Shown here: piece by piece, positions 1-64,000 of the stretch
How the letters are laid out: each line of letters begins with the position of its first letter
How positions within the stretch are numbered: the stretch's first letter is position 1
Origin: Guyparkeria hydrothermalis
GTDB taxonomy: Bacteria; Pseudomonadota; Gammaproteobacteria; Halothiobacillales; Halothiobacillaceae
Length of the DNA: 64,000 nucleotides
Assembly (NCBI RefSeq): GCF_023555385.1
Contig: NZ_JAJSED010000001.1
Coordinates: 186,001 to 250,000, forward strand
Direction: 5' to 3'
Program-made: the position numbers and the translations under genes
The notes under the pieces: generated by a model
The model's input: the letters and a program-made list of their open reading frames with translations, nothing else
Told to the model about the DNA's origin: nothing
The model's database searches: none

Positions 1-213
1 GCGCTCGAGCTTCTCGGCAGCCGCCTTCTTGGCCGCCTCGATCTCTTTCGGCGGCTTGGTGTTCGCGTCCTGATCGTGCCGGCTCACCCGGCCCCAGGCG
101 GACTTCTGCTTGCCTTTCTTTCCGCCTTTCTTTCCGCCTTTCTTGCCGCCCTTGTTGCCCTTCTGGCCCAGGCCGGCCTGGAGAAGCTGATCCTGAAGAG
201 ATCCCTTGCTCAT
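1..213 (-). CDS. DUF2058 family protein, N-terminal part (runs off the window edge)
   Basis: This is the first 71 codons of a minus-strand gene cut by the window start. The protein begins MSKGSLQDQLLQAGL, which matches the N-terminus of DUF2058 proteins such as E. coli YaiL, proposed nucleic-acid-associated proteins. It is followed by a lysine/glycine-rich tract (residues about 18-35) made of repeated GGKK units, encoded by a 12-bp tandem repeat, then a charged helix (about residues 55-71). The ATG is at 211-213. Family assignment rests on the N-terminal motif and basic composition only, because the rest of the gene is missing. It is divergent from the downstream helicase gene. Confidence 0.7.
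   Translation of the reverse strand, partial: MSKGSLQDQLLQAGLGQKGNKGGKKGGKKGGKKGKQKSAWGRVSRHDQDANTKPPKEIEAAKKAAAEKLER
112..155. repeat. 12-bp tandem repeat inside the DUF2058 gene
   Basis: About three copies of the unit CCTTTCTTTCCG stand in tandem, the last copy imperfect (CCTTTCTTGCCG). On the coding (minus) strand they read as repeated Gly-Gly-Lys-Lys. The unit length is a multiple of three, so copy-number change would keep the frame. Confidence 0.75.
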
Positions 214-516
214 CGTGCGCCATGTTCGTGTGGATGGGGAATCGGCGAGTCTACCAGCTTGGCCGGCCGGCCCGACCGGGAGATTTTCCGATGGCAATTG
301 CGCAAAGGTGCTATCCTGCGCGCCTCGGATAGACCAGTCCTGCCGAGCCAAGTCCTGACGGCGTGTCGACGACATGCCCTCAAACCCCGCGTTTTCCTTG
401 CCGACTGGCGTGCGTTCCCTCCCCGGGACCGTGTGACGGGAAACGCCATGCCATTCGAGACGCCATGATTGCCATGGCCTCCATGCGCCGAGCGTCTCCC
501 AAGGAAAATCATCTCT
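214..516. other. Intergenic region between the divergent DUF2058 and rhlE genes
   Basis: This 303-bp region separates two divergent genes and must hold both promoters. No hairpin with a T-tract and no strong -35/-10 pair is evident. Weak candidates for the rhlE direction lie near 285-315 (TTCCGA, then TGCTAT 17 bp later). An AAGGA ribosome site at 501-505 serves the downstream gene. Open frames across the region look like shadow frames of high-GC DNA. Confidence 0.4.
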
Positions 517-1872
517 ATGTTGTTCTCTGAACTGGGCCTTCGCCCGGACATCCAGCGCGCCATCGAAGAGCGCGGCTACACCAAGCCCACCCCGATCCAG
601 GCCAAGGCCATCCCGGCAGTCCTCTCCGGCGGCGACCTGCTCGCTGCCGCGCAGACCGGTACCGGCAAGACCGCCGGCTTTACCCTGCCGCTGCTCGAGC
701 GCCTGATGGCGACGCACCCGGAAGGCGGCCATAAGGGTGGCAAGCGCCCGGTACGCGCGCTGATCCTCACCCCGACCCGCGAGCTGGCCGCCCAGGTCGA
801 GCAGAGCGTGCTCGACTACGGCCACCACCTGCCGCTGAAATCGATGGTCATGTTCGGCGGAGTGGGCATCAACCCGCAGATCGACAAGCTCAAGCGTGGC
901 GTCGACATCCTCGTCGCCACGCCGGGCCGCCTGCTCGACCACCACGGCCAGGGCACCGTCGACCTGTCGCAGGTCGAGATCCTGGTACTGGACGAAGCCG
1001 ACCGCATGCTCGACATGGGCTTCATCCACGACATCAAGAAGGTGCTAAAGATCGTCCCGGAGAAGCGCCAGAACCTGCTGTTCTCGGCCACCTTCTCCGA
1101 CGACATCCGCAAGCTTGCGCAAGGCCTGCTGGACAACCCGGAGGAGATCTCGGTCACGCCGCGCAACACCACCGTCGAGGCGGTCAGCCAGTCGGTCTAC
1201 GAGGTCGACCGCGACAAGAAGCGCGAGCTGCTGGCGGAGCTCCTGATCACCGAGGACTGGCACCAGGTACTGGTGTTCACCCGCACCAAGCACGGCGCCA
1301 ACCGTCTGGCCGAGTACCTATCCAAGCGCGACATCCCGGCGATGGCGATCCACGGCAACAAGAGCCAGTCGGCCCGCACCAAGGCGCTGGAATCGTTCAA
1401 GAACGGTTCCATCCGCGTGCTGGCGGCCACCGACATCGCCGCGCGCGGCATCGACATCGCCCAGCTGCCCTACGTGGTCAACTTCGAGCTGCCCAATGTC
1501 GCCGAGGACTACGTCCACCGCATCGGCCGTACCGGCCGCGCGGGCGAGTCCGGCGAGGCGGTATCCCTGGTCTGCGTCGACGAGCACAAGCTGCTGGCCG
1601 ACATCGAGCGCCTGACCAAGCAGAAGCTCACCCGCCACGTCATGCCCGGCTTCGAGCCGGACCCGAACGCCAAGCCCGAGCCGATCCCGAACGGCCGCAA
1701 TGGCGGTGGCCGTCGCGGCGGCGGTGGCCGTCCTGGCGGTGGCGGACGAGGTGGTCCCCGCGGTGGACGCGGTGGCGGTCAGGGTCGCGGCCCCGGCGGC
1801 GGTGGTCGCCCGGGTGGCGGTCGTGGCAACGGTGGTCGTCGTGGTGGCGGTGGGCGTAGCGGTAACCGCTAA
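517..1872 (+). CDS. rhlE: DEAD-box ATP-dependent RNA helicase, RhlE type
   Basis: The 451-aa product is a superfamily 2 RNA helicase that unwinds short RNA duplexes, acting in RNA decay or ribosome assembly. Visible motifs are the Q-motif region (GYTKPTPIQ), Walker A AQTGTGKT (about residues 45-52), PTREL, TPGR, DEAD (159-162), SAT (190-192) and HRIGRTGR. The last ~65 residues are a Gly/Arg-rich RGG-like tail typical of RhlE/SrmB-type helicases and likely to bind RNA. The start at 517 follows an AAGGA site 11 bp upstream; an in-frame ATG at 469 lacks one and would add a non-conserved extension. A terminator follows the gene. Confidence 0.93.
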
Positions 1873-1914
1873 AGCCTAGTTCGTCGGCTTCGGCTGATCG
1901 CACCCAGAAACACG

Positions 1915-1943
1915 AACGCCCGGCCATGTGCCGGGCGTTTTTC
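1915..1943 (+). terminator. Intrinsic terminator after rhlE
   Basis: A perfect 10-bp stem (AACGCCCGGC paired with GCCGGGCGTT) with a 5-nt loop is followed by a T run. It lies 42 bp past the rhlE stop. Confidence 0.9.
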
Positions 1944-2050
1944 GTTTCAGCCGATGGTCGTTCATAGACAGCGTCTCTGTGCAGCCCCAGGGATTCGGAC
2001 GATGTATGGGGGTCTATTCTCGGTTGGTGGCAAACCCGAGGCGCCTGGTA

Positions 2051-3058
2051 ATGCCGATGACCATCAGAGTTGGTGCGATACAGATGAAGTGTTTGCCCGG
2101 CAGGGTTAATCACAACCTGGATCATGCCGAGGAACTGGTTCGTCAGGCGGCGGATCAGGGGGCGTCGCTTGTCCTGTTGCCGGAGCTGATGCCGAACGGT
2201 TACATGTTGGTCGAAGCCATTTGGGACACGGCTGAAACCATCAGCGGAGAGGTGGTCGGCTGGCTATTACGTACTGCACGGCGGTTCGGGATTTATCTGG
2301 GTTTCAGTTTCCTGGAGGCGGAAGGAGAGGACTTCTACAACGCTTTCGTGCTTGCAAACCCCGCGGGGGAGTTGTTGGGGCGCGTACGCAAGGAGCCACC
2401 GGCTTCCGTGGAGTCGTATTTTTACACGGCGGGTAATGACCGGCACGTCATTGAAACGGCAATTGGTCGGATCGGCGTGGCGATCTGCTACGAGAATCTG
2501 TTGTTCGATCGGATTTCATTCCTTCAGGAAGCGCACATCGATCTGGTGTTGGCGCCTTTCGCCGCGTTGCGGCCCAGAGCCTTTATCCCCGGTGATATCA
2601 AGCGATTCGATGCGATGCTCCTGAACATGCGTTCCATCCATTCTCGAACGCTTGGCGTGCCGATGGTAATGGCGGACCAGGTCGGGCTGTTGAGAACAGA
2701 GCTTCCAGGACACCTGCCTGACCTGAGAAGCAGCTTCCCCGGCCTGTCGTGCATCGTGGACGCGGATGGGACGGTCAAAAAAGAGCTGGGTGATGAAGAG
2801 GGCGTTATCGTCTCCGATGTCTCTGTCGGAGGAAAAAACGGACAGGCCAAGGGTTTCCGCCCCAGGAAATACGGAAAAATCTGGAGTGTACCCGTTCCCT
2901 GGTATGCCTTTACTTGGCCAATGAGCCAGAGATGGGGCGAGAAATCATATGCCACGAATCCTCGAAGAAGAGCGCGTGCCGTGGCGATTAGTGGGCGTGT
3001 CGAAGAACGCGTTGTGCTACCCGGCGGCCATGCCGATTCCACGCAGGCGCGTGGCTGA
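2051..3058 (+). CDS. Carbon-nitrogen hydrolase (nitrilase superfamily)
   Basis: The 335-aa product belongs to the nitrilase/amidase superfamily, which hydrolyses non-peptide C-N bonds in the cytoplasm. The Glu-Lys-Cys triad is visible: E45 in LLPELMPNG, K114 in GRVRKE and C146 in GVAICYEN. The substrate cannot be told. The ATG at 2051 (or 2057) starts directly at the conserved first strand (TIRVGAIQM); earlier in-frame starts overlap the rhlE terminator. The C-terminus carries an unusual ~60-residue tail rich in Arg, Trp and Pro. Base composition is visibly less GC-rich than the neighbours, which together with its isolation hints at horizontal acquisition. Confidence 0.82.
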   Translation: MPMTIRVGAIQMKCLPGRVNHNLDHAEELVRQAADQGASLVLLPELMPNGYMLVEAIWDTAETISGEVVGWLLRTARRFGIYLGFSFLEAEGEDFYNAFVLANPAGELLGRVRKEPPASVESYFYTAGNDRHVIETAIGRIGVAICYENLLFDRISFLQEAHIDLVLAPFAALRPRAFIPGDIKRFDAMLLNMRSIHSRTLGVPMVMADQVGLLRTELPGHLPDLRSSFPGLSCIVDADGTVKKELGDEEGVIVSDVSVGGKNGQAKGFRPRKYGKIWSVPVPWYAFTWPMSQRWGEKSYATNPRRRARAVAISGRVEERVVLPGGHADSTQARG

Positions 3059-3082
3059 CCTTTGGCGAGGAATTCGTGAGCA

Positions 3083-3746
3083 ATGAAATTCACCAAAGAC
3101 AAGACCATCCGCCTGTCCGAGTCCTACGCGGAGCAGGGCGTCCCGAACGGCTGGTTCGAGGAGTTCTATCGAGGGGCCGAGGGCGACGTTAACGGCATCT
3201 ACTGGGACGACCTCGCGCCCAATCCGATGCTAGTCGCCTGGCTGGAGGAGCAGGCCGCTGCGGCGGGCAAGCGGGCCGTCACGGTGGGCTGCGGGCTCGG
3301 GGACGACGCGGAACGGCTGGCACAGGCCGGCTATGCCGTCACGGCATTCGATATCTCGCCCACGGCCGTCGAGATGTGTTGGCAGCGCTTCCCGGACAGC
3401 CCGGTGGATTACCGGGTGGGGGGATCTCTTCGACCCGGAGCCTGCCTGGGTGAGGGGCTTCGATCTGGTGTACGAGTGCAATACCACCCAGATCCTCGCC
3501 GAGCCTCAGCGCAGCCAGTCGATCGAGGCGATCGCCGAGCTGGCCGCGCCGGGCGGCGTGGTGCTGGTGTCATGCCGCAGCCGGGAGCCGGACGACCATT
3601 CGCTGGCGTTCCCGGTTCCGCTGGACCGCGACGAGATCGACGGCTATCGCCGTGCGGGGCTGGTCGAGCGCGAGTTCGATGCCTACGACGACCACCAGGA
3701 CCCGCCGGTGCCGCATTTCTTCGCGGTGTACGAGCGCCCGGCCTGA
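3083..3746 (+). pseudogene. Class I SAM-dependent methyltransferase, broken by a frameshift
   Basis: The N-terminal half (from ATG 3083) reads as a TPMT-like class I methyltransferase: an N-terminal segment with GWFEEFYRG, then the SAM-binding motif AVTVGCGLGDD and the acidic turn VTAFDISP. The homology then continues in another frame (DLFDPEPAW, FDLVYECNT, LAAPGGVVLVSCR) to the stop at 3744-3746. The switch is at a run of six G at 3418-3423, where removing one G restores one continuous ~220-aa protein. The full protein is therefore not made as the sequence stands, unless ribosomes slip or the run is a sequencing error. A GAGG site is at 3067-3070. Confidence 0.85.
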
Positions 3747-3773
3747 GCTGACGCTATTGCCCGGCACAAAGCA

Positions 3774-3801
3774 AAACGCCCAGCCGATTGGCTGGGCGTT
3801 T
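3774..3801. terminator. Bidirectional terminator next to the cbbQ remnant
   Basis: A 12-bp stem (AAACGCCCAGCC with GGCTGGGCGTTT) and 4-nt loop, with an A run on one side that gives a T run on the minus strand. It is nearly identical to the terminator behind the intact cbbQ at 5324-5351 and belongs to the duplicated block. Confidence 0.88.
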
Positions 3802-3824
3802 GTCGGTCCGGCGGGCCTTTCTCG

Positions 3825-3989
3825 TTACGAGAAGAACGCGCTGACTGCCGAGTCGAGGGTGTCGCGCATGTCCGGGTCGTCGGTGATCGGACGGAGCAGG
3901 GTCATGGAGTAGGCGGCGCGCGGGTCGACGCCCTTGGCGATCGGGCTGCGAACGTAGACCAGAAGACCGGCGGAGACGTTGTCGTCGAG
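3825..3989 (-). pseudogene. Truncated copy of the cbbQ 3' end
   Basis: Read on the minus strand in the cbbQ frame, this 165-bp stretch encodes 54 residues and a stop that align without gaps to the CbbQ C-terminus, for example SPIAKGVDPRAAYSMTL against [17 protein letters not shown] and an identical end [12 protein letters not shown]. The nucleotide match to 5375-5539 stops sharply at 3989. There is no start codon, Walker A or Walker B region. The terminator is also duplicated. The copy is diverged (roughly a quarter of the residues differ), so the event is not recent, or the donor was a related but different cbbQ. Confidence 0.9.
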
Positions 3990-4114
3990 TCAACGAAACG
4001 TGCCTGATCGAACCCCGTCGGGGTGACGTTGACGATGGCGCCAACGACGGGAAACGCGTCCAGAGTTGCCTATAGTCGCAGCAGGGCCGGATGGTGCCCG
4101 AGGGGGCGACATCC

Positions 4115-4695
4115 ATGAAGATACGCAGCGCGACTAGGGCTGATTGCCGGGCGGTGGCCGAGCTCGCCCTGATGGCGGGCGAGGGCATACCGGCGTATTT
4201 CTGGCAGCAGTCGGTGAGCCCCGGGGAGGAGATCCTGGAGGTGGGTACGCGCAATGCCTGCTCGGAGACCGAGAACTTCTCCTACCGCAATGCCCGCGCC
4301 TTGCCATCATCGATGATCGTGTCGCCGGCATGATCCTCGCCTACCGGCTGCCGGATGCCGAACACGCGGAGAGCCTTGATGACATGCCCGAGTTCATCCG
4401 CCCGCTGATCGAGCTCGAGCAGTGCGTGCCGTCGAGCTTCTATATCAACATGCTGGCGACCTATCCGGACTTCCGTGGCATGGGCGTGGGGACGCATCTG
4501 ATGGGCATCGTCGATGGTTGGGCGGTCGAGGCCGGCTGTTATCTCGCGAGCATCGAGGTGTTCGAGCAGAACGAGGGCGCGCTGCGTCTTTATCGCCGGC
4601 TTGGTTATGCGGAGCAGGCGAGGCGTCGCGTGGTTCCGCATCCGAGCCACCCGTACACCGGTGACATTGTGCTGCTGACGAAGCGGGTCCGCTGA
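4115..4695 (+). pseudogene. GNAT-family N-acetyltransferase, frameshifted
   Basis: From the ATG at 4115 (site AGGGGG 9 bp upstream) the protein begins MKIRSATRADCRAVAEL, a typical GNAT start, and runs to about 4297. Homology then continues in a different frame with LAIIDDRVAGMILAYRL, the acetyl-CoA loop YPDFRGMGVGTHLM and the C-terminal EVFEQNEGALRLYRRLGY, ending at 4695. A change of one lost or two gained bases near 4293-4302 (sequence CCCGCGCC) explains it. Repaired, the product would be about 193 aa, normal for a GNAT enzyme. It lies inside the decayed island between the two cbbQ 3' ends. Confidence 0.85.
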
Positions 4696-4749
4696 TACTG
4701 CTACGGCTGCGGCCGACGTCGTGCTGGAACGGCCATGAGCCGCGGTACG

Positions 4750-5169
4750 TTACTGCCGCTGGCGCAGCGTCCTGACTTCGGCCTTGCCGGCACCCTGGGT
4801 GCGCTTCTTGCGCTGCTGGAGTTGGTACAGGGCCGCGGCGAAGTCGCTCTGCAGGTACTGGACGGTCCGTAGACCGCGAGGTAGGTAGATCTCGAGGATG
4901 TACGGGACCGGATCGAAGAGTGAATGGCGCGCCTGAGGGCGCAGTTGGCGCCAGGCCAGTTCGATACGTCGTTCGCCGAGGTCGTCGACAAAGATGATCT
5001 CGTTTTCGTCCATGACTGCCAGATACTGGGCCCGGCAGATGGGTATGAACAGACAGTTCCTGTTCGCGTGAGCGAACAGTAGCCGTGCGTTGTTGTAGAT
5101 GTCAGCAGCCAGCAACCTGCGTTCTCGACGAACGGCCACCCCCCTTTCGAAAGACTCGATAGTCTCCAT
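4750..5169 (-). CDS. Hypothetical protein (139 aa)
   Basis: An intact frame starts at the ATG at 5167-5169 with a GGAGG site 5 bp upstream (plus-strand CCTCC at 5175-5179), which supports it as real. The protein is soluble, begins METIESFERGVAVRRERRLL, contains a mixed alpha/beta middle (YLAVMDENEIIFVDDLGERRI) and ends in a basic, Gln/Arg-rich helix. I do not recognise the family. It is transcribed towards the broken GNAT gene and sits between the duplicated cbbQ ends, so it may have arrived with that insertion. Confidence 0.65.
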   Translation of the reverse strand: METIESFERGVAVRRERRLLAADIYNNARLLFAHANRNCLFIPICRAQYLAVMDENEIIFVDDLGERRIELAWRQLRPQARHSLFDPVPYILEIYLPRGLRTVQYLQSDFAAALYQLQQRKKRTQGAGKAEVRTLRQRQ

Positions 5170-5323
5170 GGCAGCCTCCAGGCCGACAGGCGGGTTTTAT
5201 GCCACGAGATCCACATCTCGCATATGGGAATGTAGATGTGCGCTCGGGGATTTTCACGACTCTAGAGCGGGTAGCGGACGGCACAGGCCGACCCGGTGCC
5301 GGTAAACATCGGCCCCAAAAGCA

Positions 5324-5351
5324 AAACGCCCAGCCAATTGGCTGGGCGTTT
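5324..5351. terminator. Terminator behind cbbQ (end of the cso-dab locus)
   Basis: A 12-bp stem (AAACGCCCAGCC/GGCTGGGCGTTT) with a 4-nt loop and a T tract on the minus strand, 24 bp past the cbbQ stop. It closes the long minus-strand carboxysome/DAB locus. Confidence 0.9.
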
Positions 5352-5374
5352 GTCGTTCGGGTTGGCGTTTCTCG

Positions 5375-6214
5375 TTACGAGAAGAACGCGCTGACTGCCG
5401 AGTCGAGGGTGTCGCGCATGTCTGGGTCGTCGGTGATCGGACGGACCAGGGTCATGGAGCAGGCGGCGCGCGGGTCGATGCCCTTCGAGATCAGGTTGCC
5501 CGCGTAGACCAGCAGACGGGTGGAGACGCCCTCGTCGAGGCCGTGGCCCTTGAGGTTGCGCGCGCGCTGGGCGATCTCGACCAGCTTGCCGGCCGTGTCG
5601 CGGTCGACGCCCGTCTCGTGGACGAGGATCTCGGTCTCGGTATCCGGGTCCGGATAGTCGAAGTCGAGTGCGCCGAAACGCTGCTTGGTCGACTGCTTCA
5701 GATCTTTCATCAGGTTCTGGTAGCCCGGGTTGTAGGAGATGACGATCTGGAAGTCGGGGTGTGCCTCGACCAGTTCGCCCTTCTTCTCCAGCGGCAGAAC
5801 GCGACGGTGGTCGGTCAGCGGGTGGATGACGACCGTGGTGTCCTGGCGCGCCTCGACCACTTCATCGAGGTAGCAGATCGCGCCCATGCGGGCGGCGGTG
5901 GTCAGCGGGCCGTCCTGCCAGCGCGTACCGTCCTTGTCGAGCAGGTAGCGGCCGACGAGATCCGAGGCGGTCATGTCCTCGTTACAGGCCACGCTGATCA
6001 GCGGACGCTGCAGCTTCCAGGCCATGTACTCGATGAAGCGGGTCTTGCCCGAGCCGGTGGGGCCCTTGAGCATCATCGGCATGCGGGCCTTGTAGGCGGC
6101 CTCGTAGAGGTCGACCTCGTCGTGGACCGGGCGGTAGTAGGGCTCGGTCTGGATGCGGTACTGGTCCGCATCCGCACTGTTGGTCCCTTGCTGGGGGCTC
6201 TGATCAAACAACAT
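5375..6214 (-). CDS. cbbQ: Rubisco activase AAA+ subunit CbbQ
   Basis: The 279-aa product is a MoxR-type AAA+ ATPase that forms hexamers with CbbO and uses ATP to remove inhibitory sugar phosphates from form I Rubisco. Walker A is GPTGSGKT (residues 51-58) and Walker B is ICYLDEV with D117-E118; a long beta-hairpin insert ([16 protein letters not shown]) follows, and the C-terminal domain ends SAVSAFFS. Length matches CbbQ family members. It is the last gene of the locus, 78 bp after the PII-like gene, and is separated from its partner cbbO by the dab genes. Its 3' end is duplicated at 3825-3989. Confidence 0.95.
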
Positions 6215-6292
6215 GTTGCACTCTCGATTCTGTAGGGGGTATCGGGTGGCGCCCCGATTGCAATGTTCCGTTGGGACGCAATCCTACCGCGA

Positions 6293-6619
6293 TCAGCCCT
6301 TGAACTTAACCAGACGGCTGACCTGGATGTCGGAGACGAAGACCACGCCGCTGTGTTTGTCGAAGAACGGGGCGAAACCTTCGAGCAGCGGCTCGACCAG
6401 TTCTTCGGGGACGGCGGCGATGATCATGATCAGCACCTCGTCCTCGTTGAACATCAGGTGGCCTTCGTGGAAGCCCTGGCTGCCCTTGCCGGACAGGTTA
6501 CCCACGATGGTGTAACCCTTGACGTCGGCACGGTCGAGGAGGTCGGTGGCGAATTCCTGGTGCTCGCCCTCGATGATGATCTCGAGCTTCTTCAGCGGGT
6601 TGAGTTTGAGATTGCTCAT
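6293..6619 (-). CDS. Carboxysome-associated PII-like protein (CPII type)
   Basis: The 108-aa product resembles PII-like signalling proteins found in carboxysome/DAB loci; a characterised member from Thiomonas binds adenine nucleotides and bicarbonate. Visible are the beta-alpha-beta start (KKLEIIIEGEHQEFATDLLDRADVKGYTIV), a T-loop-like segment GNLSGKGSQGFHEG and the second half with VLIMIIAAVPEE. The uridylylated tyrosine context of GlnB is absent, so a nitrogen role is unlikely. It starts with an ATGA overlap on the dabA stop (6616-6619), which implies translational coupling. Inference: it senses energy or bicarbonate state and adjusts DabAB. Confidence 0.88.
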   Translation of the reverse strand: MSNLKLNPLKKLEIIIEGEHQEFATDLLDRADVKGYTIVGNLSGKGSQGFHEGHLMFNEDEVLIMIIAAVPEELVEPLLEGFAPFFDKHSGVVFVSDIQVSRLVKFKG

Positions 6620-9600
6620 GCAGGGCTCTCCTCTGCGTCGTTGGATTCCAGTTGCTTGGCGCGCTGGGGCGCCGGCCCCAGATCGATCCAGTCACCGCGG
6701 TCGAAGTAATGCAGATGGCCGGATTCGGGGTCGGCGACCACCACGTTGACCCAGCCGTTGACGATCAGGCTCAGCGCCTTGGGCACGCGCCCGGCGGCGG
6801 CGAGCACGTGCGGTACCGGCGCCTCGACGATCACCAGCAAGCGCAGCGGCTCGTGGTAGGGGCGACCGTCCTTGAGCACCGTCTGCGAGGGCAGCCCGGT
6901 GCGGATGTCGGACAGGTTGCCGCTCATCACGCCGAAGCGCCCGGCGACGTTGTGATAGGCCTTGGAACCGCTGCCGAAGCCTTCGTTGTCGACGGCGGAG
7001 AAGTAGTGCTCGAGGTTGATCCACTCGCCGATGATCAACGGACCGGAGAGGATGGTATCGAGCAGGCGGCCCTTGGGGTCGAGCTTGTAGTCGTACGACA
7101 GCAGGAAGCTGCGGCCGTCGAGGTCCATGTCCTCGGTCAGATGGCGGCCACCGACGACCACCGCCGCGTTGCGCGCCAGACCCCACTCGGGGCGTACCTG
7201 GGTCCAGTCGCTGGTGTTGCGCTGGATGTGACGGAACGCGGTGGTGGTGTCGAGGTCCGGGTCGACGTTCTCCTCCAGCGTCGGCAGGCGCTCGGCGGCA
7301 CAGAGTCGGCTCGCGGCACGCAGGCCGTTGCGCAGTCGTTCCATGTAGACCAGGTGGCTGGTCGGCAGGAGATCCAGATCGTGCAGGGCGATCTCGTCCG
7401 AGGTGGTGTTGTGCTGCGCCGGGACGAACCAGGTGTCATCCGGGATGTGGATGTCCTGTTCGGCGAGGCGGCGGCGCACCTCGGACTTGTTCGCCATCTG
7501 CGCGAGCACGCGCGCCGAGACCAGCCCGTGGCCGCCGCCGCAGGCACCGCAGTCGAGTGCGGACTCGTAGGGGTTGTTGTCCGACTGGCTGGCGTGACCG
7601 GCGAGGATGACGAAGCGCGAGAAGTTCTCGTTCATCCCCATCATCCGCAGCGCCTGGCCGACGAAATAGACCTGCTCGTCGGTGGAGAAGCCGATCTTGC
7701 CCAGCCGCTCCATCTGCATGGAGACGAACGACGGGTTGATGCGGTACTCGTCGCGCAGCGTCTCGATGAACTCGGCCTCGGCCGCCGGGCTCAGGGCGAA
7801 CTGGCGGGCGAACTCGGAGGTGCCCTCCTTGTTGCCCATCGCGATCTCGCGCAGCTCGCGGATCATCGAGTCGGTGATCGCGTCTCGGTCGATGCCGAGC
7901 TGCTGGCCGATGGCCTGCACGATCGTCACCCGCTGCAGCGAGCGGACGATCGAGTCGGCCTGCTCGCGCGAGAGCTTGTCGATCAGCAGACGGGTCGAGG
8001 CGCCCTTGGGCTCGATGCGGTTGCGCCAGCGGTCGTAGACGCGCGGCGCGACGGTCTTGCCGATCATGTCGAAGCCGAACAGCAGGCCGATCGCCTCGAC
8101 GGTGAAGTACGGCGAGAGCACCGAGCTCTTCACGTCGTGCAGCACGTGGCTGGCCGAGGAGTAGAAGTCGGTCTCGATCTGCGTCGCGCCGGTGGGGACT
8201 TCCAGCACCACGTTCTTGGGTGTGATCTGCACCGGACAGAGATCCAGCTCGGTGCCCTTGCCCAGGCCGATGAAGCTGACCGGCACGCCGAAGAAGCCGG
8301 CAATGCCGAAGGTCTGGTAGTCGCCGACGTGCTCGAGCTGGCGACGGATGCGCTCGGAGCGCACGTCGATGCAGAACAGCGCCTGGGCGAACGGACGCTT
8401 TTCGCGCTTGGCCGGCGGCAGCAGCTTGATCTCGTTGAGGACCGATTTGCGGTAGACCGCCTCCATGGCGCGCAGCCACATCATGCCCTCGCCATCCTCG
8501 AACTCGTCGAGCAGGGCGAGCAGGGTGTCGATCTGGTCGGCATCCAGCGCCTTGAGCGCCTCGGTCTGCCCGGCGGCCTCGGCCAGCGACAGCAGGCGGT
8601 CGGCCTGCCGGCGTGCCTCGGCGATCCGCTCGTCGTGCAGGTACTCGGGCAGCAGGCGGTTGATGTGGCCAGGGTGCTTGTGCGCCAGGGCGTCGTCGAC
8701 ACGATGGGCCCACTCCGGCCGGACGGTGCCGCCGTGGTAGGCCTGGCGCAGGTAGCACTCGGCGGTGTGCTGCTCGAGATAGGCCGCCAGATCCGGGTAG
8801 GTGGCGGGCAGGCGCTTGCGACGGGCGTGCTCGCGGATCAGCGCCAGCCCCAGCACCAGCCGGATGGCCAGGAAGTCGATCAGGTCGGCCGGGTAGGTCT
8901 GCGACCAGTGGTAGCGACTGGCCGACGAGCGCCAGCGGATGAAGCCGGCCCAGCCGTGCAGGCGGGTCAGCTCGCGGGTGATCAGGCCGTCCCAGTGGGA
9001 CTCCTCGATGCCCAGTTCCCCGAGGACGTAGGCGATAACGCCCTCGGCGGAGGTGTCCTGCGCGAGGATCTTCTTGATGTGCAGGCCGCGCAGGAACAGG
9101 CGGAGGTTGCGCTTGGCCAGCGCGCTCCATGCAGTGAAGAAACCATGCTCCCGGCCCGGCATCTGCAGGGTCGACTGGCCTTCGTCGAAGAAGTCCAGGC
9201 AGCTCTTGATCACCAGCTCGTCGAGCGTGGTGCCGATCTCGGTGCCGAACAGCAGGTCGATGGACTCGTAAAGCGGCCGCTCGGGCGGGAACTGTGCCGC
9301 GAGGCGTTCCTGGAGCGCGTCGATGTCGGCGGTCGTCTCGCCGCAGGGCGTCGCCTCGCCGTCGATCGCGCACTTGATGTCTTCGGCATCCGCTAGGTCG
9401 AGCCGCTCGCCGACGGTCTCCGGCGTATTGCACAGCAGCGTCTGCAGCATGCCGTGGAGATCGAGGTCGCCGATGGCCTCGCGCTCGGCCAGGAAGCGCT
9501 GGATGTCGTCACCGAGGGTGGCGTCGTCGACCTTGCCCTCGGCGTGATAACGCTGGTAGTCCTTGCGCGGCAGGAACGCCCGGCCGTGGAATAGCCGCTC

Positions 9601-9759
9601 GCCCTGGCGCACGCCTTCCTCGAACGGCATGTGCTCGAGACCATGCAGCGGATTGTGGTGGATGAAGGTCCGCATCGGCCAGAAGAACGGGATCGGTTCG
9701 GCGGCCATGTGAACCATGGAACGGATTTTTAGGCGGTGGCCCAGCGTCAGTCGGCTCAT
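6616..9759 (-). CDS. dabA: DabA, catalytic subunit of the DAB inorganic-carbon transporter
   Basis: The 1047-aa product is a DUF2309 protein. DabA is a cytoplasmic, membrane-bound, zinc-dependent, beta-carbonic-anhydrase-like protein that with DabB converts CO2 to bicarbonate using ion-gradient energy. The expected zinc and catalytic residues are present: C463 and D465 in FCIDVRSE, H722 in LAGHASQS and C737 in DCGACGGG. The H-to-C spacing of 15 equals that of the characterised Halothiobacillus protein (H524/C539). It is longer than that protein, mainly in the N-terminal half. It follows the small membrane gene by 4 bp and overlaps the PII-like gene. Confidence 0.95.
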   Translation of the reverse strand: MSRLTLGHRLKIRSMVHMAAEPIPFFWPMRTFIHHNPLHGLEHMPFEEGVRQGERLFHGRAFLPRKDYQRYHAEGKVDDATLGDDIQRFLAEREAIGDLDLHGMLQTLLCNTPETVGERLDLADAEDIKCAIDGEATPCGETTADIDALQERLAAQFPPERPLYESIDLLFGTEIGTTLDELVIKSCLDFFDEGQSTLQMPGREHGFFTAWSALAKRNLRLFLRGLHIKKILAQDTSAEGVIAYVLGELGIEESHWDGLITRELTRLHGWAGFIRWRSSASRYHWSQTYPADLIDFLAIRLVLGLALIREHARRKRLPATYPDLAAYLEQHTAECYLRQAYHGGTVRPEWAHRVDDALAHKHPGHINRLLPEYLHDERIAEARRQADRLLSLAEAAGQTEALKALDADQIDTLLALLDEFEDGEGMMWLRAMEAVYRKSVLNEIKLLPPAKREKRPFAQALFCIDVRSERIRRQLEHVGDYQTFGIAGFFGVPVSFIGLGKGTELDLCPVQITPKNVVLEVPTGATQIETDFYSSASHVLHDVKSSVLSPYFTVEAIGLLFGFDMIGKTVAPRVYDRWRNRIEPKGASTRLLIDKLSREQADSIVRSLQRVTIVQAIGQQLGIDRDAITDSMIRELREIAMGNKEGTSEFARQFALSPAAEAEFIETLRDEYRINPSFVSMQMERLGKIGFSTDEQVYFVGQALRMMGMNENFSRFVILAGHASQSDNNPYESALDCGACGGGHGLVSARVLAQMANKSEVRRRLAEQDIHIPDDTWFVPAQHNTTSDEIALHDLDLLPTSHLVYMERLRNGLRAASRLCAAERLPTLEENVDPDLDTTTAFRHIQRNTSDWTQVRPEWGLARNAAVVVGGRHLTEDMDLDGRSFLLSYDYKLDPKGRLLDTILSGPLIIGEWINLEHYFSAVDNEGFGSGSKAYHNVAGRFGVMSGNLSDIRTGLPSQTVLKDGRPYHEPLRLLVIVEAPVPHVLAAAGRVPKALSLIVNGWVNVVVADPESGHLHYFDRGDWIDLGPAPQRAKQLESNDAEESPA

Positions 9760-9763
9760 GGCG

Positions 9764-10510
9764 TCAGACTCCTGTCCAGATCAGGTTCAACACGACCGCG
9801 GCGACGATCACGCCGGCGAAGGCCCATGCCTGGGCGACGGGCAGGTCGGCGATGTTCTTGTCGTTACGCGGACCGAACACCGTGTCCCGCAGCAGCCGGG
9901 TACCGGCCCAGCTCCACAAGAGCCAGGTCAGCAGCGCCACGATCACGGGCGCCGGGTCGCTGCCGAACAGCATGGTGAGCATGACGAAGAAGCCGGGGGA
10001 GATCGGCAGCGCCATCGCGGCCAGCAACACCACCGTGATCAGGCCAGCCAGCCGCGGGATGTCGCGCGCCATGCCGGTGACCAAGCCGGAGTAGGCGGCA
10101 CCCAGGCGACGTTCAAGCAGCATGGCGACCACGACCAGCAGGGCCGGGGCCACGGCGAAGCCGATCACGGAGGCGTGCAGGTCAACCACCCACGCGCCGT
10201 TGGCGGCCATCACCCAGGTCAGCGCGAAGGCCGAGGTGGCCAGCATGGCCGCCCACTGGCCCAGCTCGCGCACCGTCAGCAGTCGCCAGGCGTAGAAGAC
10301 TGCGGTAATCAGGCCCCACCAGAGGAAGACGCTCCCGCTCAGCGGCACGCCGGCGGCCAGCACCAGCAGCACGCCGATCTGCGGCCAGACGAGGATGAGC
10401 GCCACGCGGATGACGGGGTGGCTGAACCGTCCGAGCAGCCAGTTGAAGGCCATGCTCAGGGGGAACAGGGGCAGGAAGAAGCCTGCCAGCAACAGCAACA
10501 GCGTGTTCAT
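9764..10510 (-). CDS. Integral membrane protein encoded between dabB and dabA
   Basis: The 248-aa product is strongly hydrophobic with about seven or eight predicted membrane segments (LLLLLAGFFLPLFPLSM, VALILVWPQIGVLLVLAAG and a last one AFAGVIVAAVVLNLIWTGV). It could be a distant relative of NuoM/MrpD-type antiporter subunits, but no diagnostic motif was identified. It begins 1 bp after the dabB stop and ends 4 bp before the dabA ATG, so it is almost certainly translated with them. Inference: a third membrane subunit or assembly factor of this DAB complex. Its function is unknown. Confidence 0.8.
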   Translation of the reverse strand: MNTLLLLLAGFFLPLFPLSMAFNWLLGRFSHPVIRVALILVWPQIGVLLVLAAGVPLSGSVFLWWGLITAVFYAWRLLTVRELGQWAAMLATSAFALTWVMAANGAWVVDLHASVIGFAVAPALLVVVAMLLERRLGAAYSGLVTGMARDIPRLAGLITVVLLAAMALPISPGFFVMLTMLFGSDPAPVIVALLTWLLWSWAGTRLLRDTVFGPRNDKNIADLPVAQAWAFAGVIVAAVVLNLIWTGV

Positions 10511-10511
10511 A

Positions 10512-12194
10512 TCAGCGCCACCTCATCCAGACATTGATGCGCTTGGAGCCCTCGAGCAGGGCCTGGCTCAGACGCTCGTACAGGTCGGCGATGTACAGCT
10601 CGCGCGAGATCAGGGAGTAGAGCGTCAGTCGCAGTTCGGTGAAGCGGTTGCCGAACAGCGATTCCTCGCGGCTGGCGAGATAGCTGCCGATCCAGCCGAC
10701 CAGCACGATCAGCCCCAGCAGGATCACTAGGCCGTCGAAGGTGACCGCATCGAGGCCCGCGGCGTGATAGAGCGCCTCGCGGAAGGCCGCATCCGGGTAC
10801 AGGAAGGTCTCGAAGGTGTGACCGATGATGCTGTAGCCGATCACGATCAGGGCGAACGACAGCAGGATCATCAGCATCATGCGCACCGGGTTGGTCGCAT
10901 CCAGGCGGTGGGTGGCGAACAGCACCTGCACGCCGGTGATCCAGCCGAAGAACAGCAGCACGATCGCGCCCTGTTTCTGGAAGAAGTCCGGCGAGACCGC
11001 CCAGTGCGCCAGCAGCAGGATCACCAGCGGCACGATCAAGGTGACCAGCCCGATGGCCAGCCACGGTAGGCGCGTCGGCTTGCCGGTCTTGCGGTCGACC
11101 AGGAAGGTGTACAGCGGGTTCTGCGGTACGTCGTCGTGACGACGCGCATCGCCGATCAGGTCACCCGAGCTGAGGAACATGGTCGCCTTGAACATGCCGT
11201 GGGCGATCAGGTGGAACACGGCCAGCGAGAAAGCCCCTACGCCGCACTCCATGATCATGAAGCCCATCTGGCCCATGGTGGAGTAGCCGAGTGACTTCTT
11301 GATGTCGTTCTGGGTGAGCATCAGCACCGAGCCGATCACCGCGGTGAGCAGGCCGACCACGAACAGCAGGTGCAGCACGCCGTCGGCGTTGACGAACGCC
11401 GGAGCGAAGCGGTTGATGATGATGCCGCCGGCGTTGACGATGCCCGCGTGCATCAGTGCCGAGACCGGCGTCGGGCCGTCCATGGTGTAGGGCAGCCAGG
11501 TGTGCAGCGGGAACTGGGCGGACTTGGCGAAGGCCGAGACGGCGATCAGCCCGGCCGCCGTGATCGCCGCCGGCATGCCGAGTACCTCAGTGTGGGGGTC
11601 GGCCATCAGGCGATCAAAGAGCGTCGGGAAGTCCAGTGCCCCATAGGCCTGGAACAGCAGCACGGCCGCCAGGACCAGCGGCAGGTCGCCGATGCGGTAG
11701 GTGAGGAAGGTCCAGAAGGCGTAGCGCTCGCCCGGCCGCGATTCGGTGTTCTGGCCGAGCAGGAAGTACATCATCACGCTGACGAGGTGCCAGGCGATCA
11801 GCAGCGTGATCAGGTCGCCTGCCGTGACGAACAGCAGGATCGACGCCGTCATCAGGTCGAGCAGCATGAAGAAGCGCGCGTAGCCCGGCTCTTCAGCCAT
11901 GTAGCGCACGGAGTAGATGTGCACGATCAGGCTGAAGCCCGCGACCACCAGCGCCATGATCGCGCTGAGCGGGTCGAGGTAGACACTGCCCCAGCTCGCG
12001 CCGATGCCCAACCAGCTCGGGCCCTGGTCGCTCGCGATATAGACCACGATCTGCCAGAGGGCAACGAGGAAGGTGACGACCCCCATGCCCACGCTCAACT
12101 GGGCGACCCGCTTGCCGATCCGGCCGGCCAGCAAATGCACCAGCAGGGCGGATATCACCGGCAATAACGGGATCAGCCATTGCAGTTTGACCAT
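10512..12194 (-). CDS. dabB: DabB, cation-conducting membrane subunit of the DAB transporter
   Basis: The 560-aa product is a NuoL/Nqo12-related proton-conducting membrane protein of about 14-15 helices. Visible are the conserved NADH-quinone-oxidoreductase segments LIAWHLVSVMMYFLLG, FAKSAQFPLHTWLPYTMDGPTPVSAL (family signature) and LGYSTMGQMGFMIMECG. In DAB systems DabB couples ion flow to CO2 hydration by DabA. Its place at the head of the dabB-membrane-dabA-PII-cbbQ string supports this over a complex I gene, since no other nuo genes are near. An AAGGA/GGAG site precedes the ATG. Confidence 0.93.
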   Translation of the reverse strand: MVKLQWLIPLLPVISALLVHLLAGRIGKRVAQLSVGMGVVTFLVALWQIVVYIASDQGPSWLGIGASWGSVYLDPLSAIMALVVAGFSLIVHIYSVRYMAEEPGYARFFMLLDLMTASILLFVTAGDLITLLIAWHLVSVMMYFLLGQNTESRPGERYAFWTFLTYRIGDLPLVLAAVLLFQAYGALDFPTLFDRLMADPHTEVLGMPAAITAAGLIAVSAFAKSAQFPLHTWLPYTMDGPTPVSALMHAGIVNAGGIIINRFAPAFVNADGVLHLLFVVGLLTAVIGSVLMLTQNDIKKSLGYSTMGQMGFMIMECGVGAFSLAVFHLIAHGMFKATMFLSSGDLIGDARRHDDVPQNPLYTFLVDRKTGKPTRLPWLAIGLVTLIVPLVILLLAHWAVSPDFFQKQGAIVLLFFGWITGVQVLFATHRLDATNPVRMMLMILLSFALIVIGYSIIGHTFETFLYPDAAFREALYHAAGLDAVTFDGLVILLGLIVLVGWIGSYLASREESLFGNRFTELRLTLYSLISRELYIADLYERLSQALLEGSKRINVWMRWR

Positions 12195-12318
12195 GTCCTT
12201 ACTCCATCTTTCGCCGGCCGGGGCCAGCTCGCTGCAAAAAAATCTCGTTTTCGCCTGTCGATCATCGGGCCTGCGCGAGCCTTATCGGGCCTCCTGCAGT
12301 TGCCACGCTGCGCCCGTC

Positions 12319-12343
12319 GGCGGGGCGGTGTGACCCGCCCGCC
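12319..12343 (-). other. GC-rich hairpin between cbbO and dabB
   Basis: Arms GGCGGGGCGG and CCGCCCGCC can pair (one bulged G) just downstream of the cbbO stop codon on the minus strand. No T tract follows, so it is more likely an RNA-stabilising or processing element than a strong terminator. The 152-bp cbbO-dabB gap is among the longest inside the locus and could also hold a dab promoter. Confidence 0.4.
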
Positions 12344-12346
12344 GAA

Positions 12347-14698
12347 TCAGCGCGTCATCGACAGATACAGCGCCGGGAGCTTCTCCGGCAACCGTGAGAC
12401 GTGGTCGAGGACCATGTAGTTCTTCGGACCGAACACGCGCGAGACGTACTGGTCCGCATTCGGGTCGAGCGTGACGCAGAACGTCTCGATGCCCTGGCGG
12501 TGGAGCTCCTCGACCGCCTTCTTGGTGTCGTGGCGCAGGTACTGCGGATCGCGCACGTCGTTGTCCGAGGGCTCGCCGTCGGTCAGCAGCAGTACCAGCT
12601 TGCGCTGACTGGGCCGGCGGTATAGCTGCGAGCCGGCGTGGCGCAGTGCCGCACCCATGCGGGTCGACAGCTGGCCGGTCATGCCGGCGAGGCGCGCCTT
12701 GGCCTTGTCCGTGTACGGTTCGCCGAAGTCCTTGAAGCGGTAGTACTCGACATCGTGCCGGCCGTTGGAATCGAAGCCGTGGATGGCGAACGGGTCGCCG
12801 ACGCGATGGATGGCGTCGGCGAGCAGGGCAGCGGCCTCCCTCGAGAGGTCGAGCACCGTGGTCTCCTCGTCGCCGCGGCCGATGATGTCGTTGGTCGACT
12901 CGGACAGGTCGATCAGCAGCATTACTGACAGGTCGCGGACCTGCAGCCGGGTGCGGATGTTGATGCGCGGGTCCGGCGTCTCGCCCATGCGGATGTCGAT
13001 CATCGCGTTGACCGCCGCGTTGAGGTCGATCTGGTCGCCGTCCTCGACCTTCTTCTCGCGGACCACGCCCTGCGGCTGGATGCCCTCGATCAAGTACTTG
13101 AGGCGGCGCACCAGCGGCTTGTGCCGATCGAGAATCGCGTCGATTTCCTCCGGATCGCCGTCCTGGGGCCGCTTCTCGTTGATCGTGGTCCACAGCGGAC
13201 GCTCGAGCTGGGTCATGTAGTCCCATTCGGGGTAGTGCACCGGCGAGAGCGTGCGGTCCTCGGCGAAGATGTCCGAGTACTTGCGGCCGTGGTTGTCGTA
13301 GAGCTCGGTGCCCAGCACCCAGACCTCGTCGGCGTCTTCGGCCGAGATGTATTCGACGTCGAGCTCGTTGAGCATTTCCATCAGCGAGACGTAGCGACGC
13401 TTGTCGTCGGTGCTGCCCTCGCGCTGGATTTCCATCGCCGATTCCGGCTTCTCGAACAGAAAGCGGTTGTCGTCGCGGTAGGGGATGCTCGGCACGTCCT
13501 GGCTGGGGCTGAAGCTCAGGCCCAGTGCCTCGGCGCGCTCCGCGAGTGCCAGGCCGGCGGTGCGGACGCGCTCGTAGTTCTCGAGGTCTTCCTGAATCGT
13601 CATCAGGGCCTCGCGGGCCTCGACGACCAGCGGATGGTTATCGACGTAGTCGGGATCGAGCAGGGCCAGCGCGATACGGTCGAGCAGCGGGCCGACCCGG
13701 TCGGGGTCGGTCTCCTCGTGGCGGTTCACCGCGATCCGGCTGATGCGCGCCCACAGCGGCTCGAGACCGGGGAAGTCCTGGCCGGCGAGGATTTCGACGC
13801 GCGCGTCTTCCATCAGGCCGATGAAGCTCTGCTGGAGCTTGGAGGCATCTTCCGACTCGGCGTCGAAACCCGAGTAGATCATGTGCGCCGCGGCGTGGGC
13901 GGCCGAGGCACGGTAGAGATTGACGCCGTCCACGGAGGAATCGTCGCGGTCGACGTAGTCGTCGAAGGCATCGGGCAGGTTGATGAACGGGCCCTCGATG
14001 AACGGCCGGTAGCCCTCGCGGCTTTCGAAGTCACCGGAGGTGGGACGCAGCAGGAAGTTGCGCGCCCATAATGCCCGCAGGTACATCACCAGGCGGCGCT
14101 GCACGTCGACGAACAGGGTGCCGCGGCGCTCTTTCTGCAACACGGCCTCGGCTTCGGGGCTGGAGAGGCTGAAGTAGGCCTCCAGTGCGTCGAAGTCGTT
14201 GCGGTGTGCATTGATGCCCCAGGTGGCCCAGCGGCGCAGGCCGCCGAGGGTCAGCACCTCGAGCAGGTGGTCGAGTTGACCGAGCATGGGGCGCAGGGCA
14301 CGGGGCGCCTGCGCCAGGATGTAGTTGACCAACGAGATGTACTGGTGGAACAGCGAGGCCTCACCCAGTCGGTTCGCGGCCACCGGGGCGGTCGAGAACA
14401 ACAGGACGAGGACCGCGCCACTGGTCTTGGAGAACATCTTGATCGCCATCGAGAGCAGCTCGAAGGCGGTATCGGTCCCCAATTCCCTTGCCACCTGCGG
14501 TGTGGCCTCGATGTAGGCGAGCACCAGCTCCTCGCCACGGCCGAGCGATTGCAGGCTGATCGCGCCCTCGAGATAGGCGTCCAGCGCGCGCGGCGAGAAC
14601 ACCCGGGTGGCGTCCACCCAGTTGATCTCGAGGATCTCACGCGCCTTTTCACCCAGCTCGTCCAGGCGTTCCTGGTCTTCTAGCCGTGCACTGCTCAT
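12347..14698 (-). CDS. cbbO: Rubisco activase adaptor CbbO (von Willebrand A domain)
   Basis: The 783-aa product is the CbbO adaptor that binds CbbQ and Rubisco. The C-terminal VWA domain has a MIDAS motif D597-L-S-E-S601 in VMLLIDLSESTND and LLLTDGEPSDND further on. The N-terminal half is alpha-helical, as in NorD/CbbO proteins. The start at 14698 (MSSARLEDQERL) is chosen because upstream in-frame residues look non-conserved, but no strong ribosome site is visible, so the start is uncertain. It lies 72 bp after mcdB. Its partner cbbQ is 6 kb further on, across the dab genes. Confidence 0.92.
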   Translation of the reverse strand: MSSARLEDQERLDELGEKAREILEINWVDATRVFSPRALDAYLEGAISLQSLGRGEELVLAYIEATPQVARELGTDTAFELLSMAIKMFSKTSGAVLVLLFSTAPVAANRLGEASLFHQYISLVNYILAQAPRALRPMLGQLDHLLEVLTLGGLRRWATWGINAHRNDFDALEAYFSLSSPEAEAVLQKERRGTLFVDVQRRLVMYLRALWARNFLLRPTSGDFESREGYRPFIEGPFINLPDAFDDYVDRDDSSVDGVNLYRASAAHAAAHMIYSGFDAESEDASKLQQSFIGLMEDARVEILAGQDFPGLEPLWARISRIAVNRHEETDPDRVGPLLDRIALALLDPDYVDNHPLVVEAREALMTIQEDLENYERVRTAGLALAERAEALGLSFSPSQDVPSIPYRDDNRFLFEKPESAMEIQREGSTDDKRRYVSLMEMLNELDVEYISAEDADEVWVLGTELYDNHGRKYSDIFAEDRTLSPVHYPEWDYMTQLERPLWTTINEKRPQDGDPEEIDAILDRHKPLVRRLKYLIEGIQPQGVVREKKVEDGDQIDLNAAVNAMIDIRMGETPDPRINIRTRLQVRDLSVMLLIDLSESTNDIIGRGDEETTVLDLSREAAALLADAIHRVGDPFAIHGFDSNGRHDVEYYRFKDFGEPYTDKAKARLAGMTGQLSTRMGAALRHAGSQLYRRPSQRKLVLLLTDGEPSDNDVRDPQYLRHDTKKAVEELHRQGIETFCVTLDPNADQYVSRVFGPKNYMVLDHVSRLPEKLPALYLSMTR

Positions 14699-14770
14699 CG
14701 GGTTGGTCGCTGTTCTGCGGGTGACATGGGAAGCGGAAAGGGCCGGTGGGGGACCGGCCCGGGGAGACAC

Positions 14771-15094
14771 TCAGTCCGGCCAGACGCGGCGCGGGTGCAG
14801 CGGCTGCTTGCCGAGACCTGCGTTTTCCGTCTTCTGAGCCGGCTTCTTGGCCGTGGTGGTCGGCTTGGCTGCCGGCTTCTTGGCGGCGGGCTTCTTGGCC
14901 GGTGCGCGGCGAGTGGTGGTGCTGCGCTTGGCCGTGGACTTGGCTGCCGGCTTGGTCGCGGGCTTGGCCGCCGAGGTCGAGGCCTTGCTCTCGGCCGGCT
15001 TGGCGGCGGTCTTGTTTTCCGTGCTTGCTTCGGCCGGCTTCTGCTGGGACTCGGACTTCACGCTGGCGCTCAGCTTGTCTTCCAACTTGCTCAT
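14771..15094 (-). CDS. mcdB: Carboxysome positioning protein McdB (alpha type)
   Basis: The 107-aa product is predicted to be almost wholly disordered: after a short start (MSKLEDKLSASVKSE) it is Ala/Lys/Pro/Thr-rich with AAKP and AKKP repeats, and it ends RRVWPD. Alpha-McdB proteins are small disordered proteins with a conserved tryptophan near the C-terminus that attaches them to the carboxysome; the single W is three residues from the end here. The ATG overlaps the mcdA stop by 4 bp, as expected for a partner pair. Identification rests on position, disorder and the terminal Trp rather than on sequence alignment. Confidence 0.82.
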   Translation of the reverse strand: MSKLEDKLSASVKSESQQKPAEASTENKTAAKPAESKASTSAAKPATKPAAKSTAKRSTTTRRAPAKKPAAKKPAAKPTTTAKKPAQKTENAGLGKQPLHPRRVWPD

Positions 15095-15729
15095 GATGGC
15101 GTAACCTCGTCAATGATGTTCTCGATTTCGTCTACCGCCGCACGGCCGCGGCCGCCGAGCTGGTAGACGCTCACTCCCTCCACCACCGCTGTGCGGAACG
15201 CGGCACGGCGACGGACGGCCGAGGGAAGTACGGGCAAGCCAAGCCCCGAGATGGCGTTCTGCATGGCTCGGGTCATGGCGCTGCGTGGTTCGGTCTGATT
15301 GAGCAACAGATAAGCCGAAAGTTCGGTGTTGCCTTTCTCCCGCGCTTTGGTCACCGCCTCGACGGTGTCGGCGCTCGCCCACAGGTCGAGCGGGGAGGGG
15401 AGAACCGGGATCAGCACCTGGTGACTGTGCTCGAGGAGCTCGATCGTCACGTTCATGTCGAGCGACGGCGGGCAGTCCACGATCACGTAGTCGCAGTGCT
15501 CCCGGGCGTGCTCGAGATTCCGATGCGCATTGTCGTGGTCATCGAACAGGCGCGGCAGGCCGGATTTGGCCTCGCCCCAGCCGGACCAGTGCCGCAGGGC
15601 GCCCTGCGGATCGGCGTCGATCAGTCCGACTTCCGCCCGCCTGGCCAGGCCCGAGGCAAGGTTGATGGAAAGCGTGGTCTTGCCACAGCCGCCCTTGAGA
15701 TTGGCCAGTGCGATGACGTGTGCGGACAT
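15091..15729 (-). CDS. mcdA: ParA-type ATPase McdA, carboxysome positioning
   Basis: The 212-aa product is a ParA/MinD-family ATPase. The deviant Walker A is KGGCGKTT (residues 12-19), followed by VGLIDADPQGAL and YVIVDCPPSL (Walker A' and B). McdA forms dynamic patterns on the nucleoid and, with McdB, spaces carboxysomes along the cell and so shares them among daughters. It lacks the N-terminal HTH of plasmid ParA, as expected for this class. A GGAGGGG site lies upstream of the ATG. It overlaps mcdB and follows acRAF by 7 bp. Confidence 0.93.
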   Translation of the reverse strand: MSAHVIALANLKGGCGKTTLSINLASGLARRAEVGLIDADPQGALRHWSGWGEAKSGLPRLFDDHDNAHRNLEHAREHCDYVIVDCPPSLDMNVTIELLEHSHQVLIPVLPSPLDLWASADTVEAVTKAREKGNTELSAYLLLNQTEPRSAMTRAMQNAISGLGLPVLPSAVRRRAAFRTAVVEGVSVYQLGGRGRAAVDEIENIIDEVTPS

Positions 15730-15736
15730 TGGATCG

Positions 15737-16015
15737 TTACCCCTCCTGGGTTTGACCGGCCAACTCGTCGGCCTTGCGCGCGAAGTTGACCTCGAGGTCT
15801 CCCAGCGTTTCCTCCAGCGGCGAGACGTTCACGCTCACCGTGGTGCGGTCGAACTGCAGGCTGGGATGGTAGCCCATTTCCTCGGATGCCTCGGCGAGGC
15901 GGTCGAGGAAGTCGCGCGTCTGGTCGTAGTCCTCGAACTCGAAGCGTCGAATGAGCATCGGCGGGCGTTTCTGTGTCTGCCAGCCGTCCAACTTGATGTC
16001 GGTCGTGTCGGACAT
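15737..16015 (-). CDS. Alpha-carboxysome Rubisco assembly factor acRAF
   Basis: The 92-aa product has a pterin-4a-carbinolamine dehydratase-like fold: LIRRFEFEDYDQTRDFLDRLAEASEEMGYHPSLQFDRTTVSV carries the PCD-type beta-alpha core. acRAF proteins have lost enzyme activity and act as chaperones in form IA Rubisco assembly; they are encoded in most cso loci next to the Rubisco activase or mcdA genes. The site GGGAG precedes the ATG. The usual PCD catalytic His triad is incomplete here, supporting a non-enzymatic role. Confidence 0.88.
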   Translation of the reverse strand: MSDTTDIKLDGWQTQKRPPMLIRRFEFEDYDQTRDFLDRLAEASEEMGYHPSLQFDRTTVSVNVSPLEETLGDLEVNFARKADELAGQTQEG

Positions 16016-16043
16016 GTGCGTTCTCCCTGAGAACTCGTGTTGC

Positions 16044-16460
16044 CTAGCCGCCGAGCTGACGGACGTGGCCCAGCTCCTGCTCGAGAAGGTGGGCGAAGAG
16101 GGCGCCGGTCTCGTCCGGCTGGAAGCGCCGGAACCAGTTGGCGGACTCCTCGTAGAATCGCACCGTCTCCCATTCGTTGGCCCGGCTCAGTGCCAGGATC
16201 TCGTCCGGGTTGCGCCCGGGTCGAACCGGGGCGAGCGACAGGCCCGGCGGTGCGTAGCCCAAGAGCAGCATCTGCCGGGTCAGCAGGTCGGCGTGTCCCA
16301 TTTCCTCGTCCGACAGGCGGGTGAGGTGGTCGGCCAGTGCCTGGTCACCCCAGAGCGAGGCGAGACTCGCCCGGGTCAGGTGCTGCTGGGCGGATTCCAT
16401 TTCCAGTTGCAGGGCGCGTCCGAGCAGCCCGATCACACGCGAATTCATCCGCATGCTCAT
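16044..16460 (-). CDS. Bacterioferritin-like protein of the cso operon
   Basis: The 138-aa product is a ferritin-like four-helix protein with carboxylate/His motifs (LEMESAQQHL, DEEMGHADLL, ETVRFYEESANWF, EQELGHVRQLGG). It is shorter than true bacterioferritin. A homolog sits at this place in other alpha-carboxysome operons and its role is not established; iron handling or redox protection has been suggested. The ATG at 16460 is chosen because AGAGGG lies 7 bp upstream; a TTG at 16466 is too close to that site. It follows csoS1B by 33 bp. Confidence 0.85.
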   Translation of the reverse strand: MSMRMNSRVIGLLGRALQLEMESAQQHLTRASLASLWGDQALADHLTRLSDEEMGHADLLTRQMLLLGYAPPGLSLAPVRPGRNPDEILALSRANEWETVRFYEESANWFRRFQPDETGALFAHLLEQELGHVRQLGG

Positions 16461-16493
16461 TGCCAATCCCTCTCAGCGGGTATCAGCCTCGCG

Positions 16494-16823
16494 TCAGCCG
16501 ATAGACGGGACGCACCAGGAGGATTCGCTTTGGGACGGATCCTCCGGCAGGATCGACTCGACCTCACCGTGCACGCGGGCAATGATGTGCGCCGCGACCA
16601 GGCCGTCACCGACTCGCTCGCAGGCATCGGCGCCAGCGCGGACTGCCGCGTTGACGGCGCCGGTCTCGCCACGGACCAGCACGGTCACGTAGCCGCCGCC
16701 GACGAAGGAGCGGCCGATCAGGCTCACTTCGGAGGCCTTGGTCATGGCGTCGGCGGCCTCGATGGCCGGCACGAGGCCGCGGGTCTCGATCATACCCAGT
16801 GCGATACCAGTGGTGGAAGCCAT
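16494..16823 (-). CDS. csoS1B: Carboxysome shell hexamer protein CsoS1B
   Basis: The 109-aa product is a single-BMC-domain shell protein: [24 protein letters not shown], then the pore-facing region and [22 protein letters not shown]. Compared with CsoS1A/C it has a C-terminal extension of about 12 residues (DPSQSESSWCVPSIG), which distinguishes CsoS1B. Hexamers tile the shell facets. The start at 16823 (MASTTGIALG) fits the family; an upstream in-frame ATG would add 15 unrelated residues. A 137-bp gap with a hairpin separates it from csoS1A. Confidence 0.95.
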   Translation of the reverse strand: MASTTGIALGMIETRGLVPAIEAADAMTKASEVSLIGRSFVGGGYVTVLVRGETGAVNAAVRAGADACERVGDGLVAAHIIARVHGEVESILPEDPSQSESSWCVPSIG

Positions 16824-16901
16824 GTCGTGCACCCTCAGGTCAGTCAATCCAACAAGAGCCGTCAGCACTTACGTCTAAACGGCTCCTGAAAAAGAATAGG
16901 G

Positions 16902-16947
16902 CAGCAGGCAGACCGTGCCCGTGGACACGGTCAGACAGTCCTGCTTG
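16902..16947 (-). other. Hairpin between csoS1A and csoS1B
   Basis: A 7-bp perfect inner stem (GACCGTG at 16911-16917 with CACGGTC at 16926-16932) can be extended by an outer AGCAGG/CCTGCT pair. No T tract follows on the minus strand. It may protect or process the polycistronic mRNA and so set the csoS1A:csoS1B ratio. Confidence 0.5.
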
Positions 16948-16960
16948 CAAGTGCCCGGAA

Positions 16961-17257
16961 TTAAGCTTCCGGGGCTTTCGGCAGAATGTTCTCTACCTCG
17001 GAGTGGACACGCGCGATGATGTGCGCAGCCACCAGGCCGTCGCCTACGCGCTCACAGGCGTCAGCGCCAGCGCGAACAGCAGCGTTAACAGCGCCGGTCT
17101 CACCACGGACCAGAACGGTCACGTAGCCACCGCCGACGAACTGACGACCAACCAGGCGAACCTCGGCGGCCTTGGTCATGGCGTCAGCCGCTTCGATTGC
17201 CGGCACGAGGCCGCGCGTTTCAATCATTCCCAGTGCGATACCGGATACATCAGCCAT
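16961..17257 (-). CDS. csoS1A: Carboxysome shell hexamer protein CsoS1A
   Basis: The 98-aa product is a single-BMC-domain shell protein that forms flat hexamers with a charged central pore, the main facet component. Its protein sequence is identical to CsoS1C encoded just upstream, with only synonymous base differences. The ATG at 17257 has a GGGAG site 8 bp upstream; the longer in-frame start (MGVTQ) would cover that site. Gene order C-A-B matches Halothiobacillus. Confidence 0.96.
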
Positions 17258-17326
17258 TTGAGTTACTCCCAAGCTGTAGTTGAATCGGCCGGCGACGTCA
17301 GGTCGCCGACGCTACGTGAATCCGCC

Positions 17327-17623
17327 TTAGGCTTCCGGGGCTTTCGGCAGGATGTTTTCTACTTCGGAATGGACACGCGCGATGATGTGCGCAGCGACCA
17401 GGCCGTCACCAACACGCTCACAGGCGTCGGCGCCAGCGCGAACGGCAGCGTTAACAGCGCCGGTCTCGCCACGGACCAGAACGGTCACGTAGCCGCCACC
17501 GACGAACTGACGACCAACCAGGCGAACCTCGGCAGCCTTGGTCATGGCGTCAGCCGCCTCGATTGCCGGCACCAGGCCGCGCGTCTCAATCATTCCCAGT
17601 GCGATACCGGATACATCAGCCAT
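17327..17623 (-). CDS. csoS1C: Carboxysome shell hexamer protein CsoS1C
   Basis: The 98-aa product is the second copy of the main shell hexamer, identical in protein sequence to CsoS1A. The BMC fold is shown by [19 protein letters not shown] and [15 protein letters not shown]. The ribosome site GAGGAGA is stronger than that of csoS1A. It follows csoS4B by 45 bp. A small perfect hairpin (GGCGAC/GTCGCC near 17288-17304) lies between it and csoS1A. Confidence 0.96.
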
Positions 17624-17668
17624 CTCGTTTCTCCTCTCGAACGACTTGTTAAAACAGAAACCCTAATT

Positions 17669-17917
17669 TCAGTTTGGATCCCAGTTATCAATGATCCCGA
17701 TGATCGTTAGATCGGTCTGGATCGTGGGATCCGGGAGCGCCAACCGGGCGGCAGAACCGCTGACGGTGACGACCCATTTCCCTTCTGGCGCCCCGACAGG
17801 GTCGGCGGCGACATTGAGCTTGCCCGACTGATCGACGAGCACCCTCAAGGATGTGTGTTTCAGTCCCGGCACGCGGCGCGTGGCCACGAGATCGGAACGT
17901 ACCTGCATGATCTCCAT
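17669..17917 (-). CDS. csoS4B: Carboxysome vertex pentamer protein CsoS4B
   Basis: The 82-aa product is a BMV/CcmL-type pentameric protein that closes the twelve vertices of the shell. It starts MEIMQVRSDLVATRRVPGL and has the conserved ASP-like GKWVVTVSGSAARLA turn and the family end TIIGIIDNW. CsoS4A and CsoS4B are paralogues found side by side in all cso loci. The gene begins 1 bp after the csoS4A stop, so the pair is tightly coupled. Confidence 0.95.
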   Translation of the reverse strand: MEIMQVRSDLVATRRVPGLKHTSLRVLVDQSGKLNVAADPVGAPEGKWVVTVSGSAARLALPDPTIQTDLTIIGIIDNWDPN

Positions 17918-17918
17918 G

Positions 17919-18170
17919 TCACTCAGCGGACCATTGGTCGATGATGCCCACGATGGTCAGGTCGGACGGGTAGGACTTGCTGCCCGCCGCTTCCCGTGCC
18001 GCCGATGAGCCGACGCAGATGACCCAGTCCCCCGGGATGCAGCCGATGGCGTCGACCGCGACCTGCGGCGTGCCGCCCGGCTTGTCCGTCACCACGAGCA
18101 GCGGGCGGTGGCCCAGCTCACCGATCCGGTTGGTGGAGACCAAGGTCTTTTCGACCCGCATGATCTTCAT
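17919..18170 (-). CDS. csoS4A: Carboxysome vertex pentamer protein CsoS4A
   Basis: The 83-aa product is the first of two vertex pentamer proteins: MKIMRVEKTLVSTNRIG start, GDWVICVGSSAAREA middle, LTIVGIIDQW end. Loss of both CsoS4 proteins makes shells leaky to CO2 in characterised species. The ATG overlaps the csoSCA stop by 4 bp (18167-18170). Confidence 0.95.
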   Translation of the reverse strand: MKIMRVEKTLVSTNRIGELGHRPLLVVTDKPGGTPQVAVDAIGCIPGDWVICVGSSAAREAAGSKSYPSDLTIVGIIDQWSAE

Positions 18171-19738
18171 GCTTGTGAAACCTCTTCAATTTCGCTGCCG
18201 GACGGACGGTCCTGCACGGTCAGCTGGAAGAACAGCATGTTCTGCTCGTCCAGCGCGTGATGGCGCTCGCGGATCGCGTTGCAGACACGCTGCGCCCGCG
18301 CAACCGCCCGGTCTCGTCCACCCGGAACCCGTCCGTCGTAACGGAAGTGGATGGCAATCGGGATCGGCAGTCCGTGGCTCACGTTGAGCTTGCGGAAAAT
18401 CTTGATCCCGACGTCCAGGTCGTTCGTGTTCTCTTCGACGGTGTGCAGGTGCGCGTAATACGCGATGTTGCGCATCTGCACTTCCTCGAAGCCGTCGCCG
18501 ACGCTGATATAGCGCTCGGCATGGCCGATGCTCTCGGCCGGGTAGCGGCCCTGATGCCGCTCTGTCACGTAATCGATCTGTGACAGGTTGTTGACCAGCA
18601 GGGTGGCGATGAAACGTCGCATGCCGTCATGCGGTTCGCCACCGGTGCTGCGTCCCCAGTCGTCCGTCTCGTTCACCGAGCGGATCGCATCGTACACGGC
18701 CCGACGTGCGGCTTCCCGGTCGAGATTCAACGTCTCCTGGTACAGGTAGGCGTTGTCGACGTAGCGATGCACGCTCAGGTCGCCGTTGGCATCCGGGACG
18801 TGGACGCGAATGGCGTCCGTGTCCGTGTCGACACCCACCAGGAGGATGTCGGTACTCGCGCCACAGCAGTAGGTGTTCTCCACTGCCTGGCGGAAGGCCT
18901 GCAGCCGATCCAGTGCGGCTTCGGCTGCCTTGCGCTCGTCGCTGCCATGCGCGGCGCAGCCTTCATGATTGGGGTCCGAGGAGCTGCCGTGGTAGACCGC
19001 GATCTTGAGATAGCGGGTACCCTCGTCAGCGCGACTCGGTACGCCCTCGCGAAACCGGCGGAGTTCGACTTCGCTCCACAGCTGGAGGTCTTCCTCCACG
19101 TCGAACAGTGCGCCGGCATACGCCTTGCGATAGGTGAACGACCAGGCCGGCAGCCGCATGATAAACGGCATGAGGCCCTTGAGCCGCCCGTCCGAGCAAG
19201 GACTGATGTCGACCGCGTGGAAACCGCAGTCGAGAAAGAAATTGCTCGTGGACAGCGCGTCGTTCTTTTGGTCTTCCAGTTTGCGCCCAAACTGCCTTGC
19301 GGCCGCGTTGAGCGCTTCAAAGGTGGCACTTGCGAACAGACCCCGCAGGTCCGGCCCGTTGATCCAGCTGTCGGTGACCAGGGCTTGATCGAAGCCGTGG
19401 CCGAGCCGGTCTTGGGCCATCTCCTGGATGCGGTCGCCCAGCTGCCCGTCACGGGGCAGGGCGGCGACATCCTTCAGGAACGGGACGATGCGATCGAACC
19501 GCTCCGTGACGGAGTCCTCGCAGTACGCCAGTTGCCGGTTGCCTTCATGGTCGGTAAGCGGGTGATGACAGCCGCGTTCCGGAAGCGACGGGCAGGCTGG
19601 GTGCGCCACCTGGGGCGAACCCAGCGGGCTGCGACGACCCTTGGGTGCACCGAGCCCGAAAGGGGCCCGACGCTGACCCAGACGGGGCGCACCCAGACTG
19701 CTGCGTCGAAACGGTTGCTGTGTCATCACGCCACTCAT
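18167..19738 (-). CDS. csoSCA: Carboxysomal carbonic anhydrase CsoSCA (CsoS3)
   Basis: The 523-aa product converts bicarbonate to CO2 inside the carboxysome. It matches the Halothiobacillus enzyme along its length: a basic disordered N-terminus (first ~50 residues, APRLGQRRAPFGLGAPKGRR) that tethers it to Rubisco, the LPERGCHHPLTDHE segment, the active-site patch FFLDCGFHAVDISPCSDGRLKG (C171), the CAAHGS and CCGAS patches and a second defunct half. ATGs at 19738 and 19726 are both possible, neither with a strong ribosome site. It starts 8 bp after csoS2. Confidence 0.95.
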   Translation of the reverse strand: MSGVMTQQPFRRSSLGAPRLGQRRAPFGLGAPKGRRSPLGSPQVAHPACPSLPERGCHHPLTDHEGNRQLAYCEDSVTERFDRIVPFLKDVAALPRDGQLGDRIQEMAQDRLGHGFDQALVTDSWINGPDLRGLFASATFEALNAAARQFGRKLEDQKNDALSTSNFFLDCGFHAVDISPCSDGRLKGLMPFIMRLPAWSFTYRKAYAGALFDVEEDLQLWSEVELRRFREGVPSRADEGTRYLKIAVYHGSSSDPNHEGCAAHGSDERKAAEAALDRLQAFRQAVENTYCCGASTDILLVGVDTDTDAIRVHVPDANGDLSVHRYVDNAYLYQETLNLDREAARRAVYDAIRSVNETDDWGRSTGGEPHDGMRRFIATLLVNNLSQIDYVTERHQGRYPAESIGHAERYISVGDGFEEVQMRNIAYYAHLHTVEENTNDLDVGIKIFRKLNVSHGLPIPIAIHFRYDGRVPGGRDRAVARAQRVCNAIRERHHALDEQNMLFFQLTVQDRPSGSEIEEVSQA

Positions 19739-19746
19739 TCGTCCAC

Positions 19747-22521
19747 TTAGCCCCTGGCACCACCGGAGTAGGTGATGGTCGAGCCGTTCATGTCGTTACC
19801 GCTGCTGCCGGTAATCTTGGACGACGGAACGTCCGGACGCGGCACTTCACGGTTGACCCAGGCGTTGCGCACGGCGCCGCGAGCCTGCCCCCGGAGGGAC
19901 GGGTTGCGGGACTGTGCCCACTGGCCTTCGGTACCCGAGACCTTGCCGTTGCGCGACCAGTCGTCACCGGTAATCCGGCAACGCTCGCCACCTTCGCCGG
20001 TGATGCGCTCGCTTACCTGCGGCTCGGGAGCGCACTGCAGCTCGGCCTCGGCCGGAGACGCAGCCGGGGTCGCCGGTTGCGGCTCGGCGGCCTCGACCGG
20101 CTCTGCCGGGGCGTTCTGAGTCGGCGCCGGTTGAACCGGGGCAGGTGCGGGTGCCGGAGCCGGTGCCTGTGCAGGCGTCGGCGTCGGCATGACCGAACCC
20201 ATCCGCGGATGCGCGGCGCTCGGCTCAGGGTGACGGAACTCCGGCGTACCGGTGATCAGTCCCATGGCCATGTTGCTCGGGCCGGTGATACGACCACCTT
20301 GGTCGAACGAGCTGCCCGTGATGCGGCCGCGAGCGGCGCGTGCCGGCGGTTCGACACTGAAGCCCTGCGGAGCCGTGATCGGTTCCTGGGCCGGTGCCGG
20401 TGCCGCCTGGGGCACGTAGCGTGCACTCGGTTGCGTCGGCGCAGCCATCGGATGGCTGGTCGGTGCCGCACAGCCGGTGTGCATCGCGTTCGCATACGGG
20501 GTGCCGCTGACGTAGTGCTCGTAACCGTATTCGTTACCGGTCACGTGCTGGGTGCGGTCCATCGGCGTACCGCCGACGGTCTGCCCCTCGCAAGTCAGCG
20601 ACTCCTCGACCTTCTCAGCACGGGGTGCGGGCGAAGCCGAGCAGTACGAGCCGTAGTGTTCAGCGCCGTAATACTCGGTACCGGTGACGGGCATGCACCC
20701 CCCTTGCTCGTCACCGGACATCTTTGGGTGATGGTCGACGCGCTGACCGGTCAGACCGTGCCCACCGAGGGTGTGCATGGACTGGACCTTGTCGACGCCG
20801 CCACCGCAAAGACGCGGTTCGCCGTACTGAGAACCCGTGACACGGGAGCAGGAACCCGGCTCGTTACCAGTCACGCGCTCGCTGCGATCCACGAGATTGC
20901 CCGTGATCCGCTCACCGTGCCGCGACTGGTCAACGCCGACCTTCTCGTAACCCGGCTCGGGCCGCGTGTTGCAGAACGATTCGTACTGCTCGAAGCTCAG
21001 GTACTGGGTACCGGAGACATTGCGGCAGGTGCCAGGCTCGTCACCCGTGACGTGGCTGGAGCGACCAACGGCAGTGCCGGAAACGGTGCGACCGGTGTAG
21101 GTGTGCGTCTCCGCAACCTTTTTCGGTGCGCCGTTGATGGTCATCCGTGCCACGCCGGCATCGGCATACTCGGAGCCGGTGATCGGACGGGCTGCACCCG
21201 CCTCGCCACCAGTGGCCCGAACCGGACGATACTCGTCGCTACCGGTCACACGCATCTGCTTCTCGGTCCGACCTTCCACGACCTTGTTGGCGTGGGTCGG
21301 GCGGGCCTTCGTGCCGCAGAAGGACTGCAGGTCTTCGCTGCTCAGGTACTCGGTGCCGGTCACGGACTCGCAAGTCCCGCGCTCGTCACCGGTTACCTGG
21401 GCGGCTCGACCTACGGCGGTGCCGCTGACGCCATGACCGCGGGCGGTCGTCGTCGTGCGAACCTTCGGCTCGTTCGGCTGCGGGCGGGTGGAGCAGAACT
21501 GCTCGTATTGCTCGTTGCCGATGTACTCGGTGCCCGAGATCACCCGGCAGCTGCCGGATTCGTTACCCGAAACGCGCTTGGAGCGCTCCACCTGGGTGCC
21601 CTTCACCTCATGGCCGGAAATCGTGTGACCGGTCTCCACCTTTTTTGGCGCGGACGCCTCTTCGGTCGAGCTCGGCTTGCGACGTCCGACGGGACGGCAG
21701 GAAGGGGCGCTGCCCCGACCGTAGTGGCACAGCATTTCGCGATGGCGCATGGCCGCTTCGCGTCCGCTGGCACTCGTGTCCAGATAACCAGGGACCTGGT
21801 AACCCACACGCCCCGGGCCGCCCTGGGACGCCGGCTTGGCCGGCAGGGCCCGCTTGCCTTTGTTTGCCATGGCCTCACGACGGGCCTGACAAATTTGGCG
21901 AACGGAATTGGCCTGCTTGCCGAGACGGGCCGGCCGCTTCTTGGCGACCGTGCAGAGCGACTCGAACGAAGCCTCGTCCTCAGTGCTGGCCTGGGCGTCG
22001 TTGCGAACCTCCGCCGGTTGCTGCTGGGCTCGAGCCTCGTCAGCAAACGGCATCTGGTTACGACCCGGGCCGCCCTGAGAGGCGGGCTTCGGCGGGAGCG
22101 CCGACTTGCCGTACTTCGCCATGGCCTGGCGACGCGAACGGCAGACGGAACGCACCAGATCCGCCTCGGAACCGAACTGACCCGGATCGGACTCGGCGAG
22201 CGAGCACATCTGGTCAACGGATTCGTCGGAAGACGCCGATGCTTGGGATTGCGAGCCGGCGGCACCGTTGCTGCCAGAGGACCGCGATGCAGCGGGGTTC
22301 TGACGAGCGGCGGATGCCGACGATTTCCAGGCCGAGGTGCTGGCGTTTTTGCCGTGTGCGGACAACTGCGCACGACGTGCGCGGGCAAGTTCCTTGCCGG
22401 TCAGACCGGCAAGGCTGCCCCCTGCGGAAGAGACAGACGTGTCGCCACGTCGAGCCGCTTCCTGTCGGGCGCGAGCTGCTGCACGATTTCTGGCTGCATT
22501 GTTTCCAGATTGTACAGGCAT
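19747..22521 (-). CDS. csoS2: Carboxysome scaffold protein CsoS2
   Basis: The 924-aa product is the disordered scaffold that links Rubisco to the shell. The N-terminal region (about 1-290) has about four basic helical repeats such as RRQAMAKYGKSALP and RREAMANKGKRALP that bind Rubisco. The middle region (about 292-686) holds seven M repeats with VTG/ISG and Cys-bearing motifs (GTCRNVSGTQY, GSCSRVTGSQY). The C-terminal region (about 687-924) has ITG repeats and the end SSKITGSS, which contacts the shell. In Halothiobacillus a short form arises by -1 ribosomal frameshifting; an A-AAA-AAG heptamer in the right phase is at codons 292-294. Confidence 0.95.
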   Translation of the reverse strand: MPVQSGNNAARNRAAARARQEAARRGDTSVSSAGGSLAGLTGKELARARRAQLSAHGKNASTSAWKSSASAARQNPAASRSSGSNGAAGSQSQASASSDESVDQMCSLAESDPGQFGSEADLVRSVCRSRRQAMAKYGKSALPPKPASQGGPGRNQMPFADEARAQQQPAEVRNDAQASTEDEASFESLCTVAKKRPARLGKQANSVRQICQARREAMANKGKRALPAKPASQGGPGRVGYQVPGYLDTSASGREAAMRHREMLCHYGRGSAPSCRPVGRRKPSSTEEASAPKKVETGHTISGHEVKGTQVERSKRVSGNESGSCRVISGTEYIGNEQYEQFCSTRPQPNEPKVRTTTTARGHGVSGTAVGRAAQVTGDERGTCESVTGTEYLSSEDLQSFCGTKARPTHANKVVEGRTEKQMRVTGSDEYRPVRATGGEAGAARPITGSEYADAGVARMTINGAPKKVAETHTYTGRTVSGTAVGRSSHVTGDEPGTCRNVSGTQYLSFEQYESFCNTRPEPGYEKVGVDQSRHGERITGNLVDRSERVTGNEPGSCSRVTGSQYGEPRLCGGGVDKVQSMHTLGGHGLTGQRVDHHPKMSGDEQGGCMPVTGTEYYGAEHYGSYCSASPAPRAEKVEESLTCEGQTVGGTPMDRTQHVTGNEYGYEHYVSGTPYANAMHTGCAAPTSHPMAAPTQPSARYVPQAAPAPAQEPITAPQGFSVEPPARAARGRITGSSFDQGGRITGPSNMAMGLITGTPEFRHPEPSAAHPRMGSVMPTPTPAQAPAPAPAPAPVQPAPTQNAPAEPVEAAEPQPATPAASPAEAELQCAPEPQVSERITGEGGERCRITGDDWSRNGKVSGTEGQWAQSRNPSLRGQARGAVRNAWVNREVPRPDVPSSKITGSSGNDMNGSTITYSGGARG
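21640..21646 (-). promoter_or_regulatory. Candidate -1 ribosomal frameshift heptamer in csoS2
   Basis: On the coding strand the sequence is A AAA AAG, with the zero-frame codons CCA AAA AAG (residues 292-294). This is the classical X XXY YYZ heptamer in the correct phase. A -1 slip would reach a stop after about ten codons and give a ~304-residue product. A similar but weaker site (G AAA AAG, codons 467-468, 21118-21124) would give a ~493-residue product. Confidence 0.45.
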
Positions 22522-22527
22522 GCCTGT
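22514..22527. other. Palindrome over the csoS2 start codon
   Basis: A perfect 14-bp palindrome, ACAGGCATGCCTGT, is centred on the csoS2 ATG. In RNA it could form a small hairpin hiding the start codon; in DNA it could be a protein site. Confidence 0.5.
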
Positions 22528-22551
22528 TGTACCTCGTGTATGGGATTGCCT

Positions 22552-22571
22552 GGCGCGTCCGGAGACGCGCC
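22552..22571 (-). other. Hairpin between cbbS and csoS2
   Basis: A perfect 8-bp GC stem (GGCGCGTC/GACGCGCC) with a CGGA tetraloop lies in the 63-bp gap. There is no T tract. In Halothiobacillus cbbLS transcripts greatly exceed those of the downstream cso genes, and a stem-loop at this place has been proposed as the cause; the same role is inferred here. Confidence 0.65.
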
Positions 22572-22584
22572 GGGGCCTCGACTA

Positions 22585-22917
22585 TTAGCCTGCGCGGTAA
22601 ACCACGAAGGCCGTACCCTGGCTCTGGGTAAAGTTGTCGTAGGCAACCAGACGGACGTGATGGCCCGGGTACTTGCGGTGGCACTCTTCGATCTCGGTGA
22701 GAACGTTCTCGACGTTGTCTTCACCGAAGAACGGCAGCTTCCACATGTACCAGTAGTGGTTCATCATGTTTTCCGGCTCGACGTGCTCGACGCTCGGGGC
22801 CCAGCCCTGCGACAGCGCGTACTCGATCTGAGCGCGGATTTGGTCCGGGGTCATGGACGGCAGGTAGGAGAAAGTCTCGTACTTGACCGTCGTCTTGTAG
22901 TCCTGCATTTGATTCAT
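22585..22917 (-). CDS. cbbS: Rubisco form IA small subunit
   Basis: The 110-aa product is the small subunit of carboxysomal Rubisco. It has the family start [21 protein letters not shown] and the conserved [11 protein letters not shown] and [18 protein letters not shown] segments. Eight copies cap the L8 core. It follows cbbL by 41 bp in the same operon, under CbbR control by inference. Confidence 0.97.
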
Positions 22918-22958
22918 GGTTTCTTACCTATGTCTGGTTCTGGTTAAGAAGGCCTGGA

Positions 22959-24377
22959 TTAGCGGTTCTGGTTGTCGAGCTTGTCGACGGTGTCGAACTC
23001 GAACTTGATCTCTTTCCAGGTTTCCATGGCGATCTTCAGCTCAGGGCTGTGCTGTGCGGCCTGAGTCAGGATCTCCTTGCCTTCGCGCTCTACGTCACGA
23101 CCCTGGTTGCGGGCCTCGACACAGGCTTCCAGAGCGACACGGTTGGCAGCGGCGCCAGCGGCGTTGCCCCACGGGTGACCCAGCGTGCCACCGCCGAACT
23201 GCAGGACGGAGTCGTCGCCAAAGATGTTGACGAGTGCCGGCATGTGCCAGACGTGGATACCACCGGATGCGACGGCGAAGACGCCCGGCATGGAGCCCCA
23301 GTCCTGATCGAAGAAGATGCCGCGGGAGCGGTCTTCCGGGATGAAGGATTCACGCAGCAGGTCGATCCAGCCGAGGGTGGAGGCGCGGTCGCCTTCCAGC
23401 TTGCCCACGACGGTACCGGTGTGCAGGTGGTCACCGCCGGACAGACGCAGGATCTTGGTCAGTACGCGGAAGTGGATGCCGTGAGTCGGGCTACGGTCGA
23501 TTACTGCGTGCATCGCGCGGTGGATGTGCAGCAGAACGCCGTTTTCCTGACACCACTTGGCCAGACCGGTGTTAGCGGTGAAGCCGCCGGTGATGTAGTC
23601 GTGCATGATGATCGGTGCGCCAATCTCCTTGGCGAACTCGGCACGCTTGTACATCTCTTCCGGGGTCGGAGCGGTAACGTTTAGGTAGTGACCCTTGCGC
23701 TCGCCGGTCTGAGCCTGTGCGGTCTCGGTTGCCTCCTGGACGAACAGGAAGCGGTCACGCCAACGCATGAACGGCTGAGAGTTGATGTTCTCGTCGTCCT
23801 TGGTGAAGTCGAGACCGCCACGGAGGCACTCGTAAACGGCACGGCCGTAGTTCTTGGCGGACAGACCCAGCTTCGGCTTGATGGTGCAGCCCAGCATCGG
23901 ACGGCCGTACTTGGACAGCTTGTCACGCTCGACCTGGATACCGTGCGGGGGACCGCCACAGGTCTTGATGTATGCCAGCGGGAAGCGAACGTCTTCCAGG
24001 CGCAGACCACGGATGGCCTTGAAGCCGAACACGTTGCCGACCAGCGAGGTGAAGACGTTTACAACGGAGCCTTCCTCGAACAGGTCGATCGGGTAAGCGA
24101 TGAACGCGTAGAACGCGCTGTCGTCGCCCGGCACGTCCTCGATGCGGTACGCGCGCCCCTTGTAGAAGTCCATGTCGGTGAGGAGGTCAGTCCAGACCGT
24201 GGTCCAAGTGCCGGTGGAGGACTCGGCTGCAACGGCAGCGGCTGCCTCTTCGCGATCGATGCCCGGCTGCGGGGTGATCTTGAAGCACGCCAGCAGGTCA
24301 GTGTCCAGCGGCGTGTACTCCGGCATCCAATAGGTTTCGCGGTAATCTTTTACGCCCGCGCTGTATTTATTCGCCAT
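22959..24377 (-). CDS. cbbL: Rubisco form IA large subunit
   Basis: The 472-aa product fixes CO2 onto ribulose-1,5-bisphosphate. The carbamylated lysine lies in [10 protein letters not shown], with the metal-binding Asp-Glu after it; loop 6 [10 protein letters not shown] and [15 protein letters not shown] are intact. The start at 24377 ([14 protein letters not shown]) has a GGAGG site 7 bp upstream; a longer frame from 24488 is ruled out by homology. The form IA type agrees with packaging in alpha-carboxysomes. The cbbR gene is divergent upstream. Confidence 0.98.
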
Positions 24378-24455
24378 AGCGATCCTCCGGAAGGGTAAGG
24401 TTGGCATTGGGTTTGGAATCGACCTGGGGTTAGGCCCCGTCTCGTCTCGGCCGAT

Positions 24456-24483
24456 ACTATACGTCCACCGACCATCAAAGCAA
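24456..24483 (-). promoter_or_regulatory. Candidate sigma-70 promoter of the cbbL operon
   Basis: On the minus strand TTGCTT (24478-24483) and TATAGT (24456-24461) are spaced by 16 bp, about 80 bp upstream of the cbbL ATG. It is the best -35/-10 pair in the cbbL-cbbR intergenic region. Confidence 0.5.
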
Positions 24484-24484
24484 T

Positions 24485-24497
24485 TCAAAATAAGTGA
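24485..24497. promoter_or_regulatory. Candidate CbbR operator
   Basis: TCA-N7-TGA at 24485-24497 fits the TNA-N7-TNA half-site described for CbbR proteins, in an AT-rich stretch immediately upstream of the cbbL -35 and 35 bp before cbbR. Such a place suits both activation of cbbL and autoregulation. Confidence 0.4.
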
Positions 24498-24531
24498 TGT
24501 TCACCATAAAGAAAGCCTTATGGATTAGTCG

Positions 24532-25449
24532 ATGATTCGATTCACATTGCATCAGCTCCGCGTGTTCAGCGCCGCAGCCGAGCTTCTCAACTACACCAAG
24601 GCAGCGGAGAAACTGCATCTTACTCAACCTGCCGTGTCAATGCAGATTCGTCAGCTCGAGGACAATGTCGATCTGCCGCTGTTCGAACAGACGGGGCGCA
24701 AGCTGTACCTCACGGATGCTGGCCGCGAGCTGTATGGCTACGCCCAACGCATCCTCGAAGTGATCACCGAAGCCGAGGAGGTGCTGGAGGGAATGAAGGG
24801 GGTACACCGCGGTCATCTGCGGGTGAGCGTGGCGAGTACCGCCAACTACTTCGTTGCCCGCCTGCTTGCCGACTTCTCCAAGCGTTATCCGGGTGTGTCG
24901 ATCAGTCTCGATGTCACCAACCGCGAACGGCTGTTACGCCAGCTGGCAGACAACGAGACCGACATCGTGATCATGGGCGAGCCGCCGACTGACGCGGACC
25001 TGGTGTCCGAGGCGTTCCTCGAGAACCCGCTGGTGGCCATCGCCGCGCCGGATCACCCGCTGGCCGAACGCGAGGAGATTGCCCTCGAGGAGCTCGCGCA
25101 GCACCGCTTCGTGCAGCGGGAGTCGGCATCCGGCACGCGTGCGGCGATCGAGCGTTTTTTCGAGGAGCATGGTCTCGCGGTCAAACCCGGCCTGGAGATG
25201 CGCTCGAACGAGGCGATCAAGCAGGCGATCGAGGCCGGACTAGGTGTCGGTATCGTCTCCCAGCACACGCTCGAGCTGGAGCTGGAGACCGGCCGTCTTG
25301 TGGTCCTCGACGTCGAGGGGCTACCGATCATCCGTCACTGGTACATGGTCCAGCGTCAGGGCAAACGGGATACGCCGGTCATGCGCAGTTTCCACGACTA
25401 CGTGCTCGAACAGGCTAAACAGCAGGTGCGTCAGCCGGCCGAGGAGTGA
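24532..25449 (+). CDS. cbbR: LysR-type regulator CbbR
   Basis: The 305-aa product has an N-terminal winged HTH (FTLHQLRVFSAAAELLNYTKAAEKLHLTQPAVSMQIRQLE, residues 4-43) and a C-terminal periplasmic-binding-like effector domain. CbbR activates Calvin-cycle operons in response to metabolites such as RuBP or NADPH. Its divergent position to cbbL, separated by 154 bp, is the classic arrangement. A terminator follows it at about 25.5 kb. Confidence 0.94.
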   Translation: MIRFTLHQLRVFSAAAELLNYTKAAEKLHLTQPAVSMQIRQLEDNVDLPLFEQTGRKLYLTDAGRELYGYAQRILEVITEAEEVLEGMKGVHRGHLRVSVASTANYFVARLLADFSKRYPGVSISLDVTNRERLLRQLADNETDIVIMGEPPTDADLVSEAFLENPLVAIAAPDHPLAEREEIALEELAQHRFVQRESASGTRAAIERFFEEHGLAVKPGLEMRSNEAIKQAIEAGLGVGIVSQHTLELELETGRLVVLDVEGLPIIRHWYMVQRQGKRDTPVMRSFHDYVLEQAKQQVRQPAEE

Positions 25450-25497
25450 TTAATCATTGTCCGAGGATGGGCCCGCATATTTTTCGGTCCCAACGGC

Positions 25498-25525
25498 AAA
25501 AAGCCCGCTGAAACAGCGGGCCTTT
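25498..25525. terminator. Bidirectional terminator between cbbR and a membrane gene
   Basis: An 8-bp stem (GCCCGCTG at 25503-25510 with CAGCGGGC at 25514-25521) has an A run upstream and T-rich sequence downstream, so it can serve both convergent genes. Confidence 0.85.
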
Positions 25526-25555
25526 CATTGTTGGCGAGTGCGGAGGGCGCCTGTG

Positions 25556-26014
25556 CTAGCGTTGCTGGCGTTCCTCCTCTCGCACCAGCGGCGCCCAGAA
25601 GTGGCGCAAGGCGCCGACCGGCACCGGCTCGCGCGCCTTGAGGAAGGGCTCGGCGGTGGTGGCGAGCACCGGATGGCGTTCGGTCATCAGCCGCACCCAG
25701 TGCAGGTCGCGGAAGGAGAGGTAGTCGTTACTGAAGTGCGCCGGCAGGGAGACCCACTTGGCAATCGTTGCCGCCGGGGCGAGTGCCAGCCAGACCGCCA
25801 TGGCGATTAGCGGCACGCCGACCCAGGGGTGGCCATAGGTCGCGGTATTGGCCAGCAAGGACCACTGCAGCATGAAGAAGGCGCCCGCCAGGGCGATGCC
25901 GCTGGCGTACAGCCAGCGAAAGCGAAGGGCAATGTCGTAGACGTCCACGAGTCGGGCGATGAGCTCGGGCTGGTAGTCGAATTCGTCACGCAGGTCGAGA
26001 GACGGCTGGGTCAT
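25556..26014 (-). CDS. Two-helix membrane protein of unknown function
   Basis: The 152-aa product starts MTQPSLDLRDEFDYQPELI and has two hydrophobic segments (LYASGIALAGAFFMLQWSLL, about residues 34-53; VGVPLIAMAVWLALAPAATIA, about 64-84), then a cytoplasmic C-terminal half. AGGAG lies 8 bp before the ATG; the longer frame to 26206 lacks such a site and overlaps folA. I do not recognise the family. Confidence 0.7.
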   Translation of the reverse strand: MTQPSLDLRDEFDYQPELIARLVDVYDIALRFRWLYASGIALAGAFFMLQWSLLANTATYGHPWVGVPLIAMAVWLALAPAATIAKWVSLPAHFSNDYLSFRDLHWVRLMTERHPVLATTAEPFLKAREPVPVGALRHFWAPLVREEERQQR

Positions 26015-26115
26015 CACGGACTCCTGGGTTCTATGCCGGCCTGATGCGACAGGCGGAACCGTTGTCGATTCACGCCACCCTTCGTCCCTGATGGTAGTGC
26101 AGTCCGGCCGGCCCG

Positions 26116-26619
26116 TCAGTTCGGGATACGGTCGAAAACGAGAAACTGGTAGCCGTAGGGATTCTTGTTGTCCGGCTCGTGGCGGGTGACTTCCGTCAGC
26201 TCCCACTCGTCGGGCACGTAGACCGGGAAGTGCGCATCGCCGGCCACTTCCACTTCCACCAGCGTCAGGTACATGCGGTCGGCACGGGGCAGATACTGGT
26301 AATAGATGTTCGCTCCACCCATCACCATCGCCTCGTTGCTCTCGTCGAGGTGTGATTCGGCCTCGGCCAGGGCGGCGTTGAGCGAATGCACCACGATCAC
26401 GCCCTCGGCCGAAAAGCCTTCGTCACGGGTCACGACGATGTTGGTCCGCCCCGGCAGCGGCTTGCCGATCGACTCGTAGGTTTTGCGCCCCATGATCAGG
26501 GGCTTGCCCATCGTCAGCTGCTTGAAGTGCTTGAGATCGGCCGGCAGTCGCCAGGGAAGCTGGTTGTTGCGACCGATGACCTGGTTGCGGGCCATCGCGG
26601 CGATGAGACTCACGCGCAT
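26116..26619 (-). CDS. folA: Dihydrofolate reductase
   Basis: The 167-aa product reduces dihydrofolate to tetrahydrofolate with NADPH. Motifs are SLIAAMARNQVIGRNNQLPW (substrate and Met20 loop region), KPLIMGRKTYESIG (NADPH site) and VMGGANIYYQYLP. The start MRVSLIAAM at 26619 follows AGGAA 5-6 bp upstream. It is encoded downstream of thyA, which makes the dihydrofolate that FolA recycles. Confidence 0.96.
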   Translation of the reverse strand: MRVSLIAAMARNQVIGRNNQLPWRLPADLKHFKQLTMGKPLIMGRKTYESIGKPLPGRTNIVVTRDEGFSAEGVIVVHSLNAALAEAESHLDESNEAMVMGGANIYYQYLPRADRMYLTLVEVEVAGDAHFPVYVPDEWELTEVTRHEPDNKNPYGYQFLVFDRIPN

Positions 26620-26730
26620 GGGGATTCCTGCCTGACGGCACGGTTGAAAGTGGCTTCGGATCAACCCCGCAGTCTAGCCGAAACCCCGTGCCGGTTCACC
26701 TGATTTCGCCCTTCGGCGGGTCGGTTGTCG

Positions 26731-27525
26731 TTAGACCGCGACCTTCGCTTTGATGTGCGGGTGCGGGTCGTAGTCGACCAGCTCGAAGTCGTCGAAAACG
26801 AACTCGTCGATCGTGCGCCGCTCGGGGTTGATGCGCATCGTCGGCAGGGCGCGCGGTTCGCGGGTCAGCTGCAGCTGAGCCTGCTCGAGGTGGTTGTGGT
26901 AGAGGTGCGCGTCACCGAGCGTGTGGACGAACTCGCCGGGCTCGAGATCGCAGACCTGCGCGACCATCATGGTCAGCAGGGCGTAGCTCGCGATGTTGAA
27001 CGGCACGCCGAGGAAGATGTCCGCGCTGCGCTGGTAGAGCTGGCAGGAGAGCTTGCCGTTGGCCACGTAGAACTGGAACAAGAGATGGCAGGGCGGCAGG
27101 GCCATCTCGGGCACGTCGGCCGGGTTCCAGGCCGTGACGATCAGCCGGCGCGACTGGGGGTTCGTCTTGATCTGCTCGATTACCTGGCCCAGCTGATCGA
27201 TGGTGCCGCCGTCGCGGGTCGGCCAGGAACGCCACTGCGCGCCATAGACCGGGCCGAGGTCGCCGTTCTCGTCCGCCCACTCGTTCCAGATGCGTACGCC
27301 GTTGTCCTGCAGGTAGCGCACGTTGGTGTCGCCGCTGATGAACCACAGCAACTCGTGGATGATCGAGCGCAGGTGCAGCTTCTTGGTGGTCAGTGCCGGG
27401 AAGCCCTCCGAGAGGTCGAAACGCATCTGGTGGCCGAAGACGCTGCGCGTGCCGGTGCCGGTGCGATCGTCGCGGTCCACGCCGTGGTCGAGGACGCGCT
27501 GCATCAGGTCGAGATAGGCCTTCAT
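26731..27525 (-). CDS. thyA: Thymidylate synthase
   Basis: The 264-aa product methylates dUMP to dTMP using methylene-tetrahydrofolate. The catalytic Cys lies in [13 protein letters not shown] and the substrate-binding [30 protein letters not shown] and GDAHLYHNH segments are intact; length equals E. coli ThyA (264 aa). The ATG overlaps the lgt stop by 4 bp, the lgt-thyA order seen in many gammaproteobacteria. Confidence 0.97.
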
Positions 27526-28343
27526 TCGGAACTCGCGGTCGGTTGGTTGTGAGCGGGGCGGTCCATGATACCGCGGCGATAAGCCCATGCCAGCAGGGCG
27601 ATCCCGGCGATGATCATGGGCGCGGACAGGACGTGGCCCATGGTGACCCAGCCGCCGGCCAGGTAGCCGATATGGGCATCCGGCTCGCGGACGAATTCGA
27701 CGCCGAAGCGGAATACGCCGTAGCCGAGCAGGAACAGCCCGGAGACGGCCATGCGCGGGCGCGGCTTCATGGAGAACAGCCACAAGAGGATGAACAGCAC
27801 CAGTCCCTCGAGCGCCGCCTCGTAGAGCATCGAGGGATGGCGCGGTTCGGGACCGGCGCCCGGGAAGACCATGCCCCAGGGCAGGGTGGTGGGACTGCCC
27901 CACAGCTCGGCGTTGATGAAGTTGCCGATCCGGCCGAAGAACAGACCGATCGGTACCAGCGGGGCAATGAAGTCGGTGACGGTGAAGAACGCCAGCCCCT
28001 GGGCGCGGGCGTACAGCGCCATCGATACCAGCACCCCGAGCAGCCCGCCATGGAAGCTCATGCCGCCGTCCCAGATCGCGAACAGGCTCAATGGCGAGTC
28101 GATCAGCATGCCCGGTTGGTAGAACAGCATGTAGCCGATGCGCCCGCCCAGGATCACGCCCAGGGCACTGTAGAAGAGCAGGTCGTCGACCTGTATCGGG
28201 CTGATCGGCCAGTCGGGGCGGCGGGCTCGCAGGCGGGCCAGCGCCCAGGCGCCGGCGAATCCGAACAGGTACATCAGGCCGTACCAGTGGATGGCCAGTG
28301 GGCCGATCTGCAGGGCGATGGGATCGATGGCGGGGTAGTCCAT
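27522..28343 (-). CDS. lgt: Prolipoprotein diacylglyceryl transferase
   Basis: The 273-aa inner-membrane enzyme transfers diacylglycerol from phosphatidylglycerol to the lobox cysteine of prolipoproteins. About seven helices and the Lgt signature [13 protein letters not shown], plus [13 protein letters not shown] and the catalytic-region YEAALEG, are visible. It is first in an lgt-thyA pair and is divergent from the DUF255 gene across 93 bp. Confidence 0.96.
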
Positions 28344-28436
28344 TGGGTTGTCCGCGCAGTTGTTAAACGGACCCGAGTCTACCAGTATCGGGCGACTGAT
28401 CGCCGATCATCCATTCCCCCACGGGAGTGAGTCTCG

Positions 28437-30449
28437 ATGACCAACCCTCGCATGCAGAACGCCACCAGTCCCTATCTCCAGGCGCACGCCGACAACCCGG
28501 TCGAGTGGCGCGAGTGGAGCCCGGAGACGCTGGAGCTCGCCCGCGAGCAGGATCGCCCGATCCTGCTGTCGATCGGCTACGCCGCCTGTCATTGGTGCCA
28601 CGTGATGGCGCGCGAGAGCTTCTCCGATCCCGACATCGCCGCGGTGATGAACCGCTACTTCGTCAATATCAAGGTCGACCGCGAGGAGCGGCCGGATCTG
28701 GACAAGACCTTCCAGACGGCCCACGCGCTCTTGAACCAGCGTGGCGGTGGCTGGCCGCTGACCGCCTTCCTCAACCCCGATGACCTGAGCCCGTTCTTCA
28801 TCGGCACCTATTTCCCGGCTGAGCCGCGCTTCGGCATGCCGGGGTTTGCCGACCTGCTCGGGCGGGTCCACAGCGCCTACCGGGAGAAGGGCGACCAGAC
28901 CCGGCAGCAGGGCGCGGCCGTGCATCAAGCACTCACGTCCGCGCCGCCGGGAAGCGAGTCGGTGCCACCGGTCTCGATCGCCGACGCGGCACGGGCACGG
29001 CTCGAGGGAGCGCTGGATGACGAGCATGGCGGGTTGGGCGGCGCGCCGAAGTTTCCGCAGCTGCCGCTGCTCGATTTTATGCTCGACGAGGCGGCCTCGC
29101 ATGGCGGGGACGGCAGCGGTCGGTTGGACCATGCCGTTGCTGCGTTGCTTGACGGAGGACTGTTCGATCACCTCGGCGGCGGCATCTTCCGTTATTGCGT
29201 TGATGCCGATTGGACCATCCCGCACTTCGAGAAGATGCTGGTCGACAACGCCCAACTGCCGGCGACGCTGGCGCGCTTCGCCACCCTGGGCCGCGACGAT
29301 GGCCGGCGTGCCGTGATCGAGCGGCTGCTTGATCGGTCGATCACTCATTTCCTGCACCGAATGCAGCTGCCGGATGGCACTTTTGCGGCGAGCCTCGATG
29401 CCGACACCCAGGGCGAGGAGGGCGCAACCTACCTCTGGACGCCCGACGAGGCGAGGGGCGTTCTGGAACAAGCGGGTGTCGATACGGAGATGATCGATGC
29501 CTTCACCAGCGATTACGGCCTCGACCGCCCGGCCAACTTCGAGGGGCGCTGGCACCTGGCCGCTGTCCGGCGCGCCGACCGGGTAGCCGATATCCAGCCC
29601 ATCGACGAGGCGGTTCGTGCCGCGCTGCTCGAGCGTCGCGCCCGCCGGGCGCAGCCCAAGCGCGATGACAAGTCACTGCTGGGACTCAACGCGCTGCTCG
29701 CCACGGGGCTGATGCGCGCCGGGGCCCGACTGGGCCGGGAAGACTGGGCCGCGATGGGGATGAACCTGCTCGACCGTCTGATCCCGGTTGATGTGGCAGT
29801 GGCGGACTTGCCCACCGGGCGGCTCGGCGAACGCGAGTCGGTGCCGGCGTTCCTGGACGACTACGCCGCAGTGTTGGAGGCACAGAGCGAGGCCTTCTTC
29901 CGCTCGCCGGATACCGAACGGCTGGATATGATCGAGGCGATTGTCGAGGTCGTTCGGGAGCGCTTCGGTGACGAGACCGGTGCCTTCCGCTTGAGCCACG
30001 ACGGTCACGGGGCGCCGGTGGGCAGTCTTGTGGTGTTCACCGACGATGCCCAACCGTCAGGCAACGCCATCCTCGCCGATACGCTTGCCCGACTGGGTTA
30101 TGCCCTGGGGCGCACCGACTGGCTCGACATGGCCGAGGGCATATTCAAGGCGGCGGGCGGGTCGCTCGACCGCGCCCCTCAGGTCCATCCGCGCCTGCTC
30201 GCCGCGCTGCGGCGTTTCCACCAGCCGGCGACGCTGGTCGTGATCAAGGCGCACGACATGAGCTCATGGCAGGCGGCTATCGATGACCTGCGCGGTCGCG
30301 GCATTGCCGTGCTGGCTCTGGGAAACGACGATCTGCCGGCCGACAAGCCGTTGCCGAAGGGCGAGGGCGGCCTGGCCTATATCTGTCGCGGCACGGCCTG
30401 CCTGCCCCCCGAATCGGACCCCGCCCGTCTGATCGCCCAGTTCGACTGA
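28437..30449 (+). CDS. Thioredoxin-domain protein (DUF255/YyaL family)
   Basis: The 670-aa product has an N-terminal thioredoxin-like domain with the active site CHWC (C51, C54) in SIGYAACHWCHVMARESF, then a long alpha/alpha-barrel-like region related to N-acylglucosamine epimerase folds (FPQLPLLDFML, NAQLPATLARFA, DADTQGEEGATYLWTPDE). This is the YyaL/SPATA20 family, whose biochemical role is unclear. GGGAGTGA lies upstream of the ATG. It precedes the OlsB-like gene by 111 bp holding PHO-like repeats. Confidence 0.88.
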   Translation: MTNPRMQNATSPYLQAHADNPVEWREWSPETLELAREQDRPILLSIGYAACHWCHVMARESFSDPDIAAVMNRYFVNIKVDREERPDLDKTFQTAHALLNQRGGGWPLTAFLNPDDLSPFFIGTYFPAEPRFGMPGFADLLGRVHSAYREKGDQTRQQGAAVHQALTSAPPGSESVPPVSIADAARARLEGALDDEHGGLGGAPKFPQLPLLDFMLDEAASHGGDGSGRLDHAVAALLDGGLFDHLGGGIFRYCVDADWTIPHFEKMLVDNAQLPATLARFATLGRDDGRRAVIERLLDRSITHFLHRMQLPDGTFAASLDADTQGEEGATYLWTPDEARGVLEQAGVDTEMIDAFTSDYGLDRPANFEGRWHLAAVRRADRVADIQPIDEAVRAALLERRARRAQPKRDDKSLLGLNALLATGLMRAGARLGREDWAAMGMNLLDRLIPVDVAVADLPTGRLGERESVPAFLDDYAAVLEAQSEAFFRSPDTERLDMIEAIVEVVRERFGDETGAFRLSHDGHGAPVGSLVVFTDDAQPSGNAILADTLARLGYALGRTDWLDMAEGIFKAAGGSLDRAPQVHPRLLAALRRFHQPATLVVIKAHDMSSWQAAIDDLRGRGIAVLALGNDDLPADKPLPKGEGGLAYICRGTACLPPESDPARLIAQFD

Positions 30450-30458
30450 CTGTCATCC

Positions 30459-30502
30459 CGTCACGGAAATGCCACACATCGGTCACAAGACTGCCAACTC
30501 GT
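30459..30502 (+). promoter_or_regulatory. Four phased 11-bp PHO-box-like repeats
   Basis: Half-sites CGTCAC (30459), TGCCAC (30470), GGTCAC (30481) and TGCCAA (30492) recur with exactly 11-bp spacing, like two adjoining PhoB boxes (direct repeats of TGTCAY every 11 bp). A possible -10, TAGTCT (30508-30513), lies 10 bp after the last half-site, the usual place where PhoB replaces -35 recognition. It drives the OlsB-like gene. Confidence 0.6.
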
Positions 30503-30560
30503 CTCCCTAGTCTCCTCGGCAAAGCAGGCACTTCAGAGTGGACGCCAGGAGAGACGAGAC

Positions 30561-31361
30561 ATGCAGCAACACGAGGCACGCCGGCACGGCCGGCCGAAGG
30601 AGACGGGTGGGCTCGACGTGGTTGTCGCGACCACGCCGGCCGAGCGCGAGGCCTGCTATCGCCTGCGCTACCGGGTGTTCGTCGAGGAAATGGGCGCGAG
30701 CATTCCGCCCGGTCACGGTGGCCTGGAGCGCGACCGATTCGATTCCCACTGCCACCACATGCTGGTCCGCGACAGGGCCACCGGTGCGGTGGTCGCCTGC
30801 ACGCGGGTGCTCACCGATACCCAGGCACGCCTGACTGGCGGTTTCTATTCCGAGCAGGAATTCGATCTGGCGGCCATTCGACGTCTGTCGGGGCGAGTCA
30901 TGGAGATCGGTCGGACCTGCGTCGATCCGGCCTGGCGCCGCGGCGGCACCATTGCCGCGCTGTGGGCGGGACTGGCGCGTTTCATGGCCGACAATCGCTT
31001 CGGCTTTCTGATCGGCTGTGCGTCGATCCCGATGGATGATGGCGGAGTCGCCGCGCGGGCGATCACCGAGGCACTGCGTCAGCGGCATCTGGCACCGGTC
31101 GAGCGGCGGGTTCGTCCGCGCTGTCCCCTGCCGGCCGTCCCGGACGATGGCAACGCCGGATCGGGCGCTTTGCCACCGTTGTTGAAGGCGTATATGCGGC
31201 TGGGGGCGAGGATCGGTGGAGAACCGTGCTGGGATCCGGATTTTGGTTGCGCGGATCTGTTCATCCTGCTGGAAAGCGGGGATCTGCAGTCGCGCTATCT
31301 ACGCCATTTCGTCGAGCGTCGTCGCGAGGCGGAGCCGCGTCGGGCCCATATCGCGGCCTGA
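30561..31361 (+). CDS. OlsB-like ornithine acyl-ACP N-acyltransferase (GNAT fold)
   Basis: The 266-aa product belongs to the hemolysin-like/OlsB acyltransferase group (Acetyltransf_5). Family features are YRLRYRVFVEEMGA near the N-terminus, VMEIGRTCVDPAWRRGGTI (acyl-donor site) and LPPLLKAYMRLGARIGGEPC followed by WDPDFGCADLFILL. OlsB transfers a 3-hydroxy fatty acid from ACP to ornithine, the first step of ornithine-lipid synthesis, a phosphorus-free membrane lipid often made under phosphate limitation. No olsA is in the window. AGGAGA precedes the ATG. Other N-acyl amino acid synthases of this family remain possible. Confidence 0.75.
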   Translation: MQQHEARRHGRPKETGGLDVVVATTPAEREACYRLRYRVFVEEMGASIPPGHGGLERDRFDSHCHHMLVRDRATGAVVACTRVLTDTQARLTGGFYSEQEFDLAAIRRLSGRVMEIGRTCVDPAWRRGGTIAALWAGLARFMADNRFGFLIGCASIPMDDGGVAARAITEALRQRHLAPVERRVRPRCPLPAVPDDGNAGSGALPPLLKAYMRLGARIGGEPCWDPDFGCADLFILLESGDLQSRYLRHFVERRREAEPRRAHIAA

Positions 31362-31364
31362 GGG

Positions 31365-31904
31365 CTAGGCCTCGGGCGAGGTCTCGCGGCAGTAGGGGGC
31401 GAGTTCGCTTGCCAGCGTCTCGAGCCCGAGCCGAATCTCGCGCAGGTCGAGTTCGTGCACGGCCGGAACGGTCGTGTCGGAGGGCGTGGCCGGTTCGGCA
31501 TCGGGATGAGCCTCGACCTTGGCCTCGGCATGGGGGTCGAGCTGCAGCAGGTTGCCGCCGCTCTGGCTGATGCGCTCGCGCATGTCGCGCACCGCTTCGA
31601 GCGCACTGGAGGACTCGCGCGAGGAGGCCTTGGGCAGGGCGGCGAGCTGCTGGCGGGCGCCGGCGATCGTGAAGCCCTGCTCGTAGAGCAGCGTGCGGAT
31701 CAGACGGATCAGCTCGATGTCGTGGCGCTGGTAGTAGCGACGGTTGCCACGACGCTTGATCGGCTTGAGCGACTCGAATTCCTGCTCCCAGTAGCGCAGC
31801 ACGTGCGACTTCACGTCACACAGCTGGCCCACTTCCCCGATGGTGAAATACCGCTTGCTGGGGATGGGCGGGAACGTGAATTCAGTCTTGCTCTGGGCCT
31901 TCAT
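31365..31904 (-). CDS. MerR-family regulator next to ihfA
   Basis: The 179-aa product has an N-terminal MerR winged helix ([31 protein letters not shown], about 18-48) and a short variable C-terminal half rich in Ala and acidic residues. Genes of this type conventionally close the pheST-ihfA cluster in gammaproteobacteria; the target is not known. The start overlaps the 3' end of ihfA by 23 bp. It converges on the OlsB-like gene with only 3 bp between the stops. Confidence 0.9.
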
Positions 31905-32184
31905 AGGCTTCCACCAGCGACTTGAGTTTTTGGCCGGCGCGGAAGGTCACCACCCGGCGGGCAGTGACCGGGATCATCTCCCCGGTACGCGGGTTGCGTC
32001 CGGGGCGCTCGTTCTTGTCCCGCAACTGGAAGTTGCCGAAGCCTGAGAGCTTGATGTCCTCGCCCGATTCCAGCACCTGTCGCATTTCCTCGAAGAACAG
32101 GTCGACGAAGTCCTTGGCCTCGCGCTTGTTGAGGCCAAGTTCGTTGTGCAGCGTTTCTACCAGATCCGCTTTCGTAAGAGCCAT
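31882..32184 (-). CDS. ihfA: Integration host factor subunit alpha
   Basis: The 100-aa product is the alpha subunit of IHF, which bends DNA and assists sigma-54 promoters, recombination and replication. [31 protein letters not shown] is the dimerisation region, and [24 protein letters not shown] is the DNA-intercalating arm with the conserved Pro. Located directly after pheT as in E. coli. Confidence 0.97.
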
Positions 32185-32207
32185 GTAAATCGGTTCCCGG
32201 GTTCAAG

Positions 32208-34583
32208 TCAACCGCGCAGCTCGACGTCGTGCTGGCGGAGGTGTTCGAGTATGTGGTTGATTGTATCGGTAATTTCGTCGTCAGTGAGCGTCCGCTCGTC
32301 ATTTTGGAACACGAGCTTCACCGCAAGCGACTGATGGCCCTCGGCCACGCCCTCGCCGACATAGCGGTCGAACGGCTCAATGTCGCGCAGGAAATTACCG
32401 CCTGCTGAGCGGATGGCCGCCTCCAGCTCGCTGAACGCCAGCGCGGTCGGGGTGACCAGTGCCAGGTCCCGGCGAATGCGCGGGAACTTCGACAGCGGCG
32501 CGCTTTGCGGCAACGGCCGCTCGTCGATTCCGGCGAGCGACAGGCGTGCGGCGAATACCGGGCCCTTGAGGTCGAAGGCCTTGAGCGTGTCCGGGTGCAG
32601 TGCACCGATCTCGCCGACCGCGGCATCGTTGATCAGGATCTCGGCGGACTGACCGGGGTGCAGTGCCGGATGCTCGCATGACCGGAAGGCCAGTGCCTCA
32701 CTCAGGCCGAGCCCTTCGATCAAGTCCTCGAGATCGCCCTTGATGTCGTAGAAGTCGACCGTGCGGGTCGCCTGACCCCATTGCTCGGGGGCGGCATGGC
32801 CGGCGACGACGAAGGCCAGTTCGCCGGTCTCGCGTGCAGCGTCGGCAGTCGACCCGGCGAAGCGGTGGCCGGTCTCGAACAGGCGGATGGCCGGCTGCTG
32901 GCGTTTCTGGTTGTGGGCGACGGCCTCGAGCAGGCCCGGCCACAGGCTCTGGCGCATGACCGCCATCTGCGAGGCGATCGGGTTGGCCAGCTTGATCGGC
33001 GGGCTGTCGGGGGTGATCACGGCATCGAGATCGCGGTCGACGAAGCTGTAGGTGATCGCCTCGAAGTAGCCACGGTCCGCCATCAGGTCGCCAATGCGCG
33101 TGGTGGTGTTTTCGGTGGCCGCCGGCAGGCCGATCTCCGGGGTCATTCGGGTGATCGGCGCGCGGAAGTTGTCGTAACCGATCAGGCGCGCCAGCTCCTC
33201 GAGCAGGTCCTCGGGAATGGCGAGATCGAAGCGGCGCGTCGGCGGCACGACGGTGAGCACGTCACCGTCGGCGGTCACCTGGCAGCCCAGTCGGGTCAGC
33301 AGGTCGGCGGCACGGTCGGTGGCCACCGGCAGACCCAGGCGGCGCTCGGCCCAGTCCATGTCCAGGGTGATCGCGGCCGGGGCGGGCAGCTCGCGGCCGC
33401 CGGTCGCCTCGACCACCGGCCCGGCCTGGCCGCCGAGCAGTTCGGTGATCAGTTGGGCGGCGCGGTCGATCGCCTGCCGGGGCAGGCTCGGGTCGACGCC
33501 CCGCTCGAAGCGGAAGGCCGCATCGGTGGTCAGGCCGAAGCGGCGGGCACGGCCGGCGACGGCCTCGGGGGTGAAGTGGGCCGACTCGAGCACGATGCGG
33601 CGGGTCTCGCCGGAAACGCCCGAGGGCTGGCTGCCGATGATGCCGGCCAGCGCGATCGGGTTGGTGGCGTCGGCGACCACCAGGCAGTCGTCCTTGAGCG
33701 TCAGTTCCTGCTCGTTCAGACCCACCATTTTCTCGCCGGCCCTGGCCCAGCGCACGCGGATGTCGCCGTCGAGCTGGTCGGCGTCGAAGGCGTGCATCGG
33801 CTGGCCGGTCTCGAGCATGACGTAGTTCAACAGGTCGACGATCGGCTCGACGGTGGAAACGCCGGCGCGGCGTAGGCGCTCGGCGATCAGCATGTCGGTG
33901 TCGCCGCGGGCCGGGACGTCCTCGATCACCTGGGTGAGGTAGGTCGGGCAGGCGTCGGTGGCTTCGATCGCCGCCGTGCGAGTGGTGTCGATCGAAGCTG
34001 CCGGGGCACGGGTCTCGGGGGCGGCCAGCGAGGCGTCGAACAGTGCGCTGCATTCCTGCGCCAGGCCCGCGATCGAAAGCACGTCGCCGCGGTTGGGGGT
34101 GATGCCGAGCTCGATCACGGCGTCGTCGAGGTCCAGCCACTCGCGCAGGTCACGGCCCACCGGCGCATCGTCCGGCAGTTCCAGCAGCCCGTCACGAACG
34201 CTGGCGAGACCGATCTCGTCCCCGCCGCAGAGCATGCCGTGGGAAGGCTCGCCGCGCAGCTTGGCCTTCTTGATCTTCATGCCGTTCGGCAGGGTGGCGC
34301 CGACGCGGGCGAGCGGCGCCTTGAGGCCCTCGCGGACGTTGGGCGCGCCGCAGACGACCTGCCAGGTGGTCTCGCCGTCGAAGACCTCGGTGACGCGCAG
34401 CTTGTCGGCGTCCGGGTGCGGGCGCACGGTCTTCACCTCACCGACGACCACGTTGTCGAAGGCCGGGGCGGCCGGCTCGATGGCGTCGACCTCGAGGCCG
34501 GCCATGGTCAGGCGGTGGGCCAGTTCCTCGGTGTCGGCCTGCGGGTCAATCCAGGTTCTCAGCCAGTTCTCGGAAAAAAGCAT
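32208..34583 (-). CDS. pheT: Phenylalanyl-tRNA synthetase beta subunit
   Basis: The 791-aa product is the beta subunit of the (alpha-beta)2 enzyme that charges tRNA-Phe. Domains are an N-terminal tRNA-binding OB fold (VVGEVKTVRPHPDADKLRV), B3/B4 editing domain, B5, the catalytic-like domain and the C-terminal anticodon-binding FDX-ACB domain (LSKFPRIRRDLALV). Length is as in E. coli (795 aa). It follows pheS by 109 bp, an unusually long gap for this pair, which holds a GC-rich hairpin (34656-34682). Confidence 0.97.
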   Translation of the reverse strand: MLFSENWLRTWIDPQADTEELAHRLTMAGLEVDAIEPAAPAFDNVVVGEVKTVRPHPDADKLRVTEVFDGETTWQVVCGAPNVREGLKAPLARVGATLPNGMKIKKAKLRGEPSHGMLCGGDEIGLASVRDGLLELPDDAPVGRDLREWLDLDDAVIELGITPNRGDVLSIAGLAQECSALFDASLAAPETRAPAASIDTTRTAAIEATDACPTYLTQVIEDVPARGDTDMLIAERLRRAGVSTVEPIVDLLNYVMLETGQPMHAFDADQLDGDIRVRWARAGEKMVGLNEQELTLKDDCLVVADATNPIALAGIIGSQPSGVSGETRRIVLESAHFTPEAVAGRARRFGLTTDAAFRFERGVDPSLPRQAIDRAAQLITELLGGQAGPVVEATGGRELPAPAAITLDMDWAERRLGLPVATDRAADLLTRLGCQVTADGDVLTVVPPTRRFDLAIPEDLLEELARLIGYDNFRAPITRMTPEIGLPAATENTTTRIGDLMADRGYFEAITYSFVDRDLDAVITPDSPPIKLANPIASQMAVMRQSLWPGLLEAVAHNQKRQQPAIRLFETGHRFAGSTADAARETGELAFVVAGHAAPEQWGQATRTVDFYDIKGDLEDLIEGLGLSEALAFRSCEHPALHPGQSAEILINDAAVGEIGALHPDTLKAFDLKGPVFAARLSLAGIDERPLPQSAPLSKFPRIRRDLALVTPTALAFSELEAAIRSAGGNFLRDIEPFDRYVGEGVAEGHQSLAVKLVFQNDERTLTDDEITDTINHILEHLRQHDVELRG

Positions 34584-34655
34584 CGCGTGTCAGGTCCTCG
34601 GGCCTTGGTCCGGTCGGCCGTCCTTGCTGGCGGCCGGGCACACAAATCATTTCGT

Positions 34656-34682
34656 GTTCGGTCGCCCCGCGGGCGGCCGAAC
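34656..34682 (-). other. Hairpin in the pheS-pheT gap
   Basis: An 11-bp arm GTTCGGTCGCC can pair (one G-T wobble) with GGCGGCCGAAC across a 5-nt loop, 10 bp after the pheS stop. There is no T tract, so a processing or partial-termination role is only inferred. Confidence 0.5.
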
Positions 34683-34692
34683 GGGAATCGGG

Positions 34693-35718
<1,026 letters not shown>

Positions 35719-35752
35719 CTACGTGCTCCTTATCCGTTCGGTACCGTTGACC

Positions 35753-35792
35753 CTTTGCCGGGAATCCGTGTGTGAACGGGCGCCCGGCAAAG
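35753..35792 (-). other. Long hairpin in the pheS leader
   Basis: A perfect 10-bp stem (CTTTGCCGGG/CCCGGCAAAG) with a 20-nt loop that itself holds a CCGT/ACGG stem, 37 bp before the pheS start. No T run follows. It could regulate pheST by RNA structure, but it lacks a leader peptide with a nearby stop codon. Confidence 0.55.
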
Positions 35793-35837
35793 AGCGTTAT
35801 TGTGGCGTAAAACCCAATAAAATCAATGCCTTCAACG

Positions 35838-35862
35838 AAAAAAGGCGCCATGGGGCGCCTTC
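35838..35862 (-). terminator. Terminator behind rplT
   Basis: An 8-bp stem (AAGGCGCC/GGCGCCTT, 4-nt loop) is followed on the minus strand by a run of T. It lies about 60 bp after the rplT stop and separates infC-rpmI-rplT from pheST. Confidence 0.88.
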
Positions 35863-35918
35863 GAGAAGAGCTGGGAAGAGGGCGGCGCTCGACCGCCCCG
35901 TTCCGGGACTGATCGAAA

Positions 35919-36278
35919 TCAGCCGGCCAGGGCGGCCTTCGCCTTCTCGGCCAGGGCGGCAAAGCCCGGCTTGTCGTGCACCGCGATGTCGGCGAGGACC
36001 TTGCGGTCGACCTCGACGTTGGCCTTGTTCAGGCCGTCGATCATCCGGCTGTAGGACAGGCCGTTGTTGCGCGCTTCGGCGTTGATACGGGCGATCCACA
36101 GGCCGCGGAAGACGCGCTTCTTCGCGCGACGGTCACGGTAGGCGTACTGACCCGCCTTGATGACCGCCTGCTTGGCGGAGCGGTAGGTACGCGAACGGGC
36201 ACCGTAGTAACCCTTGGCCTTGTTAAGGACCTTCTTGTGCTTGGCATGGGCGGTTACGCCACGCTTGACTCGTGCCAT
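35919..36278 (-). CDS. rplT: Ribosomal protein bL20
   Basis: The 119-aa product is the 50S assembly protein L20: basic N-terminal arm ([29 protein letters not shown]) and globular end with [21 protein letters not shown]20 represses its own operon in E. coli by binding the rpmI leader. It follows rpmI by 11 bp. Confidence 0.98.
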
Positions 36279-36289
36279 GTTCTATCTCC

Positions 36290-36490
36290 TCACTTCTTGC
36301 CGTAGGGCATCATGCGATCGACGAGCTGAACGTCCGCTTCGTGGACGTAGGCCGGCGAACCCAGCTGACGCTTCCGCTTGGACGACTTCTTGGTGAGGAT
36401 GTGACGCAGGTGCGACTGACGACGCTTGACGCCACCGGCGGTGATCTTGAACCGCTTGGCAGCCCCGCGATTGGTCTTGATCTTGGGCAT
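36290..36490 (-). CDS. rpmI: Ribosomal protein bL35
   Basis: The 66-aa product, [17 protein letters not shown] at the start and [17 protein letters not shown] in the middle, is ribosomal protein L35. It sits between infC and rplT in the conserved order. A terminator and a fresh promoter separate it from infC here. Confidence 0.97.
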
Positions 36491-36623
36491 GATCGACTCC
36501 AGTTCTGGCTAGTTTTTTGAATACCCGGCCACGTCGGAGTGTTTAACGTGCGCGGGCGACTTCTCCGTTGCCTGCCTTGGTCTTCCCGCGAGCGGGAATG
36601 CCGGGGCGGCAAAACGGCGCATA

Positions 36624-36652
36624 AGGATACCGGATCTGCTCTCGCCTGGCAA
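36624..36652 (-). promoter_or_regulatory. Candidate sigma-70 promoter for rpmI-rplT
   Basis: On the minus strand TTGCCA (36647-36652) and TATCCT (36624-36629) are spaced by 17 bp, starting just after the infC terminator. It would leave an rpmI 5' leader of about 125 nt, long enough for L20-type autoregulation. Confidence 0.6.
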
Positions 36653-36654
36653 CG

Positions 36655-36680
36655 AAAAGACCCGCCGGCTAGGGCGGGTC
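36655..36680 (-). terminator. Terminator or attenuator behind infC
   Basis: A perfect 8-bp stem (GACCCGCC/GGCGGGTC, 6-nt loop) with TTTT after it on the minus strand, 30 bp past the infC stop. Confidence 0.82.
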
Positions 36681-36709
36681 ATGTCTGGCTGCCGGCACAA
36701 GGCCGGGAA

Positions 36710-37258
36710 TCAGGTCTTGGCGGGGCGTGGCGCCATCACCATGGTGGCCTGACGGCCTTCCATGCGCGGGCGCTGCTCCACGGTGGCCAGTTCGTCCAGA
36801 TCCTCCGAAATGCGTTCGAGCAGTTCGGCACCCAGATCCCGGTGGGCCATCTCTCGACCGCGGAAGCGCAGGGTGACCTTCACCTTGTCGCCGGCTTTCA
36901 GGAAGCGCTGGGCATTGCGCAGCTTGACCTGGTAGTCGTGATCTTCCGTCCCCGGACGGAATTTCACTTCCTTGACCTCGATCTGCTTCTGCTTCTTGCG
37001 TGCCTCGGCCGCCTTCTTGCTCTGCTGATACTTGAACTTGCCGAAGTCCATGATCTTGCAGACCGGCGGCTTGGCCGTCGGCGAGACCTCGACGAGGTCC
37101 ATGCCGGCATTGGCAGCGCGATCCTTCGCCTCGTCGGTGTCGACGATTCCTACCTGCTCGCCGTTTTCGTCGACGAGCCGGACTTCCCGAATAGTGATCT
37201 GGTCGTTGATCCTAGGGTCGTCACTTTTGGCTGGACCCTTTCCGCGTTGTTGAGCGAT
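36710..37258 (-). CDS. infC: Translation initiation factor IF-3, AUC start codon
   Basis: The 182-aa product prevents subunit joining and checks the start codon and initiator t[23 protein letters not shown] begins the N-domain; the linker [22 protein letters not shown] and C-domain [19 protein letters not shown] follow. No ATG, GTG or usable TTG fits: the only in-frame TTG (37273) overlaps the GGAGGG ribosome site (37266-37271). The codon at the right distance (7 nt) is ATC at 37256-37258. E. coli infC starts at AUU and is autoregulated because IF-3 discriminates against such codons; the same control is inferred here. Confidence 0.93.
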
Positions 37259-37381
37259 GTTCGTACCCTCCAATCAGGTTTGAACGGGAATAGTACCCCA
37301 GAGCGGTCTGCTCGGGGAGGTTTGGCGGAAAATTAGCATATAAGCCGCGGTGGTTGCCAACCGCGACCCGCTTGGCCGGGC

Positions 37382-39289
37382 TTACTTGTGCTCGGCAATC
37401 TCGCCCTTGAGCCGTTCGATCAACTCGTCGACCTTGATCGAGCCGAGGTCCTCGCCCGAACGAGTACGGACGGACACCGAGTCGGCGTCGATCTCGCGAT
37501 CACCGGCGACCAGCAGGTACGGCACGCGCTCGAGGGTGTGCTCGCGGATCTTGAAGCCGACCTTCTCGTTACGCAGGTCGGCTTCCGCGCGCAGGCCGGC
37601 GGCCTTGAGGCGCTCGGCGACCTGGCCGACGTACTCGGCGTGCTTGTCGGTGATGCCCATGGTCACGGCCTGGACCGGGGCGAGCCACAGCGGCATCTGG
37701 CCGGCGTGGTGCTCGATCAGGATGCCGATGAAGCGCTCCATCGAGCCGACAATCGCCCGGTGCAGCATGACCGGGTGCTTGCGCTCGCTGTGCTCGTCGA
37801 CGTAGGTCGCGCCCAGGCGCTCGGGCATCATGAAGTCGACCTGGATGGTGCCCAGCTGCCAGGTCCGGCCGATGGCGTCACTCAGGTGGTACTCGATCTT
37901 CGGTCCGTAGAAGGCACCTTCGCCCGGCAGCTCCTCCCACTCGACGTTCGCCGCCCGCAGGGCACCGCGCAGCGCTTCCTCGGCCTCGTCCCAGACCTCG
38001 TCCGCGCCCATGCGCTTGTCCGGACGGGTGGCGATCTTCACCTGCACGTCCGAGAAACCGAAGGTGTCGTAGACCTCGAGTGCCTGACCGTGGAAGGCGC
38101 GCACCTCGGACTCGATCTGCTTCTCGGTGCAGAAGATGTGACCGTCGTCCTGGGTGAAGCCGCGCACGCGCAGGATGCCGTGCAGTGCGCCCGACGGCTC
38201 GTTGCGGTGGCAGGAGCCGAACTCGCCGTAGCGGATCGGCAGGTCACGGTACGAGTGCAGGCCGTGGTTGAACACCTGGACGTGGCCCGGGCAGTTCATC
38301 GGCTTGACCGCGTAGGTCCGCTTCTCCGACTCGGTGAAGAACATGTTCTCCTGGTAGTTGTCCCAGTGGCCGGACTTCTTCCACAGGGACACGTCCAGGA
38401 TCTGCGGGCACTTGATCTCCGCGTAGCCCGAGCGGCGGTACATGTCGCGCATGTACGACTCGACCACCTGCCAGATCGCCCAGCCGCGCGGGTGCCAGAA
38501 CACCAGACCCGGCGCCTCGTCCTGGAAGTGGAACAGATCGAGCTGCTTGCCGAGACGACGGTGATCGCGCTTCTCGGCCTCCTCGCGCTGCTTCAGGTAG
38601 CGCTTGAGCTCCTTCTCGCTGGCGAACGCGGTGCCGTAGACGCGGGTGAGCATCTCGTTATCCGAGTCGCCGCGCCAGTAGGCACCGGCCACCTTGAGGA
38701 GCTTGAAGGCCTTGAGCTTGTTGGTGTGCGGCACGTGCGGGCCGCGGCAGAGATCGGTGAAGTCACCCTGGGTGTAGAGCGTCAGCTGCTCCTCGCCCGG
38801 GATGTCCTTGATGATCTCGACCTTGTAGTCCTCGCCCAGGTCCTTGAAGAAGCGCACCGCGTCGTCGCGCTCGATCACGCGGCGCTCGAGCTCGTCGCCC
38901 TCGCTGGCCAGCTCGCGCATGCGGGTCTCGATCTTCTCCAGGTCCTCGTCGTTGAAGGGACGATTGAAGGCGAAGTCGTAGTAGAAGCCCTGGTCGATGA
39001 CCGGGCCGATGGTGACCTGTGCCTCGGGGAACAGCTGCTTGACCGCCTGCGCCATCAGGTGCGCAGTGGAGTGGCGGATGATCTCGACGCCCTCCTGGTC
39101 CTTCGCCGTGACGATCGCGATCTCGGCGTCGTCCTCGACGGTGCGCGACAGATCGACCAGCTTGCCGTCGATCTTGCCGGCCACGGCCGCCTTGGCCAGG
39201 CCCGGGCCGATGTCGGAGGCGATCTCCGCGAGCGAGACCGGGTGGTCGAACGTGCGCTGACTGTCGTCGGGTAGCGTGATAGTCGGCAT
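37382..39289 (-). CDS. thrS: Threonyl-tRNA synthetase
   Basis: The 635-aa product charges tRNA-Thr. Domains are TGS ([22 protein letters not shown], 1-60), editing SAD with [16 protein letters not shown], the class II core with zinc Cys and His ([15 protein letters not shown]) and the C-terminal anticodon domain ([18 protein letters not shown]). The ATG at 39289 follows GGAGGG; the longer frame adds 36 unconserved residues. The thrS-infC gap is 123 bp. Confidence 0.97.
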
Positions 39290-39423
39290 GTGCCCTCCTG
39301 AGAAGCACTTGGGATGCCAGTGGCGGGCCCTACCAAAGCCCGCGTTTGCATCCGCGTGGATAGAAGGGTGCGGACAGCATCGACCGTCGAGACGCACCCG
39401 GCTAACGGTATTTGAGGGCCGGA

Positions 39424-39432
39424 ATCATACCA
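39424..39432 (-). promoter_or_regulatory. Candidate extended -10 promoter for thrS
   Basis: TGGTATGAT on the minus strand is a TG-extended -10 (TATGAT at 39424-39429), about 135 bp upstream of the thrS ATG. No good -35 is seen at the expected distance, typical for extended -10 promoters. Confidence 0.45.
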
Positions 39433-39491
39433 GAGCGATACACGGCCGGGGAGGGCCGCCAGCCGGTTTCAGATGGTGCCTTCGGATGGGC

Positions 39492-39923
39492 TCAACCGAC
39501 CAGGCCAAGCAGCAGGGAGACGATCGCCACGGCACTCAGGGTCAGGCGCAGCTGGTAGAACCACCGACGGATCCAGCCGCGTTGGCGGGCTTCCCAGTCC
39601 AGCAGGAGCATCAGCGCGAAGCCCATCATCAGCATCCACGTCGCGGAAAACGGCCCCATGAGCAGTGCCGGCCAGGCCCACAGCGACGGCAGCGCGCTCA
39701 GCCAGATCCAGGCACCGGTCTGCTTCGCCAGTGCAATACCCCAGTAGATCCCGCCGAGAAAGCTCAGGATCAGTGCCGCGTAGGTGTGCTGAACCGTGAT
39801 GGCCGGCTCGGCCGCGCTCGGCTGCCACCACATCACCAGTAGCGGGACAACGAGGGGAGCCAGTCCGGCGTAACCGGCCAGACGGGCGTGGAAAGCAGCG
39901 GTCTGTTCACGGGATCGGACCAT
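39492..39923 (-). CDS. DUF3429 family membrane protein
   Basis: The 143-aa product has about four or five membrane helices (LAPLVVPLLVMWW, YAALILSFLGGIYWGIAL, WLSALPSLWAWPALLM, LMMGFALMLLLDW and a C-terminal one) and the DUF3429 motif ILSFLGGIYWG. GAGGAGG lies just before the ATG at 39923. Function is unknown. It lies between thrS and the tRNA-Val gene on the same strand. Confidence 0.82.
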   Translation of the reverse strand: MVRSREQTAAFHARLAGYAGLAPLVVPLLVMWWQPSAAEPAITVQHTYAALILSFLGGIYWGIALAKQTGAWIWLSALPSLWAWPALLMGPFSATWMLMMGFALMLLLDWEARQRGWIRRWFYQLRLTLSAVAIVSLLLGLVG

Positions 39924-40028
39924 GGCGCCTCCTCGAAGCATCCGTAATACGCCACTGAAGCCTAGACCGTGCCAGTGGCAGCTGCGTCGAGCAAGGCGTA
40001 GAAATGCATGCCCGAACCCGGGCACGAA

Positions 40029-40060
40029 AAAGCCCGGCGAGCCTAATGCTGCCGGGCTTT
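40029..40060 (-). terminator. Terminator behind tRNA-Val
   Basis: A 10-bp stem (AAAGCCCGGC/GCCGGGCTTT, 12-nt loop) with a T run on the minus strand, 7 bp beyond the tRNA 3' end. Confidence 0.9.
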
Positions 40061-40066
40061 CAGTGT

Positions 40067-40143
40067 TGGTAGGCGCGATTGGATTCGAACCAACGACCCC
40101 CACCATGTCAAGGTGGTGCTCTAACCAACTGAGCTACGCGCCT
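40067..40143 (-). tRNA. tRNA-Val (anticodon GAC)
   Basis: The cloverleaf is complete: acceptor AGGCGCG/CGCGCCT, D arm GCTCAGTTGGTTAGAGC, anticodon arm CCACC-TTGACAT-GGTGG with anticodon GAC, T arm with GGTTCGAATCC, and an encoded CCA (40067-40069). The body resembles E. coli tRNA-Val(GAC). Confidence 0.97.
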
Positions 40144-40161
40144 GTCGTCGAACGGATGCGC

Positions 40162-40189
40162 ATTCTACCGGGTCGCGGCGGGCTGTCAA
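40162..40189 (-). promoter_or_regulatory. Promoter of tRNA-Val
   Basis: TTGACA (40184-40189) and TAGAAT (40162-40167) on the minus strand, 16-bp spacer, with the -10 19 bp before the tRNA 5' end. It is the cleanest sigma-70 promoter in the window. Confidence 0.85.
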
Positions 40190-40319
40190 GCGCGATTTGG
40201 TGTTCTCCGCGTGCACCTAGTTGCCGGTTCAGAAGTGTGCTGTCTGAAGGGCCTGGGTGTCTGCGCTACGCTCGCGCGTCATGTCCCTCGCCAAAGGAAA
40301 GTTCAGATCGACACAAGGT

Positions 40320-41042
40320 ATGAACAATGAACCAAGAACCTGGCCACGCTCTTCGATTTGCATGCGTTCGGTGTCGTTGGACGTCAGGTCGATCGCTGCT
40401 GAGATCTATCGCCGCACGTGTCGCGTCAATTTCGACGAGCCGGGCTTCTGTGTAGTCAATGTTGGCCACGAGGTCGATTCCGTTGCGTTTCGACAATTGA
40501 TGGTGGACCTCAAGCGCGAAATGGCCGCGATTCACGAATCCGCCACCGGCAACACGCTGGCATATCGTTCGGCCGCACGCTTCGATCAACAGGAAACAAC
40601 ACGGCCGCATCTCGATGGCGGGCCGGATGAGTCCTTGCTGATGCTCGGCTACGAGCCTTCGGAAATCGATTCCGAGCTGGAGATCGCTGACTACGCCAAA
40701 TGCGCGTTTGATCTGGGCATCTCACCCAAGGAGTTCGTGGCCGAATACAACCCCATGTTCAAGCCCGGTTATGAGTTGTTGCGCCCGTATACCACCCGCG
40801 TTCCCTGCTTTTCCAACACCGACTATCAGATCGTCTGCATCAACAACTCGTGTGCGAGCTACTCCGAGTCGCAACCGGCGTGGCAGGGCACCCTGCATAC
40901 AGCGACGATTCTGACACCCGACGAAACGGTTAGCCGTGTGATCAACTCCACGATGATCGCTTCCGTGCCTGCGGGCACGGCGGACAAGATCGATGCCGGT
41001 GAGCTAAAAGACTTCGTTTCGACTTCAGCCTTGAGCCGCTGA
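40320..41042 (+). CDS. Unknown protein with an HxD motif (possible Fe(II)/2OG oxygenase)
   Basis: The frame encodes about 240 aa. Its middle has TRPHLDGGPDESLLMLGY, an HxD motif like that of Fe(II)/2-oxoglutarate oxygenases, followed by a distal His in GTLHTATI and an Arg in SRVINSTM, the order expected for that fold. No family was recognised with certainty. The start is uncertain: ATGs at 40257, 40320 and 40362 are in frame and none has a well-spaced ribosome site. The gene is less GC-rich than its neighbours, which hints at transfer. It converges on selO. Confidence 0.6.
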   Translation: MNNEPRTWPRSSICMRSVSLDVRSIAAEIYRRTCRVNFDEPGFCVVNVGHEVDSVAFRQLMVDLKREMAAIHESATGNTLAYRSAARFDQQETTRPHLDGGPDESLLMLGYEPSEIDSELEIADYAKCAFDLGISPKEFVAEYNPMFKPGYELLRPYTTRVPCFSNTDYQIVCINNSCASYSESQPAWQGTLHTATILTPDETVSRVINSTMIASVPAGTADKIDAGELKDFVSTSALSR

Positions 41043-41124
41043 GGTTGGGGCGACCGATACGTCGACGAGGGCAGATAATCGCGGGATGAACGCGGAGGTT
41101 TGTCACCTCAGCGCCTCGCTGTCG

Positions 41125-42909
41125 TCACGATGAGCAGCTGTAATGGGATACCCCACCGACGTGGAACAGGGATGAGGGCTTCAGGCGGTAGTATTTTTCC
41201 TCCACCGCTTTTGACTGCTCGGCGTATGGCCGTGTCATCACGTCCTGCAGTTCCCTGATCTGCGAGTAATCGCCGGCCGCTGCTTGTCGATACGCGGGCA
41301 CGAGGAACCACTCTCTCAACGTGTATTTCGGGTTGACCCGTTTCATGGCTTTCGAGATCTCGGCGCGCGTTCGAGCCAACTCGGTGTCCGACTTGGTGGC
41401 GTCGTCGACACCGATGAGCGATCTCCACTGGGCCAGCCAGGCCGACCAGCGCTCTTCGATTGGCTGGGTGTTTTCCGCAGGCCGTTTGCTTGAAACGCTC
41501 GAGGCCTCGAGATCGGTATAGAAGCTTTGCTTGAGCGGCTCGATGCTGTCGGGAACAGCGCAAAGCTCACGGAAGAAGATCGTGTAGTCGACCGGGGTCG
41601 TTGTCATCAACGTCTGTAGCTCGGCGAACAGCTCGGCGTTGGCCGATGCTAGGCCCAGTTTGCTCGCCCACATTCGTTCCAGTTTCTCGCCCATCACCTT
41701 GGCAAATGCGTCCTGAATCATGTCAAGCTGCTGGTTGGCTTCCTGAACGTCATCCAGCAGGGGGCGCAGTGCCGTGCAGAAGGTGTGGAAATTTCGCTCC
41801 GCTGCGGCAGGCTGGTTGGAAAAACAAAAATGACGCCCGCCGCCCGTCCACGGTTGGAAGTAGAGGTCGAACACCTCGATAAACCCGAACGGACCGTAGT
41901 CGAGCGTAAAGCCCCCGGCCGCGCAGTTGTCGCTATTGAAGTTGCCCTGGCAGTAGCCAACGCGGATCCAATCGGCAACTAGTGAGGTGAGCCGGTCTCG
42001 GAACGCGAGCGCGAGCGAAACGATTTGCTCGCCGAGCTCCGCCTCTTGATCAACGATATCGGCATATTCCCGCTCGATCAGGTGCGCGACGATCGCTTCG
42101 AGTTCTTCCCTGGCTTTCGGGTGGGCCTGCTTGCGAACGCGGCGACTGAAGAGCTCGAGTTGGCCGACCCGCATGAAAGAGGGCGCCACGCGGGTCGAGA
42201 TGGCAACGGGTTCCCTCACCAGCGTATCGGGGTTCATGGAGTTGCTGCCATCCGAATACCAGGGCCGATCGACGGTTTCGGTTTTGGATACGTACAGGCT
42301 CAATGAGCGCGATGTGGGTATCCCAAGGGCGTGCATGTGCTCTTGGGCGAGGAACTCGCGCACGCTGGAGCGCAATACCGCTCGCCCATCCGCGCCCCGG
42401 CAATAGGGTGTGCGGCCCGCCCCTTTCAGTTGCATCTCCCATCGTTGGCCGCGGGTCACGGCCTCGAGTACGGATATCGCTCGACCGTCGCCGTAGCCAT
42501 TTCCGGTTTGAAACGGGCATTGGCGGTCGAACTCCGTCCCATAGATGGAAAGGGCATAGCCAGAGGCCCAGCCGACATGGCTCATCGTCTCGGGGACGAC
42601 GTCCAGGTCGCCGGAGAACAGGCGAACGAATCTGTCCGACCGAGCCAGTTGCTCGTCGAAGCCCAGGTCACGGAAAAGCTCTCGGCCATGGGCGACGTAT
42701 TCCGGGTTTTCGATCGGGGTCGGCTTGACGGGTACGTAATGCCCGGAGAACACCTGTCGCGGTGAGTGATCGATGCCATTGCTCGTCGCGTCCGGATCCC
42801 GTTTCAGCGTTCTCATCAGTGAGTAGTCGGCGACGCCGGCGAGCTCCTCGAGACTTGAGATGGCGGAGGGTGTTTTAGACAAGTGGTCCTGGTTCTGTTG
42901 TTGGGTCAT
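41125..42909 (-). CDS. selO: SelO-family protein adenylyltransferase
   Basis: The 594-aa product is a pseudokinase-fold enzyme that transfers AMP from ATP to Ser/Thr/Tyr of target proteins in redox stress. Family features are [37 protein letters not shown]-type ATP loop, [12 protein letters not shown], the metal site [12 protein letters not shown] and the C-terminal SCSS, where many eukaryotic SelO proteins carry selenocysteine. An oxidised C-terminal Cys pair is thought to control activity. Length is above E. coli YdiU (478 aa), with extra sequence in the C-terminal third. Start MTQQQNQDH at 42909. Confidence 0.92.
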
Positions 42910-43079
42910 GGGGTTTTCCGGCTATACCAGGTGACGGACGTTAGATTGCGTCGGGTGGCTGCACTGATCGCGGTCGTCGATCGTGCGGGTCGGGGCGGCA
43001 TGGTACGCGCGTTGCTTTGTCGAGTGACGACGTCGAGCCAAGAGATGCCCGCCCGAGATAGCAAGGCCGCTCGCGAGGT

Positions 43080-44003
43080 TTATTGCGTTGTCGGACCGCG
43101 TTTCAGCGGTGCGAGTGCCGCGATGTGCTCAGGAGACAGGCCGCAACAGCCTCCAATGATCTGCGCGCCCTGTTCGACCCACCCCTCGGCATAGCGGCGC
43201 AGCTCGCGAGGCGCGATCACGTCCTCGAACTGCCAATGCGGGGAGGTGAAATACCCCGAGTCCGGGTAGGCCATGAGGGGACCGTCAAAGCGCCTGCGCA
43301 GGATCTCCAGGCCATCGGATATCAGGTTCGACGGCGTGTGCATGATGCCGGCCGCGTCGACCTCCCAGTCGTCCAGGATCGAGATGATGTCCGCGAAGGG
43401 GATATCTTCCCCCGGTCCGAACCCGAGCAGGTCGCCCGCTTCATTGCGCCGCGCCGAGAACCCGGCCCAGACCGGAAGGCCGCTGTCCGCGGCCGCCTCG
43501 AAGACGAGCGGCATCCGAGCCGGGTCGTACATCATCTCGAGGAGAACCAGGTCGCAGCCTTCGTCCCGGAGCAGCAGCGCCTGCTCGCGAACGGCCGTGG
43601 CCATCTGGTCGAGACTGATGGCGCCGCTGTCCGGTCGGGCCGAACCGGTTGCGATCGGCCCGCGATGGGACAGCGACCCGGCCACCATAACCTCGGGCCG
43701 ATCGCACCGTTCCCGGGCCCGAAGTGCGGCGTGGACCGCCGCGCGGTTGACCTCCTCGAACTGGTCGCTGAGACCGTCGAGTGCGAGGAGCGCGCGCGAG
43801 GACGAGTACGTATTCGCCGTGATGATGTCCGCGCCGGCCTCGATGTAGTCCCGGTGGATCGCCTCCAGCGTTTCGACATGGTCCAGCGAGGCCCGACCGC
43901 ACCACGCGTTGGTGCTCATCGGCACGCCACGCTTTTCCAGCTCTGTGCCGGTCGCTCCGTCGAGCAGTCTGACCTCGCCCTGTTGCAACGCGGTGTACGT
44001 CAT
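43080..44003 (-). CDS. Homocysteine S-methyltransferase family protein
   Basis: The 307-aa product is a TIM-barrel of the zinc-dependent MmuM/BHMT type: LLDGATGTELEKRGVP at the start, GADIITANTYSSSR, and the paired zinc cysteines in QIIGGCCGLSPEHI. The third zinc ligand is usually a Cys after the sixth strand (NC motif); here that place reads AAGIMHTPSN, so the Cys is missing and a His stands nearby. The methyl donor and acceptor are therefore uncertain. The start at 44003 has GGGATGG about 8 bp upstream; a start at 44042 is possible. Confidence 0.82.
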   Translation of the reverse strand: MTYTALQQGEVRLLDGATGTELEKRGVPMSTNAWCGRASLDHVETLEAIHRDYIEAGADIITANTYSSSRALLALDGLSDQFEEVNRAAVHAALRARERCDRPEVMVAGSLSHRGPIATGSARPDSGAISLDQMATAVREQALLLRDEGCDLVLLEMMYDPARMPLVFEAAADSGLPVWAGFSARRNEAGDLLGFGPGEDIPFADIISILDDWEVDAAGIMHTPSNLISDGLEILRRRFDGPLMAYPDSGYFTSPHWQFEDVIAPRELRRYAEGWVEQGAQIIGGCCGLSPEHIAALAPLKRGPTTQ

Positions 44004-44094
44004 CTTGATGCCATCCCGAATCGTTCGGCTGTCTACTGTCATTGTGGCAGGTGTTGCCGACCGAATTCGGGATAGATGGCTGAGTGTGGTGGAC

Positions 44095-44175
44095 GCCCTT
44101 GCAGTCCTGGTCGTTGGGACCGACCGGCACGAACAGGATCGTTTCGATGGAGGCGAGCACGCCGTTGAGTTCACC
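44095..44175 (-). pseudogene. Fragment related to the small secreted protein at 49.7 kb
   Basis: Twenty-seven codons read GELNGVLAS, then a variable five, then FVPVG-x-ND-xx-C, aligning without gaps to 49821-49901 of the intact gene. The DNA shares a 20-bp or longer identical core. No signal peptide, start or C-terminal half is recognisable around it, and stops bound it upstream. It is read as a remnant of a duplicated gene. Confidence 0.7.
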
Positions 44176-44260
44176 ATGCCGATGTGATGACTATGGTTCT
44201 AGGTAGGTAGCGGCAATCGGCCGTTCCGGCAGGTGATGATTCCCGAGTGCGGAGGGAGAT

Positions 44261-44641
44261 ATGACAGGCAAGCGGCATGGCCTTTCCATCGGTGTGGAGC
44301 GTCACGGGGCATACAGCCTTCTGGTGCTCAGAGCCGTCGGGCACCTCACCCATGCGGACTACGAACAGATCGCACCTGTTATCGAGGGGGCGCTGAGCGG
44401 CGTGAAAGAGCCGCGGTTGCGTGCCCTTGTCGAGGCGACCGAGTTCGAGGGCTGGGAGCCGCGGGCCTTGTGGGACGACTTCCGGCTCGGCCTGCGGCAT
44501 GGCGCGGTGTTCGACCGTATCGCCATCTGGGGCGACAAGCGCTGGCAGGAGGTCGCGGCGAAAATCGGCTCCTGGTTCATTTCCGGCGAGGCGCGCTTCT
44601 TCGAATCGCGGGACGAGGCGCTGCGCTGGCTGGCCGAGTAA
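44261..44641 (+). CDS. STAS/SpoIIAA-like protein
   Basis: The 126-aa product fits the SpoIIAA-like (DUF3478) group: beta-alpha fold with LLVLRAVGHLTHADYEQIAP, LRALVEATEFEGWEPRALWDD and IAIWGDKRWQEVAAKIGSWF. Members bind lipid-like ligands or take part in stress responses; the role here is unknown. GGAGGGAG lies 4 bp before the ATG. It is followed by a small membrane gene 31 bp on. Confidence 0.85.
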   Translation: MTGKRHGLSIGVERHGAYSLLVLRAVGHLTHADYEQIAPVIEGALSGVKEPRLRALVEATEFEGWEPRALWDDFRLGLRHGAVFDRIAIWGDKRWQEVAAKIGSWFISGEARFFESRDEALRWLAE

Positions 44642-44672
44642 CCGTTTGCCACGTGGTCACGGGGAGGCAGTG

Positions 44673-44870
44673 ATGCGATTGTTTATGGCCCTGTTTGTCG
44701 AGCTGATCGTGCTGGCCGGCATTTACGCGGCACTGGTGCTCGGTGGTGTGGATCCGTTTCTCTCCGCCTTTGGCCTGCTGATCGTGGGCGCGCCGCTGCT
44801 GCACCTGCTGGTCGGCCGGTTGCTGAAAATCGGGCGAGGTGGGCGACGCGGCGGGACCGACGAACTTTGA
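44673..44870 (+). CDS. Small two-helix membrane protein
   Basis: The 65-aa product has two hydrophobic helices (FMALFVELIVLAGIYAALVLGG; LSAFGLLIVGAPLLHLLVGRL) and a short basic tail. The ATG at 44673 is preceded by GGGGAGG at a good distance. It forms a pair with the STAS-like gene. No family recognised. Confidence 0.7.
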   Translation: MRLFMALFVELIVLAGIYAALVLGGVDPFLSAFGLLIVGAPLLHLLVGRLLKIGRGGRRGGTDEL

Positions 44871-45082
44871 TCCCCTCCGCCTGCAAGGCGGTAGATTCCC
44901 TCTCCGATCAAAACTCAATCGAGACTGCGATTAGAATAATTTCATCTCGAAAAAACGGGTTGCACGGCCGCAGAATGGGAACGACCATGGAGCGATTGAA
45001 TTACTCCGACGCGACATGGTCGTGAAACCTGCTCGCGTGGCCCTTCGGGTCGGTTGGGGGAGAAGGAGAGAAGGATCTGGGA

Positions 45083-45277
45083 ATGGCAGAACTCGCAATT
45101 GGATTGCAACGCCCGGTGTGCTCGATTGTGGAGATTGGCAAACCCAGGATGGTGATGCTCCCGGCCTGCCCGTCGGCCATCGACCGGCCTCTGGTCCAGG
45201 CTGGCCGTCTCGGGATCGGCCTGTTGGGGTATCTGGTCGTTCTCCGCTCTTTACTGCTCGACCGTTACCTGCTGTGA
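45083..45277 (+). CDS. Small ORF coupled to the PepSY membrane gene
   Basis: A 64-aa frame starts at 45083 behind AAGGAGAGAAGG and ends with TGA at 45275-45277, overlapping the GTG of the next gene as GTGA. The peptide begins MAELAIGLQRPVCSIVEIG and ends in a hydrophobic stretch IGLLGYLVVLRSLLLDRYLL. The strong ribosome site and the 4-bp overlap suggest it is translated and couples expression of the next gene. No homolog is known to me, so it may be a leader only. Confidence 0.5.
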   Translation: MAELAIGLQRPVCSIVEIGKPRMVMLPACPSAIDRPLVQAGRLGIGLLGYLVVLRSLLLDRYLL

Positions 45278-46284
45278 ACGCGGTACGACGGTCCGGGAGT
45301 CCTTTTCGGCGGGGATCGCGGTTGCGCCTCCATGCCTGGATAGGCGTGCTGCTGCTCATCCCGCTGGCCGTGGTGGCGATTTCGGGCGCCGGCTTGTCCT
45401 TCGCTCGCGAGATCGATCGCGTACTGGCCCCGGAGCTTTGGACGCTCTCGCCACCGGACCGTGTCGAGGCGGTCGGGGTCGAGCGCCTGATTGCGCTCGT
45501 CGAAGCACATCACCCCGAGGCACGACTTCAACGCCTCGAGATGCCGGCTCGGCTACAGGACACCGCGATGGCGCGGCTTGTCGATGCGCGCGGCGAGCCG
45601 CGGCAGATATTCATCGACCCCTACCGGCAGACCGTGGTGGGTGAGCGGCCGGCTCATGAGGACCCGCGGCAGTGGCTGGGAGAGATCCACGCGAGCCTGA
45701 TTGCCGGGACGCCGGGGCGGTGGCTGGTGATCCTGTCGTCGGCCGGGCTCCTCGTCCTGTTCCTGTCCGGCTGGATAGGGCGCCCGCCCCGTCACGGTGG
45801 CGGGGTGGGGCGATCGCATCGCGGTATCGTCACCGTGGGCGCCTGGTTATGGTCGATCAGTGCGCTGACCGGCTTGTGGGCCGTCGCGGCGGGCTACTCG
45901 CTGAGTGGCCGTGAGGCCCCGCACGCCAACAGTGGCGTTGAGACGTTGGTCAGCAGTGAAGCCTGTGTTGATGCAGCTATCGAGACGGTCTGGTGGCGAG
46001 AGGACGGCCGGGCGGTGTTGCGCTGTCGGTCGCCCGGCAGCGTGGGGCCGTTCGGCTTGGCCTACCAGGCCGGTGGCGAGCGCTCGGCCCCGGGGGCGGC
46101 CGATTGGCTGGCGGCTGTCCATACCGGCGGTTTGTTGGGGGTGGGCGGCAACGTGGTCTGGTTCTGGGGCACTCTGATGCTGCCGGTCGCCATGGCCTTG
46201 GGGCTGATCGCATTCCGCCGGCGTTCGTTGGCCCGGCCGGCCGGTCGTATCGGTCGCCCCGTGAAAGAGGAGAGATCACGTTGA
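45274..46284 (+). CDS. PepSY-associated membrane protein
   Basis: The 336-aa product has an N-terminal helix (RLHAWIGVLLLIPLAVVAISGAGLSF), a periplasmic PepSY-like region with RQIFIDPYRQTVVGERP and WLGEIHASLIAG, and three more helices. The family (PepSY_TM) includes iron- and reductase-associated membrane proteins. The GTG start is inferred from the GTGA overlap with the small ORF upstream; no ribosome site of its own is seen. It overlaps the heme A synthase gene by 4 bp, so a heme or electron-transfer link is plausible. Confidence 0.75.
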   Translation: MNAVRRSGSPFRRGSRLRLHAWIGVLLLIPLAVVAISGAGLSFAREIDRVLAPELWTLSPPDRVEAVGVERLIALVEAHHPEARLQRLEMPARLQDTAMARLVDARGEPRQIFIDPYRQTVVGERPAHEDPRQWLGEIHASLIAGTPGRWLVILSSAGLLVLFLSGWIGRPPRHGGGVGRSHRGIVTVGAWLWSISALTGLWAVAAGYSLSGREAPHANSGVETLVSSEACVDAAIETVWWREDGRAVLRCRSPGSVGPFGLAYQAGGERSAPGAADWLAAVHTGGLLGVGGNVVWFWGTLMLPVAMALGLIAFRRRSLARPAGRIGRPVKEERSR

Positions 46285-47291
46285 ATCCACGTCTCAAGCA
46301 GTTGCGCCTGATGGCCATCGTGACGGTCGTGGCCGTCCTGTTCCTGATCTGGGTCGGTAGCACCGTGCGTGCGACGGACGCAGGCATGGGCTGCCCGGAC
46401 TGGCCGACCTGCTTCGGTCAAGTGATCCCGCCGATGAGCGAGGCGGATCTGCCCGCCGACTATCGGCAACAATATGCGCGTTATGGCTACGACGAGATGC
46501 GCTTCGATCCCGTGCGGACCTGGACCGAGTACCTCAACCGCCTGACCGGCACGATGATCGGTTTTCTCTCCCTGATGACGCTGCTGCTGGCGGTGATGGT
46601 CCGTCGCACCGACCGCTGGTTGCCGGCCTTGGCCGGCGGCGCCTTCGTGCTGGTGGGTTTCAATGGCTGGCTTGGGGCGGTGGTGGTCGAGACGAACCTG
46701 CACGCGGCGGTGGTCACGACGCACATGATGCTGTCGTTCGGCGTGATTCTCCTGCTGCTGGGCGTGGTGATTCGCACGTTGCCGTCATCATGGCGCATCG
46801 ATCCGAGCGAGAGGCGCCAGTGGTTTCCGGTGCTGCCGGTGGCGCTTTTGCTGACACTCATCCAGACCGGCCTCGGCGCGCAGGTGCGCGAGCAGGTCGA
46901 CCAGGTGGCGGCAACCGCGGCGGACTTTCACGTTCGGACCGGCTGGGTAGAGCAAATCGGCGCGATCCTGAGCGTGCATATGGTGGTGGCTACGCTGGTC
47001 GTGTTGGCCAATCTCTGGCTGGCGTGGCGCCTGTCGCGCGGCGGGCAGTTGGCGCGACGCATGGCGATGTTGCTTGTCGCGTTGCTGGCCGTGCAGGTCA
47101 CCCTTGGTGGCGCGTTGGTCGGCTTTGACCTGCCGATCGCCGTGCAGCCGCTCCATCTGTTGGGGGCCGCGACCTTGTTTGGCCTGCAGGCGTTCTTGCT
47201 AATGCTGCGACCGGCATTAGTCGCCCGGTCGACCTCGACGGGGCGGTATCGGGAAGAGGGCGCCATGTCGGGTAAGTCGGTTCCGCGGTGA
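46281..47291 (+). CDS. ctaA: Heme A synthase, COX15/CtaA family
   Basis: The 336-aa inner-membrane enzyme oxidises heme O to heme A for aa3-type oxidases. About eight helices are visible, with the CtaA signature STVRATDAGMGCPDWPTCFG and conserved heme-ligand histidines in ETNLHAAVVTTHMML, LSVHMVVATLV and PLHLLGAA. The start is TTG at 46281 with AGGAG 8-9 bp upstream, overlapping the previous stop (TTGA). No ATG is usable. Confidence 0.92.
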   Translation: MNPRLKQLRLMAIVTVVAVLFLIWVGSTVRATDAGMGCPDWPTCFGQVIPPMSEADLPADYRQQYARYGYDEMRFDPVRTWTEYLNRLTGTMIGFLSLMTLLLAVMVRRTDRWLPALAGGAFVLVGFNGWLGAVVVETNLHAAVVTTHMMLSFGVILLLLGVVIRTLPSSWRIDPSERRQWFPVLPVALLLTLIQTGLGAQVREQVDQVAATAADFHVRTGWVEQIGAILSVHMVVATLVVLANLWLAWRLSRGGQLARRMAMLLVALLAVQVTLGGALVGFDLPIAVQPLHLLGAATLFGLQAFLLMLRPALVARSTSTGRYREEGAMSGKSVPR

Positions 47292-47360
47292 AATAGCCCG
47301 AAGTCGCTACCGACACGCGGGACCTACGCCGCTAGGGTCTGTTAACCCCGCGCGTTGGCG

Positions 47361-49685
47361 TCAGAACTGATACCCGACGATCGCCATTGCCCCGTGGTCG
47401 ACATTGCCGTCGCTCTGGCTGGGGGCGTTTTCCATCCGCATGGCGTTGATGCCCAGCAGGGTCTTCTTGCCTAGACGCTGGCGATAACCGATCTCGTAGT
47501 TGGTCGGGGTGTGGGCGGCCGAGAGGGGGATGGATTCGTGGCGATAGACGACGTCGCCGTCGCGCGTGCGATCGGTGGCGAGCTTCATCTCGGCGGTGCC
47601 GCCGGTCAGGTGCATCGGCTGACTGGCGACCAAGGCGATCTGCTTGCGGCCATGGTCGAACGCGTAGGCCGCGCCGATGGCGAGTTGTTCGACGTCGGCT
47701 TCGATGCGGCGGATCAGGCTGCGCTCGAAGCCGGCCTCGGCGTGGCCGGTCTGGAAGCTGGCGAACGCCGAGAGCCCGCCGAAGCGTGCATCGATACCCA
47801 ACTGCATCAGGCCCATGTCGGAACCGGCACGGGTGGAGAACCCGCCCATGCCGCTCATGCCGAGGAACCCCGCCGATTCGTCCAGGCTGGCATAGCCTGC
47901 GGTCAGGTTGATCCCCTTGAGCAATTCGGCCTTGAGGCCCAAGGCCAGGTTGCTTAGGCGGTCGGCCTGGCCGGTCGGGTCGAGCGACAGGCGCTTCTCG
48001 CCCTGCCAGTAGCGGGAAGTGAGTGAGAGTCGCGGCGCGATGGGCAGTTCGATGCTCATGCCGTTGGCCGAGTCGATCTGGTTGGCCATGGGGGTGTTGC
48101 CGGCGTAGAAGACCATTGCCATCCCCGTGGACCCCTCAGCGTCAGGGGCGGAGCTGCCGTGACCGAAGTGGTAGGCCTCGACATTGATGCCGTGGGTGTC
48201 TCTATCCGTGCCGATCGACGCCAGGTTCAACCGGCCGGCTCCGTCGATGCGCACCCGCTGGGTGGTGCCGGTGGATGGGTCATGGCCGAAGGCCTCGCCG
48301 CCCAGGCCGGCAGAGAGGAAGCGGCTCATTCGGTAGCCGAGCCCGCTGGTCGGGTCGGTGGCGGTCTGCACCATGCTCGACAGGTCGGCGGTGTAGTTTC
48401 GGCCCAGCTCGTCGAAGACCTCGACCCGCGAGGCGGCGGTGGCGATTTGCTCCGCCGTGTCGCCCAGCCCGGCGGGCAGCACCAGCCCCGAGGTGCTGAT
48501 CGACGAGCCGGCATCCGGATTGCTGCCGTCGGGGACGGAGGCGGTGGTGGCAACGGAAACCACGCCCTCGGGGGCCAGTGCCGCCTCGATGTCGAGCCGA
48601 CCCTGACCGTAGGTATACAGCCCGCAGTCGGTGTCGTTGGAGGCGCCGCACGAGCTATCGCCGTAGTTGTCGCTGGACGAATCGTTGCGGTTGGCGAATT
48701 CCCGGTCGGTGGTGTCGAGCAGTCGTTGCGCGGCCTCCGCGGGCGTGAAGTGGTCCCATTTGGAGAGGATGGTCGCCATGGCCGCGGAGACAATCGGTGC
48801 GGCGAACGACGTTCCCGTTCCCGTCCCATAGGCATCGGGCGTGCTGTTGGCGATGGCGACGGTGTGTGAGCCCTGCGTGACCAGAAAGCGGCTCTGGACC
48901 AGCGAATTGCTGCCGGCGACGTTGGAGTAGCTGGCCAGTTCGTCATCGGCAAGCGCGCCGACGACCAGATACTGGTCGATCATCGAGTTGAGTTCGGCGC
49001 TGTCCGCATCCCAGCTCGAACCGACGATATCGGAGTAGCTCTCGGCGGTGTTGCCGGCCGAGGAGATCAGCACCGCGCCCGAATTGACGAAGCGGTCGAT
49101 CTGTAGCCGCTCGTCGGTAAGGACGCCATAGGCCTGCCGCGTCCGGATCATGTCCACGGCATAACTCAGGTTGGCGACGCGGTTGCCGTTGTCGACGACG
49201 TCACTGAGTGCCTGTGTGATGGAGCCGACTTCCGCATCCCCGCTGCTTTCATCGGAAATGTCGTACACCGCCAACTGCGAATTGCCGGAATAGGCCAGAT
49301 TCCGGCTGGCGATCAGCGAGGCCACGGCGGTGCCATGACCGGTTTCGTCGGAGGTGTCGTTGGGATCCGTACAGCCGCCGGCGTTCACACAGGAGTCCCT
49401 GGTCGAGGCGACGATCGGCTCGCCGACGGGGTTGTCGCCCTGGAACTCGGTGTGGTTCTGGTCCAGTCCGGTGTCGATGACCGCGATCACCTCGGAGGGG
49501 TTCGGCTCGCCCGAGTTGCTTTCGGTGATGGTTTCGGCCGGCTGAACGGGGGTGAAGGTATATGTGCCGGTCCCCGAATCACTGGGAGGCGGGGCCGTGC
49601 CACCGCCACCACCCCCGCAGGCGGTGAGAAGCAGGGCCATGGCGGCCGAGCCGCAGACAATCGCGACACGTCTGGACGGGCGCAT
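47361..49685 (-). CDS. Subtilisin-type (S8) autotransporter lipoprotein
   Basis: The 774-aa product has a lipoprotein signal with lobox LLLTAC (C23) and a Gly-rich linker, then an S8 protease domain with D71 (VIDTGLD), H117 (GHGTAVAS), N212 (SAGN) and S293 (GTSFAAP), and a C-terminal ~250-residue region with alternating hydrophobic strands that ends AIVGYQF, typical of a beta-barrel translocator. The set resembles NalP-like lipidated autotransporters. It would be surface-anchored or released by self-cleavage. GGGAGG precedes the ATG, and the small secreted protein gene ends 3 bp upstream. Confidence 0.88.
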   Translation of the reverse strand: MRPSRRVAIVCGSAAMALLLTACGGGGGGTAPPPSDSGTGTYTFTPVQPAETITESNSGEPNPSEVIAVIDTGLDQNHTEFQGDNPVGEPIVASTRDSCVNAGGCTDPNDTSDETGHGTAVASLIASRNLAYSGNSQLAVYDISDESSGDAEVGSITQALSDVVDNGNRVANLSYAVDMIRTRQAYGVLTDERLQIDRFVNSGAVLISSAGNTAESYSDIVGSSWDADSAELNSMIDQYLVVGALADDELASYSNVAGSNSLVQSRFLVTQGSHTVAIANSTPDAYGTGTGTSFAAPIVSAAMATILSKWDHFTPAEAAQRLLDTTDREFANRNDSSSDNYGDSSCGASNDTDCGLYTYGQGRLDIEAALAPEGVVSVATTASVPDGSNPDAGSSISTSGLVLPAGLGDTAEQIATAASRVEVFDELGRNYTADLSSMVQTATDPTSGLGYRMSRFLSAGLGGEAFGHDPSTGTTQRVRIDGAGRLNLASIGTDRDTHGINVEAYHFGHGSSAPDAEGSTGMAMVFYAGNTPMANQIDSANGMSIELPIAPRLSLTSRYWQGEKRLSLDPTGQADRLSNLALGLKAELLKGINLTAGYASLDESAGFLGMSGMGGFSTRAGSDMGLMQLGIDARFGGLSAFASFQTGHAEAGFERSLIRRIEADVEQLAIGAAYAFDHGRKQIALVASQPMHLTGGTAEMKLATDRTRDGDVVYRHESIPLSAAHTPTNYEIGYRQRLGKKTLLGINAMRMENAPSQSDGNVDHGAMAIVGYQF

Positions 49686-49688
49686 GGG

Positions 49689-49997
49689 TCAGTCCTCCCG
49701 CTTCGGTGCGAGATGGTCCGGCACGCAACGGTCTGCGTCGAGCACGAACTGGTCATGGGCGGTGCGATACCAGATGCCCGTGTCCACCAGGATGCCGTCG
49801 CGCAACGGCTTTTTGGTGTACATCGTGCAGCCGCGATCGTTGGTGCCCACCGGCACGAACACCACCGGTGCGCCCGAGGCGAGCACGCCGTTGAGTTCGC
49901 CGAAGGTGTTGTCCGCTACCGCGGAGGAGGTCATGCAGGCGGCCAGTGAAACGCTCGATGCAAGCGTGGCCAGGGCCTTGGGAGATGGAATGGGCAT
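49689..49997 (-). CDS. Small secreted protein encoded with the autotransporter
   Basis: The 102-aa product has an N-terminal signal peptide (PKALATLASSVSLAACMTSSAVA) and a ~75-residue mature part with GELNGVLASGAPVVFVPVG, ND, and three Cys. The ATG at 49997 has GGAGAGG close by. It lies 3 bp upstream of the protease start, so it could be its substrate, inhibitor or chaperone (inference). A fragment of a paralogue is at 44095-44175. No family recognised. Confidence 0.75.
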   Translation of the reverse strand: MPIPSPKALATLASSVSLAACMTSSAVADNTFGELNGVLASGAPVVFVPVGTNDRGCTMYTKKPLRDGILVDTGIWYRTAHDQFVLDADRCVPDHLAPKRED

Positions 49998-50086
49998 CGT
50001 GCCTCTCCGTTCCGAGAACCGTTTCACCGATTGGGTCGGCGAGTCGACCGGGCTGGTGTCCGTTTTGGTCGCCCGGTGCTGTCCTC

Positions 50087-50098
50087 ACTACATGTAGT
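50087..50098. promoter_or_regulatory. 12-bp palindrome upstream of the secreted-protease operon
   Basis: The perfect palindrome ACTACATGTAGT lies 90 bp upstream of the small secreted protein gene, in the gap after the diguanylate cyclase gene. A regulator site is inferred. Confidence 0.4.
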
Positions 50099-50114
50099 CG
50101 AACGGATGGAGGCC

Positions 50115-50146
50115 TGTCATATGCGGATGGTGTTATGCATATGACA
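50115..50146. promoter_or_regulatory. Inverted repeat upstream of the secreted-protease operon
   Basis: Perfect 10-bp arms TGTCATATGC and GCATATGACA are separated by 12 bp, a symmetry of the kind bound by dimeric regulators. The region is AT-rich compared with its surroundings, as expected for a promoter. Confidence 0.55.
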
Positions 50147-50170
50147 CTAACGTACTGGTTTTAAGGAAGG

Positions 50171-53100
50171 TCACGAGGATCGTGCCGCGATCTGCACCTG
50201 GTTTCGTCCGCCATCCTTGGCGGCGTAAAGCGCGTGGTCGGCCCGTGCTTCCAGCGACTTGATAGTCAAACCGTCACGCATCTCGGCGACACCGATACTG
50301 ACGGTGACCGTGCCGATATCGGGGAACGGTGTGTCGCCGATGGTTTCGCGGATGCGTTCGGCGAGCTTTATCGCGCCGTTGATCGGGGTATGGGTGGCGA
50401 TCACAAGGAATTCCTCCCCGCCCCAGCGGCCGAACTGGTCGGTGATTCGCAGGAGACTGTCGACTCGGCGCGACAGTTCGACCAGTGCCTGATCACCGGC
50501 CTGGTGGCCAAAGGTGTCGTTGATGCGTTTGAAGTGGTCGATGTCGAACATCAGCACTGAGAACGGCGTGCCGTAACGCTGGCGGGCAGTTTCGGCGGCG
50601 TCGAGCAGCTCGTAGATCTGGCCCCGGTTGAACGCGCCGGTGAGGCGATCATGGGAGGCCAGGTGTTCGAGCTCACGTTCGACGCGTTTCTGTTCGCTGA
50701 TGTCGTGGAATACCGAGACATAGTGCTCGATCTGGCCGGCCCCGTCGGTGACCGAGCAGATCGATTCCCACAAGGGCACGTCGTGGCCGTCCTTGTGGCA
50801 GCGATGCACTTCGCCTTCCCAGCAGCCTTGTTGTGACAGGGCCTGCGAAAACGCCGACCGGAAGTCGTCGGAGTTTCGGGTGGAGTCGAGGAAGAGAGGA
50901 TCACGGCCGACCACTTCGTCTGCCGCGTATCCGGTAAGGCGCGTGAAGGCATCGTTGACCCGCTCGATGCACCAGTCGGGGCTGAGCAGCATCAGGGCCT
51001 GGCCGGTCTGGAAGGCCACGGCGAGCAGGCGCTGGTCTGCTTCCAGCGCCCGGCGCTGGGTGGCATCGAGCAGGTAGCCGTTGAGGGATTCGACGGCGCC
51101 GTGTGAGTCGCGGTCGGCCACGACGAAGTCGTGAACCCAGCGGTAATCACCGTGGCCGTTCTGCATTCGATATTCGCGCTCGACCTGGTCGAAGTCGCCG
51201 GATTCGATCTTCTTGAGTTGACGGCGGCACTCGGCGCGATCCGAGGGGTGGATCCGGTCGAGGTAGTGCTGGCCGATGAGATCGGTCTGCTTGAGACCGA
51301 ACACGGCCTCGACGTTGGGCGAGACGTAGGTGATCGGGCTGCCGGTCTCCCATCGCCAGCCGACGACCACCGTCGGGCCACCGATGAACCGGTTGCGCTC
51401 GGATTCGAGTGCCCGGCGGTCGGCTTCCTGTGTGAGTTCGTAGCTCACCCACTGCGCCATCAGCGAGACCAGCTGCCAGTCGTAGGTGCTGTATGGCTCG
51501 TGTGGTTCGGGGCGGGAGAAGCTCAACGTGCCGAAGACGGCGTTGCCGACATGGATCGGGGCGCCCAGGTAGGCTTCCAGCCCTTGTTCGGTGTAGCAGG
51601 GATGGTTGCGGATCGAGGACTTGCCGGCTTCGTGGAACCCGGTCGGGGCGTTTGCCGCGAGGGTGTGGACGCAGTAGGTCTTCTCGAGATCGAAGTGCAT
51701 GCCCGGCTTGAGCACGTCGCCCGGCGAGATGGCAGTGCGTACGTAGTACTCGTTGCCGCGGACGTGGCTGATGACGCCGTAGGGGAGCCCGAAGGTTTCG
51801 GCCCCGAGCTCAAGCATCTTGTGCAGGCGGGTCTCGAGGTCGTCATTCGAGGCGGTGATGCGCTGGAGTGTCTCGAGCGTGCTTTGGCGGCGTTCCAGGG
51901 CGTGTTCGAGGTGCTTGTGCCGGCTGATGTCACGGATGATGGTCGACAGCCGCTGCAGCCGGCCGTCGTCGTCACGGTGCGACAGGATTACCTGCGAGAC
52001 CGGCAGTTCCTCGCCGGAGGCGGTAATCAGCGCGGTTTCTCCTTCCCATTGTCCGTCGCGAATCGCCTGCGGTATCCCCTGTTGCTTGATCAGCTTGGCG
52101 GCCCAGTCGGGCTGGGCCCAGGCGCCTGTTTTCGCAAGCATGGTGAGACGCTCTTCGTCTTCAACCGGGCGGTCGCTGTCTTCCCTCAGACCGAGCAGCC
52201 GGCGGCCGCCGCGGTTGATGTACAGCACCTTGCCGTCCGGATCGGCGAGCGAGATGAAATCGGGGGTGGCCTCGAGAATCGCGGTGAGCTGGCGCAGGCG
52301 ATACTCGCGGGCCTTCTGCTCGGACAGGTCGCGCATCATGGTCGAATAGCGCGTCAGTTCGCCGTCCGCATCGTAGTGGGCGATGATCGTCTGCAGCACC
52401 GGGATCTCGTTGCCGTGCCAGTCGATAAAGACGGTTTCCCCTTGCCACCAGCCCTTCTCGCGTGCGATCGGTTGCGCCGTGTTTACGATCAGCGAGACTG
52501 CCCATGGCGGATGACGGTCGCGTGCATTCGTCCCCCGCTGCTGTTCGATCGAGTCGATGCCCAGCATCTTGAGACCGGCGCGGTTGTAGTAGAACGGCTC
52601 GCCATCCGGCGTCGCGATTGCGACCAGGTCGGGGAGGGCGTCGATGATCTCGGTGAGCTGTTTCTGCTTCTCCTCGAGTTCGCGCCGCTCGGTCAAGTCG
52701 ACACCGACCGCCTGCAGCTCGACCAGCTTGCCGTTTTCGTCGAAAAACGCCCGGTTGGTCCAGTGAATCCACCGTTTGCTGCCGTCGGCGATCGTCAGCG
52801 CATTTTCGTAATGGTTGACGGGGTTGTCCGGCGTGAGCCGGTTGAGTTCGGCCAGTATTTCGTCGCGGGCCTCGGGCTCGATCGCGCCGATCCAACGGTA
52901 ACCGACCAGATTCTCCGCGTCGGTGCCCATCAGGCGAGCCAATACGCCGTTGGCGAAGGTAATGGTGGTGTCGGGCAGGTAGCGGTGAACGATTTGCGGC
53001 TGGTTTTCCACCAGGTCGCGATAGCGCGATTCGTTATGAGCGAGCCGCTGACGTGATTCGAATCGGTCGGTCACGTCGATGAACGTGGCGACTGCCGCCG

Positions 53101-54241
53101 AGGGTGTCTCGTCGTCGCCGAGGAACAGCGGCTCGCTGTTGATGCGCAGCCAGCGGGTGCGCCCGTCCGGCTGCGGCAGGCCCATCTCCTGCTCGCGCAC
53201 AGAGACCCCGTCGCGCAGGCTGATCGAAATGGGGTGTTCGTCGCCGGGGAAGGGCGAGCCGTCAGGATAAATGGCCTGCCAGCGTGGGTTGTCGGAGCGG
53301 CAGCCGAGCAGTTCGGAGTCGTCCACGCCGAGAATGCGCCGCGCCGAGGCGTTGGCCTCGACGACTTCACCTTCGCGATTCTGCAGGATCACACCCTCGG
53401 CCATGGCATCGAGAATGCTGCAGTGGCGCGTCTCGCTTTCTATCAGCTGTTGGCGGGTCTGCTCCTGTTCGGTGATGTCCGACATCACGCCGCCGAAAAC
53501 GACATCGCCATCGTCCGTATGCCGGACCATGGCGCTCAGCGATACCTCGATCGGCCGGCCTTTCAGCGTCTGCAGGTGTAGCACTTCGCCCTGTAGCTCC
53601 CCGGCCTCAAGCAGCTTGTCGGAGAAGGCCTTGCGGTCCGCCGGGTCGGGGTAGAGCCGGGCGGTGGGCGTGGCCATGAGTTCCTCGGCGTCCTCGGCCT
53701 CGAATATATCGACCATGGCGGGGTTGACGGCCGAGAAGTGGCCGTCGTCGCCCGGGGCGTTCTCGTAGACGCCCACTGGCAGGGACTCGAAGATTTCACG
53801 GTAGTGCTCGAGTCGTTCCTGGTAGCGCCGGGTCTCGGTGACGTCGTGAATGATCGAGTGCAGGCAGGGTGTGCCCTCGATGATCACGGGGCCGCTGTAG
53901 ACCTCGACATCCCGCACCTCACCGCTCGCCAGCCGGTGGCAGAAACGGAAGTACCGTCGCTCCTCGCGCGCGGCACGTTGCCGCTCGCTGGCGATTTCAT
54001 CGGGATTCGCGGTGTTGATGTCACTGATGTTGAGTGAGAGCAGGGTTTCACGGTCATAGCCGTAAAACGAGATGGCCGCCGGGTTGGCATCCACGATTTG
54101 GCCGGAGTCCGCGGCGATCAGCAGCTTCGGCGCCGCATTGCGTGTGAACATCTCCGCGTACAGATCGTCGGCGCGCTCCTTCTCCGTTTCGAGAGCCGCC
54201 TCCAGTTCCCGGATGCGTTGTTCCTGGTTCGGCACGTCCAT
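50171..54241 (-). CDS. Multi-PAS, GAF diguanylate cyclase
   Basis: The 1356-aa cytoplasmic product makes cyclic di-GMP. From N to C it has a coiled coil (residues 3-25), about six PAS domains, a GAF domain (ETLQRITASNDDLETRL onward), two more PAS domains and a GGDEF domain. The active site GGEEF (1274-1278) is intact and an inhibitory RxxD (RITD, 1265-1268) stands five residues before it. No EAL domain and no membrane segment are seen. The start at 54241 (MDVPNQEQ) fits the coiled-coil beginning but has a weak ribosome site. Sensory input is unknown. Confidence 0.92.
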   Translation of the reverse strand: MDVPNQEQRIRELEAALETEKERADDLYAEMFTRNAAPKLLIAADSGQIVDANPAAISFYGYDRETLLSLNISDINTANPDEIASERQRAAREERRYFRFCHRLASGEVRDVEVYSGPVIIEGTPCLHSIIHDVTETRRYQERLEHYREIFESLPVGVYENAPGDDGHFSAVNPAMVDIFEAEDAEELMATPTARLYPDPADRKAFSDKLLEAGELQGEVLHLQTLKGRPIEVSLSAMVRHTDDGDVVFGGVMSDITEQEQTRQQLIESETRHCSILDAMAEGVILQNREGEVVEANASARRILGVDDSELLGCRSDNPRWQAIYPDGSPFPGDEHPISISLRDGVSVREQEMGLPQPDGRTRWLRINSEPLFLGDDETPSAAVATFIDVTDRFESRQRLAHNESRYRDLVENQPQIVHRYLPDTTITFANGVLARLMGTDAENLVGYRWIGAIEPEARDEILAELNRLTPDNPVNHYENALTIADGSKRWIHWTNRAFFDENGKLVELQAVGVDLTERRELEEKQKQLTEIIDALPDLVAIATPDGEPFYYNRAGLKMLGIDSIEQQRGTNARDRHPPWAVSLIVNTAQPIAREKGWWQGETVFIDWHGNEIPVLQTIIAHYDADGELTRYSTMMRDLSEQKAREYRLRQLTAILEATPDFISLADPDGKVLYINRGGRRLLGLREDSDRPVEDEERLTMLAKTGAWAQPDWAAKLIKQQGIPQAIRDGQWEGETALITASGEELPVSQVILSHRDDDGRLQRLSTIIRDISRHKHLEHALERRQSTLETLQRITASNDDLETRLHKMLELGAETFGLPYGVISHVRGNEYYVRTAISPGDVLKPGMHFDLEKTYCVHTLAANAPTGFHEAGKSSIRNHPCYTEQGLEAYLGAPIHVGNAVFGTLSFSRPEPHEPYSTYDWQLVSLMAQWVSYELTQEADRRALESERNRFIGGPTVVVGWRWETGSPITYVSPNVEAVFGLKQTDLIGQHYLDRIHPSDRAECRRQLKKIESGDFDQVEREYRMQNGHGDYRWVHDFVVADRDSHGAVESLNGYLLDATQRRALEADQRLLAVAFQTGQALMLLSPDWCIERVNDAFTRLTGYAADEVVGRDPLFLDSTRNSDDFRSAFSQALSQQGCWEGEVHRCHKDGHDVPLWESICSVTDGAGQIEHYVSVFHDISEQKRVERELEHLASHDRLTGAFNRGQIYELLDAAETARQRYGTPFSVLMFDIDHFKRINDTFGHQAGDQALVELSRRVDSLLRITDQFGRWGGEEFLVIATHTPINGAIKLAERIRETIGDTPFPDIGTVTVSIGVAEMRDGLTIKSLEARADHALYAAKDGGRNQVQIAARSS

Positions 54242-54401
54242 GCGTTGTCTTCTTTTCTTGGTGGGATGCGCGTGACTGAAAAGGGTACCGTGAATGACAC
54301 TGTTTCGCCCGTCGGGGCGAACAAGGTCGGACGTCGAGGTGGGGTGTCTCCGATTTTCCGGTAGCGGCGCCGACTTCGTCACGACACGGTCGGGTATAAA
54401 A

Positions 54402-54432
54402 AAAGCCGTGTCCCTAGACGGGGCACGGCTTT
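54402..54432 (-). terminator. Terminator behind the LpxR-like gene
   Basis: A 10-bp stem GCCGTGTCCC/GGGGCACGGC (one wobble) with a 5-nt loop, followed on the minus strand by seven T. It is 20 bp past the stop. Confidence 0.92.
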
Positions 54433-54452
54433 CGTTCGTGTGATGGCCGGGG

Positions 54453-55445
54453 TTATATCCACATCGACAGAGTGAGCGAACCGAAGCGGTCGCGGGTGTT
54501 CTGCGTCTCGAATTCCTTGGTGCGCCAGACCATGGTGTAGGCGAGTTGCCAGCGGTCCCAGTTCACGGCGAAGCCGACCTGGCCGTCTGCTACCCACGGC
54601 TTGCGTTCGACCGAGGGGCCGTCCTTGTGCGTATTGCCGTCGAGCAGCATGTTGTGCGCCATGTACCGGCCCTCGGCGGAGGCAAACACGTACCAGCCGA
54701 ACCCTTTGTCGCGGCGGAAGAATGCGCGCTGTCCTTGTGCCGGGGCGATCGACGGAATGCCGTAGCTCTTGTCCAGATGGCTGCCGAAACGGAACAGAAG
54801 GCCGCCCGAGCCGTAGGTGTACAGGTTGCCTGCGGCAAACCCGGCGGTCGGCCCGTACTCGAAATCGAGCGGACCGATGGCGAACTCGTCGATCCAGGCG
54901 TGCTCGTAGCCGATGTTGAGGAACGGCTCGTCGGACAGCTGGTAGTCCCAGCCCTCGGGTTTTTCGCCCGCGATGTACTCGTGGAAGTGCTCCTGAATCG
55001 GCTCGGCAGCGGCGCTGGGGCCAACGATGCCGGCATCCACATGCACGCTATGCGTTTCATGCCAGCCGTCGTGTTGGTCCTGGCCGTGAACGGAGGCGCC
55101 GGTGTAGAGCACCCCGGCGTAGGGCCGGTCATCCGGCTGGGGCGCGGCTACGGTGATGCGCTTGGGCGTATAGATGCGATGCCCGAGCCGATAGGACATG
55201 CCGACCACCTCTTCCGGCCGCCAGCCCGGGACAAAGTTGGCGACCGAGTGGCTCCAGTGATCCGCGTCGGTCTCGTAGGCCCACGACATCTCGAAGCCAT
55301 TGGTGTAGTGACCGTCGCCCGCGCCGACATAGGCATCGTTTTCGGTCTTGATCGAGAACAGGCTTTCGGCCTGCGCCAGCGGACTGGCGATGCTCAGTGC
55401 CGCCAGCCATCCGACGGTGTGCCAGTGAAGCATGTTCGCGCGCAT
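54453..55445 (-). CDS. LpxR-family lipid A deacylase-like outer-membrane protein
   Basis: The 330-aa product has a signal peptide (WLAALSIASPLAQA) and a 12-strand barrel of the LpxR/DUF2219 type. Diagnostic parts are FSIKTENDAYVGAGDGHYTNG (catalytic Asn-Asp, calcium site) and DDRPYAGVLYTGASVH. LpxR removes the 3'-acyloxyacyl group of lipid A. The ATG at 55445 follows AAAGGA 8-9 bp upstream. It ends SLTLSMWI, an aromatic-rich end suited to barrel assembly. Confidence 0.87.
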   Translation of the reverse strand: MRANMLHWHTVGWLAALSIASPLAQAESLFSIKTENDAYVGAGDGHYTNGFEMSWAYETDADHWSHSVANFVPGWRPEEVVGMSYRLGHRIYTPKRITVAAPQPDDRPYAGVLYTGASVHGQDQHDGWHETHSVHVDAGIVGPSAAAEPIQEHFHEYIAGEKPEGWDYQLSDEPFLNIGYEHAWIDEFAIGPLDFEYGPTAGFAAGNLYTYGSGGLLFRFGSHLDKSYGIPSIAPAQGQRAFFRRDKGFGWYVFASAEGRYMAHNMLLDGNTHKDGPSVERKPWVADGQVGFAVNWDRWQLAYTMVWRTKEFETQNTRDRFGSLTLSMWI

Positions 55446-55530
55446 GAAATCGTCCTTTGACAGGGGAGTGTTACCCAGAACAGTAGCATTCCCATTGAGT
55501 TCGCGGTGGCGGCTGGCGCCACCGTCCACG

Positions 55531-56019
55531 TCAATCTCCGGCTACGACCCACTGTCGGTGGGCGAAGTTCTCCAGCGTGTGGCGCATGCGGCGGACGTGG
55601 CTCCCCGGCCAGTAGACCTTGTCGCAAGTCGGGCAGTACCAGGCCTCCGACGAGAAGGCGCGGGCCGTGCGCGGCACGCGTTCCCCTTGTTCGGGCGTGG
55701 CCGGGCGCAGCGGCGTGTTGCAGTCGAGGCAGCGCGAGAACGGCCGGCGCAGCCAGTCGATGTGAAAACGTTCGCTCAGCTCGGCCGCCAGGCCGGGGGT
55801 GTCGTTGCTCTCCAGTAGCACGATGCGGCCGTCGCCGTTGCGAAAGCGGGCGAGGTGGCGGTCACGGGTGACCATCCAACGTTCCTCTTCACGTGCCTGA
55901 TCGACCAACTCGCGGTCGTCGCTGCCCGGCGTGGCGATCGCCGTGTCGTAGCCGGCGGCTCGCAGCCAGCGGCCGAGACGCTCGAGCATTTCGTCGCAGA
56001 GAAAGCGGGGGATGGCCAT
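55531..56019 (-). CDS. Mut7-C RNase-domain protein with zinc ribbon
   Basis: The 162-aa product is a PIN-like Mut7-C protein: RFLCDEMLERLGRWLRAAGYDT, DDRELVDQAREEERWMVTRDRHLA with acidic residues fit for metal binding, then a zinc ribbon CLDCNTPL...WYCPTCDKVYWPGSH. A role in RNA processing is inferred from the domain. It lies upstream of the LpxR-like gene on the same strand with an 85-bp gap. Confidence 0.88.
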   Translation of the reverse strand: MAIPRFLCDEMLERLGRWLRAAGYDTAIATPGSDDRELVDQAREEERWMVTRDRHLARFRNGDGRIVLLESNDTPGLAAELSERFHIDWLRRPFSRCLDCNTPLRPATPEQGERVPRTARAFSSEAWYCPTCDKVYWPGSHVRRMRHTLENFAHRQWVVAGD

Positions 56020-56092
56020 GGCTGGTGGACTGCGCGTGTCTGGGGTGAATCCTGCCTTTCATCCTAGTGGGTTTCCCGCCCGGAGGCGGTGC

Positions 56093-56539
56093 TTACAACC
56101 GGGGGCCGCCGACCCGGTTCTTGACCCGCTTGAGCAGCGTCTGGCACTCGACGCTGACGATACCCTCCCGTCCGTAGATCTCGCGCGAGGCGAATGCCAG
56201 CAACGATTCCTGCGAGTCGGTGAGGGCGTGCGTGTGCAGGCTGCGCATGTCGCTCATGATGTAGAGGCTGATCACTTCGGGCTGGTCCGCCAGCGACTGG
56301 GCGATCTCCTCGATCGTCTCGGGCGTGGCCTTGATGTCGAGGAAGGCCGACACGGACTTGCCCAGCTTCTCGGGGTCGATCACGGCCGTGAACTGCTCGA
56401 TCGAGCCGCTATCGACCAGTACCTGCACCCGATCTCGGACGTGCGCCCGCGTGACGCCAAGCTGGCGGGCAATTTCTGCATAGGACAAACGTCCGTCCTT
56501 GATCAGCATGCCGATGATTTCGGTATCCAGTCGGTTCAT
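56093..56539 (-). CDS. Lrp/AsnC-family regulator
   Basis: The 148-aa product has the N-terminal winged helix (MNRLDTEIIGMLIKDGRLSYAEIARQLGVTRAHVRDRVQVL) and a C-terminal RAM-like ligand domain (AFLDIKATPETIEEIAQSL). The start at 56539 has GGAGA 8 bp upstream; a start at 56578 with AGGA is possible. It is divergent from the TRAP operon across 441 bp, so it may control that operon in response to an amino or keto acid (inference). Confidence 0.88.
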   Translation of the reverse strand: MNRLDTEIIGMLIKDGRLSYAEIARQLGVTRAHVRDRVQVLVDSGSIEQFTAVIDPEKLGKSVSAFLDIKATPETIEEIAQSLADQPEVISLYIMSDMRSLHTHALTDSQESLLAFASREIYGREGIVSVECQTLLKRVKNRVGGPRL

Positions 56540-56980
56540 CTCGTTTTTCTCCAGCGCAAACTGCCCGATGCCGTGCATGTTTCCTGCCATCGGGCTTCGA
56601 GGCGGCGGGTGGGAAAAGGTCGGGGTGCGGTGGGTATTTCGGCACCCGTTTGGTGCAAATCGGCCCTTTCGGGGCGCAGTAGGTGACATTCGGGTGCGTT
56701 GCGGTGGGAATGCGTGCTGGTTTGACTACGTTTGTGCCGCTTCTGGCTGACAAACGATCACAAGGGTGTCGATTTTCTTACAAAGTGCGGTGCGCCGAGG
56801 AGGGTGGCCGCGCCAGCGTGGTGCATCGATTGCCTTGCCATGTTTTGGCGAATGTTTGTCTAACAGTATGTAAATAAGAGGAAAAAGACGGCTTTTCGGT
56901 AGCTGGCACGAAGCTCGCAATCGTTGGGATGTTGCAGACGAATGTAAACGCCTGCCTTTCATTCCAACGGAGAAAACCGC
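56540..56980. other. Regulatory region between the Lrp-type gene and the TRAP operon
   Basis: This 441-bp gap is the longest non-coding stretch in the window. It holds a 7-bp inverted repeat CGTTTGT (56729-56735)/ACAAACG (56750-56756), a related TGTTTGTCTAACA at 56853-56865, an AT-rich stretch near 56860-56890 and a candidate sigma-54 promoter at 56904-56919. Open frames inside it have no ribosome site or motif and are discounted. Confidence 0.6.
56904..56919 (+). promoter_or_regulatory. Candidate sigma-54 promoter of the TRAP operon
   Basis: TGGCACG-AAGC-TCGCA has the -24 GG and -12 GC at the required 12-bp distance and differs from the consensus TGGCACG-N4-TTGCW at one position. It lies about 60 bp before the dctP ATG. 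Dicarboxylate and keto-acid uptake genes are often sigma-54 dependent. Confidence 0.6.
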
Positions 56981-58078
56981 ATGTCGATCAACCGCAGAAG
57001 CTTCATCAAGACCGGTATCGCTGCCCTGGGCGCCACGGCGGCGGCCTCGGCGCCGATGATCTCCCGCGCCGCCTCGGACAAGACGTTCGTCTGGAAGATG
57101 ACCAACGCCTACCCGGCGGGCGCGCCGTTCTATTCCACCGGGCCGGGCAGCGCGGAGGACTTCTGCCGCATGGTCGACGAGATGTCCGGCGGGCGGCTCA
57201 AGATCAAGCATTACGCCGCCGGCGAGCTCCTTCCGGCCCTCGAGGGCTTCGATGCCTGTTCCAACGGCATCGTTGAGATGAACTGGGCAAATGCCTACTA
57301 CTGGGCCGGCAAGACGCCTGCGGCGCAGTACTTCACCACGGTTCCGTTCGGCATGAACTTCCAGGGCATGAACGCCTGGATCTACCACGGCGAGGGCCAG
57401 AAGCTCTGGGACGAGGTCTACGAGCCGTTCAACGTCATGGGCATGCCGGCAGGCAATACCGGCGTGCAGATGACCGGCTGGTTCCGCGAGCCGATCGAGT
57501 CGGTCGAGGACTTCGACGGCCTGCGCATGCGCATCCCGGGCCTGGCGGGCAAGGTCTACGAGCAGCTCGGCGTGAGCGTGAAGCTGCTGCCGGGTGGCGA
57601 GATCTTCCCGGCGCTCGAGCGCGGCGTGATCGATGCCGCCGAATTCGTCGGCCCGTATCAGGACCGTCGCCTGGGCCTGCACATGGCCGCCAAGCACTAC
57701 TACACCACCGGCTGGGCCGAGCCGTGCAACGTCACGGAACTGCTGGTCAACAAGGACGCCTGGGCGGAGTTGCCCGAGGACCTGCAGGCGATCGTTCGCC
57801 AGGCGGCCGCGACCTGCAACGTGATCAGCCATACCTGGTCGGAGGCCAACAACGCTGATGCGCTCACCGACCTCGTGGAGAACGAGGGCGTGAAGCTCGG
57901 CACGTTGTCGCCGGAGATCATCGCCCGACTCAAGGAGGCCACCGCCGACGCGCTGAGCGACCTGGCCGCCTCCGATCCGATGGCGAAGAAGGTCAACGAC
58001 AGCTACTTCGCCTTCAAGAAGAAGCACGACCTGTGGCAGCGCCGCAGCGAGACCGTGCTCCAGACCGACCTGGCCTAA
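56981..58078 (+). CDS. dctP: TRAP transporter substrate-binding protein (DctP/TakP type)
   Basis: The 365-aa periplasmic protein captures an organic acid for the TRAP permease. A Tat signal (NRRSFIKTGIAALG) ends near SRAAS. The binding core shows GLRMRIPGLAGKVYEQLG with the Arg that pairs with the substrate carboxylate, GGEIFPALERGVIDAAEFVGP and YYTTGWAEPCN, as in TakP-type proteins that bind 2-oxo acids or lactate complexed with a metal. The substrate is not certain. First gene of dctP-dctQ-dctM. Confidence 0.92.
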   Translation: MSINRRSFIKTGIAALGATAAASAPMISRAASDKTFVWKMTNAYPAGAPFYSTGPGSAEDFCRMVDEMSGGRLKIKHYAAGELLPALEGFDACSNGIVEMNWANAYYWAGKTPAAQYFTTVPFGMNFQGMNAWIYHGEGQKLWDEVYEPFNVMGMPAGNTGVQMTGWFREPIESVEDFDGLRMRIPGLAGKVYEQLGVSVKLLPGGEIFPALERGVIDAAEFVGPYQDRRLGLHMAAKHYYTTGWAEPCNVTELLVNKDAWAELPEDLQAIVRQAAATCNVISHTWSEANNADALTDLVENEGVKLGTLSPEIIARLKEATADALSDLAASDPMAKKVNDSYFAFKKKHDLWQRRSETVLQTDLA

Positions 58079-58081
58079 GCC

Positions 58082-58669
58082 ATGAAGACCGCGATCCTCG
58101 AACTGGCCCGGTCGCTCGACCGGGGGGTGGGACTGATCGGCCGCCTGAGCGCATGGCTCACCCTGGGGCTGGTGCTGCTGGTGGCCGGGAACGTCCTGTT
58201 TCGTTACGTGTTTCACGTCAGCTCGGTGGGTCTGCAGGAGCTCGAATGGCACCTGCTGGCCCTGATCGCGATGCTCGGTTCGGTCTACACGCTCCAGCAG
58301 GACGAGCACGTCCGTGTCGACGTCCTCTGGCAGCGCTATCCACCCAGGCTGCGGCGGGCGTTCGGTTCGGTGATTGCCGCGGCGATCATAGTTCCCATGG
58401 CCTTGTGGCTCGGTTGGCTATCGGTCGACTACGTCACGAAATCCTTTCACATGGGCGAGGGCTCCCCGGATCCGGGTGGCTTGTCGCACCGGTTTCTCGT
58501 CAAGGCCGTGATCCCGGTCGGGTTCGTCCTGATCGCAATCCAGGGACTGGCAATGGCATTGCGCGACGCGGTGGCCGTGTTCGTCCCCGACCCGGATGCG
58601 GTGTTCGCGCCCCCACGGCGGACGGCTGGGCCGGTGATGCCGCCGGAACAACCGGCGCCCACCCAATAA
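58082..58669 (+). CDS. dctQ: TRAP transporter small membrane subunit DctQ
   Basis: The 195-aa product has four helices (LGLVLLVAGNVLFRYVF, WHLLALIAMLGSVYTL, VIAAAIIVPMALWLGW, VGFVLIAIQGLAMAL) and the family motif NVLFRYVF...LQELEWHLLALIAMLG. It starts 3 bp after dctP, so it is translationally linked. The C-terminal tail is Pro-rich and longer than usual. Confidence 0.92.
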   Translation: MKTAILELARSLDRGVGLIGRLSAWLTLGLVLLVAGNVLFRYVFHVSSVGLQELEWHLLALIAMLGSVYTLQQDEHVRVDVLWQRYPPRLRRAFGSVIAAAIIVPMALWLGWLSVDYVTKSFHMGEGSPDPGGLSHRFLVKAVIPVGFVLIAIQGLAMALRDAVAVFVPDPDAVFAPPRRTAGPVMPPEQPAPTQ

Positions 58670-58684
58670 CCCGGAGTCGACCCG

Positions 58685-60007
58685 ATGGATTCCTATTCTC
58701 TGGCGCTGATGATGGTCGGGGCCCTGCTGGTGCTGATCTTCGCCGGGGTGCCGGTGGCCTTCTCGATCGCCGCGGCCGGGATCGTCTTCGGACTGATCGG
58801 TCTGGGCGACATGATCTTCAACCTGCTGCCGGCGCGGATCTTCGGCGTGATCACCAACTACACGCTGCTGGCGATCCCGCTGTTCGTCTTCATGGGCGTG
58901 CTGCTGGAAAAGTCGCGCATCGCCGAGAGCGCGATCGACGTGGTGGGCCACCTGGCCGGCGACCGGCCCGGCGGGATGGCGATCGCCATCATCGTCATCG
59001 GGGTGCTGATGGGGGCCTCGACCGGCATCGTCGGGGCGACGGTGGTGGCGGTCGGGCTGATCACGCTGCCCAAATTGCTCTCGCGCGGCTATCACCCCTC
59101 GCTCGCGAGCGGCACGATCTGCGCCTCAGGCACGCTCGGGCAGATCATTCCACCCAGCCTGCTGATCATCCTGCTGGCCGACATCATGGGCGAGTCGGTG
59201 GGCGAGCTGTTCGCCGCCGCGATCGTCCCCTCGATGCTGCTCGCGGCGCTGTACCTGGTCTACCTGATCATCCTGGGGCGGTTCGTGCCGCAGCACGCCC
59301 CGCCGATCCCGCGGGCCGAGCGCGACGCGATGCCACGCCGTGAGCTTTGGCTCAAGGTGATCAAGACCGTGGTGCCGCCGGTGCTGCTGGTCGTCTCCGT
59401 ACTCGGATCGATCATCGGCGGGGTGGCCGCGCCCACCGAGGCGGCCTCCCTGGGTGCGCTCGGCGCGATGGCGATCGTCGCGGCCATGGGTCGTCTCGAC
59501 AAGGCGACGCTCATGCAGACCATGCGCGATACCCTCAAGCTGACCGGCATGATCATGCTCGTCCTGATCGCCGCGCAGGCCTTCGCCCTGTCGTTCCGCC
59601 TGCTCGGCGGCGAGGAGATGATCAACGACCTGTTCAGCTGGGTGCCCGGCGGCACCACCGGGGCGATCCTGTTCATGCTGGTGGTGCTGTTCGTGCTCGG
59701 GTTCTTCCTCGAATGGATCGAAATCTCCTACATCGTCCTGCCGCTGATGCTGCCGGTCTTCGCGGCGGCCAACGTCGACGTGATCTGGCTGGCGATGCTG
59801 GTCACTCTGGTGCTGCAGACCTCGTTCCTGACGCCGCCCTTCGGCTGGGCGCTGTTCTTCCTCAAGGGAGTGGCGCCACCGGAAGTGAAGACCAAGCACC
59901 TGTATCTCGGCGTGCTGCCGTTCATCGGGCTGCAGTTGCTGACCCTGGCGATCGTGTTCATTTTCCCGAGCGTGGCTACCGGGCTGCCGCAGAGCATGGG
60001 CTGGTAG
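58685..60007 (+). CDS. dctM: TRAP transporter large permease DctM
   Basis: The 440-aa product is the sodium-coupled permease of 12 or so helices. Signatures are LLAIPLFVFMGVLLEKSRIAE, MGASTGIVGATVVAVGLITLP, GTICASGTLGQIIPPS and TPPFGWALFFLKGVAPPEV. It ends 46 bp before the gamma-glutamyltransferase gene. Confidence 0.95.
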   Translation: MDSYSLALMMVGALLVLIFAGVPVAFSIAAAGIVFGLIGLGDMIFNLLPARIFGVITNYTLLAIPLFVFMGVLLEKSRIAESAIDVVGHLAGDRPGGMAIAIIVIGVLMGASTGIVGATVVAVGLITLPKLLSRGYHPSLASGTICASGTLGQIIPPSLLIILLADIMGESVGELFAAAIVPSMLLAALYLVYLIILGRFVPQHAPPIPRAERDAMPRRELWLKVIKTVVPPVLLVVSVLGSIIGGVAAPTEAASLGALGAMAIVAAMGRLDKATLMQTMRDTLKLTGMIMLVLIAAQAFALSFRLLGGEEMINDLFSWVPGGTTGAILFMLVVLFVLGFFLEWIEISYIVLPLMLPVFAAANVDVIWLAMLVTLVLQTSFLTPPFGWALFFLKGVAPPEVKTKHLYLGVLPFIGLQLLTLAIVFIFPSVATGLPQSMGW

Positions 60008-60053
60008 GCCACCATCTCGTGAGATACGCGCCACTCGAGAAGGAGAGTCGTTG

Positions 60054-61646
60054 ATGCTGCATACGCCACGCGCCCGACGCGGCATGGTGGTCGCCCCGCA
60101 TTCGCTGGCCTCGGAGGCCGGGTTGGCGGTGCTCCGCGAGGGCGGGAACGCCATCGAGGCGGGAGTCGCGACGGCCTCCACGCTGGCGGTCGTCTACCCG
60201 CACATGACGGGCATCGGCGGGGATGCGTTCTGGATCGCAAAGCCCGCCAACGGCCCGGTCCGTTATATCGGCGGTTGTGGGGCGGCCGGCGCCGACCCGG
60301 ATCACTACGCCGCGCGCGGGCTGGATCAAATCCCGACCCGCGGGCCCGATGCGGCGCTGACCGTCGCCGGTGCGGTTTCCTCGTGGTCGGCGGCGCTGGC
60401 GTTGTCAGCGCGGGAATGGAGTGGCAGCATGCCGCTCGACCGGCTCCTCGACGAGGCGATCTGGCATGCCGAGTCCGGCTATCCGGTCACGGCCAGCCAG
60501 GCCGCCGTGACCGCTGCCCGTCGCGACGAGCTGGCGGACCTGCCCGGATTCGCGGACACCTTCCTCCAGGACGGCGCAGCCCGTGCGGTCGGGGCGGTCG
60601 AGACCCAGCCACGGCTCGCGCGCAGCTTGCGTTGCCTTGCTGCCGACGGGCTCGACGGCTTCTACGACGGTGAGCTGGCCGCTGCGATCGCCGCCGACCT
60701 GGCACAAGTCGGCAGCCCCGTCTCGGCGGATGACCTGAGCGCACATCAAGTGGAGCAGGGTGCGCCGCTCTCCTGCCGCGTGGGCTCGGCGACGGTCTAC
60801 AACAGTCGCCCGCCGACCCAGGGACTGGTCTCGCTGATCATCCTGGCGCTGGCTGAACGCTTGGGCGTGCCCGACTGGCCGGTCGACAGCCCCGAGGCGA
60901 TCCACCGACTCGTCGAGGCCACCAAGCAGGCCTTCCGCCTGCGAGACGAGTCGCTGCACGACCCGGACATGATGCCAACGCCGGTCGAAGACCTTCTCGA
61001 TCCGGCGTTCCTCGACGAACTGGCCGCCCGGGTCGACCCGGACAAGGCGGAACCCTGGGGCGAGCCCGGCGAACCGGGCGATACCACCTGGTTCGGTGTG
61101 ATCGACGAACAGGGCAATGCCGTCTCGGTGATCCAGAGCATTTACCACGAGTACGGCAGCGGGGTGGTCCTGCCCGAGACCGGCATCTGTTGGCAGAATC
61201 GTGGACTGGCCTTCTCGCTCGACCCCGATGCACCGCGCGGCCTGCAACGCGGCCGCCGCCCGTTTCACACCCTCAATCCGCCGCTGGCCTGCTTCGACGA
61301 CGGCCGGACGATGGTGTACGGCACCATGGGGGGCGATGGTCAGCCGCAGACCCAGACGGCCCTGTTCGCGCGCCAGGTCTGGAACGGTGATGAACCACAG
61401 GCCGCCGTCACCGCGCCGCGCTGGCTGCTGGGTCGGACCTGGGGCAACGCCTCGACCTCGCTCAAGCTCGAATCCCGCTTCGATCCGGCCATCCCGCAAC
61501 GGCTCGCCGGGATGGGGCATCGAGTGGAGGTCGTCGGCGACTACGACGAGATGATGGGTCATGCCGGCATGATCGTGCGTTCGCCGGACGGCATACTTGC
61601 CGGCGGGGCCGATCCTCGGGGCAACGGCGGCGTGGCCGGCTTCTGA
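60054..61646 (+). CDS. Gamma-glutamyltransferase family protein
   Basis: The 530-aa product belongs to the GGT/Ntn-hydrolase family. The maturation nucleophile is Thr344 in GEPGDTTWFGVID; the usual third residue His of TTH is Trp here, as in YwrD-like subfamilies. GTMGGDGQPQTQTALFARQV is the conserved C-terminal loop and IGGDAFW lies near the N-terminus. No signal peptide is seen, so the enzyme is probably cytoplasmic. AGGAG precedes the ATG at 60054. It may degrade a gamma-glutamyl or related compound brought in by the TRAP system (inference). Confidence 0.88.
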   Translation: MLHTPRARRGMVVAPHSLASEAGLAVLREGGNAIEAGVATASTLAVVYPHMTGIGGDAFWIAKPANGPVRYIGGCGAAGADPDHYAARGLDQIPTRGPDAALTVAGAVSSWSAALALSAREWSGSMPLDRLLDEAIWHAESGYPVTASQAAVTAARRDELADLPGFADTFLQDGAARAVGAVETQPRLARSLRCLAADGLDGFYDGELAAAIAADLAQVGSPVSADDLSAHQVEQGAPLSCRVGSATVYNSRPPTQGLVSLIILALAERLGVPDWPVDSPEAIHRLVEATKQAFRLRDESLHDPDMMPTPVEDLLDPAFLDELAARVDPDKAEPWGEPGEPGDTTWFGVIDEQGNAVSVIQSIYHEYGSGVVLPETGICWQNRGLAFSLDPDAPRGLQRGRRPFHTLNPPLACFDDGRTMVYGTMGGDGQPQTQTALFARQVWNGDEPQAAVTAPRWLLGRTWGNASTSLKLESRFDPAIPQRLAGMGHRVEVVGDYDEMMGHAGMIVRSPDGILAGGADPRGNGGVAGF

Positions 61647-61706
61647 GTCCGCCGGCCTGCTTGCCGCCCACTTTCCTTATCCTTCCCTCTTTTACTCGGA
61701 CGCCCC

Positions 61707-62513
61707 ATGGAAACCCTTCTGATCCTGATTCCCCTGCTGCTCGCCTGCGGCGTGGTCGCCGGCCTGCTGGCGGGCATGCTGGGCGTCGGCGGTGGCATCG
61801 TCATCGTCCCGATGCTCTATCACGTCTTCATCCATGTCGGCGTGGACCCGGCAGTGGTAATGCCGCTGGCGGTGGGGACATCGCTTGCCACCATCGTGGT
61901 CACCGCGAGCATGTCCTCGCGCAGTCACCATGCCCGCGGAAACGTCGACGTTCCCCTGCTGCGGCGCTGGATACCCGCGGTGCTGGTCGGCGTGGTGGTC
62001 GGTACGGCACTCGGCTCGATCCTTCCCGGGGAGACGTTGCGGGTGCTGTTCGGCGCGTTCATGGCGCTGATCGCCACCCACATGCTGCTGACCGCCGGTC
62101 GGTCGGTGGCGCTGACCGACACGTTGCCCGGCAAGTGGGGCCAGCGGGGCGCGGCGACCGGTATCGGCGGGCTGGCGGCGCTGCTGGGCGTCGGCGGTGG
62201 CACGCTGGTGGTGCCGTATCTCAACTTCTTCAACTTCCCCATCCACCGGGCCGTCGGTTCCTCGGCCGTCCTGGGGCTGGTGGTCGCCATCCCGGCGAGC
62301 ATCGGCTACATCCTTTCCGGCTGGGGCGCGGCGGGCTTGCCGGCGGGTTCGACCGGCTACGTCAACTGGCTGGCCTTCGGCCTGATCGTGCCGATGACCA
62401 TGCTGTTCGCCCCGCTGGGCGTCCGGCTCTGTCAGCGCCTGGACGTGACCCGCCTGAGGCGCGCGTTCGCCGTGCTGCTGGTCGCGGTGGGCATCAAGAT
62501 GCTCTTCTTCTGA
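61707..62513 (+). CDS. TauE/SafE-family permease
   Basis: The 268-aa product has about eight helices with the duplicated family motif GMLGVGGGIVIVPML (about 25-39) and LGVGGGTLVVPYLNFF. Members export sulfite or organosulfonates or move other anions. In a sulfur oxidiser a sulfur-anion role is plausible but not shown. It follows the GGT gene on the same strand by 60 bp. Confidence 0.9.
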   Translation: METLLILIPLLLACGVVAGLLAGMLGVGGGIVIVPMLYHVFIHVGVDPAVVMPLAVGTSLATIVVTASMSSRSHHARGNVDVPLLRRWIPAVLVGVVVGTALGSILPGETLRVLFGAFMALIATHMLLTAGRSVALTDTLPGKWGQRGAATGIGGLAALLGVGGGTLVVPYLNFFNFPIHRAVGSSAVLGLVVAIPASIGYILSGWGAAGLPAGSTGYVNWLAFGLIVPMTMLFAPLGVRLCQRLDVTRLRRAFAVLLVAVGIKMLFF

Positions 62514-62585
62514 TCGGCGGGCCGATTGAAAAACCGTTGGGGCACCGATACATCCTCGTCACCGACAAGTGAGCCGGAGGTAACC

Positions 62586-62852
62586 ATGGCCGGAGGCTGG
62601 GCAAAGGACGGCGCCGAACAGGCGCAGATCGACGACACCGTCAACGATGCGCTCGCCCGGGTGCGGGCGGACATTCCCGAGGGCGAGAGCCTCGAGCATT
62701 GCGAGGAGTGTGACGAGGTTATTCCCGAGGCGCGCCGGCGGGCGGTGCCCGGCGTGCGCCTGTGCGTGAGCTGCCAGACGGAACAGGACGAGCAGTCGGC
62801 CGCCGCCTCGCCCTACAACCGGCGTGGCTCGAAGGACAGCCAGCTGCGCTAG
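62586..62852 (+). CDS. DksA/TraR-type zinc-finger protein
   Basis: The 88-aa product has the four-Cys finger EHCEECDEVIPEARRRAV...GVRLCVSCQTEQD, like YbiI and TraR. Such short DksA relatives may bind RNA polymerase. The ATG at 62586 follows GGAGG 5 bp upstream. It converges on the mscS-like gene, ending 4 bp into it (62849-62852). Confidence 0.9.
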   Translation: MAGGWAKDGAEQAQIDDTVNDALARVRADIPEGESLEHCEECDEVIPEARRRAVPGVRLCVSCQTEQDEQSAAASPYNRRGSKDSQLR

Positions 62853-63673
62853 GCCGCCGCGCCCGCATCCGGAATGACCGCGGTGGCCGCGAATCGCACC
62901 CCCTGGCGGGTGAGGAGGGCCTTGCCGCGAACGGTCAGGTCGGTGACGAAGCGGAACTGCTGACCGCTGTCGACCGGGTAGGCCTTGAGCCGGTAGTGAG
63001 TGCCCCAGGGGCGCTCATTGATGATCACCGTCACCGGCGAATCCAGATGCAGGTAGGGACTGGTAAGCGCCACGTCCTTGAGCATCGAACGGACCCGATC
63101 GGCGTCGTGCTCGGGGTGGAGGTAGAAGTCCGCCACGCACAGCAGGCGCGGCTTGCCGTCGTTGGAATTGACGATCGCATCGTTCCACAACCGGTTGTGC
63201 GGGATGGCGATACGATCGTCATCGGCCGTGACCAGCTCGACGGTACGCATGCCGACGTGGATGACCTCGCCGTAGTGATCCCCGATCTGCACCCAGTCAC
63301 CGTTGCGATAGGGCTTCTCGCCGATGGCGACCACGCCGGCGATCAGGCTGCTGGCGTAGTCCTTCAAGGCAAAGCCCAAGGCGATGCCGACGGTGCCGAG
63401 CACGGCGACCATGTTCTGCAGTGACGGTTCGATCACCAGCGGCACGATCAGGATGACCGCGCTGACGCCGATCAACAGGCGCAGCAGCGGCACCAGCGCT
63501 AGCAGGGTCAGGCGACGCTGACCGTAGAGGCGCTGCCCGAGCCAGTTCAACGCCCGCTGCATGGCAATGATCAGCACCACGGCCGTGATGATTATCGCGG
63601 CGATCTCGACGATGACGACCAGGTCGATCTCGCGGAAAATCTTGGTGCTGGCGCTGGCGAGATTTTCGTTCAT
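62849..63673 (-). CDS. MscS-family mechanosensitive channel
   Basis: The 274-aa product has three N-terminal helices (IVEIAAIIITAVVLIIAM; LALVPLLRLLIGVSAVILIVPLVI; the pore helix NMVAVLGTVGIALGFALKDYASSLIAGVVA) and the MscS beta domain (PYRNGDWVQIGDHYGEVIHVGMRTVELVTADDDRIAIPHNRL) followed by the alpha/beta C-domain. It releases ions under osmotic downshock. GAGGA lies 7-8 bp before the ATG. Confidence 0.93.
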   Translation of the reverse strand: MNENLASASTKIFREIDLVVIVEIAAIIITAVVLIIAMQRALNWLGQRLYGQRRLTLLALVPLLRLLIGVSAVILIVPLVIEPSLQNMVAVLGTVGIALGFALKDYASSLIAGVVAIGEKPYRNGDWVQIGDHYGEVIHVGMRTVELVTADDDRIAIPHNRLWNDAIVNSNDGKPRLLCVADFYLHPEHDADRVRSMLKDVALTSPYLHLDSPVTVIINERPWGTHYRLKAYPVDSGQQFRFVTDLTVRGKALLTRQGVRFAATAVIPDAGAAA

Positions 63674-63681
63674 GGCCTTCC

Positions 63682-64000
63682 TCAGAATCCATCGGTGAGA
63701 TAGTCGCGCCCGGCGAGCATCGAGCGCACGCTCGAATACCCCGTCGCGGTGACGACCCAGCGCTCGTCACGCTCGGTGACCAGTCGCGCCCGCTTGAGCC
63801 GTAGCAAGATCGCGAGGCAGCCGTCGTGCGTCAGGGGCAGTAGGGTGGGCAGCAACGCCGCCGGCAGGCCGTCGTGCAAGAGCAAGGCATGCAGCACCAG
63901 CGCGACGTCCTCGTCGGCCTCGTTGGGCAGCATCGGCTCGTCCAGCCGTGCCGAGACCCAGATGTCCTCCTCGTCGAAGACCTCGCCGGATATCGGTTCG
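63682..64000 (-). CDS. Partial protein, possible winged-helix end (cut by window edge)
   Basis: The C-terminal 105 residues of a minus-strand gene whose start lies beyond 64000; the frame is open to the edge. The visible part, with DEDVALVLHALLLHDGLPAALLPTLLP and CLAILLRLKRARLVTERDERWVVT, looks like helices followed by a winged-helix beta-hairpin. The function is unknown. It ends 8 bp before the mscS-like ATG, so the two are probably one operon. Confidence 0.65.
   Translation of the reverse strand, partial: EPISGEVFDEEDIWVSARLDEPMLPNEADEDVALVLHALLLHDGLPAALLPTLLPLTHDGCLAILLRLKRARLVTERDERWVVTATGYSSVRSMLAGRDYLTDGF

Follow-up and report, generated by a model that had tools for sequence, protein, structure and literature searches.

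The dab operon and the distribution of its third gene

The window, by which we mean the whole 64,000-nucleotide stretch of DNA that was analysed, carries a dab operon in which three genes follow each other on the minus strand in the order dabB, small membrane protein, dabA. Specifically, dabB1 (10512..12194, minus strand), encoding a NuoL-type protein of 560 aa with PF00361 and PF00662, is followed after 1 nt by the gene of a putative third DAB1 subunit (9764..10510, minus strand), which starts with ATG and encodes 248 aa. Another 4 nt separate this gene from the start of dabA1 (6616..9759, minus strand), whose product is a long DabA of 1047 aa (PF10070, E 3e-247) in which the zinc ligands C, D, H and C are kept. 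This order on one strand, with such tight spacing, is that of a three-subunit DAB1. The ORF coordinates confirm the first-pass annotation's description of a 248-aa membrane protein wedged between dabB and dabA with gaps of 1 bp and 4 bp. Its count of seven to eight helices also holds: there are about eight, judging from the family hydropathy and from an AF2 monomer model of poor quality, based on three input sequences (pLDDT 44, pTM 0.27), which shows nine helical elements.

Additionally, a gene for a PII-like protein of 108 aa (6293..6619, minus strand), which we assume may be a carboxysome-associated CPII, overlaps the end of dabA by 4 nt. Beyond it lies a gene for a CbbQ-type ATPase (5375-6214); the region upstream of dabB codes for a large VWA protein (12347-14770). 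Near the operon, at 16494-17272, two tandem ORFs (124 and 103 aa) have almost identical sequences, which we take to be BMC shell-protein-like. Within dabA1, the segment for the membrane “finger” with Glu555, the counterpart of DabA2 Glu444, spans 8035..8160 (minus strand; limits approximate and hand-counted; motif from PMC13144422). Just after the finger, 7711..7947 (minus strand) encodes an insert of about 79 residues (residues ~605-683).

The first-pass annotation called the small membrane protein uncharacterised, which is contradicted by the literature. H. neapolitanus DAB1 is already described as a three-subunit complex including hneap_0908, a “small hypothetical transmembrane protein”, in a 2026 paper (Nat Commun, PMC13144422), and the gene is therefore not uncharted. 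It had been noted in 2015 as a “putative transmembrane hypothetical protein” (Sci Rep, PMC4633670) and in 2020 as an “unnamed interstitial gene (mrpA family)” co-expressed with dabAB1 (eLife, PMC7714395). According to the available part of the latter paper, H. neapolitanus DAB1 including the interstitial gene complements carbonic-anhydrase-free E. coli; that part contains no report of the interstitial gene being left out of the construct. The literature searched, seen in part, holds no statement on the protein's descent closer than “mrpA family”, nor a demonstration that the third gene is needed in DAB1 constructs that carry it. What appears to be new, within the literature searched, is the kinship with the C-terminal half of NuoM, the missing proton-path residues, the one-to-one linkage to a DabA clade and the private features of DabA and DabB.

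The third ORF is a real, conserved gene, because it has relatives in two other Guyparkeria (90% protein identity), occurs in 13 of 27 genomes of an order-level sample (E<=0.001) and is under purifying selection, with dN/dS against three relatives of 0.19, 0.20 and 0.33. It diverges faster than its neighbours: identity to the L077 locus is 62% for the third protein versus 73% for DabA and 76% for DabB. This would fit a hitch-hiking or decaying gene retained through its operon position, yet purifying selection, the absence of any loss over 36 loci and 16 invariant columns over the 44 sequences of the family make that reading highly improbable.

In the class as a whole, the third protein is found in 36 of 369 genomes (E<=1e-15) and DabA in 83 of 369. 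The third gene lies directly upstream of dabA on the same strand in 36/36 cases, always in the order dabB, third gene, dabA, and 15 of the 36 third-bearing genomes have an additional DabA match without a third gene. Neither a phylum sample of 398 genomes, in which only the window's own genome was hit, nor a scan of viral_contigs yielded further homologues. The adjacency table excludes 12 very short PF10070 fragment rows, and among regions around dabA that lack the third gene and lie outside long-DabA loci, 20 of the 45 listed were taken. The sequence comparisons below use 35 of 36 third-bearing DabAs (L106 is cut by a contig end), 17 of 19 other long DabAs and 19 of 20 loci for short DabA and DabB2 (L128 omitted).

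In a DabA tree of 72 rows, a quick tree with long-branch warnings between large groups, a single branch (SH-aLRT 100) separates all third-bearing DabAs from the rest, which implies one change, and no loss of the third gene occurs within the clade among 35 full-length cases. The survey of co-occurrence that the first-pass annotation had proposed therefore finds the third gene one-to-one with one clade of long DabA. The same clade has two other traits. A PII-like gene follows dabA in 35/36 third-bearing loci (the 36th is cut by the contig end), and in none of 39 other dab loci (0/19 other long, 0/20 short). The DabA1 insert is present in 35/35 clade members, in 0/19 short DabAs and in at most 1/17 other long DabAs; four other DabA1 inserts are common to multi-antiporter DabAs. 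Taken together, the third gene is genuine, conserved and obligately linked to this DabA clade, and its product is probably an obligate component of DAB1.

These three clade-private traits could make up one module, in which the third protein is a regulatory subunit, namely the membrane partner that the PII-like protein would use to gate DAB1, possibly together with the DabA1 insert. However, the third gene, the PII-like gene and the insert each arose once, and on one and the same branch; co-inheritance is therefore unable to separate them, and the PII-like protein might equally act on DabA1 or DabB1. Moreover, the dab and third genes without the rest of the operon, and hence without PII, complement carbonic-anhydrase-free E. 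coli (PMC7714395). We consider a regulatory subunit rather unlikely.

Kinship with NuoM and the proton-path residues

The first-pass annotation had rightly named NuoM as a family to test, and the profile search finds a match to the C-terminal half of NuoM. With the third-family alignment (44 of 45 rows; L076, which repeats the window, omitted), the hhalign score of the third profile is 45.5 against NuoM and 49.5 and 51.5 against NuoM-type subunits from other dab loci, with probabilities of 74-88%, not near 100. The scores against NuoN (26.3), NuoL (26.5), DabB1 (22.3) and DabB2 (19.7) are lower. In the controls, the highest scores of 20 block-shuffled alignments are 34.0, 26.4 and 25.0, while no reversed alignment exceeds 16.8. 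Because the NuoM scores exceed these controls, residues 60-248 of the third protein are related to residues 287-481 of E. coli NuoM, with which they align and share loop motifs. An origin from DabB, NuoL or NuoN was considered and rejected, as those profile scores lie within the range of the shuffled versions against NuoM-type profiles.

Searches of model and structure collections give the same picture. Among NCBIfam models, the third protein of the window on its own matches NuoM only (E 3e-6, residues 119-241 on 335-464 of 486), and the two leading NCBIfam NuoM models are matched by 21/44 and 20/44 family members (E<=0.01). The 44-member profile has three matches at E<=1 among all PDB chains, all of them complex I antiporter-like subunits: the best is NuoM 8e9g_M (E 1.2e-6, third residues 48-243 on 286-492), followed by an ND5 (E 0.012) and NuoM of 4he8 (E 0.032). 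In line with these matches, the third protein is, over its C-terminal three quarters, a relative of the C-terminal half of NuoM, and it is closer to NuoM than to NuoL, NuoN or DabB. Formal PF00361 membership was rejected, with only 1 of 44 members matching and no Pfam match at E<=0.01 for the protein of the window. For residues 1-60, a local profile search gave no significant match; in a forced global alignment, a PLFP motif in this segment coincides with the PxFP motif of NuoM TM7, and order, length and this motif are suggestive of TM7/8.

The protein differs markedly from complete NuoM of complex I. It scores 26.1 bits against a curated TIGR01972 cut-off of 263.8, and with 248 aa and about eight helices it falls short of the full 14-helix core, lacking some six N-terminal helices. 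In addition, NuoM residues K234, K265, H322, H348 and E407, conserved and charged in 31/31 NuoM sequences, are not kept: in the profile alignments, all five sites are taken by gaps or by residues that are not titratable in the third family. No conserved charge was found within the helix core of the 44-member family, with helices taken from the poor AF2 model. Judged by these same helices, the charged columns that are well conserved (R28, R35, R76, R81, E82, R135, R153, R205 and D222) sit in loops or at helix ends, and a membrane-embedded Lys/His/Glu proton path is not seen. Since the membrane-embedded Lys, His and Glu residues of NuoM have no counterpart, the third protein is probably channel-dead.

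The remaining pump parts appear complete. DabB1 retains each of the seven DabB2 proton-path residues that were tested in 36/36 sequences and can therefore plausibly conduct alone. The DabA sites scored were C351, D353, H524, C539 and E444 of DabA2, the first four of which we take to be the zinc ligands. C539 is described as an active-site residue, and Asp353 and Glu444 are named in PMC13144422. Both the zinc ligands and the finger Glu are kept in 35/35 DabA1 sequences, as expected of a three-subunit DAB1, and because the finger Glu is kept, the DAB2-type half-channel seems intact in DAB1. With the known pump parts apparently intact on their own, the role of the third protein would seem to be structural or regulatory.

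The first-pass annotation's idea of an added ion-channel half thus stands as ancestry, in the match to the C-terminal half of NuoM, and fails as function, since the conducting residues are absent. An active conducting half, completing a second channel or a periplasmic half-channel with titratable residues of its own, would draw on descent from the NuoM half that forms the periplasmic half-channel in antiporters. It would also fit the replacement of a NuoL-like C-half bundle by the DabA finger in DAB2 (PMC13144422), and a little room for it remains in the invariant R76, which lies close to the end of a helix. Against these points stand the lack of conserved helix-core charge, the loss of the five NuoM residues and the universal finger Glu of DabA1, and we regard such a half as very unlikely.

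Proposed position and role of the third protein in DAB1

Within complex I, NuoM meets the N-terminal half of NuoL with its own C-terminal half, and DabB1 is NuoL-type. NuoL has the pairs Glu144/Arg175 and Asp178/Lys229 near the subunit interface (PMC13144422). At the Glu144 site, which is placed from E. coli NuoL alone because the NuoL rows of the loci end before it, multi-antiporter DabB has Glu in 10/10 sequences. DAB1 DabB (n=36) has His in 25, Tyr in 6, Phe in 2 and Asn in 2, with one further sequence, and DAB2 DabB (n=19) has Ile in 8, Leu in 3, Phe in 2 and Val in 2, with four further sequences; with three clades, this pattern amounts effectively to three data points. In the window, the site is His136 of DabB1 (codon 11787..11789, minus strand; position hand-computed from the alignment), equivalent to DabB2 Ile151. 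The Lys229 site is Arg in 32/36 DAB1 DabB sequences. The residues at these two sites are compatible with a neighbour at that face of DabB1. On the other hand, 12 of the 24 conserved positions private to DabB1 lie in residues 335-421, near TM11-13 and not on the NuoM-like face, the others including positions near TM5-8, and the DabB1 residues therefore do not fix the docking site.

Taken together, we propose, with a probability of roughly 0.6, that DAB1 contains the third protein as a constant structural subunit which does not conduct, derives from NuoM, packs beside DabB1 and supports the coupling of DabB1 to DabA1. It would be what remains of a NuoM-type antiporter subunit, namely a C-terminal portion from about TM7/8 to TM14 that has lost the proton-path residues. 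The third protein would most likely pack against DabB1 as the C-terminal half of NuoM does beside NuoL in complex I and would support the DabB1–DabA1 coupling region, so that protons passing through DabB1 and the DabA1 finger would drive CO2 hydration on DabA1 in this vectorial carbonic anhydrase. Physical contact, contact site and structural role are what we infer here; the first-pass suggestion of an added antiporter-related DAB component is upheld, as a putative subunit, by the NuoM kinship and the dab linkage.

A helper that leaves the finished complex, namely an assembly or insertion factor for DabB1 and DabA1, is decidedly unlikely. DAB2 is highly unstable and dissociated during preparation (PMC13144422), which makes stabilising helpers plausible, and the tight spacing to dabB and dabA suggests translational coupling; however, two-gene DABs assemble without a third protein, and kinship to an integral complex I subunit suggests a subunit. 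We also think it unlikely that the third protein caps DabB1 on its antiporter-facing side and thereby enables the DabA1 insert and a PII-like sensor to turn the proton-driven hydration of CO2 on and off. If this were true, a CO2 pump would have retained a dead respiratory-antiporter half for its control, a His/Tyr-based interlock would have taken the place of the Glu-based one of complex I, and DAB1 and DAB2 would be the PII-gated and ungated forms of the same enzyme.

If the third protein is instead the obligate NuoM-derived structural subunit that we propose, DAB1 constructs with only two genes should work poorly or not at all, the difference between DAB1 and DAB2 would be one of design and not of size, and the family would offer a simple case of antiporter-like subunits being lost, cut down and kept as scaffold. 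CO2-concentrating mechanisms are being engineered in E. coli with DAB pumps, whose use in plants is under discussion.

Comparison with other dab systems

In multi-antiporter dab loci, a full-length NuoM-type gene (486-524 aa) lies directly upstream of dabA, in the position of the third gene, and further antiporter genes follow; unlike DAB1, these loci lack PII, and their DabB retains the Glu at the NuoL Glu144 site. A NuoM cut down at the position upstream of dabA would be the simplest history. COGNAT (2017; PMC5700660) assigns dabA loci with PII to clade B and those with an extra NuoM to clade C, and the multi-antiporter loci are probably its clade C. The long DabAs of L056 and L060-L071 have several antiporter-type genes as neighbours, up to four. 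At the DabA2 Leu658 site, 17/17 of the other long DabAs carry His, and they do not keep the finger Glu444; the chemistry or coupling of multi-antiporter DabA may therefore differ from that of DAB1 and DAB2. In two loci (L058:9842-12979 and L059:2012-5149), a DabB-like protein of 1045 aa with 22-23 hydrophobic segments adjoins a long dabA and looks like a naturally fused pair of antiporter-type subunits.

DAB2/DAC systems (DabA2–DabB2; Tcr_0853/0854; MpsAB) have the zinc ligands, the finger Glu and the DabB proton-path residues in common with DAB1, but consist of two subunits only, without third protein, PII or DabA insert. As DAB2 works without a third subunit (PMC13144422), this type of pump is not generally dependent on one. 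The genome of the window itself has a second, short two-gene system of DAB2 type (L120, G000:C1:288216-290519), about 38 kb past the window end. In genome G012, the third protein is 59% identical to that of the window, and DAB2 proteins of 551 and 827 aa have lengths that fit the published H. neapolitanus DAB2. With H. neapolitanus DAB1 (hneap_0907/0908/0909), finally, the operon of the window shares the gene order and the three subunits, with no difference of substance.
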